Positions 1-31,869 of a stretch of 31,869 nucleotides of DNA are shown here, in pieces. The notes beneath the pieces were generated by a model that had not been told where the DNA came from, ran no database searches, and saw only the letters and a program-made list of their open reading frames with translations. Numbering within the stretch: position 1 is the stretch's first letter; each line of letters starts with the position of its first letter. Source of the DNA: a virus; IMG/VR virus record IMGVR_UViG_3300020174_000040, positions 1 to 31,869 of that record; one strand, written 5' to 3'. A program made the position numbers and the translations under genes.

Positions 1-150
1 ACAGTAACATTAAAAGAAGACGGTGGTTCAGTAACTATTGGAACTGCTTATTTACATTTAGCGGGTGATGAAATCATTATAGAAAAACACCCTACAGATG
101 AAGTTACATTTGCAGGTTCAGTAGCGGCTGTTGGCTCACCGAGAAGTTAA
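1..150 (+). CDS. C-terminal end of an unrecognised phage protein (partial)
   Basis: The reading frame is open from the first base and stops with TAA at 148-150, giving the last 49 residues of a protein whose start lies outside the window. The visible part is rich in Gly, Val and Thr with beta-like alternation (VTLKEDGG, VTIGTAYLHLAGDEI) and ends in GSPRS. In T4 the genes just upstream of 21 are 67 and 68 (prohead core) after 20; the residues seen here do not look like the charged, helical gp67 or gp68. A small structural or virion-associated protein is a guess from position only. The late promoter of gene 21 follows 28 bases downstream. Confidence 0.65.
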   Translation, partial: TVTLKEDGGSVTIGTAYLHLAGDEIIIEKHPTDEVTFAGSVAAVGSPRS

Positions 151-178
151 ATAATTGTAGTTTATAGATAAAAAAGTT

Positions 179-186
179 TATAAATA
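179..186 (+). promoter_or_regulatory. T4-type late promoter for gene 21
   Basis: Exact match to the T4 late promoter box TATAAATA, 21 bases before the gene 21 start codon, with no sigma70-type -35 element upstream. In T4 this box is read by host core polymerase carrying gp55, and a gp55 homologue is encoded at 7671. An SD-like AGAGAGAGAA lies between the box and the ATG. Confidence 0.8.
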
Positions 187-207
187 TATACATAAGAGAG
201 AGAATTT

Positions 208-852
208 ATGAAACTTATTTCCGAAGAAGTACAAAACGCCGAATATCTTATAGAAGAAAATAACGGCAAAAAAGAATACAAGATAAGAGGTGTATTCTTA
301 CAATCTGAAATTAAAAATAGAAATGGAAGAGTCTATCCTAGAGAAATCTTGGTTAGAGAAGTGAATCGATACACAAAAGAATTTATCAATAAAAATAGAG
401 CCTTTGGCGAGTTAGGACATCCTGACGGACCGACTGTTAATTTAGAAAGAGTTTGTCATATGGTTAAGTCATTGAAACAGGACGGCAAAGATTTTATTGG
501 TGAGGCAAAAATTATGGACACACCATACGGAAAGATCGTAAAAGGTCTTATTGACGAGGGTGCTCAATTAGGAGTATCTAGTCGAGGTATGGGGTCTTTA
601 ATACAAAGAAACGGTGTAAACTATGTAAAAGATGATTTTTACTTAGCTACGGCCGCTGATATTGTGGCAGATCCATCTGCTCCAGACGCTTTCGTAGAAG
701 GTATTATGGAGAGTAAAGAATGGATTTGGGACAATGGTGTACTCAAGGAAAAAGACATAGAATCTTGGAAAAATCAAGTCCGTACCGCTAGACAGCGTTC
801 ATTAGAAGAAGCTAAATTAAAAGTCTTCGAATCGTTTCTTAAAAAGCTGTAG
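208..852 (+). CDS. 21: Prohead core protease (T4 gp21 family)
   Basis: Serine-type prohead protease of peptidase family S77, which cleaves scaffold and capsid proteins inside the prohead during maturation. The 214-residue length matches T4 gp21 (about 212). The probable catalytic His is in GELGHPDGP (H71), and the probable nucleophile is in the LGVSSRGMG motif (S124/S125). Further conserved blocks are NRNGRVYP near the N-terminus and the ADIVADPSAPDAF segment at about 150-162. The start is set by the SD-like AGAGAGAGAA and the late promoter at 179. It sits directly before 22 and 23, its expected substrates. The assignment is firm from motifs, length and gene order. Confidence 0.95.
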   Translation: MKLISEEVQNAEYLIEENNGKKEYKIRGVFLQSEIKNRNGRVYPREILVREVNRYTKEFINKNRAFGELGHPDGPTVNLERVCHMVKSLKQDGKDFIGEAKIMDTPYGKIVKGLIDEGAQLGVSSRGMGSLIQRNGVNYVKDDFYLATAADIVADPSAPDAFVEGIMESKEWIWDNGVLKEKDIESWKNQVRTARQRSLEEAKLKVFESFLKKL

Positions 853-855
853 TTT

Positions 856-863
856 TATAAATA
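856..863 (+). promoter_or_regulatory. T4-type late promoter for gene 22
   Basis: Exact TATAAATA box 3 bases after the gene 21 stop. The transcript would begin near 870 and carry an 18-nt perfect palindrome (879-896) before the SD of gene 22. Confidence 0.8.
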
Positions 864-878
864 TATCTACAAAGAAAA

Positions 879-896
879 TTTATAAACGTTTATAAA
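879..896 (+). repeat. 18-nt perfect palindrome in the gene 22 leader
   Basis: TTTATAAACGTTTATAAA reads identically on both strands. It lies between the late promoter box (856-863) and the gene 22 SD (AAGGAG, 902-907). It could form a short AT-rich mRNA hairpin or be a protein-binding site. Each half also resembles a late promoter box (TATAAACG, TATAAAGA). Confidence 0.6.
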
Positions 897-915
897 GAAA
901 AAAAGGAGATTTTCA

Positions 916-2079
916 ATGGCCGAAACAGAAAAAACTATTGAGGCGATGGAACAAGAAGCTGTATTAGAAGCTAACGCTGCTAATCCGCAAGCTGATGCTC
1001 CAAAAAAGAATGCTGTAGCGGCTGAACCTTCTCATCTGAAAAATGATGCTGAAGATTTAGGCTCAGCGGTTACTAAACCGACTGACAGCAATCCTGACGC
1101 CACAAAGAAAATAAGTCAAGTTTCTGGTGATCCTCAACAAAAAGCTCAAGGTTCAGCTGACGCTATGCCTAAGCTAAAAGAGGAAGAAGAAACTGATTCG
1201 GATGAGAAAAAATCTGAAGTTAAAGAAGGTGAAATGCCTAAGGCAGCACTAGACGCTCTTAAAAAATCGCAAGATAAAAAAGAGATGTCACACGAAGACG
1301 AAAAGAAAAAAGATATGAAAGAAGAATCTGAAGAAGATTTAATTGACGTATCTGCAGACGTTGAAGCTTTAACTAAAGATGAAGACTTATCGGAAGACTT
1401 CAAAGCAAAAGCATCTACAATCTTTGAAGCTGCTCTGAAATCAAAAGTTTCAGAAATGAAGAAAAAGATGAATGCTAGTTATGAAGAAAAATTAAAAGAA
1501 GAAACTGAAGCTCAGAAAGCTGAACTTACTGAAAAAGTTGATTCATACTTAAACTACGTAGTTGAAGAATGGATGAAAGAGAACTCTATCGCTATCGAAA
1601 GAGGAATCAAAGGTGAGATCGCTGAAGACTTTATTTCTGGCTTAAAGAAATTGTTTGAAGATCATTACATTGATGTTCCAGATGAGAAATACAATGTACT
1701 AGAAGATCAAGCAAACAAAATTGAAGAGCTTGAAAAGAAACTTAACGAACAAGTAGAAAAGAATGTTGAACTAAACAAAGCAAATGGCGAAATGAAAAGA
1801 CAAGACATCATTGATGAAATGTCTGCTGATTTAGCTGACACTGCTAAAGAGAAATTCAACAAACTTGCTGAAGAAGTTGAGTATTCTAATGAGAAAGACT
1901 TTACAACTAAAGTTGCAACTATCAAAGAAAGTTACTTTGGTAAAAAAGTTGAAGCTAGTGGTAATGAGATAGATGATGTAGCGGCAGGCGAATCTTCACA
2001 ACCTGAAGATTTATCTAATGCTATGGCTGCTTATACCGCCGCTATAAGTAAAACAAAAGACATTAAATTGTCGAAATAA
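916..2079 (+). CDS. 22: Prohead core scaffolding protein (T4 gp22 family)
   Basis: Internal scaffold around which the capsid shell assembles; in T4 it is later cut to peptides by gp21. The 387-residue protein is extremely rich in Glu, Lys, Asp and Ala. Residues 1-150 are low-complexity and acidic. Residues about 155-310 are predicted helical, with heptad-like coiled-coil stretches such as KIEELEKKLNEQVEKN. A conserved C-terminal part (DIIDEMSADLADTAKEKF, about 298-315) is typical of gp22. AAGGAG at 902-907 fixes the start, 8 bases before the ATG. It is longer than T4 gp22 (about 270), the extra length being mainly the acidic N-terminal region. Gene order 21-22-23 supports the call. Confidence 0.93.
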   Translation: MAETEKTIEAMEQEAVLEANAANPQADAPKKNAVAAEPSHLKNDAEDLGSAVTKPTDSNPDATKKISQVSGDPQQKAQGSADAMPKLKEEEETDSDEKKSEVKEGEMPKAALDALKKSQDKKEMSHEDEKKKDMKEESEEDLIDVSADVEALTKDEDLSEDFKAKASTIFEAALKSKVSEMKKKMNASYEEKLKEETEAQKAELTEKVDSYLNYVVEEWMKENSIAIERGIKGEIAEDFISGLKKLFEDHYIDVPDEKYNVLEDQANKIEELEKKLNEQVEKNVELNKANGEMKRQDIIDEMSADLADTAKEKFNKLAEEVEYSNEKDFTTKVATIKESYFGKKVEASGNEIDDVAAGESSQPEDLSNAMAAYTAAISKTKDIKLSK

Positions 2080-2100
2080 TAAAACGGGAGATAAAAACAA

Positions 2101-3465
2101 ATGTATTTATCAGAACAATACGAAAAAAAATGGCAGCCAGTCCTAGAACACGCTGATCTTCCAAAGATCACGGATTCTTACAGACGTGCCGTTACTGCTA
2201 CTATCTTGGAAAACCAAGAGAGAGCATCAAAAGAAGACGCTGCTTTCTTAAATGAAGCTGCTCCAACTAACGCAACTGGTTCATCAGTTCAAAATTGGGA
2301 TCCAATCCTAATTTCTTTAGTTAGAAGAGCTATGCCTAATTTGATTGCTTACGATATTGCTGGCGTTCAGCCAATGACTGGACCAACTGGCCTTATCTTT
2401 GCTATGAGAAGCAGATATACTAACCAATCAGGTACTGAAGCATTATTTGACGAAGCTGACACAGATTTCTCTAGTAGAAATGCTGCTGGTGACTCAACTG
2501 CCGCTTCTGGACCAACTCAATCTGGTGCAAACCCAGGTTTATTAAATGATGATCCTGCTGGTGCTTACACTAGAGGCCAAGGTATGGCAACTGCTACTGC
2601 TGAAGCTTTAGGTGATTCTGCTAATAACGCTTTTGCTCAAATGGCTTTCTCAATTGAGAAATCAACTGTGACTGCTAAGTCAAGAGCTCTTAAAGCTGAG
2701 TACACTATGGAACTTGCACAAGACCTTAAAGCAATCCACGGTTTAGACGCTGAAACAGAATTGGCTAACATCCTATCTGCTGAGATCCTTGCGGAAATCA
2801 ATAGAGAAGTTGTAAGAACAATTTACATCAACGCTGAAATCGGTGCATCAGACAACGCTTCTACAGCGATTGGTTCTGTTAATGCTATCAACACAACTAC
2901 TGCTGGTATCTTTGATTTAGATACAGACTCAAACGGTAGATGGTCAGTTGAGAGATTTAAAGGCCTAATGTTCCAAGTTGAGAGAGAAGCAAACGTTATC
3001 GCTCAAAGAACAAGAAGAGGTAGAGGAAATATGATTATCTGTTCTTCAGATGTCGCTTCTGCACTTCAAATGGCTGGCGTGTTAGACTACACACCTGCTC
3101 TTAACAATAACCTAAACGTTGACGACACAGGTAATACTTTTGCTGGTGTATTAAACGGTAAGTACAAAGTGTACATTGATCCATATAGTGCTAATAACGC
3201 TGCTGCTCAATACTTTGTTGTAGGTTACAAAGGTACTTCACCATATGATGCTGGTATATTCTACTGCCCATATGTACCTCTACAAATGGTAAGAGCTGTT
3301 GGTCAGGACACTTTCCAACCTAAAATTGGGTTCAAAACAAGATACGGCTTACAAGCAAACCCATTTGCTGAAGCAGGCGTATCTGACAATGCTGTAATCA
3401 ATGGCGCTGGTAATGCTAACGCTAACAGATACTACAGAAGAGTCAAAGTAGCGAACTTAATGTAA
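2101..3465 (+). CDS. 23: Major capsid protein (T4 gp23 family)
   Basis: HK97-fold hexamer-forming shell protein of 454 residues; T4 gp23 is 521. Typical blocks include NWDPILISLVRRAMPNLIAYDI at about 65-86, QPMTGPTGLIFAMRS after it, the RTRRGRGN segment near 302-309 and the C-terminal IGFKTRYGLQANPF. A gp21-type cleavage site is visible as L50-N51-E52 followed by AAPTN, so residues 1-52 are probably removed during head maturation; this is inferred from the T4 rule of cutting after Glu in a short hydrophobic-x-Glu motif. ACGGGAG (2084-2090) is the SD. Codon use is richer in C/G-ending codons than neighbours, as expected for the most highly expressed gene. A strong terminator follows. Confidence 0.97.
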   Translation: MYLSEQYEKKWQPVLEHADLPKITDSYRRAVTATILENQERASKEDAAFLNEAAPTNATGSSVQNWDPILISLVRRAMPNLIAYDIAGVQPMTGPTGLIFAMRSRYTNQSGTEALFDEADTDFSSRNAAGDSTAASGPTQSGANPGLLNDDPAGAYTRGQGMATATAEALGDSANNAFAQMAFSIEKSTVTAKSRALKAEYTMELAQDLKAIHGLDAETELANILSAEILAEINREVVRTIYINAEIGASDNASTAIGSVNAINTTTAGIFDLDTDSNGRWSVERFKGLMFQVEREANVIAQRTRRGRGNMIICSSDVASALQMAGVLDYTPALNNNLNVDDTGNTFAGVLNGKYKVYIDPYSANNAAAQYFVVGYKGTSPYDAGIFYCPYVPLQMVRAVGQDTFQPKIGFKTRYGLQANPFAEAGVSDNAVINGAGNANANRYYRRVKVANLM

Positions 3466-3481
3466 TCATTTTGATTTATTT

Positions 3482-3514
3482 AAAAAGGGCGGCCTAAAAA
3501 ACCGCCCTTTTTTT
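3482..3514 (+). terminator. Intrinsic terminator after gene 23
   Basis: Stem GGGCGG (3487-3492) pairs with CCGCCC (3502-3507) around a 9-nt loop, followed by seven T. The preceding A5 can extend the stem with the T run. It closes the capsid transcription block 17 bases after the gp23 stop. Confidence 0.92.
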
Positions 3515-3536
3515 ATGCACTAAATACAGGACAACT

Positions 3537-3776
3537 ATGAAGAAAATACTAATTCAATACTTTTACATATTCATTATAACACTAATAATTTTGCTTATTT
3601 TTACTTGGGCAAATGCTTGTGAAGTAGAAAAAATTAAAGTAGATGAAACACTACCCATATGTGAAGAATACCAAGTATCTACTGAAGAAAACCCTTGTAA
3701 AAAAGACGGTGAAAGTATAAGTGTTATAGGTGAGGCCATTAAGAAACTAGGTGAATCAGGAACACTTCCTAAATAG
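3537..3776 (+). CDS. Small exported or membrane-anchored protein of unknown function
   Basis: A 79-residue protein that I do not recognise. It starts with MKK followed by a strongly hydrophobic segment (residues 5-23) and an A-N-A sequence before C28. This fits a signal peptide cut after residue 27, or an uncleaved N-terminal anchor. The Cys after the site loosely recalls a lipobox, but the preceding W-A-N-A is a poor match. The exported part is short, charged and contains three Cys (28, 42, 54). The SD is weak (AGGACAAC). It lies between the gp23 terminator and a late promoter, so it may be read only by read-through or its own unseen promoter. A role at the envelope is an inference. Confidence 0.7.
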   Translation: MKKILIQYFYIFIITLIILLIFTWANACEVEKIKVDETLPICEEYQVSTEENPCKKDGESISVIGEAIKKLGESGTLPK

Positions 3777-3778
3777 TA

Positions 3779-3786
3779 TATAAATA
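3779..3786 (+). promoter_or_regulatory. T4-type late promoter abutting the tail-tube-like gene
   Basis: Exact TATAAATA box whose last base is only 5 bases before the ATG at 3792. A late transcript normally starts about 6 bases after the box, so the predicted first base falls at or next to the A of the start codon. No SD is present in this gap. Confidence 0.7.
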
Positions 3787-3791
3787 GTAAT

Positions 3792-4418
3792 ATGACAACT
3801 ACAAAATCATATAGTAGGCAACCAACGGCACAAGATTATGCCAGCCCCACACAGTTTAAATTTAACATACTTAAATTACCAAAAGTAGAATATTTTTGTA
3901 CAGCAGTAAATATACCAGGTATAACACTTGGTGGTAATATTACACAGCAGACACCTTTTAAAGATTTACCTTTGCCTGGTGATAAATTAACTTATGAAGC
4001 TTTAAATATGACATTTTTAGTTGATGAAAATTTAGAAAACTTCCAAGAAATACACGGTTGGTTAGTCGGTTTAGGTTTTCCACGTGACTATTCAGAATTT
4101 AGAGGTTTGGTTTCAGCTGGTGATGATAGATTTCCAGCCAAAAATCAGTCTATCAGTACAGAACCAGGTAAAGTAAAATATGGTTCACCTAATGTTGGTG
4201 GTACATATTCAGACGCCACACTTACTGTATTAACAAGTAAAAATAATCCTCAATTAGAAGTAAGATTTAGAAATGTGTTTCCTACTTCATTGACAGGACT
4301 AGACTACAATCAACAAGCAACAGATGTTGAATATTTGACGGCAACTGTTAACTTTAATTATGAAATATATGACTTTGCTACTGTAGGTTCATCTACAACT
4401 AGCGTTACAACATCATAA
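3792..4418 (+). CDS. Tail-tube-like structural protein (T4 gp19-related fold, tentative)
   Basis: A 208-residue protein with the pattern of contractile-tail tube proteins: an N-terminal FKFNILKLPKVEYFCTAV strand pair, a PGI turn, the PFKDLPLPGDKLTYEALNMTF block (about 57-77) resembling the gp19 AGDRTFDDWTVTVM segment, and a following DENLENFQEIHGWL helix (about 78-92). It is longer than gp19 (163) because of a loop region at about 100-150. In T4, 19 lies upstream of 20, so this copy next to 23 could be a second tube-type protein, for example a baseplate-tube (48/54-like) or tail-completion protein. A late promoter at 3779 agrees with a virion role. Family assignment comes from motif pattern only. 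Confidence 0.65.
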   Translation: MTTTKSYSRQPTAQDYASPTQFKFNILKLPKVEYFCTAVNIPGITLGGNITQQTPFKDLPLPGDKLTYEALNMTFLVDENLENFQEIHGWLVGLGFPRDYSEFRGLVSAGDDRFPAKNQSISTEPGKVKYGSPNVGGTYSDATLTVLTSKNNPQLEVRFRNVFPTSLTGLDYNQQATDVEYLTATVNFNYEIYDFATVGSSTTSVTTS

Positions 4419-4460
4419 AAACTTTACTTTTAAAAGCTTTTGTGATAAAATGGAGATATT

Positions 4461-4889
4461 ATGGATTTAGAAAAACTACAAGAACAGGCCGATAAAGACC
4501 TAAAAATTAATGATACAGAACTAGATTTAGAATCATTAAAGACACCTCAATTACACAATCAATATATAAAACACTTAACAAAGTATAAGTTAATGTTGAG
4601 TCGTGCTGAAACTGAATATAATATTATGAAAAAGGAAAAGTGGGAATATTATACAGGAAAGGCAGACGCTTCTGTATATGCCGAAAAACCTTTTGATTTA
4701 AAAATATTAAGAACAGATATAGACAAATATTTAGATTCAGATATTGATTTACAAAAACAAAAACAAAAAGTTGACTATTTAAACACTACAGTTGATTTTT
4801 TAGATAGAACAATTAGACAAATAGGTAATAGAGGTTTTACTATTAAAAACGCCATAGACTGGAGAAAGTTTACAAGTGGTGCTATTTAA
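4461..4889 (+). CDS. uvsY: UvsY recombination mediator
   Basis: Loads the UvsX recombinase on gp32-coated single-stranded DNA. At 142 residues it matches T4 UvsY (137). Like T4 UvsY it starts with an LE-LQ helix (MDLEKLQEQADKDLKI) and ends with a GNRGFTIKNAIDWRKF block, parallel to the T4 SRGFAIKHIQDMRAF. The middle is helical and basic (MKKEKWEYYTGK, like ARLDYYSGR). SD TGGAGAT precedes the ATG. Position just before uvsW also fits, as these recombination genes cluster in marine T4-like phages. Confidence 0.9.
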   Translation: MDLEKLQEQADKDLKINDTELDLESLKTPQLHNQYIKHLTKYKLMLSRAETEYNIMKKEKWEYYTGKADASVYAEKPFDLKILRTDIDKYLDSDIDLQKQKQKVDYLNTTVDFLDRTIRQIGNRGFTIKNAIDWRKFTSGAI

Positions 4890-4891
4890 CA

Positions 4892-5446
4892 ATGTTTTTA
4901 AATACTTCTCATTATATAAAAGAACTAGCCTTTTCACAATCTTTTTGTGATAATATAATAAAAGTAGGCCAAAATAAGAAACTAGAAAAAGCAAAAATAA
5001 CTAGCGGTAATCAATCAAATAGAAATTCTAAAATTTCATTTATTAAAGATAGAAATATAGAAACAGAAATAACTAAAGTAATAAATGAAGCAAATGAGAA
5101 ATCTGGTTGGAACTTTTTATTAAGAGAGTTTGAACCATTACAATATACAGTTTATAATAAAAATGATTTTTATGATTGGCATATAGATAGTCGTTTAAAA
5201 CCATATGATAATGGTTTAATTAGAAAGTTAAGTTTTACTATTTGTTTAAATGATGATTATGATGGTGGTTTATTTGAACTATGTTCTCCACACCCTATCA
5301 ATGAAAAGAATATAATAACATCACACTTTTTAAAAAAAGGTTCAATAATAATTTTTCCCTCACATATCTGGCACAAAGTACACAAAGTAACATCCGGTGT
5401 TAGAAAAACTTTAGTTGGCTGGATAGTAGGAAAACCATTTGTATAA
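4892..5446 (+). CDS. 2-oxoglutarate/Fe(II)-dependent oxygenase (PiuC/prolyl-hydroxylase type)
   Basis: A 184-residue dioxygenase with a double-stranded beta-helix. The iron ligands are visible as H97-x-D99 in DWHIDS and H161 in FPSHIWHKVHKV; R171 in the TSGVRKT segment would bind 2-oxoglutarate. The order HxD ... FPS..H.V..VT.G.R matches the prolyl-4-hydroxylase/PiuC subgroup. Substrate is unknown: related phage enzymes have been proposed to act on proteins or modified bases, without proof known to me. It starts 2 bases after the uvsY stop and its stop overlaps the uvsW start (TAATG), so all three are translated from one message. No SD is clear, suggesting coupling. Confidence 0.85.
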   Translation: MFLNTSHYIKELAFSQSFCDNIIKVGQNKKLEKAKITSGNQSNRNSKISFIKDRNIETEITKVINEANEKSGWNFLLREFEPLQYTVYNKNDFYDWHIDSRLKPYDNGLIRKLSFTICLNDDYDGGLFELCSPHPINEKNIITSHFLKKGSIIIFPSHIWHKVHKVTSGVRKTLVGWIVGKPFV

Positions 5447-6927
5447 TGACTACAACAAGATATTTAATTATAGATAAAAAAGATGAAGTCTATTTAAAGA
5501 TAGAGGCAGACGCCGATATTCGTAGAGAACTTGGTGAATACTTTACATTTGAAGTGCCTGGTTATAAGTTTATGCCCCAATATCGCAATAGGGTATGGGA
5601 CGGAAAAATAAGATTATTCAGTTATGCCACAGGTCAAATATATGCTGGCCTTTATCCTTATATTGTAAATTGGTGTAAAAATAATAATGTACAAGTTGTA
5701 GATGGTACTAAAATAAAAGACACCAATGTAGAAGATAAAAAAATAGATCAGTTTATAAAGGCACTTAAAATACCAAAAATAGAAGTAAGAGATTATCAAA
5801 AAGAGGCATTTGTTCACGCCGTTAAAAAAAATAGATGTTTACTACTATCTCCAACTGCCTCTGGTAAATCTCTTATTATATACTTAATATTAATATTTAA
5901 CTTATTAAGATTAAAAGATACAAAACAAGATAAGATACTTATTATTGTGCCAACAACATCACTAGTAGAACAGTTATTTAAAGACTTTAAAGATTATGGT
6001 TATAATAGTGAAAGAAATGTACATAGAATCTATTCAGGCCACGAAAAAGAAACAAACAAAAGAGTTATTATTACCACTTGGCAATCGGTATATAATATGC
6101 CTAAAAAATGGTTTTCAGATGTAGGTACTGTAATCGGTGATGAGGCACATTTATTTAAGGCCGTTTCTTTAACAAAGATTATGACCAAACTAACAAAATG
6201 TAAATATAGAATTGGTCTTACAGGTACTTTAGATGGTACAAAAACTCATAAACTTGTATTAGAAGGCCTTTTTGGTACTGTAAATAAAGTTGTATCTACA
6301 AGTGAATTACAAGAAAAAAAACAGTTAGCTGATTTAAAAATATTTTGTTTAATACTACAACACGATAAAGACGCTAGACATTTTTTAAAAGATAAAACAT
6401 ATCAGGAAGAAATGGATTATTTGGTTTCTAACGAAAAAAGAAATAAATATATAAGGAATCTTTGTCTTTCTTTACAAGGCAATTCTTTATGCTTATTTCA
6501 ATACGTTGAAAAACACGGTGAGATTCTTAAACAACTAATCGAAGATAAAGCACAAGATAGAAAAGTGTTTTATGTACACGGAGGTGTAGATGCTGATGTT
6601 AGAGAAGATATTAGAGCTATTACGGAGAAGTCCGATAACGCTATCATTATTGCTAGTTATGGTGTCTTTTCCACTGGGGTTAATATTAGGAATCTTCACA
6701 ACATTGTTTTCAGTTCCCCTAGCAAATCTCGTATTAGAAATTTACAATCTATTGGTCGTGGCCTTAGGTTAAAGGATAATAATTCATCCGCTACTTTATA
6801 TGATATTGCTGATGATTTAACTTACAACGAAAAGGAGAATTACACTTTAGCTCATTTTAGAGAAAGGATAAATATTTACAATGAAGAAGATTTTAATTAT
6901 GAAATCCATAACGTGGAGTTAAAGTAA
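5446..6927 (+). CDS. uvsW: UvsW RNA-DNA and recombination helicase
   Basis: Superfamily 2 ATP-dependent helicase that unwinds R-loops and branched DNA and, in T4, shuts off origin-dependent replication late in infection. At 493 residues it is close to T4 UvsW (503). Motifs: Walker A SPTASGKS at 135-142, DEAH box at 232-235, GLTGTL (motif III) at 257-262, and QSIGRGLRL (motif VI) at 434-442. The N-terminal 110 residues carry the small UvsW DNA-binding domain (YRNRVWDGKIRLF). It starts by a TAATG overlap with the oxygenase gene. Confidence 0.95.
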   Translation: MTTTRYLIIDKKDEVYLKIEADADIRRELGEYFTFEVPGYKFMPQYRNRVWDGKIRLFSYATGQIYAGLYPYIVNWCKNNNVQVVDGTKIKDTNVEDKKIDQFIKALKIPKIEVRDYQKEAFVHAVKKNRCLLLSPTASGKSLIIYLILIFNLLRLKDTKQDKILIIVPTTSLVEQLFKDFKDYGYNSERNVHRIYSGHEKETNKRVIITTWQSVYNMPKKWFSDVGTVIGDEAHLFKAVSLTKIMTKLTKCKYRIGLTGTLDGTKTHKLVLEGLFGTVNKVVSTSELQEKKQLADLKIFCLILQHDKDARHFLKDKTYQEEMDYLVSNEKRNKYIRNLCLSLQGNSLCLFQYVEKHGEILKQLIEDKAQDRKVFYVHGGVDADVREDIRAITEKSDNAIIIASYGVFSTGVNIRNLHNIVFSSPSKSRIRNLQSIGRGLRLKDNNSSATLYDIADDLTYNEKENYTLAHFRERINIYNEEDFNYEIHNVELK

Positions 6928-6928
6928 G

Positions 6929-7363
6929 ATGCATCAACCAGCAGTAACAGTAAAAGTTATTAAACTTGATAATGGTGACGATATTGTTTGTGCTTTTCCT
7001 AAAGATCAATTAGATGAAAAGACAGGCCTTATCAGATTAGTAAAACCATTATTAATTAAATATGTACCTCAATTAACACCACAAGGTTTCAAAGATTATG
7101 TGGCTCTTATTAAATGGGCGGCCTACACTAATGATGAAATAATAACTATACCTATTAAAAAGATTTTGACAATTACAAATGCCACTTCCGAAATGTCTAA
7201 AACTTTTGAACATATGTCAAACGATTATCAAAAACTTGAAGCTCCAAGAAAAGATAATGATTATAAAAGAACTATGTTTAATAAAGAAGATAATGATAAA
7301 GTAAATGAAATATTTGATGAGTTTAGTGATTTAGATGATGATGGTGGAGGAACACTCCATTAA
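6929..7363 (+). CDS. Sm-like domain protein, first copy (conserved in marine T4-like phages)
   Basis: A 144-residue protein whose first 90 residues look like a small Sm/LSm-type beta barrel: VKVIKLDNGDDIVC (strand, turn, strand), a variable loop, YVALIKWAAYTNDEIITIPI and a final KILTITNAT strand. A Sm-like fold was, as I recall, reported for a marine metagenome protein of putative cyanophage origin; I could not check the match. The tail (about 100-144) is charged and ends in a run of Asp and Gly. A second copy with the same pattern lies at 25715 beside the polymerase. RNA binding or Hfq-like activity is an inference. GTGGAG (6914-6919) inside the end of uvsW may be its SD. Confidence 0.75.
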   Translation: MHQPAVTVKVIKLDNGDDIVCAFPKDQLDEKTGLIRLVKPLLIKYVPQLTPQGFKDYVALIKWAAYTNDEIITIPIKKILTITNATSEMSKTFEHMSNDYQKLEAPRKDNDYKRTMFNKEDNDKVNEIFDEFSDLDDDGGGTLH

Positions 7364-7622
7364 CCTGGAGTATCCAGCATATCATCCGCTACACGCTTAT
7401 TATATACAAATTTTTATAAAAGTCAATGCTCATATGAAAAAAAGTGAATGGATAATAAGAGTTACTTATAATAGTGATAATTGGAAAAAATATTGTGAAC
7501 TTACTTATCCTTTCAAAGGCACTCCTAAACAATTAGAAAATAGAATTTGGAAACACTATAATAAAAACTATGAAGACTATGGTAAGGCAGAAGCCGTTAC
7601 TGTAGAATTAATCAAAGATTGA
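7335..7622 (+). CDS. Small protein of unknown function
   Basis: I do not recognise this 95-residue frame. The C-terminal 62 residues, from the internal ATG at 7434, look most protein-like: MKKSEWIIRVTYNSDNW then WKHYNKNYEDYGKAEAVTVEL. The start is uncertain. The ATG at 7335 overlaps the Sm-like gene by 29 bases; the ATG at 7434 has no SD; a good SD (GGTGGAGG, 7343-7350) sits before an ATT at 7359. The gene ends 12 bases before the -35 of the gene 55 promoter. Confidence 0.55.
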   Translation: MMMVEEHSINLEYPAYHPLHAYYIQIFIKVNAHMKKSEWIIRVTYNSDNWKKYCELTYPFKGTPKQLENRIWKHYNKNYEDYGKAEAVTVELIKD

Positions 7623-7634
7623 TTCATAATAACA

Positions 7635-7663
7635 TTGACATTTTAAACAATTTATAGTATATT
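7635..7663 (+). promoter_or_regulatory. Sigma70-type promoter of gene 55
   Basis: TTGACA (7635-7640), a 17-bp spacer, and TATATT (7658-7663). Exactly 7 bases separate the -10 from the ATG at 7671, so transcription should begin at or beside the start codon. No SD lies between. Confidence 0.85.
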
Positions 7664-7670
7664 ATACATT

Positions 7671-8213
7671 ATGACTAGAACAAAAAAGAAAAGCGAACAT
7701 TACGTTAATAATGCTGAATTTTTAGAAGCTATGAAAGCCTACAAGAAAGCTGTAAATAAATCTATAAGAGAAAAAAAAGAAAAACCACCAGTAACAGATT
7801 ACATTGGTAGTTGTTTTTTAAAAATAGCAAATCACTTATCATACAGACCAAATTTTATTAATTATACTTTTAGAGATGATATGATTAGTGATGGTATTGA
7901 AAACTGTTTACAATACTTGGACAATTTTAATCCTGCCAAATCAAATAATCCATTTGCTTATTTTACTCAAATCATTTATTTTGCCTTTATTAGAAGAATA
8001 CAAAAAGAAAAGAAACAAGTAACAATAAAACAAAAGTTAATTATGGATAACAATTATGATGATGTGGCTTTACAACCAGGCGATGATGGTGAATTTAAAA
8101 ATCAGTTTAAAGAATTTTTACAAAAGAATATGAGAATTGAAGAACCTACTAAAAAAGATAAACCAAAAACTAAAAAGAAAAAAAAGGTCGCATCAACTAA
8201 ATTCTTTGCTTAA
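7671..8213 (+). CDS. 55: Late-transcription sigma factor (T4 gp55 family)
   Basis: Binds host RNA polymerase core and directs it to TATAAATA late promoters, coupled to the sliding clamp in T4. At 180 residues it is close to T4 gp55 (185). The conserved core is at about 40-115: DYIGSCFLKIANHLSYRPNF, RDDMISDGIENCLQYLDNF and NPFAYFTQIIYFAFIRRIQK, which align closely with T4. T4 gp55 ends with a hydrophobic clamp-binding motif (SLDFLYE). This protein instead ends in a Lys-rich linker and STKFFA, possibly a short clamp-binding motif. The message appears leaderless. Confidence 0.93.
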   Translation: MTRTKKKSEHYVNNAEFLEAMKAYKKAVNKSIREKKEKPPVTDYIGSCFLKIANHLSYRPNFINYTFRDDMISDGIENCLQYLDNFNPAKSNNPFAYFTQIIYFAFIRRIQKEKKQVTIKQKLIMDNNYDDVALQPGDDGEFKNQFKEFLQKNMRIEEPTKKDKPKTKKKKKVASTKFFA

Positions 8214-8215
8214 TT

Positions 8216-9262
8216 ATGAAAATTGCTTTACTAAATGATACCCATTTTGGATGTAGAAATGACTCTCCAGCCTTTATAGAGTATCAAAACAAATTTTATG
8301 ATGAGATATTTTTTCCCTATCTTATAGAAAACAATATTAAAACACTTGTTCATTTAGGTGATGTGGTTGATAGAAGAAAGTTTATTAATCACAATACAGC
8401 ACATAATTTTAGAGTTAAGTTTTGGGATAGACTAGAAGACTTAAACATTGATACTCATATTATTATAGGTAACCACGATACTTATTATAAGAATACAAAT
8501 GAAGTCAATGCTATGGAAAATTTAAATATAACATCACAAGCTTCAATCTATACAAGACCACGTGAAGTAGAATTTGATGGTACTAAAATACAGTTTCTTC
8601 CTTGGATATGTGATGATAATTATGAAGAATCAATACACGCCATAGATCACTCAAATGCTGATATATGTTTTGGTCATTTAGAGATAAAAGGATTTGAGAT
8701 GCACGGTGGGCATATGAATGAACACGGCTTAGAAAGAAATCAATTTAGAAGATTTGAAAAAGTATTATCAGGCCATTTTCATAAAAAATCAGATGATGGT
8801 CATATCTATTACCTAGGAACTCAATATCAAATTATGTGGTCAGATCACAACTGTCCAAAAGGCTTTCATATATTTGATACAAATACTAGAGAACTTGAAA
8901 GAGTAGAAAATCCAAATGTAATATTTAAAAAGTTTATATATGATGATACAAAATATGATTATACACACCAAAAACTTGATAATTATGAAAACTGTTTTGT
9001 CAAGTTATTTGTATCTCAAAAAACAAAAGAAGAAATGTATAGTAAACTAATTGAAAGATTTTATAATGATATTAATGTACACGAACTGGTAATTGTTGAT
9101 GACCCTACAGATATTAAATCTACAGTAAGAGAAGACATACTAGAACAAGGTGAAGATACATTAACATTTTTAAGAAATTATATTGACCAAGTAGATACTG
9201 ATTTAGATAAACATAAATTAAAAGAGTTTGCTAAAGAACTTTATGTAGAGGCTAGTGAGTGA
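8216..9262 (+). CDS. 47: Recombination nuclease subunit gp47 (Mre11-like)
   Basis: Metallophosphoesterase that, with gp46, resects DNA ends for recombination-dependent replication. At 348 residues it is close to T4 gp47 (339). Metal-binding motifs are in Mre11 order: NDTHFG (D8, H10), LGDVVDRR (D49), IGNHDT (N86, H87), a His in CFGHLEIKG (H154), and SGHFHKKS (H187, H189). The last 100 residues form the partner-binding region. It begins 2 bases after the gene 55 stop and overlaps gene 46 by 4 bases (GTGA), fixing the stoichiometric pair. Confidence 0.96.
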   Translation: MKIALLNDTHFGCRNDSPAFIEYQNKFYDEIFFPYLIENNIKTLVHLGDVVDRRKFINHNTAHNFRVKFWDRLEDLNIDTHIIIGNHDTYYKNTNEVNAMENLNITSQASIYTRPREVEFDGTKIQFLPWICDDNYEESIHAIDHSNADICFGHLEIKGFEMHGGHMNEHGLERNQFRRFEKVLSGHFHKKSDDGHIYYLGTQYQIMWSDHNCPKGFHIFDTNTRELERVENPNVIFKKFIYDDTKYDYTHQKLDNYENCFVKLFVSQKTKEEMYSKLIERFYNDINVHELVIVDDPTDIKSTVREDILEQGEDTLTFLRNYIDQVDTDLDKHKLKEFAKELYVEASE

Positions 9263-10974
9263 TAACTTTTAAAAAGATAAGATATAAAAACTTTCTATCA
9301 ACTGGTAATACACCAATAGAAATAAATCTAAACAAATCAAACACCACTTTGATTGTAGGTAGTAATGGATCTGGTAAATCAACTTTATTAGACGCCTTAT
9401 GTTTTGTATTATTTAATAAACCATTTAGAATTATTAAAAAAGAACAAATGGTCAATACAGTAAATCAAGGCGATTGTGAAATAGTTGTAGAGTTTGATGT
9501 GGGTACAAAAAAATATAAGATTATAAGAGGCATCAAACCAAACATATTTGAAATTTACCAAGACGGCCAGTTGTTAAACCAAGACGCCTCTAATATTGAC
9601 TATCAAAAATATTTAGAAAACAATATAATGAGATTAAACTATAGATCATTTTTACAAGTTGTATTGTTAGGTTCATCATCTTACGAGCCATTTATGAAAA
9701 TGAAACCAAGGTATAGACGAGAGGTGGTAGAAGAAATATTAGACATAAGAGTATTTGGACTTATGGATTTAATATTAAGACCTCAACAATCAGAATTAAC
9801 TAGAAACGTAACAGAATTACGCCATAAATGTGATCTTATAGAATCCAAGTATGAAACAGAATTAAAACACTACAAAGCGCTCTCCGACCTTAACCTGAAC
9901 GACCTGGATGGTAAAAGGAAGACATTAGAGAAGAATGGTGAGGTTAGTTATCAATACCATAAAAAGATAGAAGAAATCAATATAGAACTAGAATCATATC
10001 AGGATAAAGTAAAATACAAAGACAAAGAACAGGCCAAGTTAAATAAACTATCTAAACTGGAGGCCAAAATAGAACAAAATCTATCTACACATAAAAAGAA
10101 TTTAGAGTTTTTTGAAGAAAATGATAATTGTCCTACTTGTACACAACCATTACAGGCTGAGTTTAGAGGTGAAAAGATTGCTTACGAAAAAGGTAAATTA
10201 GTTACTTTAAATGATGGTATGAAAAAATTAATGGAAGAAATATCCAGACAAGAAGAACTTATTACGGCTATGGAAAAAATGTCTAATAAGATGTATGAAA
10301 TGAATGTAGAAGTGTCTAAACTACAAACATCAATTGAAGAATTAAATAAGTATTCAAATAATATACACGAAGAAATTAAATCTTTAGAAAACAAACAAAC
10401 AGATGGTAAAGAAATAGAAAAACATTTAGAGCAATTAAAATCTGATTTGGAAAATACTAAAGTTGAAAGAGATAAAATTATAGAAAAAAAAGGTTATGTA
10501 GATATATTAAGAGAAATCTTAAATGATAAAGGCGCTAAATCTCAAATAATTAAAAAGTATGTACCAATTATGAATACTTTAATTAATCAGTATTTACAAT
10601 CAATGGACTTTTTTATATCGTTTCATTTAGATGAAGAATTTAACGAAACAGTAAAAAGTAGATTTAGAGATACCTTTAACTATAATAACTTTAGTGAGGG
10701 TGAAAAGATGAGAATTGATTTAGCCTTACTATTTACTTGGCGACAAATTGCTAAAATGAAAAATAGTGTCAATACAAACTTGTTGGTATTAGATGAAATC
10801 TTTGATTCAAGTTTAGATGGTCAAGGAACAGATGACTTTTTTAAGATTATAAAAACTATGACAAAAGAAAACATTTTTATTATATCACATAAAGGCGATA
10901 TACTATTTGATAAGTTTACAGACATAGTTAAATTTGAGAAATATAAAAACTTTACAAGGCTACAACAAACATAG
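9259..10974 (+). CDS. 46: Recombination nuclease subunit gp46 (Rad50-like SMC ATPase)
   Basis: ATPase partner of gp47. The 571-residue chain has Walker A GSNGSGKST at 34-42, a long coiled coil (about 180-425) broken by the zinc hook CPTC at 291-294, the ABC signature FSEGEKMRIDLALL at 478-491, and Walker B LLVLDEIFD at 508-516. Length and order match T4 gp46 (560). The start is GTG at 9259, overlapping the gp47 TGA stop, so translation is probably coupled. Some bases near 9880-9920 are locally more GC-rich (CGCTCTCCGACC) but the frame is intact. Confidence 0.96.
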   Translation: MITFKKIRYKNFLSTGNTPIEINLNKSNTTLIVGSNGSGKSTLLDALCFVLFNKPFRIIKKEQMVNTVNQGDCEIVVEFDVGTKKYKIIRGIKPNIFEIYQDGQLLNQDASNIDYQKYLENNIMRLNYRSFLQVVLLGSSSYEPFMKMKPRYRREVVEEILDIRVFGLMDLILRPQQSELTRNVTELRHKCDLIESKYETELKHYKALSDLNLNDLDGKRKTLEKNGEVSYQYHKKIEEINIELESYQDKVKYKDKEQAKLNKLSKLEAKIEQNLSTHKKNLEFFEENDNCPTCTQPLQAEFRGEKIAYEKGKLVTLNDGMKKLMEEISRQEELITAMEKMSNKMYEMNVEVSKLQTSIEELNKYSNNIHEEIKSLENKQTDGKEIEKHLEQLKSDLENTKVERDKIIEKKGYVDILREILNDKGAKSQIIKKYVPIMNTLINQYLQSMDFFISFHLDEEFNETVKSRFRDTFNYNNFSEGEKMRIDLALLFTWRQIAKMKNSVNTNLLVLDEIFDSSLDGQGTDDFFKIIKTMTKENIFIISHKGDILFDKFTDIVKFEKYKNFTRLQQT

Positions 10975-10982
10975 GAGATAAT

Positions 10983-11558
10983 ATGAAAGAATTGAAATTA
11001 ATACCACCAACAGATCCAAGAGTACAAACGGCCATAGCACCTTTTCAGGAAGATATGTTAAAAGAAGAAGGATTTAAAGATAGAAAAGAACTATCAGATA
11101 TGATGTTTGACGCTATGAAAAAATATGGTGGTATAGGTCTATCTGCTAATCAAGTAGGTTTACCATTTAATATGTTTGTTATGGGTGGCCATTTACAAAT
11201 AGAAAACGGTTTAAAAATGACTTGTTTTAATCCTATGATAATAACAAGTAGTGAGGAACAAGTAATGATGCAAGAAGGTTGTTTAACTTTTCCTTTTGTA
11301 TTTTTACATATCAAAAGACCTCGTAAAGTTGTTGTAAAGTATGAAGATGAAAATGGTGATTTAAAAGAAGGCCATTTAGACGGTATGATGAGTAGAGTAT
11401 TCCAACACGAATACGACCATATGTTAGGTAGAACATTTACTGAACACGTATCTAAATTTAAATTAGATAGAGCTTATAAAAAGGCTGAAAAAATGATTGA
11501 TACTTTAAAGAAAGATAAAGACGCCAGAATTATTGAAAAACCAATAAGTAAGGAGTAA
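10983..11558 (+). CDS. def: Peptide deformylase
   Basis: Removes the formyl group from nascent proteins, using a metal ion. The three family motifs are present: GIGLSANQVG at 50-59, EGCLTF at 98-103 with the metal-binding Cys at 100, and QHEYDHMLG at 141-149 with H142, E143 and H146. Motif II reads EGCLTF where bacterial enzymes usually have EGCLS. At 191 residues it is full-length, with a phage-style N-terminus and a basic C-terminal tail. Deformylases are common in marine T4-like phages. SD TAGGAG (10972-10977) precedes the ATG. It follows 46 and probably shares its transcript. Confidence 0.95.
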   Translation: MKELKLIPPTDPRVQTAIAPFQEDMLKEEGFKDRKELSDMMFDAMKKYGGIGLSANQVGLPFNMFVMGGHLQIENGLKMTCFNPMIITSSEEQVMMQEGCLTFPFVFLHIKRPRKVVVKYEDENGDLKEGHLDGMMSRVFQHEYDHMLGRTFTEHVSKFKLDRAYKKAEKMIDTLKKDKDARIIEKPISKE

Positions 11559-11559
11559 T

Positions 11560-11730
11560 ATGCCAAAAGAACGACCAAAAATATATGAAAGAAATCCAAT
11601 GACAGATGTTATTCGTTGGAGATATGTTGACGAATCACCAGATAAATTTGGATGGCCAAACTACGGAAGAATATTAAATGAGAAAAAGAAAAACGTACAT
11701 ACACGTAAACCAGCACGTAATAAGAAGTAA
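11560..11730 (+). CDS. Small basic protein of unknown function (56 aa)
   Basis: A short frame starting one base after the deformylase stop, with SD AGGAG (11551-11555) 4 bases before the ATG. The product is 56 residues, rich in Arg, Lys and Pro, with aromatic positions (VIRWRYVDE, FGWPNYGRI) and a basic tail KKNVHTRKPARNKK. No family is recognised. The good SD, the tight packing and the natural composition support a real gene. A nucleic-acid or ribosome partner is only suggested by charge. Confidence 0.65.
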   Translation: MPKERPKIYERNPMTDVIRWRYVDESPDKFGWPNYGRILNEKKKNVHTRKPARNKK

Positions 11731-11914
11731 TAAGAAAAATGGAACAGATGATCCAGTTATTACGGTTAAGCAAGGTAGTAAGAATGTTTATTGCCATAAA
11801 GTGGCTATTAACGGACCATCCGTTGTGGTTTATGGTGGTAATGATAAGCCTTTATTGTCTTGTGGTGCTCGTGTAGTAATTGAAACCGAAGCCAGCGTTG
11901 ACATTTTAAAATAA
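11678..11914 (+). CDS. Small protein of unknown function (78 aa or shorter)
   Basis: The frame runs from ATG 11678 to 11914 and overlaps the preceding 56-aa gene by 53 bases in another frame. The strongly protein-like part comes after that overlap: DPVITVKQGSKNVYCHKV, then GPSVVVYGGNDKPLLSCGARVVIETEASV, which reads as a small all-beta domain with two Cys. No other ATG is available in frame, and GGAAGA (11665-11670) could serve as SD for 11678. The N-terminal 18 residues may not be under selection. The family is not recognised. The gene 11934 promoter overlaps its end. Confidence 0.65.
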   Translation: MRKRKTYIHVNQHVIRSNKKNGTDDPVITVKQGSKNVYCHKVAINGPSVVVYGGNDKPLLSCGARVVIETEASVDILK

Positions 11915-11926
11915 TTGTGATATAGT
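11898..11926 (+). promoter_or_regulatory. Sigma70-type promoter of the first DruA-like gene
   Basis: TTGACA (11898-11903), 17-bp spacer, TATAGT (11921-11926). The ATG at 11934 again follows after exactly 7 bases, without SD. The -35 lies within the last codons of the upstream gene. Confidence 0.85.
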
Positions 11927-11933
11927 ATATATT

Positions 11934-13235
11934 ATGAGTAGTGAAGATCAATTTGTTGAAAATCAATACAAAGAGTGGTGTGAAAAAAACGATATATCTA
12001 AAGTAGAAGATATAGACCAAAACCATTTAAAATTAATGGTTGAAAAAGATTTAGCCTTTGTATCTAAAATGACCGTACAAGAATATACATTGTACGAGAA
12101 ATGGATAGAAGTACACGAAAAATATCCTACAGCAGAAACAAATAGTTTCTTTGATGATAAACCTGCCCTTGTCAATCCTGAACAAGAGGCCTTTATTAAA
12201 ACAGTTAAAAATAATATTTGGATTCCAGAATCACCAGAAGATATTGATAAGTTAGAACCTGTATTAGAATTTACAGATGATACAGAAACAAGATTTGATG
12301 GTTCTAAAAAGAGAGGTGATTTATCAGAAAAGTGGAATACATTAAGAACTTTCTTATCTACTATGAAAAACAATTCAAACATTGGTAGACAACTATTTTT
12401 TATAGTAAAAGATAATAGATCAGGCAAATACCTTGGTGTCATTTGTATTTCAGGTGACTTTATGGATTTAACACCACGTGATAAGTTTATAGGTTGGGAT
12501 AGACAAATTAAAACCTTTGAGGGTAAAATTAATCATACAGCAATAGGTTCTTCTATTGTACCAACACAACCATTAGGATATTCATTTACAGGTGGTAAAT
12601 TATTAGCGTATCTGTGTTTATCAGATGATGTACAAAGAATATGGGAAGAAAAATATGGTGATAAGTTAGTTGGCGTAACAACTACTAGTTTATACGGTAA
12701 GGCAAAGGCCAATACACTATCTCAATATGATGGTTTAAAATATTGGAAAAGAATGGGTTTTACAACTGGTTCTGTATCATTTCAACCTAGTAGAAAAGTT
12801 AGAAATATGATATGGACTTGGTTAAAGAAAAATCATACTAGAAAGTATTGGGAATGGCACGAAGCCAAAAGACCTAACGGCCAACCATTAAAAAGAGATC
12901 ATAAGAATAGATCACTAAACTTTACGTATTCAAAACTAGATATACCAAAAGAATATATTAGAACTGAACACCAAAGAGGTATCTACTTTACAAAATTATA
13001 TGAAAATACTAACGAATTTCTATGTGGTAAGATAGAGGCGAAAGATTTAGTTAAAAGATTTGATAGTAGTACCGAATCACTAGTTAAAGTATGGAAAGAA
13101 AAACACGCTAAAAAACGTGTAAAATCACTGGTTGAACAAGGCAGATATAATACAGACAGCCATTTTTATGATGAATTAATCTATATGAATTGGGAAGAAT
13201 GTAAGAATCACTTTCTAAATCAAGTAGGCCGATAA
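11934..13235 (+). CDS. DruA-like (DUF4338) domain protein, first copy
   Basis: A 433-residue protein. Residues about 151-280 match the pattern of DUF4338, the domain of DruA from the Druantia defence system: a GRQLFFIVKDNRSGKYLGVI strand pair, GWDR, the IVPTQPLGYSFTGGKLLA block (208-225), then VTTTSLYG (248-255) and a SQYDGLKYWKRMGFTTGS segment. The N-terminal 150 residues are acidic and helical; the C-terminal 150 are basic (WLKKNHTRKYWEWHEAKRP, VKVWKEKHAKKRVKSL). Biochemical function of the domain is not established to my knowledge. A shorter paralogue is at 29601. It has its own promoter and appears leaderless. Confidence 0.72.
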   Translation: MSSEDQFVENQYKEWCEKNDISKVEDIDQNHLKLMVEKDLAFVSKMTVQEYTLYEKWIEVHEKYPTAETNSFFDDKPALVNPEQEAFIKTVKNNIWIPESPEDIDKLEPVLEFTDDTETRFDGSKKRGDLSEKWNTLRTFLSTMKNNSNIGRQLFFIVKDNRSGKYLGVICISGDFMDLTPRDKFIGWDRQIKTFEGKINHTAIGSSIVPTQPLGYSFTGGKLLAYLCLSDDVQRIWEEKYGDKLVGVTTTSLYGKAKANTLSQYDGLKYWKRMGFTTGSVSFQPSRKVRNMIWTWLKKNHTRKYWEWHEAKRPNGQPLKRDHKNRSLNFTYSKLDIPKEYIRTEHQRGIYFTKLYENTNEFLCGKIEAKDLVKRFDSSTESLVKVWKEKHAKKRVKSLVEQGRYNTDSHFYDELIYMNWEECKNHFLNQVGR

Positions 13236-13289
13236 GTGTTCTGGTTCTGTTCTTTTAAAAAGTAAGTAAAATCAACAAAATTTAATGGC

Positions 13290-13318
13290 TTGACTTTTAA
13301 AGCGTTTTGCGTTAGGAT
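13290..13318 (+). promoter_or_regulatory. Sigma70-type promoter driving the hairpin RNA at 13325
   Basis: TTGACT (13290-13295), 17-bp spacer, TAGGAT (13313-13318). TAGGAT is a weaker -10 than TATAAT, but the same TTGAC-N16/17-TAGGAT arrangement recurs at 13398 and 15775. The -10 is one arm of a perfect 13-nt inverted repeat (TAGGAT-T-ATCCTA, 13313-13325), a possible operator. Confidence 0.6.
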
Positions 13319-13324
13319 TATCCT

Positions 13325-13381
13325 ATGAAAGCGGTTAGTTGTTTTATTTCTCATTTTTTTTCTTTCTTGCTAGCCGCTTTC
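13325..13381 (+). ncRNA. Candidate small hairpin RNA with pyrimidine-rich loop
   Basis: A 12-bp stem (GAAAGCGGTTAG, 13327-13338, with CTAGCCGCTTTC, 13370-13381, one G-U pair) closes a 31-nt loop that is almost wholly U and C. The predicted start from the promoter at 13290 falls within two bases of the 5' edge of the stem. A 32-codon frame also begins at ATG 13325 (MKAVSCFISHFFSFLLAAFYK..., stop 13421-13423), so a leaderless membrane peptide is an alternative. No U-run terminator follows; the next promoter begins at 13398. RNA function is unknown; the U/C loop could bind purine-rich SD sequences or an Sm-like protein, which is speculation. Confidence 0.5.
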
Positions 13382-13397
13382 TACAAAATTTATAGGC

Positions 13398-13426
13398 TTG
13401 ACATTTTTAATAAAATAATATAGGAT
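13398..13426 (+). promoter_or_regulatory. Sigma70-type promoter of the protease/VWA gene
   Basis: TTGACA (13398-13403), 17-bp spacer, TAGGAT (13421-13426), then 7 bases to the ATG at 13434. The AGGA inside the -10 could alternatively serve as an SD if transcription starts further upstream. The upstream TATAGGC is shared with the 15775 promoter. Confidence 0.7.
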
Positions 13427-13433
13427 ATACAGT

Positions 13434-15743
13434 ATGACTACACAAATAAACATAGACACTAAATCACAGTTAGCAAAATTGATTGCTACTGAAAATATTA
13501 TAATTCAACATAATCAAGTTAAGACAGCAAGTTTTGATACTGTTAATCGTATCTTAACATTACCAATCTTTAAAGTACAAAGTGGTGATGTTTATGATAT
13601 GTTAATAGCACACGAATGTTCTCACGCTTTATTTACACCAACAGATGGTTGGACTAAGATTTCAGGTGATGATGAGTTAAGAGCTTATGTAAATGTTTTA
13701 GAAGATACTAGAATTGACAAGTTAATTCAAAAAAAATATCCAGGTGTAGTTAGAAATTATCTTAATGGTTTTGATATTATGGAAAAACAAAACTTCTTTG
13801 GTTTGAGAGGTAAAGATATTAATACTGATTTGATGTTAATTGATAAAATTAATATGAGATCAAAGTCAATGAATAGAATTAATTTTAAATTTTCAAGTGA
13901 AGAAAAAAATTGGTTAACTAAAGTTGACGCTCTTAAAACTTTTAATCAAGTTGTTAAGTTAGCTAAAGAGATGTTAAACTGGCAAAAAGATCAAATTGAA
14001 CAAATGAAAAAATTGCCAGATTTTGATACTCACCCTTTAGTTGAAAACTACAATTTAGATGATGAGCAAGATTCAGATAATAATGTTAATACTAAAGATG
14101 GTAATTCAGATATTGAAAGTAACAATTCAGACAACGATAATGGTAATGATGGCGACCAAGAATCACAAGCAAACAAATCAGATGAGAATATTGAAGATGA
14201 TGAGAATGGTAAAGAAGCCAATTCTTACAATACTGATGGTGCTGGTGGTGACGGTGGTGTGGATCCTCAAAAATTAGTTGCTATTACAGATTCATCTTAC
14301 GAAAAAAACAAAGAAAAGTTATTAGACGGCAAAACAAAATATACTTACTTTAATTTACCAGAACCAAATCTAAAAAATGTTATGGTATCAGGCAAAGATT
14401 GGGTTAAAAAATGGAAAGAATATGCTTTTAAAAAGAATGAATATTATTCTTATGAGCATAATAAAAGAATTGAATATATTAATTGGTTAAAAGATAACTT
14501 TAAACAATTTAAAAACGATAACAAAAAAACTGTTAACTACCTAGTTAAAGAATTTGAAATGAAAAAATCTGCTACAGCTTACAAAAGAGCAAGTACAGAT
14601 AAAACTGGTGTTATTGATCCTCTTAAATTAAAAGATTACAAATTTAGTGACGACATCTTTAAAAGATTAACTATCTTACCAAATGAAAAAAACCACGGTA
14701 TGATGATGTTATTAGATTGGTCTGGTTCAATGTGTGATGTTATTAAACAGACAATTGATCAACTTTTAAATCTAGTATGGTTCTGCCAAAAAATTAATAT
14801 ACCTTATGAAGTTTACCTATTTACTAGTGAAATGGACGGCGATAGACAATTAAGATCATATGACTATGATGATAAAGGTAACAGAATTAATATAAAATCA
14901 AAAACTTGGAATTTAAAACACGGTGATGGTTTATTTGATAATTTTAATCTAATTAATATTGCCAGCCACAGAATGAAAAAAACTGATTTAGATGAGTCTT
15001 TAATGTACTTATATCATATGGGTTTATATTATGAGGATAGATACACTAACAGAAGCTATATGGATAGTTACTATTACAAAGGTGATAGATTTGATATTCC
15101 AAAAGAATTTTGGTTAGGTACTACACCTTTAAACGAAGCTTTAGTTGTTATGAATAAAATTGTACCAATGTTTAAAAAGAAATATAACATTGAAAAAATG
15201 ACATTTATTACATTAACAGATGGCGGCGCTAATTCAAATTATGGTACTGAAAAAGTTGTTAATACTGAAAAAGGTTTAGGTGTAGAAAAAACATCAGCTG
15301 GTACGCCAGTTATCACAATGGGTAAAAAACAATATACAGTTGAAGATAATTATTTTTCTGGCCAAATGACTACTTTATTGTTAGATGTTTTAAAATCTCA
15401 GTACAATATTAATACAATTGGTTTCTATGTTGTTAAAAGATTAAACAGAATGTGGGAACTAGAAGGTATGATCGGTAAATACAAAGATTGGAATGATAAA
15501 CACAATAAATTACAAGCTCTTAAAAATAAATTTAATAAAGAAAAAGTAGCTGATGTTAACAAACCAGGTTACAATAGATACTTTTTATTAAATGGTAAAA
15601 CAATGGCGGTTGAGAATACTGACCTTTCAGCAGTAAATGACGGTATGAAAGCTGGTAAGATTAAACAGTTATTCAGTAAATCAATGAAAGGCCGAATCGT
15701 TTCCAGATCGTTATTAAACAAATTCATAGAGGAGGTTGCTTAA
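13434..15743 (+). CDS. HExxH metallopeptidase-like and VWA-domain protein (CobT-like)
   Basis: A 769-residue, two-part protein. The N-terminal part has a zinc-protease motif HECSH at 60-64 in LIAHECSHALFTP and a conserved VLEDTRID downstream (about 88-95) that may hold the third metal ligand. A long acidic, Asn/Asp/Ser-rich linker follows (about 207-275). The C-terminal part is a von Willebrand A domain with the MIDAS motif DWSGS at 428-432 and an LTDGGANS motif near 600. The next gene is its MoxR/CobS-type AAA+ partner. Such pairs act as chaperone or metal-insertion machines; in cyanophages the partner is usually named CobS. Here remodelling or cleavage of a host or virion protein is as likely as cobalamin chemistry. 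Confidence 0.85.
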   Translation: MTTQINIDTKSQLAKLIATENIIIQHNQVKTASFDTVNRILTLPIFKVQSGDVYDMLIAHECSHALFTPTDGWTKISGDDELRAYVNVLEDTRIDKLIQKKYPGVVRNYLNGFDIMEKQNFFGLRGKDINTDLMLIDKINMRSKSMNRINFKFSSEEKNWLTKVDALKTFNQVVKLAKEMLNWQKDQIEQMKKLPDFDTHPLVENYNLDDEQDSDNNVNTKDGNSDIESNNSDNDNGNDGDQESQANKSDENIEDDENGKEANSYNTDGAGGDGGVDPQKLVAITDSSYEKNKEKLLDGKTKYTYFNLPEPNLKNVMVSGKDWVKKWKEYAFKKNEYYSYEHNKRIEYINWLKDNFKQFKNDNKKTVNYLVKEFEMKKSATAYKRASTDKTGVIDPLKLKDYKFSDDIFKRLTILPNEKNHGMMMLLDWSGSMCDVIKQTIDQLLNLVWFCQKINIPYEVYLFTSEMDGDRQLRSYDYDDKGNRINIKSKTWNLKHGDGLFDNFNLINIASHRMKKTDLDESLMYLYHMGLYYEDRYTNRSYMDSYYYKGDRFDIPKEFWLGTTPLNEALVVMNKIVPMFKKKYNIEKMTFITLTDGGANSNYGTEKVVNTEKGLGVEKTSAGTPVITMGKKQYTVEDNYFSGQMTTLLLDVLKSQYNINTIGFYVVKRLNRMWELEGMIGKYKDWNDKHNKLQALKNKFNKEKVADVNKPGYNRYFLLNGKTMAVENTDLSAVNDGMKAGKIKQLFSKSMKGRIVSRSLLNKFIEEVA

Positions 15744-15744
15744 A

Positions 15745-15846
15745 ATGGTTGATTTTACTATGCTTTTTATAGGCTTGACTTCTATGATGGTTATGATAGG
15801 ATATACCAATGAAAACAAAAAAGGAGTACATTATGTTAAATACTAA
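15745..15846 (+). CDS. Possible small membrane peptide (33 aa)
   Basis: The ATG lies one base after the VWA gene stop, with a strong SD (AGGAGGT, 15730-15736) inside the end of that gene at suitable spacing. The product begins with a hydrophobic run (VDFTMLFIGLTSMMVMIGY) that could span a membrane, followed by a short basic tail. The frame also carries the promoter of the AAA+ gene and overlaps its start by 14 bases. It may be a real translated peptide or a by-product of an SD-like sequence. Confidence 0.4.
   Translation: MVDFTMLFIGLTSMMVMIGYTNENKKGVHYVKY
15775..15802 (+). promoter_or_regulatory. Sigma70-type promoter of the MoxR/CobS-like gene
   Basis: TTGACT (15775-15780), 16-bp spacer, TAGGAT (15797-15802), preceded by TATAGGC exactly as at 13391. 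The start point is near 15809, giving a leader of about 24 bases with SD AAGGAG (15821-15826). Confidence 0.65.
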
Positions 15847-17041
15847 ACAACAAGAATTTGTTAAACACGCTTTAGAGAAGTTTGGCAAATCACAATTAAC
15901 TGTAGGAGAGTTAAAAGAAGCCAACGCTAAGTTTGGTTGTAAATACGCTCCACAATGGTTAATTAAAAATAAAGATTACAAAGTTGGTAAGTCTTTATTT
16001 AAACTGCCAGTTGATGGCGAAGCTAAATCAGTAAAAGTAAAAGAAGCTGATACTGATAATGAAAAAATATTAACCCCTGATAATGAAACTAAAAAAGAGG
16101 CCGCTTATGTGGTTTCATCTTTGACAGGTAATATCGTACCTAAAAAAGATCCTGTGTTCGTTAGTTTTGGTAACTATCCAGATTTAAAATCAATTATTAA
16201 ATCTAACAGGTTCTATCCTGTGTTTATTACTGGTTTGTCTGGTAACGGTAAAACTATGGGTGTTACTCAAGCTTGTGCCGAGGCTAAAAAAGAATTAATA
16301 AGAGTTAACATTACAATTGAAACAGATGAGGACGATCTATTAGGTGGTTACAGACTTAAAGATGGCCAAACTGTATGGCAAAACGGTCCGGTAATTGAAG
16401 CGATGGAAAGAGGCGCTCTTCTTCTACTTGATGAGATTGACTTAGCAAGTAATAAGATTATGTGTTTACAACCAATCCTAGAAGGTTCTGGTGTGTTTGT
16501 TAAAAAAATTAACAAGTATGTTAAACCAGCTCAAGGCTTCAATGTGATTGCTACTGCTAACACTAAAGGGCAAGGATCCGAAGACGGTAAGTTTATCGGT
16601 ACCAATGTTCTTAACGAGGCGTTTTTGGAAAGATTTCCAATTACCTTTGAGCAGAAATATCCAAGTGTTAGTATTGAAAAAAAGATACTTAACAATACAT
16701 TAAAGTCTTATGGTAAATCAGATGCCAAATTCGTTGACAAGTTAACAACGTGGGCAGATGTGATTAGAAAAACCTACTTTGATGGTGGTGTTGATGAGAT
16801 TATCTCTACCAGAAGATTAGTCCACATTACACAAGCGTATTCAATCTTTGACAATAAGATGAAAGCAATTCAAATGTGTACTAATAGATTTGATGATGAT
16901 ACAAAAAATTCGTTTGTTGAGTTATATACAAAAGTTGACTCTGGCGCTAGTGTCGAAGACATTATAGAAGACCAAAGAAAAGCTGAAGTAGAAGCTCAAA
17001 CGGATGACAATGATAGTGAGTCGGATGACGAAGTTATCTAA
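15833..17041 (+). CDS. cobS: MoxR/CobS-type AAA+ ATPase
   Basis: AAA+ ATPase of 402 residues, partner of the VWA protein upstream. Walker A is GLSGNGKT at 134-141 and Walker B is LLLLDEID at 196-203. VIATANTKGQGSEDGKF and an ERFPITFE sensor/arginine-finger region follow, typical of CobS and MoxR. The N-terminal 90 residues form a small basic domain that may bind the partner. The C-terminus is acidic (DDNDSESDDEVI). AAGGAG at 15821-15826 supports the start at 15833. An in-frame ATG at 15809, adjacent to the predicted transcription start, would add 8 residues. The symbol reflects cyanophage usage; true cobaltochelatase activity is not shown. Confidence 0.88.
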   Translation: MLNTKQQEFVKHALEKFGKSQLTVGELKEANAKFGCKYAPQWLIKNKDYKVGKSLFKLPVDGEAKSVKVKEADTDNEKILTPDNETKKEAAYVVSSLTGNIVPKKDPVFVSFGNYPDLKSIIKSNRFYPVFITGLSGNGKTMGVTQACAEAKKELIRVNITIETDEDDLLGGYRLKDGQTVWQNGPVIEAMERGALLLLDEIDLASNKIMCLQPILEGSGVFVKKINKYVKPAQGFNVIATANTKGQGSEDGKFIGTNVLNEAFLERFPITFEQKYPSVSIEKKILNNTLKSYGKSDAKFVDKLTTWADVIRKTYFDGGVDEIISTRRLVHITQAYSIFDNKMKAIQMCTNRFDDDTKNSFVELYTKVDSGASVEDIIEDQRKAEVEAQTDDNDSESDDEVI

Positions 17042-17054
17042 ATCTATCACACAT

Positions 17055-17104
17055 AGTGTAGTCCTAGGTGGAGGGGTTGTGCCCTCCACCATTTTATCTA
17101 CACT
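17055..17104 (+). promoter_or_regulatory. Two-tier hairpin in the bS21 leader, possibly also a terminator
   Basis: An inner 9-bp perfect stem (GGTGGAGGG 17067-17075 with CCCTCCACC 17082-17090, 6-nt loop) is nested in an outer 7-bp stem (AGTGTAG 17055-17061 with CTACACT 17098-17104), separated by an internal loop (TCCTA / ATTTTAT). The strong SD of the bS21 gene starts 4 bases after it. The ATTTTAT could make the inner stem a weak terminator for the upstream AAA+ gene. The outer stem and its nearness to the SD suggest a translational control element, perhaps read by bS21 itself (inference). Confidence 0.7.
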
Positions 17105-17128
17105 TACAGGAGAGGAGGTAAAAACATT

Positions 17129-17338
17129 TTGTCAATAACTATACAAGTAAGAAACGGTAATTTAGAACAGGCTATGAGAGTGCTTAAGAAAAAAGTACAA
17201 AAAGATGGCCAGTTAAAAATTTTAAAAGCAAAACAATACTATGAAAAACCGTCAGAAATAAAAAGACGTAAGAAAAAAGAAGGTATTGCTAACTTTAAAA
17301 AACAACAAAAGAAGTTAAAACAACAAAGAGGTTTTTAG
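17129..17338 (+). CDS. rpsU: Ribosomal protein bS21
   Basis: Phage version of the small-subunit protein bS21, which sits near the anti-SD region of 16S rRNA and acts in translation initiation. The 69 residues follow the bS21 pattern: a short beta start (SITIQVRNG), EQAMRVLKKKVQKDGQL, the KAKQYYEKPSEIKRRKKKE block (bacterial REFYEKPTxxRKRK), and a basic helix ending KLKQQRGF. The start codon is TTG at 17129, 10 bases after AGGAGAGGAGG (17108-17118), an unusually long SD. Viral bS21 has been reported in pelagiphages and other marine phages. The phage copy probably enters host ribosomes late in infection (inference). Confidence 0.92.
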   Translation: MSITIQVRNGNLEQAMRVLKKKVQKDGQLKILKAKQYYEKPSEIKRRKKKEGIANFKKQQKKLKQQRGF

Positions 17339-17479
17339 ATTTTACGCCTGTGTTGATGTATATATATTATTGTTAGGCGGCTCGTAAGTCCTAACGGCGT
17401 AAAAACCCGATAAAATTTATCGGTGTCGCAAAAACGGTGAAGTTTGGTAGTTTCACTCCGTGATAAAAGAAACTACCAT

Positions 17480-17487
17480 TATAAATA
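17480..17487 (+). promoter_or_regulatory. T4-type late promoter upstream of Hsp20
   Basis: Exact TATAAATA box immediately after the GGTAGTTTC/GAAACTACC stem, 113 bases before the Hsp20 ATG. It implies late expression of Hsp20 with a long structured leader. Confidence 0.65.
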
Positions 17488-17513
17488 ATATTGAGTGTGA
17501 CATTTTTGACCAC

Positions 17514-17541
17514 TTGAAAGGTAGAAATTCATACTTATATT
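17514..17541 (+). promoter_or_regulatory. Possible sigma70-type promoter of Hsp20
   Basis: TTGAAA (17514-17519), 16-bp spacer, TATATT (17536-17541). The predicted start is within a base or two of the first base of the AAGAGC...GCTCTT hairpin (17548-17569), so the mRNA would begin with a stem-loop. Confidence 0.45.
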
Positions 17542-17599
17542 AATAACAAGAGCGCCATAATGGGCTCTTAAATTAACTTGCTTTAATAAGGAGGAAAAT

Positions 17600-18046
17600 A
17601 TGACTAATAAAGCACTTTCTATTTTTAATCAATTAAGACCGGTAACCGTTGGGTTTGATAACGTGTTCGACCACTTTGAAAGAATGATGGACGACCATAA
17701 TTTCAACGAAATGGTTAGATATAACTATCCACCATACAATATCGTAAAGACAGGTAACTTTACTTACAATATTGAACTAGCACTTGCTGGTTTCAGTAAA
17801 AAAGATATTGAAATCAATATGGAAGATGGTGTCTTAAATATTAAATCAGCTGTAGAAGCAACTAAAGACAAAGACGAGGATGGAGTAATCCATAAAGGTA
17901 TCGCTAAAAGATATTTCTCTAAATCTTTTACAATCGCTGATGATGTTGAAGTTAAAGGCGCTGAATTAAAAGATGGTCTTTTAAAAGTGTCTTTAGAAAG
18001 AATTGTTCCAGAGTCTAAAAAACCAAGAACAATTAATATTAAGTAA
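17600..18046 (+). CDS. Small heat-shock protein Hsp20 (alpha-crystallin family)
   Basis: ATP-independent holdase chaperone of 148 residues, similar in length to IbpA. The alpha-crystallin domain spans about residues 43-132: YPPYNIVKTGNFTYNIELALAGFSKKDI at its start, the DGVLNI strand, and the A-x-x-x-(D)GLLKVSLER signature near the end. The C-terminus carries the I-x-I type motif TINIK used for oligomer contacts. AAGGAGG at 17588-17594 fixes the start. Hsp20 genes are common in marine T4-like phages and are thought to help virion protein folding. A terminator follows directly. Confidence 0.95.
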   Translation: MTNKALSIFNQLRPVTVGFDNVFDHFERMMDDHNFNEMVRYNYPPYNIVKTGNFTYNIELALAGFSKKDIEINMEDGVLNIKSAVEATKDKDEDGVIHKGIAKRYFSKSFTIADDVEVKGAELKDGLLKVSLERIVPESKKPRTINIK

Positions 18047-18058
18047 ATAGTAAAATAG

Positions 18059-18089
18059 AAGGCGGAGAGCTTGACTTTCCGCCTTTTTT
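18059..18089 (+). terminator. Intrinsic terminator after Hsp20, overlapping the next promoter
   Basis: AAGGCGGA (18059-18066) pairs with TCCGCCTT (18078-18085) around an 11-nt loop, followed by a T run to 18089. The loop contains the -35 of the following promoter. Confidence 0.9.
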
Positions 18090-18099
18090 ATGTTATAAT
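18071..18099 (+). promoter_or_regulatory. Strong sigma70-type promoter of the DUF262-methyltransferase cassette
   Basis: TTGACT (18071-18076), 17-bp spacer, TATAAT (18094-18099): the best promoter in the window. Its -35 lies in the loop of the Hsp20 terminator and its spacer holds the 3' stem arm and the T run. The SD GTGGAGG and ATG of the next gene follow 21-38 bases downstream. Confidence 0.9.
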
Positions 18100-18136
18100 T
18101 ATATTATAAAAAATAAACTGTGGAGGTTATTATATT

Positions 18137-19549
18137 ATGAGTATTATTTTTAGACAAGTGAAATCTGATACTGAAGAAGTACCAATGTTGGATTTTATCA
18201 AAAGGGTAGAACCAAATCAAGCAGCCGACAAGGCCTTTCAAGCAAATGAATTTACAAGGTGGAAAATAGAGCAAGGCTCTAGTTATATGACTTCTACAAT
18301 TAGAAATATGGCACCTAGTAAATTTATATTTTGTGATGTTGAAAAGTGTTTAAAATCTGCTATTGAAAGAGAATCAAAAATAGATGAAGAATATTTCCAA
18401 AAATGGCTAGACGCTGGTGTTACATATTTAAATTTAGATTCTAATAATAGAACAATCAATATTGTAGGTTTTATTGACGGTAGTTTTGGTGTTGAAGAAG
18501 GAACTTACGAAATTGAGGGTAATATTTTTAAAATTAAAACTGATTTAAATGATAAACTTGTTTTTGATAGAGAAAAAAATGAAGTTGATTATACAAAAAC
18601 AACTTTACCTAAAGCAATTGTATCAGCATTTTTAGAAGCAAGAGTAAATTTAGAAATATATACAGATACAACGAGAGAAGAATTATCCGAAGTGTTTACT
18701 AGAATTAATGACGGTAAACCTTTGAATGAACCTGAAAAAAGAAATGCTAGAACTAGTGATGTTGCTAATGTAATTAGAGAATTAGCTGAACAACATAAAG
18801 ATAGATTCTTTAATTCACTTACTAAATGGTTTACACCAGAACAACAAAATAGAAGAGGCTTAGATGATTTTATTGCTGGTATGTGCCACGTATTTTTTGA
18901 AGGTGCTGAAACAACAATATCACCAGCTTCATTAAATTCTATGTATAGAATTGGTTCCGAAGTAGATCAAAACATAAATCTATTTAAAAAAAGATTTAAT
19001 CAGTTTATGAGTTGGGTATCAAAAGGTGATTTAAATGCTATACCTAATAGAAACTCTATCTTTGATTTATGGATAATTTTCATAGATTTAAAAAATGATA
19101 AAAAAGAAATTAAACCAGGTAAAGAAGACGCTTTTATTAATCACTATGTAAAAGTAGTAGGTGATTTATTAAGAGATAAAACTCCATATCCTTGTGGTAA
19201 AGGTGACCCTAAATCGTTTGAAACAATGGTAGGTGGCAGACAAGCAGCCAACAATGTTAAAAGAAATCAGATGATTATGGAAAAACTTGATGTTGATGAA
19301 TACTTTATTAAAATGGATTCAAAAAGAGTTGTCAATGATAGTGATAAACTAGCTGTGGCTGCCAGAGATAACTTTAAAACACCAGAAGGAAAAGATATTG
19401 ATTTATCAAAATTACAAACAAAAGAATATCATAAAGGACACGTAAATTCTTATAGAGATACAGGTGATACTTCAATAGATAATACGGTTATTCAGACAGA
19501 TATAGATAACTGGAAAACAGGTACAAAAAAGGTGAAAGTTAGTGTTTAG
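18137..19549 (+). CDS. DUF262 (GmrS/ParB-like) protein with HNH-like C-terminus, putative nuclease
   Basis: A 470-residue protein. The DUF262 core is seen as YLNLDSNNRTINIVGFIDG (97-115), where the family has a DGQQR motif; D101 and R105 are kept and GQQ is replaced by SNN. FTRINDGKPLNEPEKRNAR (187-205) matches the family F-x-R-x-N...L...E-x-R-N-A signature. The C-terminal part contains YHKGHVN then SIDNTVIQTDIDNWKTG, which recalls an HNH nuclease (GH...N...N..KG). DUF262 proteins include the GmrSD type IV restriction enzymes. It overlaps a DNA adenine methyltransferase gene by 8 bases, suggesting a restriction-modification-like pair, either acting on competing DNA or inherited as a selfish cassette. 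Activity is inferred. Confidence 0.78.
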   Translation: MSIIFRQVKSDTEEVPMLDFIKRVEPNQAADKAFQANEFTRWKIEQGSSYMTSTIRNMAPSKFIFCDVEKCLKSAIERESKIDEEYFQKWLDAGVTYLNLDSNNRTINIVGFIDGSFGVEEGTYEIEGNIFKIKTDLNDKLVFDREKNEVDYTKTTLPKAIVSAFLEARVNLEIYTDTTREELSEVFTRINDGKPLNEPEKRNARTSDVANVIRELAEQHKDRFFNSLTKWFTPEQQNRRGLDDFIAGMCHVFFEGAETTISPASLNSMYRIGSEVDQNINLFKKRFNQFMSWVSKGDLNAIPNRNSIFDLWIIFIDLKNDKKEIKPGKEDAFINHYVKVVGDLLRDKTPYPCGKGDPKSFETMVGGRQAANNVKRNQMIMEKLDVDEYFIKMDSKRVVNDSDKLAVAARDNFKTPEGKDIDLSKLQTKEYHKGHVNSYRDTGDTSIDNTVIQTDIDNWKTGTKKVKVSV

Positions 19550-20366
19550 TTATCTTGGTGGTAAAAAGTTTCAGGCAAAATGGATTGCCTCCAACTTTCC
19601 AAAACATAATACTTATGTTGAACCATTTGGTGGTGCCTATTGGGTTTATTTTGTGGCCAACCACCAAATAGATCAGGCTCATACAAATGTATATAATGAT
19701 TTTAATAGAGATATAGCAAATATATTTCATTGTGCCAGACATAAAGATAGAGAATTTTTAAAATCTTTATTGTCATATGAACCACAACAAGAAGAAATTT
19801 TTAATCAATTTAAATCAGATTTAATACCATTTAATACAGACTTTGAACTAGGTGATATTGAAAGAGCCACAAAATATATCTACCTACAAACTCAAAGTTT
19901 TAGTGGTGATACTCTAAATGAAAAAACAAAGTTTGTAAATTTAAAAGGTAAATATAAATCAAAGTATCAACATTTTATAGATAAAATTAGTGATAAAAAA
20001 TGGTTATATTTTATTAAAGGCATAAATCATATTCATAACGAATCATATGAAACAGTTATTAATATGTATGATAAAGAAGATACATTATTTTATGTTGATC
20101 CTCCATACTATAAAATGGAAGATTACTATGTAAAAGACTTTCAAAGAAGCCAGCACGAAGACCTGGCCAATAAACTAAAAGAAATAAAAGGTAAATTTGT
20201 ATTGTCTTATTATGACTTTCCAGATTTACAAAAGTGGTTTCCAAAAGATCAATACACTTGGATAGAAAAAGAATTTAATAAACAAAACGCTAGTAAAAAC
20301 AAAGGCGCTGGTAAAGGTAAAGAAGTATTAATTATGAATTATAAACCAGCATTGACTTTAGAATAG
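19542..20366 (+). CDS. dam: DNA adenine methyltransferase, D12/Dam family
   Basis: N6-adenine methyltransferase of 274 residues (T4 Dam is 259). The SAM-binding FSYLGGK motif is at 2-8, TYVEPFGGAYWV (24-35) is the second family block, and the catalytic DPPYY is at 186-190. The start codon is GTG at 19542, inside the end of the DUF262 gene, so the two are probably translated together. Target sequence cannot be read from the protein; GATC is typical for the family. The end of the gene carries the tRNA-Gly promoter. Confidence 0.9.
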   Translation: MFSYLGGKKFQAKWIASNFPKHNTYVEPFGGAYWVYFVANHQIDQAHTNVYNDFNRDIANIFHCARHKDREFLKSLLSYEPQQEEIFNQFKSDLIPFNTDFELGDIERATKYIYLQTQSFSGDTLNEKTKFVNLKGKYKSKYQHFIDKISDKKWLYFIKGINHIHNESYETVINMYDKEDTLFYVDPPYYKMEDYYVKDFQRSQHEDLANKLKEIKGKFVLSYYDFPDLQKWFPKDQYTWIEKEFNKQNASKNKGAGKGKEVLIMNYKPALTLE

Positions 20367-20380
20367 CTTTGTGATATATT
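20352..20380 (+). promoter_or_regulatory. Sigma70-type promoter starting exactly at a tRNA-Gly
   Basis: TTGACT (20352-20357), 17-bp spacer, TATATT (20375-20380). Seven bases later comes the first base of the tRNA acceptor stem, so the primary transcript would need little or no 5' trimming. Confidence 0.8.
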
Positions 20381-20387
20381 AAATAAT

Positions 20388-20461
20388 GCGGATGTCGTAT
20401 AAAAGTAATACACTTGGTTTCCAACCAGGAAAAGATTGGGCAGTACAGTCCATCCGCTCCA
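20388..20461 (+). tRNA. trnG: tRNA-Gly(UCC) with altered D- and T-loops
   Basis: A 74-nt cloverleaf can be folded by hand. Acceptor GCGGATG/CATCCGC, discriminator T and encoded CCA; D-stem GTAT/ATAC with loop AAAAGTA; anticodon stem CTTGG/CCAGG with loop TTTCCAA (anticodon TCC); 4-nt variable loop; T-stem GATTG/CAGTC with loop GGCAGTA. The D-loop has A where G18 is expected but keeps G19. The T-loop lacks the TTCRA consensus, having G at 55 but keeping C56 and a purine at 57. First pair G-C and U73 suit glycine. It has its own promoter and precedes the peroxiredoxin gene by 22 bases. Confidence 0.82.
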
Positions 20462-20483
20462 AAATTTGAACGAGGAGTAAATA

Positions 20484-21026
20484 ATGTTTGATAAATTTGT
20501 AATACCAAAAACTAATTTTAAAATAAGAGAAGGCGATTCTGTATTAGAAGATGGCTGTAACTTTGATGAGGGTAAGTGGGTAGAAAAATCTACAGACGAC
20601 TTTTTTAAAGGCAAAAGAGTTGTATTGTTTTCTCTACCTGGTGCTTTTACACCAACTTGTACATCTACTCAATTACCAGGCTTTGATGAAAACTATGAAA
20701 AAATTAAAAGTCTTGGAATAGATGAAATCTATTGTTGTTCAGTAAATGATACATTTGTTATGAACGCTTGGGCAGAAATTTTAAAAATCAAAAATGTAAA
20801 AGTAATTCCTGATGGATCTGGTAATTTTACTAGATTTATGGGAATGTTAATTGGAAAAAATCATAAAGGCTTTGGTAATAGAAGTTGGAGATATATGGCA
20901 GTTATTAACGATGGAGTTGTTGAAAAGTGGTGGCAAGAACCAGGTATCAATAATGACGGATCAGATAATGACCCATACGTTGAAACTACACCAGAGAATA
21001 TGATAAGTTATTTGAAATCAAAATAA
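20484..21026 (+). CDS. Peroxiredoxin (Prx5/AhpE-like)
   Basis: Thiol peroxidase of 180 residues that reduces peroxides. The active-site block LPGAFTPTCTSTQLPGF places the peroxidatic Cys at 59 with the family P-x-x-x-(T/S)-x-x-C pattern. The downstream NDTFVMNAWAE, DGSGNFTRFMGM and WRYMAVIND segments are typical of the Prx5 group, where W and R complete the active site. The N-terminal 40 residues are longer than usual for Prx5. GAGGAG (20472-20477) supports the start. It follows the tRNA-Gly on the same transcript. A role in limiting oxidative stress during infection is inferred. Confidence 0.93.
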   Translation: MFDKFVIPKTNFKIREGDSVLEDGCNFDEGKWVEKSTDDFFKGKRVVLFSLPGAFTPTCTSTQLPGFDENYEKIKSLGIDEIYCCSVNDTFVMNAWAEILKIKNVKVIPDGSGNFTRFMGMLIGKNHKGFGNRSWRYMAVINDGVVEKWWQEPGINNDGSDNDPYVETTPENMISYLKSK

Positions 21027-21028
21027 CA

Positions 21029-21057
21029 TTGACAAAAAAACTATACTATGTTATATT
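21029..21057 (+). promoter_or_regulatory. Sigma70-type promoter of clamp gene 45
   Basis: TTGACA (21029-21034), 17-bp spacer, TATATT (21052-21057). The flanking ACATTGACA and ATGTTATATTATAA are nearly identical to those at 25664, defining a shared promoter type. Unlike 55, gene 45 keeps a normal leader with SD AAGGAG. Confidence 0.88.
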
Positions 21058-21087
21058 ATAATATGTTAAATTATGAAGGAGTGATAT

Positions 21088-21753
21088 ATGAATCTATCAA
21101 GTGATACGGTTTCTGTATTAAAAAACTTTTCAGACATTAATCAAAATATATTGGTTAAACCTGGAAACAAAGTACAGACAATCTCTACAATGAAAAATAT
21201 TTTAGCAGAAGCTGAAATATCAGAAAAGTTTGAAAGCGAATTTGCTATCTATGATCTACCAGAATTTTTGAGATCAGTAGAACTTTTTGAAAAACCAGAA
21301 CTAAAGTTTAATGGTGGATCAAATGTTCAGATTGCTGATTCTAATTCTAAACAGGCAATAAAATATTTCTTTGCTGACAAATCAGTTATTGTTTCGCCTA
21401 CAAAGAATATTACAATGCCAGATAAAGAAGTTACTTTTACATTTAAAAAAGAAACCTTTTCTAAATTACTAAAAGCAGCTACTACATTAAATTTACCAGA
21501 TGTTGCCGTTAAAGGTGATGGTAAATCAATTAAATTAATTGCTACAGATAAGAAAAACAAATCTTCAAATGATTATTCTATTGAAGTTGGTGAGACCGAT
21601 AAAACATTTACGGCCTATTTTAAAACTGAAAACTTTAAAATGGTTTCAGATGATTATGATGTAGCAATATCTAAACAAAAGATAAGTCATTTTGTAAACA
21701 GAAATAAACCTATACAATATTGGATAGCATTAGAACCAGATTCGGAGTTTTAA
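21088..21753 (+). CDS. 45: Sliding clamp (T4 gp45 family)
   Basis: Trimeric DNA clamp, processivity factor for gp43 and activator of late transcription with gp55. It has 221 residues against 228 in T4. The N-terminal LSSDTVSVLKNFSDINQNILVKPGN is typical, as are the EFAIYDLPEFLRSVELFE segment (about 51-68) and the C-terminal FYW-like IQYWIALEPDSEF. AAGGAG lies at 21076-21081 before the ATG. It heads the 45-44-62-regA replication cluster, in the same order as T4. Confidence 0.94.
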   Translation: MNLSSDTVSVLKNFSDINQNILVKPGNKVQTISTMKNILAEAEISEKFESEFAIYDLPEFLRSVELFEKPELKFNGGSNVQIADSNSKQAIKYFFADKSVIVSPTKNITMPDKEVTFTFKKETFSKLLKAATTLNLPDVAVKGDGKSIKLIATDKKNKSSNDYSIEVGETDKTFTAYFKTENFKMVSDDYDVAISKQKISHFVNRNKPIQYWIALEPDSEF

Positions 21754-21754
21754 T

Positions 21755-22102
21755 ATGTCTGAAGTCTATAAATTAGAAGACGGTACCGAATACAAAGCAG
21801 ACGACTACTTAAAAGTAGAAACCAGAGAATATCATCAAACAACACATTATCTTAATAGACAAATTGCTGTTTCTGATATTATAGAGGAGTTTGGCGATTT
21901 GCCTACCTTTGAAAAAGGTTTATACTTTAATTGGAACGACTATCATAAAGCTTCACAAGAAGACAAAGACTTGGCAGATAAAGTACAAGAATTTGTTGAT
22001 GAACACGATTATGACCGTGAAGAAGATTGTTGGACAATGAATAAAGGTGGTTATGATGTTGATAGTGAAATTGTAAAAGAATTTACAATGGAAACACCCT
22101 AA
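21755..22102 (+). CDS. Acidic protein of unknown function between 45 and 44
   Basis: A 115-residue, strongly acidic protein (VYKLEDGTEYKADDYLKVE, VDEHDYDREEDCW). It starts one base after the gene 45 stop, so it is surely part of the clamp operon. The GLYFNWNDYHKASQEDKDLADKVQEF segment looks like a small folded helix pair. No family is recognised. A clamp- or loader-associated role or DNA mimicry would be speculation from position and charge. Confidence 0.75.
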   Translation: MSEVYKLEDGTEYKADDYLKVETREYHQTTHYLNRQIAVSDIIEEFGDLPTFEKGLYFNWNDYHKASQEDKDLADKVQEFVDEHDYDREEDCWTMNKGGYDVDSEIVKEFTMETP

Positions 22103-22127
22103 TAATGAATAAAGTGAGGTTTATATT

Positions 22128-23072
22128 ATGTCAGATTTTTTGTGGGTTGAAAAATACCGTCCAAAAAAGATAAGCGATTGTATTCTTACCGAAGATTTAA
22201 AGAATACATTTACACAATTTCTAAAACAAAAAGAAATACCTAACCTATTGTTGTCTGGTACTGCCGGTACTGGTAAAACAACAGTAGCAAGAGCCTTATG
22301 TGAAGAACTAGGTAGTGATTATATCATTATTAATGGTTCAGACGAAGGCCGTCAAATAGATACATTAAGAAATAAGATTAAAAACTTTGCTTCTACTGTA
22401 TCTCTTACCGAAGACGCTAATCATAAAGTTGTCATAATTGATGAGGCAGATTATATGAACGCTGATAGTGTTCAGCCTGCTTTAAGAAACTTTATAGAAA
22501 CATTTTACAATAATTGTAGATTTATATTTACTTGTAATTATGTCAATAAGATAATACCAGCATTACATAGTCGTTGTACTGTCATTGATTTTGCCATAAA
22601 AAATGGTCAAAAGGTAAAGACGGCTACTGCCTTTATGAAACGATTAGGTGGTATACTTGATGATGAGAATATAGAATATGACAAAAAAGTATTGTCAGAA
22701 TTAATACAAAAGTATTATCCAGACTTTAGAAGAACTATCAACGAACTACAAAGATATTCAGTTAGAGGTAAGATTGATAGTGGTATTCTTTTTAGTCTAT
22801 CAGAAGCTAATACCAAAGAACTCATAGTATCATTAAAAGAAAAAAGATTTAATGATATGAGAAAATGGGTTGTTCAGAACTTGGACAAAGAGGCCTCTTT
22901 TCTATTTAAAACTATCTATGATGTTCTCTATACAGCACTAGACTCTAAATCTATTCCTCAATCTATATTAATTTTGGCTGGGTATCAATATAAATCTGCC
23001 TTTGTTGCTGACCAGGAGATAAATATGGTTGCCTGCCTTACAGAAATAATGGCGAGTTGTAAATTTAAATAA
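22128..23072 (+). CDS. 44: Clamp loader ATPase subunit (T4 gp44 family)
   Basis: AAA+ ATPase that, with gp62, opens and loads the gp45 clamp. It has 314 residues (T4 319). Walker A is GTAGTGKT at 44-51, Walker B is VVIIDEAD at 101-108, the SRC arginine-finger motif is at 148-150, and the RFC-like WVEKYRPKKISD block opens the protein. It lies 25 bases after the acidic gene, with a GTGAGG SD. Confidence 0.96.
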   Translation: MSDFLWVEKYRPKKISDCILTEDLKNTFTQFLKQKEIPNLLLSGTAGTGKTTVARALCEELGSDYIIINGSDEGRQIDTLRNKIKNFASTVSLTEDANHKVVIIDEADYMNADSVQPALRNFIETFYNNCRFIFTCNYVNKIIPALHSRCTVIDFAIKNGQKVKTATAFMKRLGGILDDENIEYDKKVLSELIQKYYPDFRRTINELQRYSVRGKIDSGILFSLSEANTKELIVSLKEKRFNDMRKWVVQNLDKEASFLFKTIYDVLYTALDSKSIPQSILILAGYQYKSAFVADQEINMVACLTEIMASCKFK

Positions 23073-23081
23073 GAGATTAGA

Positions 23082-23219
23082 ATGGCTAGAAGAACATTTT
23101 TTAGAAAATTAATAGTAAAATTAAGAATATGGTATGCTGATATACGAGGACATCACGGTAAAAGATGGGATTATGAACCTGGTGATTGGTATATGGGTAG
23201 ACACAATAAAAGAAAGTAA
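23082..23219 (+). CDS. Small basic protein of unknown function (45 aa)
   Basis: A 45-residue frame starting 9 bases after the gene 44 stop, with a weak GAGATTAG before the ATG. It is Arg/Lys-rich with several Trp and Tyr: RRTFFRKLIVKLRIWYADIRG, then WDYEPGDWYMGRHNKRK. No family is recognised. A longer frame from 23134 in another phase covers the same bases but runs into the tRNA and looks less natural. It ends 8 bases before the tRNA-Gly. Confidence 0.55.
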   Translation: MARRTFFRKLIVKLRIWYADIRGHHGKRWDYEPGDWYMGRHNKRK

Positions 23220-23227
23220 AACCATAA

Positions 23228-23301
23228 GCGGATATGGTATAGAAGTATTACGCCACGTTGCCAACGTGGAGATGGCGGAGCGTTACCGCCTATCCGCTCC
23301 A
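23228..23301 (+). tRNA. trnG: tRNA-Gly(GCC) with altered D- and T-loops
   Basis: Second 74-nt cloverleaf. Acceptor GCGGATA/TATCCGC, T discriminator and encoded CCA; D-stem GTAT/TTAC with one T-T mismatch and loop AGAAGTA; anticodon stem CCACG/CGTGG with loop TTGCCAA (anticodon GCC); 4-nt variable loop AGAT; T-stem GGCGG/CCGCC with loop AGCGTTA. As in the UCC tRNA, position 18 is A, G19 and C56 are kept, position 55 is G, and A58 is lost. No separate promoter is clear; it probably comes from the 45-44 transcript. The gp62 start codon is only 8 bases after the CCA. Confidence 0.85.
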
Positions 23302-23309
23302 GAATTATT

Positions 23310-23702
23310 ATGTACGAATTGAAAGATTACTTAAACGCTATAAACTTTACTAAAGAAAATCTATTAGATACAGACGATTTAACGTGGGAAAAGAAGTATC
23401 CACCGTTTATCATTAACAAGTGTTTATCAATGCATTATGACAGTATAGCAGCTGCCAATGAAATGAATGGTTATCACTTTTTAGATAAGAAAGTCCAGTT
23501 TCATTTTTTGATAAATAGTATTAGAAAAAAGAAGCGATTTGGTGGCAAATGGTTATCACAAGCCAAATTGAAGAATTTAGAGTATGTCAAAGAATATTAT
23601 GGATATAGTAATGAGAAAGCAAAACAAGCACTTAGCATACTAAAAGACGAACAAATTGAATTTATAAAAGAGACCTTGAACAAAGGTGGGAGAAAAAAAT
23701 GA
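23310..23702 (+). CDS. 62: Clamp loader small subunit (T4 gp62 family)
   Basis: Small subunit that bridges the gp44 ATPase ring. The 130-residue protein matches the short marine T4-like gp62 rather than the 187-residue T4 form: KYPPFIINKCLSMHYDSIAAANEMN (about 29-53), LDKKVQFHFLINSIRKKKRFG, then EYYGYSNEKAKQALSIL. There is no SD between the tRNA CCA end (23301) and the ATG (23310). It ends with an ATGA overlap into regA. Confidence 0.88.
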   Translation: MYELKDYLNAINFTKENLLDTDDLTWEKKYPPFIINKCLSMHYDSIAAANEMNGYHFLDKKVQFHFLINSIRKKKRFGGKWLSQAKLKNLEYVKEYYGYSNEKAKQALSILKDEQIEFIKETLNKGGRKK

Positions 23703-24160
23703 GCGAAGAAATTGTAAACTGGTCGCCTGAAAGTATGTTAGAGGTCACAATCAAACAACCAGACGACTTCCTTAAAGTTAGAGAAACATTAACTAGAATT
23801 GGTGTAGCGTCCCGAAAAGACAAAACACTTTATCAATCGTGTCACATTTTACATAAACAAGGTAAATACTTTATAACACACTTTAAAGAACTATTTGCTT
23901 TAGACGGTAAAAAGGCTACATTGGTTGAAAACGATATACAAAGAAGAAATACTATTGCTATTCTTTTACAGGATTGGAATTTAATTGACATTGTAAAACC
24001 AGCAAAAGCTGAAAACAAAGCACCATTAAGTCAAATCAAAGTATTACCTTTTAAAGAAAAAAAAGAATGGACGCTATCAGCTAAATATAATATTGGTAAA
24101 AAAATTGATGAGAATAAGGAAGAAGTAAAAGATAGCGACAATGCAAGTACCGAAGTTTAA
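23699..24160 (+). CDS. regA: RegA translational repressor
   Basis: Binds early phage mRNAs near their start codons and blocks ribosome entry. The core MLEVTIKQPDDFLKVRETL ... KDKTLYQSCHILHKQGKYFI ... DIQRRNTIAILLQDW is very close to T4 RegA. At 153 residues it is longer than T4 RegA (122), with 12 extra N-terminal residues and a C-terminal extension rich in Lys and Glu. Starting at 23735 (residue 13) would give the T4-like N-terminus, but the ATGA overlap with gene 62 favours 23699. The C-terminal codons overlap the next gene by 20 bases. Confidence 0.94.
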   Translation: MSEEIVNWSPESMLEVTIKQPDDFLKVRETLTRIGVASRKDKTLYQSCHILHKQGKYFITHFKELFALDGKKATLVENDIQRRNTIAILLQDWNLIDIVKPAKAENKAPLSQIKVLPFKEKKEWTLSAKYNIGKKIDENKEEVKDSDNASTEV

Positions 24161-25661
24161 AGATTTTATTACTGAGCAAAATATAGAACGTAAAAATAAA
24201 CCGATTACGGTTGCAATTATTACGAAGTCTAATCCAAATGTTAAAAAACAAAAAGCTGGTGAAGCTCCTAAAAAAGAACTTACAGTTGGTTTAATTCAAA
24301 AGGCTTGTAAGAAAAAAGGTTTTGAGTGTGTTGTCATCAATACAAAACACGCTATCATCACTGGTAAAGACGAAGATAAGAATACTTTAACCATTTATAA
24401 TTATGATGGTAAAGATTCTGAACATACATTTATAGGTAAAGATACTGTTTGTATTACACGAGCAGGTTCTATTGAAGACGAAGCTGGATTATCATTAATA
24501 TCAGCCTTTCAAAACTCATCAGCATTTATGTTAAACACACGATCAGCTATGCTGACTTGTGATAATAAATTAACAACAGCATTACTATTTGAAAAGTTTG
24601 GTATACCTACACCAAGAACAGCGTTTGTATCAAATGAAAAAAACATAGAAGACGCTGTAAAATTAGTTGGTAATAAATTTCCTATCATACTTAAAACATT
24701 AACTGGTACTCAAGGTATTGGTGTAATTAAAATTGAAAGTATGGATAGTTTAGTATCTACAATACAAGCATTATGGAAACACGATGCAGAAGTATTAATA
24801 CAAGAATATATGGAAGTAGATGGTGATGTAAGAACTTTAGTCGTAGATAATAAGATATTTGCGTCAACAAATAGAGTTGCCGCTAAAGGTGAGTTTAGAT
24901 CCAACACTCATAGAGGCGCTACACCAAAACCATATAAGTTAAGTGAAGAAGAACAAGAAATCATTTTAAAAGCCGCTAGAGCGTCCAAAGCGTACCTTGT
25001 AGGCGTAGATCATATCATTTACAAGGGTAAACCTTATGTATTAGAAATCAATGGTAGTCCAGGTTCAGGTGCCGAATATGAAGGTTATCAATATAAAGAT
25101 TACTATTCAGAACCAGAACCATCAGGCGCTATCGGTGGCGAAGAATTAATGTATGATATTATAGATTGGGTATCAAAAAGAAGTCATTGGGATAGACAAG
25201 CAAATAGTGAATGTGGTTGGTTAGAAACTGTTGAACTAGATGAACTAGGAAAAGTTAGAGCAAAATTTGATACAGGAAATGGTTCACTTGCTTGTGCCTT
25301 ACACGCTGATGAAATTTTAGAAGATGGTAAAATAGTTAAATGGAAATATGACGGAAAAACTCATACTAAACCAAGACACGGTACAAGTAAAGTTTATAGA
25401 GCAAATGCTGACGGTGAAGAGCCATCAGAAATTAGACCAACGATATTATTAGATATTACATTTAATGGTTTTACATATAAAGATATTGAATTTGGTTTAG
25501 ACCAAAGACCACGATCAGGCTCAGATATATTAGTTAATAGAGAATTAATGCGACAAATGAATGTAAGTGTCAACCCTAATAGAACATTTGTATTAAGTAA
25601 GAGATTAAGACCTATTGAAAAAGAAGGTAAACAAGACAAAGTGGGTTTTGAAAAGAAATAA
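24141..25661 (+). CDS. rimK: RimK-like ATP-grasp ligase fused to a RimB-like protease domain
   Basis: A 506-residue fusion. Residues about 105-345 form an ATP-grasp ligase of the RimK type: DNKLTTALLFEKFGIPTPRT (141-160), PIILKTLTGTQGIGV (181-195) with ATP-binding Lys, QEYMEVDGDVRTLVV, and the metal-binding YVLEINGSPG (299-308). Residues about 360-490 match the RimB/retropepsin-like family (formerly annotated as an ATP-dependent zinc protease), with KVRAKFDTGNGSLACALHAD placing the catalytic D-T-G at 377-379. RimK adds Glu residues to the tail of ribosomal protein bS6; RimB works on the same tail. Together with phage bS21 this suggests ribosome modification, though other substrates are possible. 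Confidence 0.88.
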   Translation: MQVPKFKDFITEQNIERKNKPITVAIITKSNPNVKKQKAGEAPKKELTVGLIQKACKKKGFECVVINTKHAIITGKDEDKNTLTIYNYDGKDSEHTFIGKDTVCITRAGSIEDEAGLSLISAFQNSSAFMLNTRSAMLTCDNKLTTALLFEKFGIPTPRTAFVSNEKNIEDAVKLVGNKFPIILKTLTGTQGIGVIKIESMDSLVSTIQALWKHDAEVLIQEYMEVDGDVRTLVVDNKIFASTNRVAAKGEFRSNTHRGATPKPYKLSEEEQEIILKAARASKAYLVGVDHIIYKGKPYVLEINGSPGSGAEYEGYQYKDYYSEPEPSGAIGGEELMYDIIDWVSKRSHWDRQANSECGWLETVELDELGKVRAKFDTGNGSLACALHADEILEDGKIVKWKYDGKTHTKPRHGTSKVYRANADGEEPSEIRPTILLDITFNGFTYKDIEFGLDQRPRSGSDILVNRELMRQMNVSVNPNRTFVLSKRLRPIEKEGKQDKVGFEKK

Positions 25662-25663
25662 CA

Positions 25664-25692
25664 TTGACAATTTAGTCAATTTATGTTATATT
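25664..25692 (+). promoter_or_regulatory. Sigma70-type promoter of the Sm-like/ferredoxin/polymerase operon
   Basis: TTGACA (25664-25669), 17-bp spacer, TATATT (25687-25692). It begins 2 bases after the RimK stop. The promoter flanks match those of gene 45. Confidence 0.88.
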
Positions 25693-25714
25693 ATAAACAA
25701 TAAGGAGAAATATT

Positions 25715-26032
25715 ATGTCAGACGTGAAACTATTAAGACTAGCTACTGGCGAAGATGTAATCGCTAGAGTAGAAGAAGACGACCAAGGTGTAAATTTAAA
25801 CAAAGCATTTGTTATTATACCTCAACAATCGGCACCAGGCCAACCAATACAATTAATGATGTCATTATATAATGCTTTTGGTAAAAGTGATACTGTTACG
25901 GTATCAAAAGACAAAGTTGTATTCATAACAGATCCTAAAGAAGATATTTTAAAATCATATCAAAAAAATACAAGTAGTATTTTAACATCACCAGGATTAA
26001 TTACAGAAACTAAATTACCTAAATTAGATTAG
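25715..26032 (+). CDS. Sm-like domain protein, second copy
   Basis: A 105-residue protein sharing the layout of the 6929 gene: VKLLRLATGEDVIARVEE (like VKVIKLDNGDDIVC), a PIQLMMSLYNAFGKSDTVTVSKDKVVFIT second half, and a short charged tail. It lacks the long acidic tail of the first copy. Standing first in the operon with ferredoxin and DNA polymerase 43, it is a candidate RNA- or protein-binding accessory factor. SD AAGGAG (25702-25707) is good. The Sm-like call rests on recall of a solved marine-phage homologue and on pattern. Confidence 0.75.
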   Translation: MSDVKLLRLATGEDVIARVEEDDQGVNLNKAFVIIPQQSAPGQPIQLMMSLYNAFGKSDTVTVSKDKVVFITDPKEDILKSYQKNTSSILTSPGLITETKLPKLD

Positions 26033-26355
26033 TGATAACTGTTTACTTTGTACGTGATGGCTCAAAGATAGCAGTTGATGTGCCTGAAGGCACTACTCTA
26101 ATGAAGGCTGCTAGAGATTATTCAAAAGTATCCATACCAGAAATACCAGCAGATTGTTCTGGTAGTTGTGCTTGTGCTACTTGTCACGTACATATTGATG
26201 AAAGGTATTATGAATCTATACCTACAGATACAGCTGAAATTGAATTGTTAGAATATGAACCTGAATTTAAACCTAAACAAAGTAGATTATCTTGTCAAAT
26301 TACATTGACTAAAAAACATAATGGTTTGATAGCTACATTATTAAAAGACTTATAA
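26032..26355 (+). CDS. [2Fe-2S] ferredoxin, adrenodoxin/ISC type
   Basis: A 107-residue electron carrier. Cluster ligands follow the adrenodoxin pattern C-x5-C-x2-C in DCSGSCACATCHV, plus a distant Cys in SRLSCQITL near residue 90. The EGTTLMKAARDY and DTAEIELLEYE segments are also typical of that family. Plant-type PetF ferredoxins, common in cyanophages, use C-x4-C-x2-C, so this one fits an alphaproteobacterial host. The start is GTG at 26032, overlapping the previous TAG, and the stop overlaps the polymerase ATG (TAATG). Its partner is unknown; no reductase or ribonucleotide reductase is visible nearby. Confidence 0.92.
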   Translation: MITVYFVRDGSKIAVDVPEGTTLMKAARDYSKVSIPEIPADCSGSCACATCHVHIDERYYESIPTDTAEIELLEYEPEFKPKQSRLSCQITLTKKHNGLIATLLKDL

Positions 26356-28844
26356 TGAATTTTTATAAATCAGTAATTGAACACAAAGGCAAACTTCTTG
26401 TAAGAGGTATACACGAGGGTAAAGACTTTAAAGAAAAGTTAGATTTTGGTCCTACTCTATATGCTTTAACACAACAAGAAACTGAATATAAAAATTTACA
26501 AGGCCAATATTTAAAACCAATCACATTTAAAAACATAGACTCTGCTCGTAAGTTTAGACGAGAAGTTGTAACTCAAAATTCACCTATTTACGGATTAGAA
26601 AGATACCATTATCAATATATTGGTAAAGAATATCCTGAAGATATTAAATGGGATAAAGATCATATTAAAATCTTCACACTTGATATTGAAACAAGTTGTG
26701 AAAATGGTTTTCCTGATGTGGAAAATCCTATTGAAGAATTACTTTGTATTACAGTTAAAAATCAATCTAACAAACAAATTATTACTTGGGGTACAGGTGA
26801 ATATAAAACTGATAGATCAGATGTAACTTACGTTCAATGTAAGAATGAAAATCAGTTATTATTTGAGTTTATGAAGTTTTGGATTAAGAACTATCCAGAT
26901 GTAATTACTGGTTGGAATACAAAATTCTTTGACTTACCTTACTTGATGAATAGAATTAAAATGATTGCTGGCGATAAAGTGGCCAATAAAATGTCGCCTT
27001 GGGGTTTAATTAAAAGTGAGGAGATTGTTGTAAGAGGTAGACCTCAAACCGTATATACAATTTATGGTATTACAAATTTAGATTACTTGGACTTATACAA
27101 ATGGTTTGTACCACAAAGACAAGAAAGTTATAAACTTGACTTTATCGGTGAGTTAGAACTTGGCCGTGGTAAAGATGATATGCCATATGATACATTTAAA
27201 GAATGGTATACTAAAGACTTTCAATCGTTTGTTGATTACAATATACAAGACGTAGAAATTGTTGATGGACTAGAAGATAAACTAGGCCTAATTGACTTGT
27301 CATTAACCGTTGCTTATGAAAGTAAAGTAAACTATGGTGATATATTTTCACAAGTTAGAGTATGGGACACTTTGATAGCAAACCATTTAATGAAAAAAAA
27401 TATTTGTGTGCCTCCAAGAGAAGAACATTTAAAAGAAACAAAATACGAAGGCGCTTATGTAAAAGAACCTCAACTTGGTCAACACAAATGGGTGGTGTCG
27501 TTTGATATTAACTCTCTATATCCTCATATTATCATACAGTATAATATTTCTCCCGAAAAGATTATAGGAGTTAAATCATCTGGCGTTTCAGTAAATAAAA
27601 TGTTAGAACAAAGGACACCACTCACTCATTTAAAAACTGAAGGCGCTTGTATAACACCTAATGGTGCTTTATTTAAAACAGATGGTCAAGGTTTTTTACC
27701 TGAAATGATGGAAACAATGTACAATGAACGAGTTATTTACAAGAAACGAATGTTAAAGGCAAAAAAAGAATATGAAAAAACAAAAGATCCTAAACTTGTA
27801 AGAGAAATATCTCGTTGTCACAATATTCAATGGGCTAGAAAGATTGCTCTCAATAGTGCTTATGGTGCCGTAGGCAATCAATACTTTAGATATTATGATG
27901 TAAGACAGGCAAGTGCCATTACAACGGCAGGCCAGTTTATTATTCGTTTTATTGAAAGTAAAGTAAATGAATATTTAAATAAAATATTAAAAACACACGA
28001 TAAGTTAGATTATATTGTGGCGTCTGATACAGATTCAATTTATGTAACACTTGACAAGTTAGTAGAAAAAACTTGTGAAGGTAAAGATAATGAACAGATA
28101 TGTAATTTCTTAAACAAGGTTGTAGATAGTAGAATAGAACCATTTTTAGAAAAATGTTTTGCTGAATTGGCTGATTATACAAATGCTTTTAAAAATTGTA
28201 TGGTAATGAAACGAGAAGTAATTGCCAATAAAGGTATATGGGTAGCTAAAAAAAGATATATGTTAAATGTATTAGATGAAGAAGGCGTTAGACTATCTGA
28301 TCCTAAATTAAAGATTATGGGTATTGAAGCAGTTAAGTCATCAACACCACAAGTTTGTAGAGGTAAGATTAAAGAAGCCATTAAGATTATTATGTCTAAA
28401 GAACAATCTGATTTACACAATTTTATTTCTGAATTTAAAAAAGAGTTTTTTCAAATGTCGGCTGAACAAATATCTTTTCCTAGAAGTTGTAATAATTTAA
28501 GAAAATACAAACACGCTAATGATGTGTTTATTAAAGGCACACCTATTCACGTTAAAGGTGCTTTGATTTATAATCATCAACTAAAACAATTTAAGTTACA
28601 AAACAAATACCCTTACATACAAGAGGGTGATAAAATCAAGTTTTTAAAATTACTAGAGGCAAATCCATTTAAATTTGATGTAATAAGTTATATTACTAAA
28701 CTACCTAAAGAGTTTAAACTCAAAGAATATATTGATTATGAAACACAATTTGAAAAAACATTTTTAGATCCTATGAGATTTATATTACAGGCGATTGGTT
28801 GGGAACACGAAGAAAAGGCCAGTTTAGAGGCATTTTTTGGATGA
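26355..28844 (+). CDS. 43: Family B DNA polymerase (T4 gp43 family)
   Basis: Replicative polymerase with proofreading, 829 residues (T4 898). Exonuclease motifs: FTLDIETS (D110, E112), GWNTKFFDLPYL (N188, D193) and YNIQDVEIV (D299). Polymerase motifs: VSFDINSLYPHII (D384), KIALNSAYGAVGN (496-508) and VASDTDSIYV (D558, D560). The C-terminal KASLEAFFG corresponds to the T4 clamp-binding tail (KKASLFDMF). No intein or intron is present. Start by TAATG overlap with the ferredoxin gene. Confidence 0.98.
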   Translation: MNFYKSVIEHKGKLLVRGIHEGKDFKEKLDFGPTLYALTQQETEYKNLQGQYLKPITFKNIDSARKFRREVVTQNSPIYGLERYHYQYIGKEYPEDIKWDKDHIKIFTLDIETSCENGFPDVENPIEELLCITVKNQSNKQIITWGTGEYKTDRSDVTYVQCKNENQLLFEFMKFWIKNYPDVITGWNTKFFDLPYLMNRIKMIAGDKVANKMSPWGLIKSEEIVVRGRPQTVYTIYGITNLDYLDLYKWFVPQRQESYKLDFIGELELGRGKDDMPYDTFKEWYTKDFQSFVDYNIQDVEIVDGLEDKLGLIDLSLTVAYESKVNYGDIFSQVRVWDTLIANHLMKKNICVPPREEHLKETKYEGAYVKEPQLGQHKWVVSFDINSLYPHIIIQYNISPEKIIGVKSSGVSVNKMLEQRTPLTHLKTEGACITPNGALFKTDGQGFLPEMMETMYNERVIYKKRMLKAKKEYEKTKDPKLVREISRCHNIQWARKIALNSAYGAVGNQYFRYYDVRQASAITTAGQFIIRFIESKVNEYLNKILKTHDKLDYIVASDTDSIYVTLDKLVEKTCEGKDNEQICNFLNKVVDSRIEPFLEKCFAELADYTNAFKNCMVMKREVIANKGIWVAKKRYMLNVLDEEGVRLSDPKLKIMGIEAVKSSTPQVCRGKIKEAIKIIMSKEQSDLHNFISEFKKEFFQMSAEQISFPRSCNNLRKYKHANDVFIKGTPIHVKGALIYNHQLKQFKLQNKYPYIQEGDKIKFLKLLEANPFKFDVISYITKLPKEFKLKEYIDYETQFEKTFLDPMRFILQAIGWEHEEKASLEAFFG

Positions 28845-28996
28845 TAACAGGTTTATTTTTATTAATAATAACTATACATTGGGGTTTTGCCACAGGAGCC
28901 ATATTGGCTGCTAGAACTAATTTAAGTATACCTCAATTTTTAATAATAATATTAATGATTAGATATTTTATACAGGCTTATGGACTTTCAAACTAA
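28841..28996 (+). CDS. Small membrane protein of unknown function (51 aa)
   Basis: The ATG overlaps the polymerase stop (ATGA), so translation is probably coupled. The product has two hydrophobic stretches: GLFLLIITIHWGFATGAILAA (4-24) and a second IPQFLIIILMIRYFIQAY (30-47), fitting two membrane segments. It overlaps the MT-A70 gene by 17 bases. An earlier in-frame ATG at 28799 lies inside the polymerase gene and is rejected. No family is recognised. Confidence 0.65.
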   Translation: MITGLFLLIITIHWGFATGAILAARTNLSIPQFLIIILMIRYFIQAYGLSN

Positions 28997-29516
28997 CAAA
29001 CAATATGGAGTAATATATGCTGACCCTCCTTGGTATTTTAAAACGTATAGTAACAAAGGAAAGGATAAAAGTCCTGAAAGACATTATCCTTGTATGTCTA
29101 TCGCTGACATTATTCGGTTACCTGTTGACCGAATTGCTAAGGACGATGCAGTCCTTTTAATGTGGGTTGTAGATCCACTTTTAGACCAGGCGTTTAAAGT
29201 TATTGACGCCTGGGGCTTCAAGTATAAGACAGTTGGATTTACTTGGGCAAAAACGAATCGAACTAAAATGGGTTTCTTTACAGGTTTAGGTTATTGGACT
29301 AGAGCCAATCCTGAAATGTGTTTGTTGGCTACTAAAGGCAAACCAAAAAGAAAATCAATGGGTGTAAAACAATTAGTGGTACAGGAAAGAGGTCGACATT
29401 CCGAGAAACCATTATTACACAAAGAGATTGAAGCTCTTGTAGATGGTCCATACATAGAGTTGTTTGCTAGAAAAAAGCCATTTAAAAATTGGGACTATTG
29501 GGGAAATGAAGTATGA
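28980..29516 (+). CDS. MT-A70 family adenine methyltransferase
   Basis: A 178-residue SAM-dependent N6-adenine methyltransferase. The catalytic DPPW is at 15-18 in VIYADPPWYF. Other family blocks are HYPCMSIADI, VLLMWVVDPLLDQAFKVIDAWGFKYKTVGFTWAK (58-90) and WTRANPEMCLLATKGKPKR (106-124). It is of normal length for phage MT-A70 enzymes; DNA and RNA targets are both known in the family. It is unlinked to the Dam-type enzyme at 19542, so the phage has two distinct adenine methyltransferases. The stop overlaps the next small gene (ATGA). Confidence 0.92.
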   Translation: MDFQTNKQYGVIYADPPWYFKTYSNKGKDKSPERHYPCMSIADIIRLPVDRIAKDDAVLLMWVVDPLLDQAFKVIDAWGFKYKTVGFTWAKTNRTKMGFFTGLGYWTRANPEMCLLATKGKPKRKSMGVKQLVVQERGRHSEKPLLHKEIEALVDGPYIELFARKKPFKNWDYWGNEV

Positions 29517-29620
29517 TTGAAATGTTTGGAGTAGGATTAATGGTTGCCATTTTTATGGTAATAGTGTATATTATACCTATTTGGTTATTGAGAAAATGGA
29601 ATGATGAAGACCCTAAATAA
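29513..29620 (+). CDS. Tiny membrane protein (35 aa)
   Basis: The frame starts by ATGA overlap with the MT-A70 stop. The product MIEMFGVGLMVAIFMVIVYI... is one membrane span (residues about 5-27) followed by a charged tail (RKWNDEDPK). Its end overlaps the DruA-like gene by 20 bases. The coupling and clean single-span design support a real peptide. Function is unknown. Confidence 0.55.
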   Translation: MIEMFGVGLMVAIFMVIVYIIPIWLLRKWNDEDPK

Positions 29621-30704
29621 AGAACAAGCCCTATATTGTGCTAATATATTCAATGACTATTTTAGTCAGTTTGATAGAATAGATCAGTATATGAGAGATC
29701 AAAAGTTATCTCAATTAGAAACAAATAATTCTGCTGGTACATTATTTGATGATGGTCCTGAAGAAGACTTGTTTAATAGTGACATATCACCTGAAGAAAT
29801 GAACTTTGAAATAAAAGAGATTACTAATGAAAGATTTGATAAACTTTTAAATATGGTTTCTTCACATACAAATATGTCAAATGTTCCAGGTAAGAACTTA
29901 AAGATAGTTGTAATGGAAACTAATACACAAAAGATAGTTGGTTTTATTAGACTATCATCTCCTGTAATTAATATGAAACCTCGTAATGAGATGTTAGGAC
30001 AAGTGCCTGATTTAAAATCATTTAACAAAACTTCTATTATGGGTTTTGTAATTGTGCCTGTACAACCATTTGGTTTTAATTATTTGGGTGGTAAACTATT
30101 GGCCGCTGTTTGTTGTTCACACGAAGTAAGACAAAAGATGAATGTTAAATATGATATGAATATGGCCTTATTTGAAACAACATCTTTATATGGTAATAGC
30201 AAATCATCAAGCCAATATGATGGTATGAAACCATTTTTAAGATATAAAGGCTTAACTGATAGTGACTTTATACCTTTAATACACGGTAAACCCTACCACG
30301 ATTTGGCTAAGTTTGTAGAAAACAATATAGGCAAATTAGTAAAAGATGACGCTTCAAGTAAAAAACTAAAACTTACTATGGCTATTATTGGTTTAGTTAA
30401 AAGAAGTTTAGATGGTACAGATTTAGAAAATTTTAACACAACTATTAGTAATGCTAAAAAACTTACAGAAAGAAAAAGATATTATGCTTGTAATTATGGT
30501 ATTAAAAACTATATCAATATTGTAAATGGTACAGAAACAGATATAGTCAAAGATGAAAACTACGACAAACATAACCTAAATAATATTATAGAGTGGTGGA
30601 AAAAGAAAGCAACCAATCGTTATAATAATCTTAAAAATGAAAATCGTTTGAGGAAAGAACTTGAAATATGGTCACCGGATGCACAAATACAGATAATCAG
30701 ATGA
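29601..30704 (+). CDS. DruA-like (DUF4338) domain protein, second copy
   Basis: A 367-residue paralogue of the 11934 product. The shared core (about 99-220) has KIVVMETNTQKIVGFIRLSS, IVPVQPFGFNYLGGKLLAAV (151-170), FETTSLYG (191-198) and SSQYDGMKPFLRYKGLTDSDF. Compared with the first copy the IVPxQPxG....GGKLLA and TTSLYG blocks are almost unchanged, while both termini differ. The N-terminal 95 residues are acidic and helical and the C-terminal 120 are basic. The start is ATG 29601 or the adjacent 29604. Function of the domain is unproven; it is known from the Druantia anti-phage system. Confidence 0.7.
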   Translation: MMKTLNKEQALYCANIFNDYFSQFDRIDQYMRDQKLSQLETNNSAGTLFDDGPEEDLFNSDISPEEMNFEIKEITNERFDKLLNMVSSHTNMSNVPGKNLKIVVMETNTQKIVGFIRLSSPVINMKPRNEMLGQVPDLKSFNKTSIMGFVIVPVQPFGFNYLGGKLLAAVCCSHEVRQKMNVKYDMNMALFETTSLYGNSKSSSQYDGMKPFLRYKGLTDSDFIPLIHGKPYHDLAKFVENNIGKLVKDDASSKKLKLTMAIIGLVKRSLDGTDLENFNTTISNAKKLTERKRYYACNYGIKNYINIVNGTETDIVKDENYDKHNLNNIIEWWKKKATNRYNNLKNENRLRKELEIWSPDAQIQIIR

Positions 30705-31072
30705 TAACAAAAAAAGATTACGAAGAATTAAAAGATTATTGGGACTTCCAAAGAAAGGTAGAATACAATAAAGAGGTTGTATTTAATATGGCCGATTCTT
30801 TTGAGGGTCGTGTATATAATGATTTTGGACCTGTCAACCTTAATGATATGAAAGAATTGTTATGGATGAGGGTAAAACCTGAAGATTATGAAAATCCAAG
30901 AAAAGGTTGGGTGCCTATAAATGAAAAATATAGGTTTGAATGGGAAGGCGAAGCTAATATGCCTAACTTTGAAATAGATACGCCAAAAGGTGATAGAATC
31001 GCTTTAAAGGCAAAAGATATTAAAAGGTGGCAAGAGGCCTTTGAAGACGATAATGGAAATAATGATATATAA
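30701..31072 (+). CDS. Protein of unknown function (123 aa)
   Basis: Begins with ATGA overlap of the DruA-like stop; an upstream in-frame ATG at 30668 would add 11 unnatural residues inside that gene, so 30701 is preferred. The product is charged and mixed alpha/beta: MITKKDYEELKDYWDFQRKVE, then KELLWMRVKPEDYENPRKGWV and IALKAKDIKRWQEAFEDD. No family is recognised. It is probably cotranscribed with the DruA-like gene. Confidence 0.75.
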   Translation: MITKKDYEELKDYWDFQRKVEYNKEVVFNMADSFEGRVYNDFGPVNLNDMKELLWMRVKPEDYENPRKGWVPINEKYRFEWEGEANMPNFEIDTPKGDRIALKAKDIKRWQEAFEDDNGNNDI

Positions 31073-31226
31073 TAAGGGTAAAATTGTAGAACGGTACCAT
31101 TTTAAGCCACAGGAGCTTGACAAAATTAAGAATTTCTGTTATAATGATAACATCAAGTGGTACATATTAAAATATAGTGAAAAGGAGATAATGGAATATG
31201 AGCAATTTTCTAAAGGACATAATTAA
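31062..31226 (+). CDS. Possible small protein overlapping the uvsX start (54 aa)
   Basis: The frame overlaps the previous stop by 11 bases and the uvsX start by 29 bases. The product ([21 protein letters not shown]..., then [19 protein letters not shown]) reads like a natural protein, but it also contains the complete uvsX promoter and SD, so part of the base pattern has another cause. It is a candidate only. Confidence 0.4.
31117..31145 (+). promoter_or_regulatory. Sigma70-type promoter of uvsX
   Basis: TTGACA (31117-31122), 17-bp spacer, TATAAT (31140-31145), the full consensus. The start near 31152 leaves a leader of about 45 bases with SD AAAGGAGA (31181-31188) before the ATG at 31198. 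Confidence 0.9.
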
Positions 31227-31869
31227 AGAAACAGGTAATGAGTACGCTACACTTGTAAGTGAAGGCGTTGATAGCGCAGACGTAACAAGTTTTATTGATA
31301 CAGGCTCGTATTCTTTTAATGCTTTGTTATCAGGTAGTATTTACGGTGGTATGCCTGGAAATAAAATCACAGCAATCGCTGGTGAAGCCGCAACAGGTAA
31401 AACTTTCTTTGCTTTAGGTATCTGTAAACATTTTTTAGATACAGACAAAGACGCAGGTGTAATTTATTTTGAATCAGAAAGTGCCATCTCAAAAGAGATG
31501 ATTGAGGGTAGAGGTGTTGATTCAAGTAGAATGGTAATTGTGCCAGTTGCCACAGTACAAGAATTTAGAAATCAATCAATTAAAATTATAGACAAATATT
31601 TAGAACAACCAGAAGATAAACGTAAACCATTAATGTTTGTATTAGATAGTTTAGGTATGTTATCTACTACAAAAGAAATGGAAGATACGGCTGCTGGTAA
31701 AGAAACAAGAGATATGACTAGATCACAAATAGTCAAATCAACGTTTAGAGTTTTAACACTTAAATTAGGTAAAGCAAATATACCTATGATAATGACCAAT
31801 CACACTTATGATGTTATTGGTTCTATGTTCCCACAAAAAGAAATGGGTGGCGGTTCAGGTTTGAAGTAC
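31198..31869 (+). CDS. uvsX: UvsX recombinase (RecA-like), 3' end outside the window
   Basis: Strand-exchange protein that works with UvsY. The 224 residues present are cut by the window end (T4 UvsX has 391). Walker A is GEAATGKT at 62-69 and Walker B is [10 protein letters not shown] at 144-153. The IYFESES segment (89-95) holds the catalytic Glu region, and [11 protein letters not shown] near the end is the RecA-type motif before loop L2. AAAGGAGA sets the start at 31198. An overlapping ATG at 31191 is in another frame. Confidence 0.96.

Follow-up and report, generated by a model that had tools for sequence, protein, structure and literature searches.

An A18/G55 elbow in phage tRNAs, a probable alternative design for the tRNA corner

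Introduction

The contact between G18 and Psi55 is one of those that shape every standard tRNA. Psi55 is termed universally conserved in reviews (PMC4810234, PMC7912444). Departures from the standard elbow have been described in two groups of tRNAs that come close to those considered here. Non-proteinogenic tRNA-Gly of staphylococci carry UU or CU at positions 18-19 together with A49-U65/A51-U63 (PMC4052509), and eukaryotic tRNA-Ala(AGC) contains R15/A48 and A54/A58 pairs, which are stated to be absent from bacterial and archaeal tRNAs (PMC7566577). A review of non-canonical tRNAs (PMC7609411) makes no mention of A18, G55 or phage, and A18-G55 and its spelling variants gave no match in the open literature, most subscription papers lying outside that search.

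Here we analyse two phage tRNA-Gly genes in which A18 and G55 take the place of G18 and U55. They share with the canonical bacterial elbow the cloverleaf, G19-C56, U8-A14, G53-C61, a 7-nt T-loop and CCA, but where that elbow has G18-Psi55 and T54-A58 they have A18 with G55, G-G or A-U at 54-58, and A60, and TruB cannot modify position 55. As in staphylococci, these are tRNA-Gly with altered D- and T-loops and U73; unlike the staphylococcal tRNAs, they read A18 G19 rather than UU or CU, and in place of A49-U65/A51-U63 they have G49-C65 in both genes and U51-G63 (UCC) or C51-G63 (GCC). Eukaryotic tRNA-Ala(AGC) resembles phage tRNAs in having a purine-purine 54-58 combination with a purine at 60, and further likenesses are purine-purine 15-48 in some members and A34 in some phage tRNAs. 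It differs in that an 18-55 change is not among its listed unusual pairs and in that the phage 54-58 combination is G-G or A-U.

Two tRNA-Gly genes in the replication region of a T4-like phage

The window, by which we mean the whole stretch of DNA analysed, is a 31.9-kb virus record from a T4-like marine myovirus, and BLAST places it near the Pelagibacter phages Mosig EXVC030M and HTVC008M, which are T4-like Kyanoviridae. Its replication region houses both tRNA-Gly genes, with neighbours named by Pfam (Table 1). Rfam model RF00005 matched the UCC gene at 20388-20458 with 39.3 bits and the GCC gene at 23228-23298 with 51.9 bits, against a gathering score of 29, while ARAGORN called the GCC gene and missed the UCC gene. 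The UCC gene parses as GCGGAUG UC GUAU AAAAGUA AUAC A CUUGG UUUCCAA CCAGG AAAA GAUUG GGCAGUA CAGUC CAUCCGC U CCA, with 21 of 21 helical positions paired, and its minimum-free-energy fold is the cloverleaf (z = -3.5); in the GCC gene, 20 of 21 positions are paired. U73 and an encoded CCA are present in both, and the marks of bacterial tRNA-Gly (G1-C72, C2-G71, C35 C36 and U73) were found by sequence and alignment.

Table 1. Coordinates of the tRNA genes, their loops and neighbouring features in the window
Feature	Position	Strand	Basis and remarks
D12-class N6-adenine DNA methyltransferase	19542..20366	+	Pfam PF02086, 2.4e-21; 3' end overlaps -35 element
Promoter-like TTGACT-17-TATATT	20352..20380	+	Sigma-70-like consensus; -10 ends 7 nt before tRNA G1
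tRNA-Gly(UCC), A18/G55 elbow, encoded CCA	20388..20461	+	Rfam RF00005, cloverleaf parse, fold z -3.5
D-loop AAAAGUA of tRNA-Gly(UCC): A14 A15 A16 A18 G19 U20 A21	20401..20407	+	cmscan alignment, parse
T-loop GGCAGUA of tRNA-Gly(UCC): G54 G55 C56 A57 G58 U59 A60	20439..20445	+	cmscan alignment, parse
Redoxin/AhpC-TSA peroxiredoxin, downstream of tRNA-Gly(UCC)	20484..21026	+	Pfam PF08534, 5.6e-24
gp45 sliding clamp	21088..21753	+	Pfam PF09116
gp44 clamp loader, upstream of tRNA-Gly(GCC)	22128..23072	+	Pfam PF21328 Gp44_lid
tRNA-Gly(GCC), A18/G55 elbow, encoded CCA, between genes 44 and 62	23228..23301	+	ARAGORN, Rfam, parse
D-loop AGAAGUA of tRNA-Gly(GCC): A18 = 23244, G19 = 23245	23241..23247	+	cmscan alignment, parse
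T-loop AGCGUUA of tRNA-Gly(GCC): A54 G55 C56 G57 U58 U59 A60; G55 = 23280	23279..23285	+	cmscan alignment, parse
gp62 clamp-loader subunit, downstream of tRNA-Gly(GCC)	23310..23702	+	Pfam PF16790

In the UCC gene, A18 lies at 20404, G19 at 20405, G55 at 20440 and C56 at 20441, and positions 54 and 58 are both G. The G18 and U55 typical of RF00005 are absent from both window tRNAs, and A18 and G55 stand there instead as a paired exchange. The initial annotation had read A18/G55 in place of G18/Psi55 in the UCC gene, with G19-C56 still able to form and CCA encoded, and had noted the same exchange in the second tRNA-Gly; the parse and the Rfam alignment bear out the first reading exactly, and the parse finds A18 and G55 in the GCC gene too. 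Both genes therefore belong to the A18/G55 elbow class as we define it (A18 with G55, G19-C56 kept, full stems). Glycine codons in the window number 329 GGT, 93 GGC, 56 GGA and 8 GGG; since GGT and GGC are the commonest, the GCC tRNA-Gly would serve the common codons.

The exchange is paired and conserved among viral tRNA-Gly

Homologues were gathered through gp44, independently of tRNA content, giving 80 IMG/VR contigs. Within this set tRNA-Gly with G55 always has A18 and tRNA-Gly with U55 has G18; the tRNA-Thr and tRNA-Ala genes of these phages are canonical. A first, narrow pattern run against viral sequences had given 0 matches. Four pattern scans of IMG/VR for tRNA-Gly returned at least 120 stretches with A18/G55, 3 with A18 and no G55, 0 with G55 and no A18, and at least 120 with neither. 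Counted as distinct viral tRNA-Gly genes, 116 are G18/U55 and 69 A18/G55, the remainder being G18/C55 (3), A18/C55 (1) and A18/U55 (1). The alignment also shows that tRNA-Gly homologues keep G1-C72, C2-G71, C35, C36, U73 and CCA.

The gp44-gp62 gap holds a canonical tRNA-Gly in some phages and an A18/G55 one in others. The clearest single case of a switch between G18/U55 and A18/G55 is provided by contigs L163 and L020, which have the common order gp44, tRNA-Gly, tRNA-Thr, gp62 and helical cores that are 92% identical. At this orthologous locus L163 is canonical (AGTGGTA / TTCGAAT) and L020 is A18/G55 (AGTAGTA / TGCGAAT), so that 18 and 55 are the sole differences in the D- and T-loops. The exchange is present in dozens of homologous contigs and in the cultured phages Mosig and HTVC008M, which excludes chance. 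Random decay, against which the initial annotation had argued, is ruled out by conservation and covariation, the exchange being compensatory. Canonical homologues at the locus, which together with random changes had been named as grounds for doubt, are indeed present at one of the two loci, but the changes are a paired exchange and not random.

Existing annotations overlook some of these genes. In GenBank, a hypothetical protein (QOI68975.1, 5527-5622) overlies the unannotated A18/G55 tRNA-Gly of Mosig (our L083), which ARAGORN also misses, and the A18/G55 tRNA-Gly of HTVC008M likewise lacks annotation. The Mosig gene and the UCC gene of the window, both missed by ARAGORN, mean that tRNA finders overlook a portion of the tRNAs that phages encode.

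Several further features were seen in these phages. An ACC anticodon (A34) occurs in many phage tRNA-Gly, amounting to 20 distinct genes (for example L083 5544-5617, L084 6510-6583, L009, L029, L056 and L059); A34 in four-codon boxes is reportedly avoided in bacteria. Related pelagimyophages carry a tRNA-Ala(UGC) with a fully canonical elbow between a RimK-like gene and gp43 (L006, L024, L025, L029), or a tRNA-Thr(UGU) with a fully canonical elbow after tRNA-Gly (L020, L021, L028), in both cases at neighbouring sites among the replication genes.

A18/G55 extends to about twenty amino-acid identities

Scans for A18/G55 with non-glycine anticodons or an 8-nt D-loop gave matches that are mostly perfect cloverleaves, and a glycine-specific function is thereby ruled out. 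Among 1,404 distinct viral tRNAs of the fetched contigs, 303 are A18/G55, and 21 further apparent G18/G55 tRNAs proved on inspection to read A18 G19 G20. An excess of 4-nt variable loops in the non-glycine set is an artefact of the search patterns. About twenty amino-acid identities are represented among the A18/G55 phage tRNAs, Gly, Met, Ile, Gln, His, Val and Thr being some of them, and two of these tRNAs have the amber-reading anticodon CUA (L539 8122-8195, L566 3032-3105). Those with CAU mostly have a mismatch at 1-72 (C.A in 13, A.A in 9; for example L530, L562 and L599), which is a mark of initiator tRNA, and we call them initiator-like for this reason. Contigs differ in composition, some having nearly all their tRNAs in the A18/G55 form and others a mixture with canonical ones. 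In contigs not chosen for the trait, 7 of 414 tRNAs are A18/G55, a rough estimate of viral prevalence. Named phages with the exchange are Mosig and HTVC008M (tRNA-Gly) and Pseudomonas phage 16Q (tRNA-Ile, tRNA-Pro), whose tRNA genes have close DNA relatives in KIL1-KIL5 and PHB09. The tRNAs that BLAST brought up from Streptomyces phage CeilingFan, cyanophage S-SSM7, E. coli phage ESCO13 and a Rhizobium phage are canonical.

A18/G55 is rare in bacteria

Among bacteria, A18/G55 tRNA-Gly was found in Streptomyces (UCC), in some Patescibacteria (GCC) and in one Myxococcales genome. A sample of 145 genomes taken across phyla yielded it in only three, always as the matched pair, and no non-glycine A18/G55 tRNA was found by the V4 pattern in 113 Myxococcota and 120 Actinomycetota genomes; the non-glycine pattern matches in Actinomycetota are not tRNAs. 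The Streptomyces and Patescibacteria tRNA-Gly share A18/G55 with the phage tRNAs and keep U54-A58. They differ in being chromosomal and in being restricted to glycine as far as searched; the G54-G58 and A54-U58 forms of phages were not seen in them. One Patescibacteria genome has 48 tRNAs, and in the portion that could be parsed no GCC tRNA-Gly other than the A18/G55 gene was seen, suggesting that this gene takes part in decoding.

Streptomyces have the A18/G55 tRNA-Gly(UCC) in addition to a canonical UCC gene, so that it may have a non-decoding role in these bacteria. In Streptomyces and relatives (L198, L204, L253, L281) an extra A18/G55 tRNA-Gly(UCC) stands beside GCC genes. Its T-stem contains a T that is mismatched or bulged (GCAGT GTGCAATT CCTGT), and this tRNA may donate glycine to cell-wall enzymes. 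The Streptomyces copy, and the fact that the window genes are glycine isoacceptors with changed D- and T-loops, would fit a reading in which the phage tRNAs are of the staphylococcal non-proteinogenic type, avoiding EF-Tu and donating glycine elsewhere. We regard this as very unlikely, since G19-C56 is retained, the weak A-U pairs described for staphylococci are missing at 49-65 and 51-63, the swap is found in about twenty isotypes, initiator-like Met included, and a look through the window ORFs, short of a family search, revealed no Fem-type transferase. The likeness to staphylococcal tRNA-Gly drawn in the initial annotation thus breaks down at 18-19, at 49-65/51-63 and in the swap not being specific to glycine. 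Its suggestion of a role other than ordinary decoding through weakened EF-Tu binding finds no support in G19-C56, the T-stem pairs or the range of isotypes.

The near-restriction of A18/G55 to phages outside tRNA-Gly (7 of 414 phage tRNAs, as against no tRNA match to the V4 pattern in 113 Myxococcota and 120 Actinomycetota genomes) would be expected if phage tRNAs, while decoding normally, used the swapped elbow to hide from enzymes of the host or of a defence system (nucleases, surveillance) that depend on G18, T54 or Psi55 for recognition. The initial annotation had likewise raised resistance to host tRNA-targeting enzymes, which may exist. Such evasion appears unlikely, because many contigs mix A18/G55 with canonical tRNAs that would be left exposed, and because no known defence was linked to these loci.

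Positions 18-55 and 54-58 covary

The search patterns had partly biased our first analysis of 18-55 covariation, which was therefore repeated with all pattern-selected tRNAs left out and with position 18 read blind to the T-loop. In these unselected viral tRNAs of all isotypes, the 18/55 combinations are G/U 527, A/G 75, G/C 13, C/U 2, C/G 2, U/G 2, A/U 1 and U/U 1. When corrected mutual information was ranked over 310 unselected tRNAs less than 75% identical, the top 18 pairs were all helical and the next two were 54-58 and 18-55, with 9-23 and the known Levitt pair 15-48 ranking lower. Mutual information of 18-55 was 0.667 against a maximum of 0.067 in 2,000 shuffles, which ignore relatedness; what covariation shows is coupling rather than geometry.

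The T-loop changes in step with the elbow. In G18/U55 tRNAs 54-58 is U-A in 979 of 1,043, whereas A18/G55 tRNAs have U-A (121), G-G (87), A-U (76) or C-A (9). Non-redundant A18/G55 tRNAs have A60 in 37 of 37 A-U and 26 of 30 G-G members and a pyrimidine at 60 in 63 of 65 U-A members. In a suppressor-tRNA study from the Steinberg group, G54-G58 was reportedly present in active tRNAs selected from libraries.

Shared ancestry alone is weakened as an explanation by 57 disjoint near-neighbour pairs of differing elbow class and by the orthologous locus with both forms. Parsimony gave 128 class changes against a shuffle mean of 250, on a noisy tRNA tree that makes these numbers only indicative. This scatter of changes over the tree, and the class change at an orthologous locus, are also what one would expect if A18-G55 were simply an equally good pair that arose by drift and spread among phages without special benefit. 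We consider a near-neutral exchange of this kind rather doubtful, though a serious contender: the same drift should act on cellular tRNAs, and these hardly ever change.

A model for the A18/G55 corner

The explanation that we favour, and think likely to be correct, is that these are functional phage tRNAs whose corner is built from alternative tertiary contacts and which decode during infection. A18 would pair with G55, replacing G18 with U/Psi55, and G19-C56 would stay. The T-loop would be closed by 54-58 as U-A, A-U, G-G or C-A, with A60 accompanying A-U and G-G. That A18 and G55 touch physically is what their covariation leads us to infer. A18/G55 phage tRNAs would be charged and would decode; for the window tRNAs the host glycyl-tRNA synthetase would most likely do the charging, and glycine codons would be decoded in infection. 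With no U at 55, often none at 54 and no G at 18, the usual elbow modifications are out of reach of host TruB, TrmA and TrmH. Such tRNAs presumably go without Psi55 by necessity, and often without T54 and Gm18, and their corner would have to hold without them. One point counts against a fully working elbow: the title of a paper cited in PMC4810234 presents the 18-55 pair of tRNA in the P site as important for translocation, and a changed pair might consequently slow decoding.

The benefit, if there is one, may be independence from modification. It is conceivable, though we would not put it at even chances, that phages repeatedly evolved a modification-independent elbow as an adaptation, so that their tRNAs, though lacking Psi55, T54 or Gm18, could still fold, survive or evade the enzymes of the host. 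If so, the alternative 54-58-60 contacts and A18-G55 would constitute a second phage tRNA elbow. With a strict double exchange repeated in about twenty isotypes, nature has run an experiment on the requirements of the elbow and on the purpose of Psi55 and T54; the A18/G55 class also bears on whether the tRNAs of phages evade modification or surveillance by the host.

Transcription of tRNA-Gly(UCC)

Upstream of tRNA-Gly(UCC) lies the promoter-like element of Table 1. Among tRNA-Gly(UCC/ACC) homologues, 24 of 58 are preceded by a promoter that scores 10 or more out of 12 and whose -10 box lies 6-9 nt ahead of the tRNA, and shuffles gave 0; the commonest distance among those that score is exactly 7 nt. 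Homologues with such a promoter include L009, L012, L026, L083 and L192. The promoter is usually missing at GCC tRNA-Gly genes, that of the window included. From the position of the element upstream of tRNA-Gly(UCC), and on consensus evidence, transcription probably starts at G1, in which case this tRNA may need no 5' trimming. No + strand terminator was found between tRNA-Gly(UCC) and the peroxiredoxin gene, and the tRNA is possibly a leaderless one heading the peroxiredoxin/gp45 mRNA.

Conserved promoters predicted to start at G1, with no terminator before the gene, raise the question of a role in cis, in which the folded tRNA at the 5' end of the peroxiredoxin/sliding-clamp mRNA would stabilise that message or boost its translation, with any adaptor role secondary. 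There is a precedent, in that tRNAs inserted into mRNA leaders raise translation 2-6.3-fold (PMC9142559). We nevertheless find a cis role very unlikely: anticodon residues C35 C36, U73 and CCA are all kept, the second tRNA (GCC) has no such promoter, and the change at 18-55 is left unexplained.

Elsewhere in the window, a sub-threshold match to the Rfam L20 leader (17992-18096, 27.3 bits) coincides with a G+C-rich hairpin and T run after an Hsp20 gene, which is probably a terminator.

Follow-up and report, generated by a model that had tools for sequence, protein, structure and literature searches.

A18 and G55 in place of G18 and U55 in two phage tRNA-Gly genes: a candidate alternative tRNA elbow

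Few positions in tRNA are as conserved as 18 and 55, and Psi55, which is made by TruB, is near-universal in bacteria. The window analyzed here, a 31.9-kb fragment (31,869 nucleotides) of a T4-like phage akin to the Pelagibacter phages Mosig and HTVC008M, carries two tRNA-Gly genes in which these positions are occupied by A18 and G55 (Table 1). In both genes, the G18-U55 and U54-A58 combinations of the canonical elbow are absent, while G19-C56 is present. The locus raises the question of whether such genes encode working tRNAs and, if so, what holds their elbow together and why the usual contact was replaced.

We consider it probable, judging from sequence, that both window genes give rise to ordinary tRNAs that accept glycine and serve in translation, their elbow being built by A18-G55 in place of G18-Psi55. 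The exposed G19-C56 pair, described in PMC4810234 as the face recognized by the ribosome and many other factors, would keep the D loop and T loop locked. In the layer beneath it, a putative A18-G55 contact would replace G18-Psi55, and A54/U58 or G54/G58 would take the place of the T-loop closing pair U54-A58. TruB cannot pseudouridylate G55, A18 offers no Gm18 site, and neither A54 nor G54 can become m5U, so that the fold has to stand without Psi55, Gm18, and m5U54. We infer that the tRNAs are charged and used in phage-infected cells, where the GCC tRNA would read GGC and GGU, and the UCC tRNA would read GGA and GGG.

Two glycine tRNA genes and their neighborhood

Both genes exceed the RF00005 gathering threshold of 29 bits as full-length cloverleaves (positions 1-71). 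The GCC gene, also called as tRNA-Gly(gcc) by ARAGORN, reaches 51.9 bits (E 1.5e-8) against the Rfam tRNA model, and the UCC gene, overlooked by ARAGORN, reaches 39.3 bits (E 4.4e-5). The cloverleaf of the former has an MFE of -27.5 kcal/mol (z -2.3; 3 of 200 shuffles equally good) and the fold of the latter an MFE of -22.2 (z -3.5; 0 of 200 shuffles as good). Stems pair in both tRNAs, and their acceptor, discriminator, and anticodon bases are of the glycine type. The bacterial glycine identity set (G1-C72, C2-G71, G3-C70, U73, C35, and C36) is complete in both genes. ARAGORN and Rfam found no third tRNA in the 31.9-kb record, itself a fragment.

Table 1. Coordinates of the tRNA genes and associated features, in the window unless another genome is named
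Feature	Position	Strand	Description	Basis
tRNA-Gly(GCC)	23228..23301	+	A18/G19/G55/C56 elbow, A54/U58; U73; encoded CCA at 23299-23301	ARAGORN, Rfam tRNA, sequence, fold
GCC tRNA D loop	23241..23247	+	AGAAGUA (A14 G15 A16 A18 G19 U20 A21); A18 = 23244, G19 = 23245	sequence
GCC tRNA anticodon	23260..23262	+	GCC	
GCC tRNA T loop	23279..23285	+	AGCGUUA (A54 G55 C56 G57 U58 U59 A60); A54 = 23279, G55 = 23280, C56 = 23281, U58 = 23283 (A58 lost)	sequence
Companion tRNA-Gly(UCC)	20388..20461	+	same A18/G19/G55/C56 elbow, G54/G58; encoded CCA	Rfam, sequence
UCC tRNA D loop	20401..20407	+	AAAAGUA; A18 = 20404, G19 = 20405	
UCC tRNA T loop	20439..20445	+	GGCAGUA (G54 G55 C56 A57 G58 U59 A60)	
Predicted promoter ahead of UCC tRNA	20352..20380	+	extended -10, sigma70-like, TTGACT-17-TATATT, TG before -10; ends 7 nt before the tRNA	
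gp44, clamp-loader large subunit	22128..23072	+	upstream of GCC tRNA; constant marker of the syntenic slot	PHROG 168, E 3e-125; synteny
gp62, clamp-loader small subunit	23310..23702	+	downstream of GCC tRNA	PHROG 225; synteny
tRNA-Gly(ACC), HTVC008M	91140-91213 (L004 10258-10331)		unannotated	
tRNA-Gly(ACC), Mosig	7779-7852 (L003 19237-19310)	minus	overlapped by 'hypothetical protein'	
tRNA-Lys(UUU), bacterium G014	L402 12112		chromosomal, A18/G55	
tRNA-Gly(CCC), bacterium G014	L403 12144	minus	chromosomal, A18/G55	

The initial annotation had reported A18, G19, G55, and C56 with loss of A58 in both genes, and its coordinates and sequence proved exact. It had also proposed that the stems are maintained by pairing while the loops deviate jointly, which is borne out by the compensatory changes found in the stems. 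The loop changes are not due to chance, since near-identical T loops occur in dozens of relatives and the association between positions 18 and 55 is near-perfect. That these genes are decaying relics or misfolded annotation artefacts is scarcely credible. The UCC copy was indeed missed by ARAGORN, and the HTVC008M and Mosig copies were overlooked in annotation; nevertheless, the identity elements, encoded CCA, promoter motifs, compensatory stem changes, and synteny conserved across relatives all argue against decay, and conservation across diverged contigs rules this reading out.

The anticodon ACC (A34) of the overlooked copies is rare in bacteria. Published surveys list 0 tRNAs for HTVC008M (PMC7029224) and 3 for Mosig (PMC7892664); each of the two genomes carries, in addition, a tRNA-Gly(ACC) with the A18/G55 elbow. 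Phage tRNA inventories obtained with ARAGORN or tRNAscan-SE thus miss genes.

The UCC tRNA is flanked by genes encoding a DNA adenine methylase and a peroxiredoxin. A promoter motif similar to that listed for it is found ahead of 43 of the 68 distinct UCC/ACC copies, as opposed to 0 of 16 GCC copies, and the GCC tRNA is probably read through from gp44. A second extended -10 promoter-like site (21029-21057) lies ahead of the sliding clamp gene. GGU accounts for 68% of glycine codons in the window, a U bias stronger than in the other four-fold boxes, and the two tRNAs fit this GGU-heavy demand as gauged from window codons. At most other four-fold boxes of the window coding sequence, U and A are about equally frequent. 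Elsewhere in the window, DruA-like domains (PF14236) occur in two proteins (11934-13235 and 29601-30704), and the RimK-like ATP-grasp ligase encoded at 24141-25661 carries a long extension at its C terminus; at the matching place, Mosig carries a 'putative glutathione synthetase'.

Positions 18 and 55 across phage tRNAs

Several hundred fetched phage loci were scanned with a structural descriptor, which met window-type T loops many times. The full collection comprises 143 distinct A18/G55 tRNAs for 18 amino acids, compared with 515 distinct G18/U55 tRNAs; besides Gly, the former include tRNAs for Glu, Asp, Asn, Tyr, Phe, Lys, Val, Thr, Cys, Gln, Pro, Leu, Ser, His, Ile, and Ala. On contigs with large tRNA arrays, A18/G55 tRNAs of many amino-acid specificities stand alongside canonical ones. 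All 55 Gly copies start with GCG, and U73 and an encoded CCA are present in 54 of them; across amino acids, the discriminator base 73 largely tracks that of the corresponding canonical tRNA. No A18/G55 tRNA was found in T4, JSF10, phiCbK, or the 595-kb phage LR756511, and blastn with the GCC copy, the UCC copy, or a Thr copy retrieved no named phage with the elbow besides HTVC008M and Mosig.

The occurrence of A18/G55 in tRNAs for 18 amino acids, on other phage contigs, ends the glycine-specific reading, in which the initial annotation had seen the purpose of two glycine isoacceptors; the elbow is also found in a Lys tRNA, besides a Gly tRNA, of the bacterium G014 described below. A more elaborate version, in which a non-translating tRNA donates glycyl groups to a transferase, after the manner of staphylococcal cell-wall tRNA-Gly, and the odd elbow keeps it off EF-Tu or the ribosome, is very improbable. 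It draws on the RimK-like ATP-grasp gene nearby and on the pelagimyophages, in which the elbow is carried by glycine tRNAs while the Pro, Arg, and Leu tRNAs of Mosig are canonical. Against it stand the sharing of the elbow among 18 amino acids, the retention of G19-C56, and the finding that the one AAA-reading tRNA detected in G014 has this elbow. Moreover, aminoacyl-tRNA is not a usual substrate of ATP-grasp ligases, and no aminoacyl-tRNA transferase (FemXAB-like) was found among the scanned proteins, which are part of those encoded on this fragment record.

To return to translating tRNAs with a replaced contact, the two positions change together. In a set of 522 distinct tRNAs, assembled before loci were selected for the two positions together and excluding loci whose search pattern fixes both 18 and 55, 92 carry A18/G55 and 414 G18/U55, with only two A18/U55 and two G18/G55; these counts ignore sequence relatedness, and related sequences inflate them. 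Among loci fetched by acceptor pattern or clamp loader only, without reference to the elbow, mutual information places 18-55 among the top non-stem column pairs, together with the tertiary pairs 15-48 and 54-58. Two pairwise comparisons are independent of the inflated counts: Leu-UAG tRNAs with A18/G55 (L312) and G18/U55 (L316) are 97% identical outside the elbow, and the Gly-GCC tRNAs of L389 and L187, the closest two in the gp44-gp62 slot, show 93% identity when the loops are set aside, their differences there being compensated pairs (7-66 and 51-63).

The slot between gp44 and gp62 presents a series from the canonical through an intermediate to the window form. It holds a canonical GCC tRNA in L389, A18/G55 with U54-A58 still present at nine loci, and A54/U58 with the T loop AGCGUAA in L255, and it is also occupied by the window form itself. 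Among A18/G55 tRNAs, A15/A48 accompanies G54/G58 in most copies, and A60 is found in both the A54/U58 and G54/G58 types. Variation in phage-array tRNAs (L312-L318) extends to further tertiary pairs: some of these tRNAs have U8-A14 swapped to A8-U14 and some U54-A58 changed to A54-U58 with G18/U55 retained.

The loop uridines at positions 16, 54, and 55 are often missing in A18/G55 tRNAs, as might be expected if the elbow made phage tRNAs invisible to a defence or turnover factor of the host for which G18/Psi55 or loop uridines are the signal, translation continuing while host tRNAs are destroyed. We regard this explanation as unlikely. Phage tRNAs can evade tRNA-targeting defences through anticodon-loop changes (PMC10264068), and other phage tRNAs replace the tRNA that is lost (PMC11555353, PMC12409363). 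The anticodon loop, however, is where most known phage-defence tRNases cut, and in A18/G55 tRNAs this loop looks ordinary. In addition, Psi55 is not required for AriB cleavage, the papers searched do not mention an elbow determinant, and the bacterial A18/G55 tRNAs would be left unexplained.

A bacterium lacking truB

A D-arm/T-loop pattern for A18/G55 gave three matches across bacterial and archaeal genomes totaling 257 Gb, a number that is no measure of frequency in cells, since the pattern covers one D-arm type. A host origin of the phage tRNA was considered and rejected, as two of these matches look phage: L325, which has gp44, is a contig of a pelagimyophage, and an ORF on L324 reads, as judged by eye, as a phage capsid protein. 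The third match, G014, alone is a true bacterium. No elbow tRNA was found in relatives of the alphaproteobacterial bin, in a search run without a positive control.

G014 is a 400-kb rumen MAG in which 40 tRNA genes are accompanied by ribosomal and synthetase-like ones, and its Lys-UUU and Gly-CCC tRNAs carry A18/G55 (Table 1). No second Lys-UUU was found in this single MAG, and 10.8% of the G014 codons sampled are AAA; if the assembly is complete, the Lys-UUU tRNA must therefore work in translation. In two relatives of G014, Lys-UUU is canonical, and no plasmid matched the G014 Lys tRNA. Two models failed to find TruB in G014, although it is present in 28 of 28 relatives. The gene is cleanly missing between rbfA and ribF in the operon nusA-infB-rbfA-ribF-rpsO, so that its loss is not an assembly gap. 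Most G014 tRNAs remain G18/U55, so that truB loss does not force the switch. As a natural experiment in one genome, G014 supports an elbow independent of Psi55. Phage hosts probably possess TruB, which was detected in 133 of 142 sampled alphaproteobacteria, and the phages are thus probably not facing a missing enzyme.

These data bear on whether the elbow has an adaptive meaning at all. It may instead be functional but neutral, a fitness valley having been crossed in rapidly evolving tRNA genes of phages by a compensatory double change at 18 and 55 and the new state then kept; we give this account somewhat less than an even chance. The pattern is as expected from compensatory evolution, canonical and alternative copies share genomes, and only two G014 tRNAs were converted despite the loss of truB. 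On the other hand, many amino-acid families and a bacterium show the switch anew, and half-way states make up only 4 of 510 assigned tRNAs, which together suggest a favored state rather than rare accidents. Independence from modification would be the advantage, and we weigh it about equally against simple compensatory drift.

Comparison with known tRNAs

The A18/G55 elbow looks like an overlooked second way of building a tRNA. In its broadest form, our proposal is that A18-G55 constitutes a second self-sufficient elbow code, standing without modification by TruB, TrmA, or TrmH, which arose repeatedly in phages, where it covers 18 amino acids, as well as in a bacterium without truB, and which is under-reported by finders built on canonical loops; we judge this as apt to fail as to hold. 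If it is correct, the tRNA content of some phages is underestimated. A recurrent, covarying replacement at 18 and 55 shows what the contact is for, and A18/G55 offers a direct route to test whether tRNAs need Psi55. In open-licence full text, we found no paper naming A18, G55, tRNA, and bacteriophage together, and passages on tRNA in reviews do not describe an A18-G55 pair; work in subscription journals, for example on selected suppressor tRNAs, may exist.

Among the familiar relatives are the canonical elongator tRNA-Gly of bacteria and phages, such as T4 tRNA-Gly UCC, which is identical to the window UCC tRNA at 45 of 74 positions. These last two share the cloverleaf, the acceptor GCGGAU, U8-C9, the D stem GUAU, the anticodon UCC, U73, CCA, and G19 with C56; in contrast to T4, the window tRNA has A18/G55 for G18/U55 and G54/G58 for U54-A58. 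Glycine tRNAs with altered D and T loops are also known from Staphylococcus, in which the non-translating peptidoglycan tRNA-Gly has lost the guanines at 18/19 and has weak T stems. Unlike these, the phage tRNAs keep G19-C56, covary at 18/55, and span 18 amino acids; in the window, G19 is present, and the T stem of the GCC copy is GGCGG/CCGCC.

A likeness of another kind is found in eukaryotic tRNA-Ala(AGC), in which, according to PMC7566577, R15/A48 and A54/A58 are coupled, with a purine at position 60, much as the phage G54/G58 accompanies A15/A48 and A60. The same paper states that such unusual pairs are absent from bacterial tRNAs and reports neither A18 nor G55. Finally, tRNA-Pyl and type II mitochondrial tRNAs are described in PMC7609411 as natural, working tRNAs without the G18-Psi55 contact. 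In these, the whole G18-G19/TPsiC motif is lost and loops or arms are restructured, whereas the phage tRNAs keep the cloverleaf and G19-C56, with one contact replaced.
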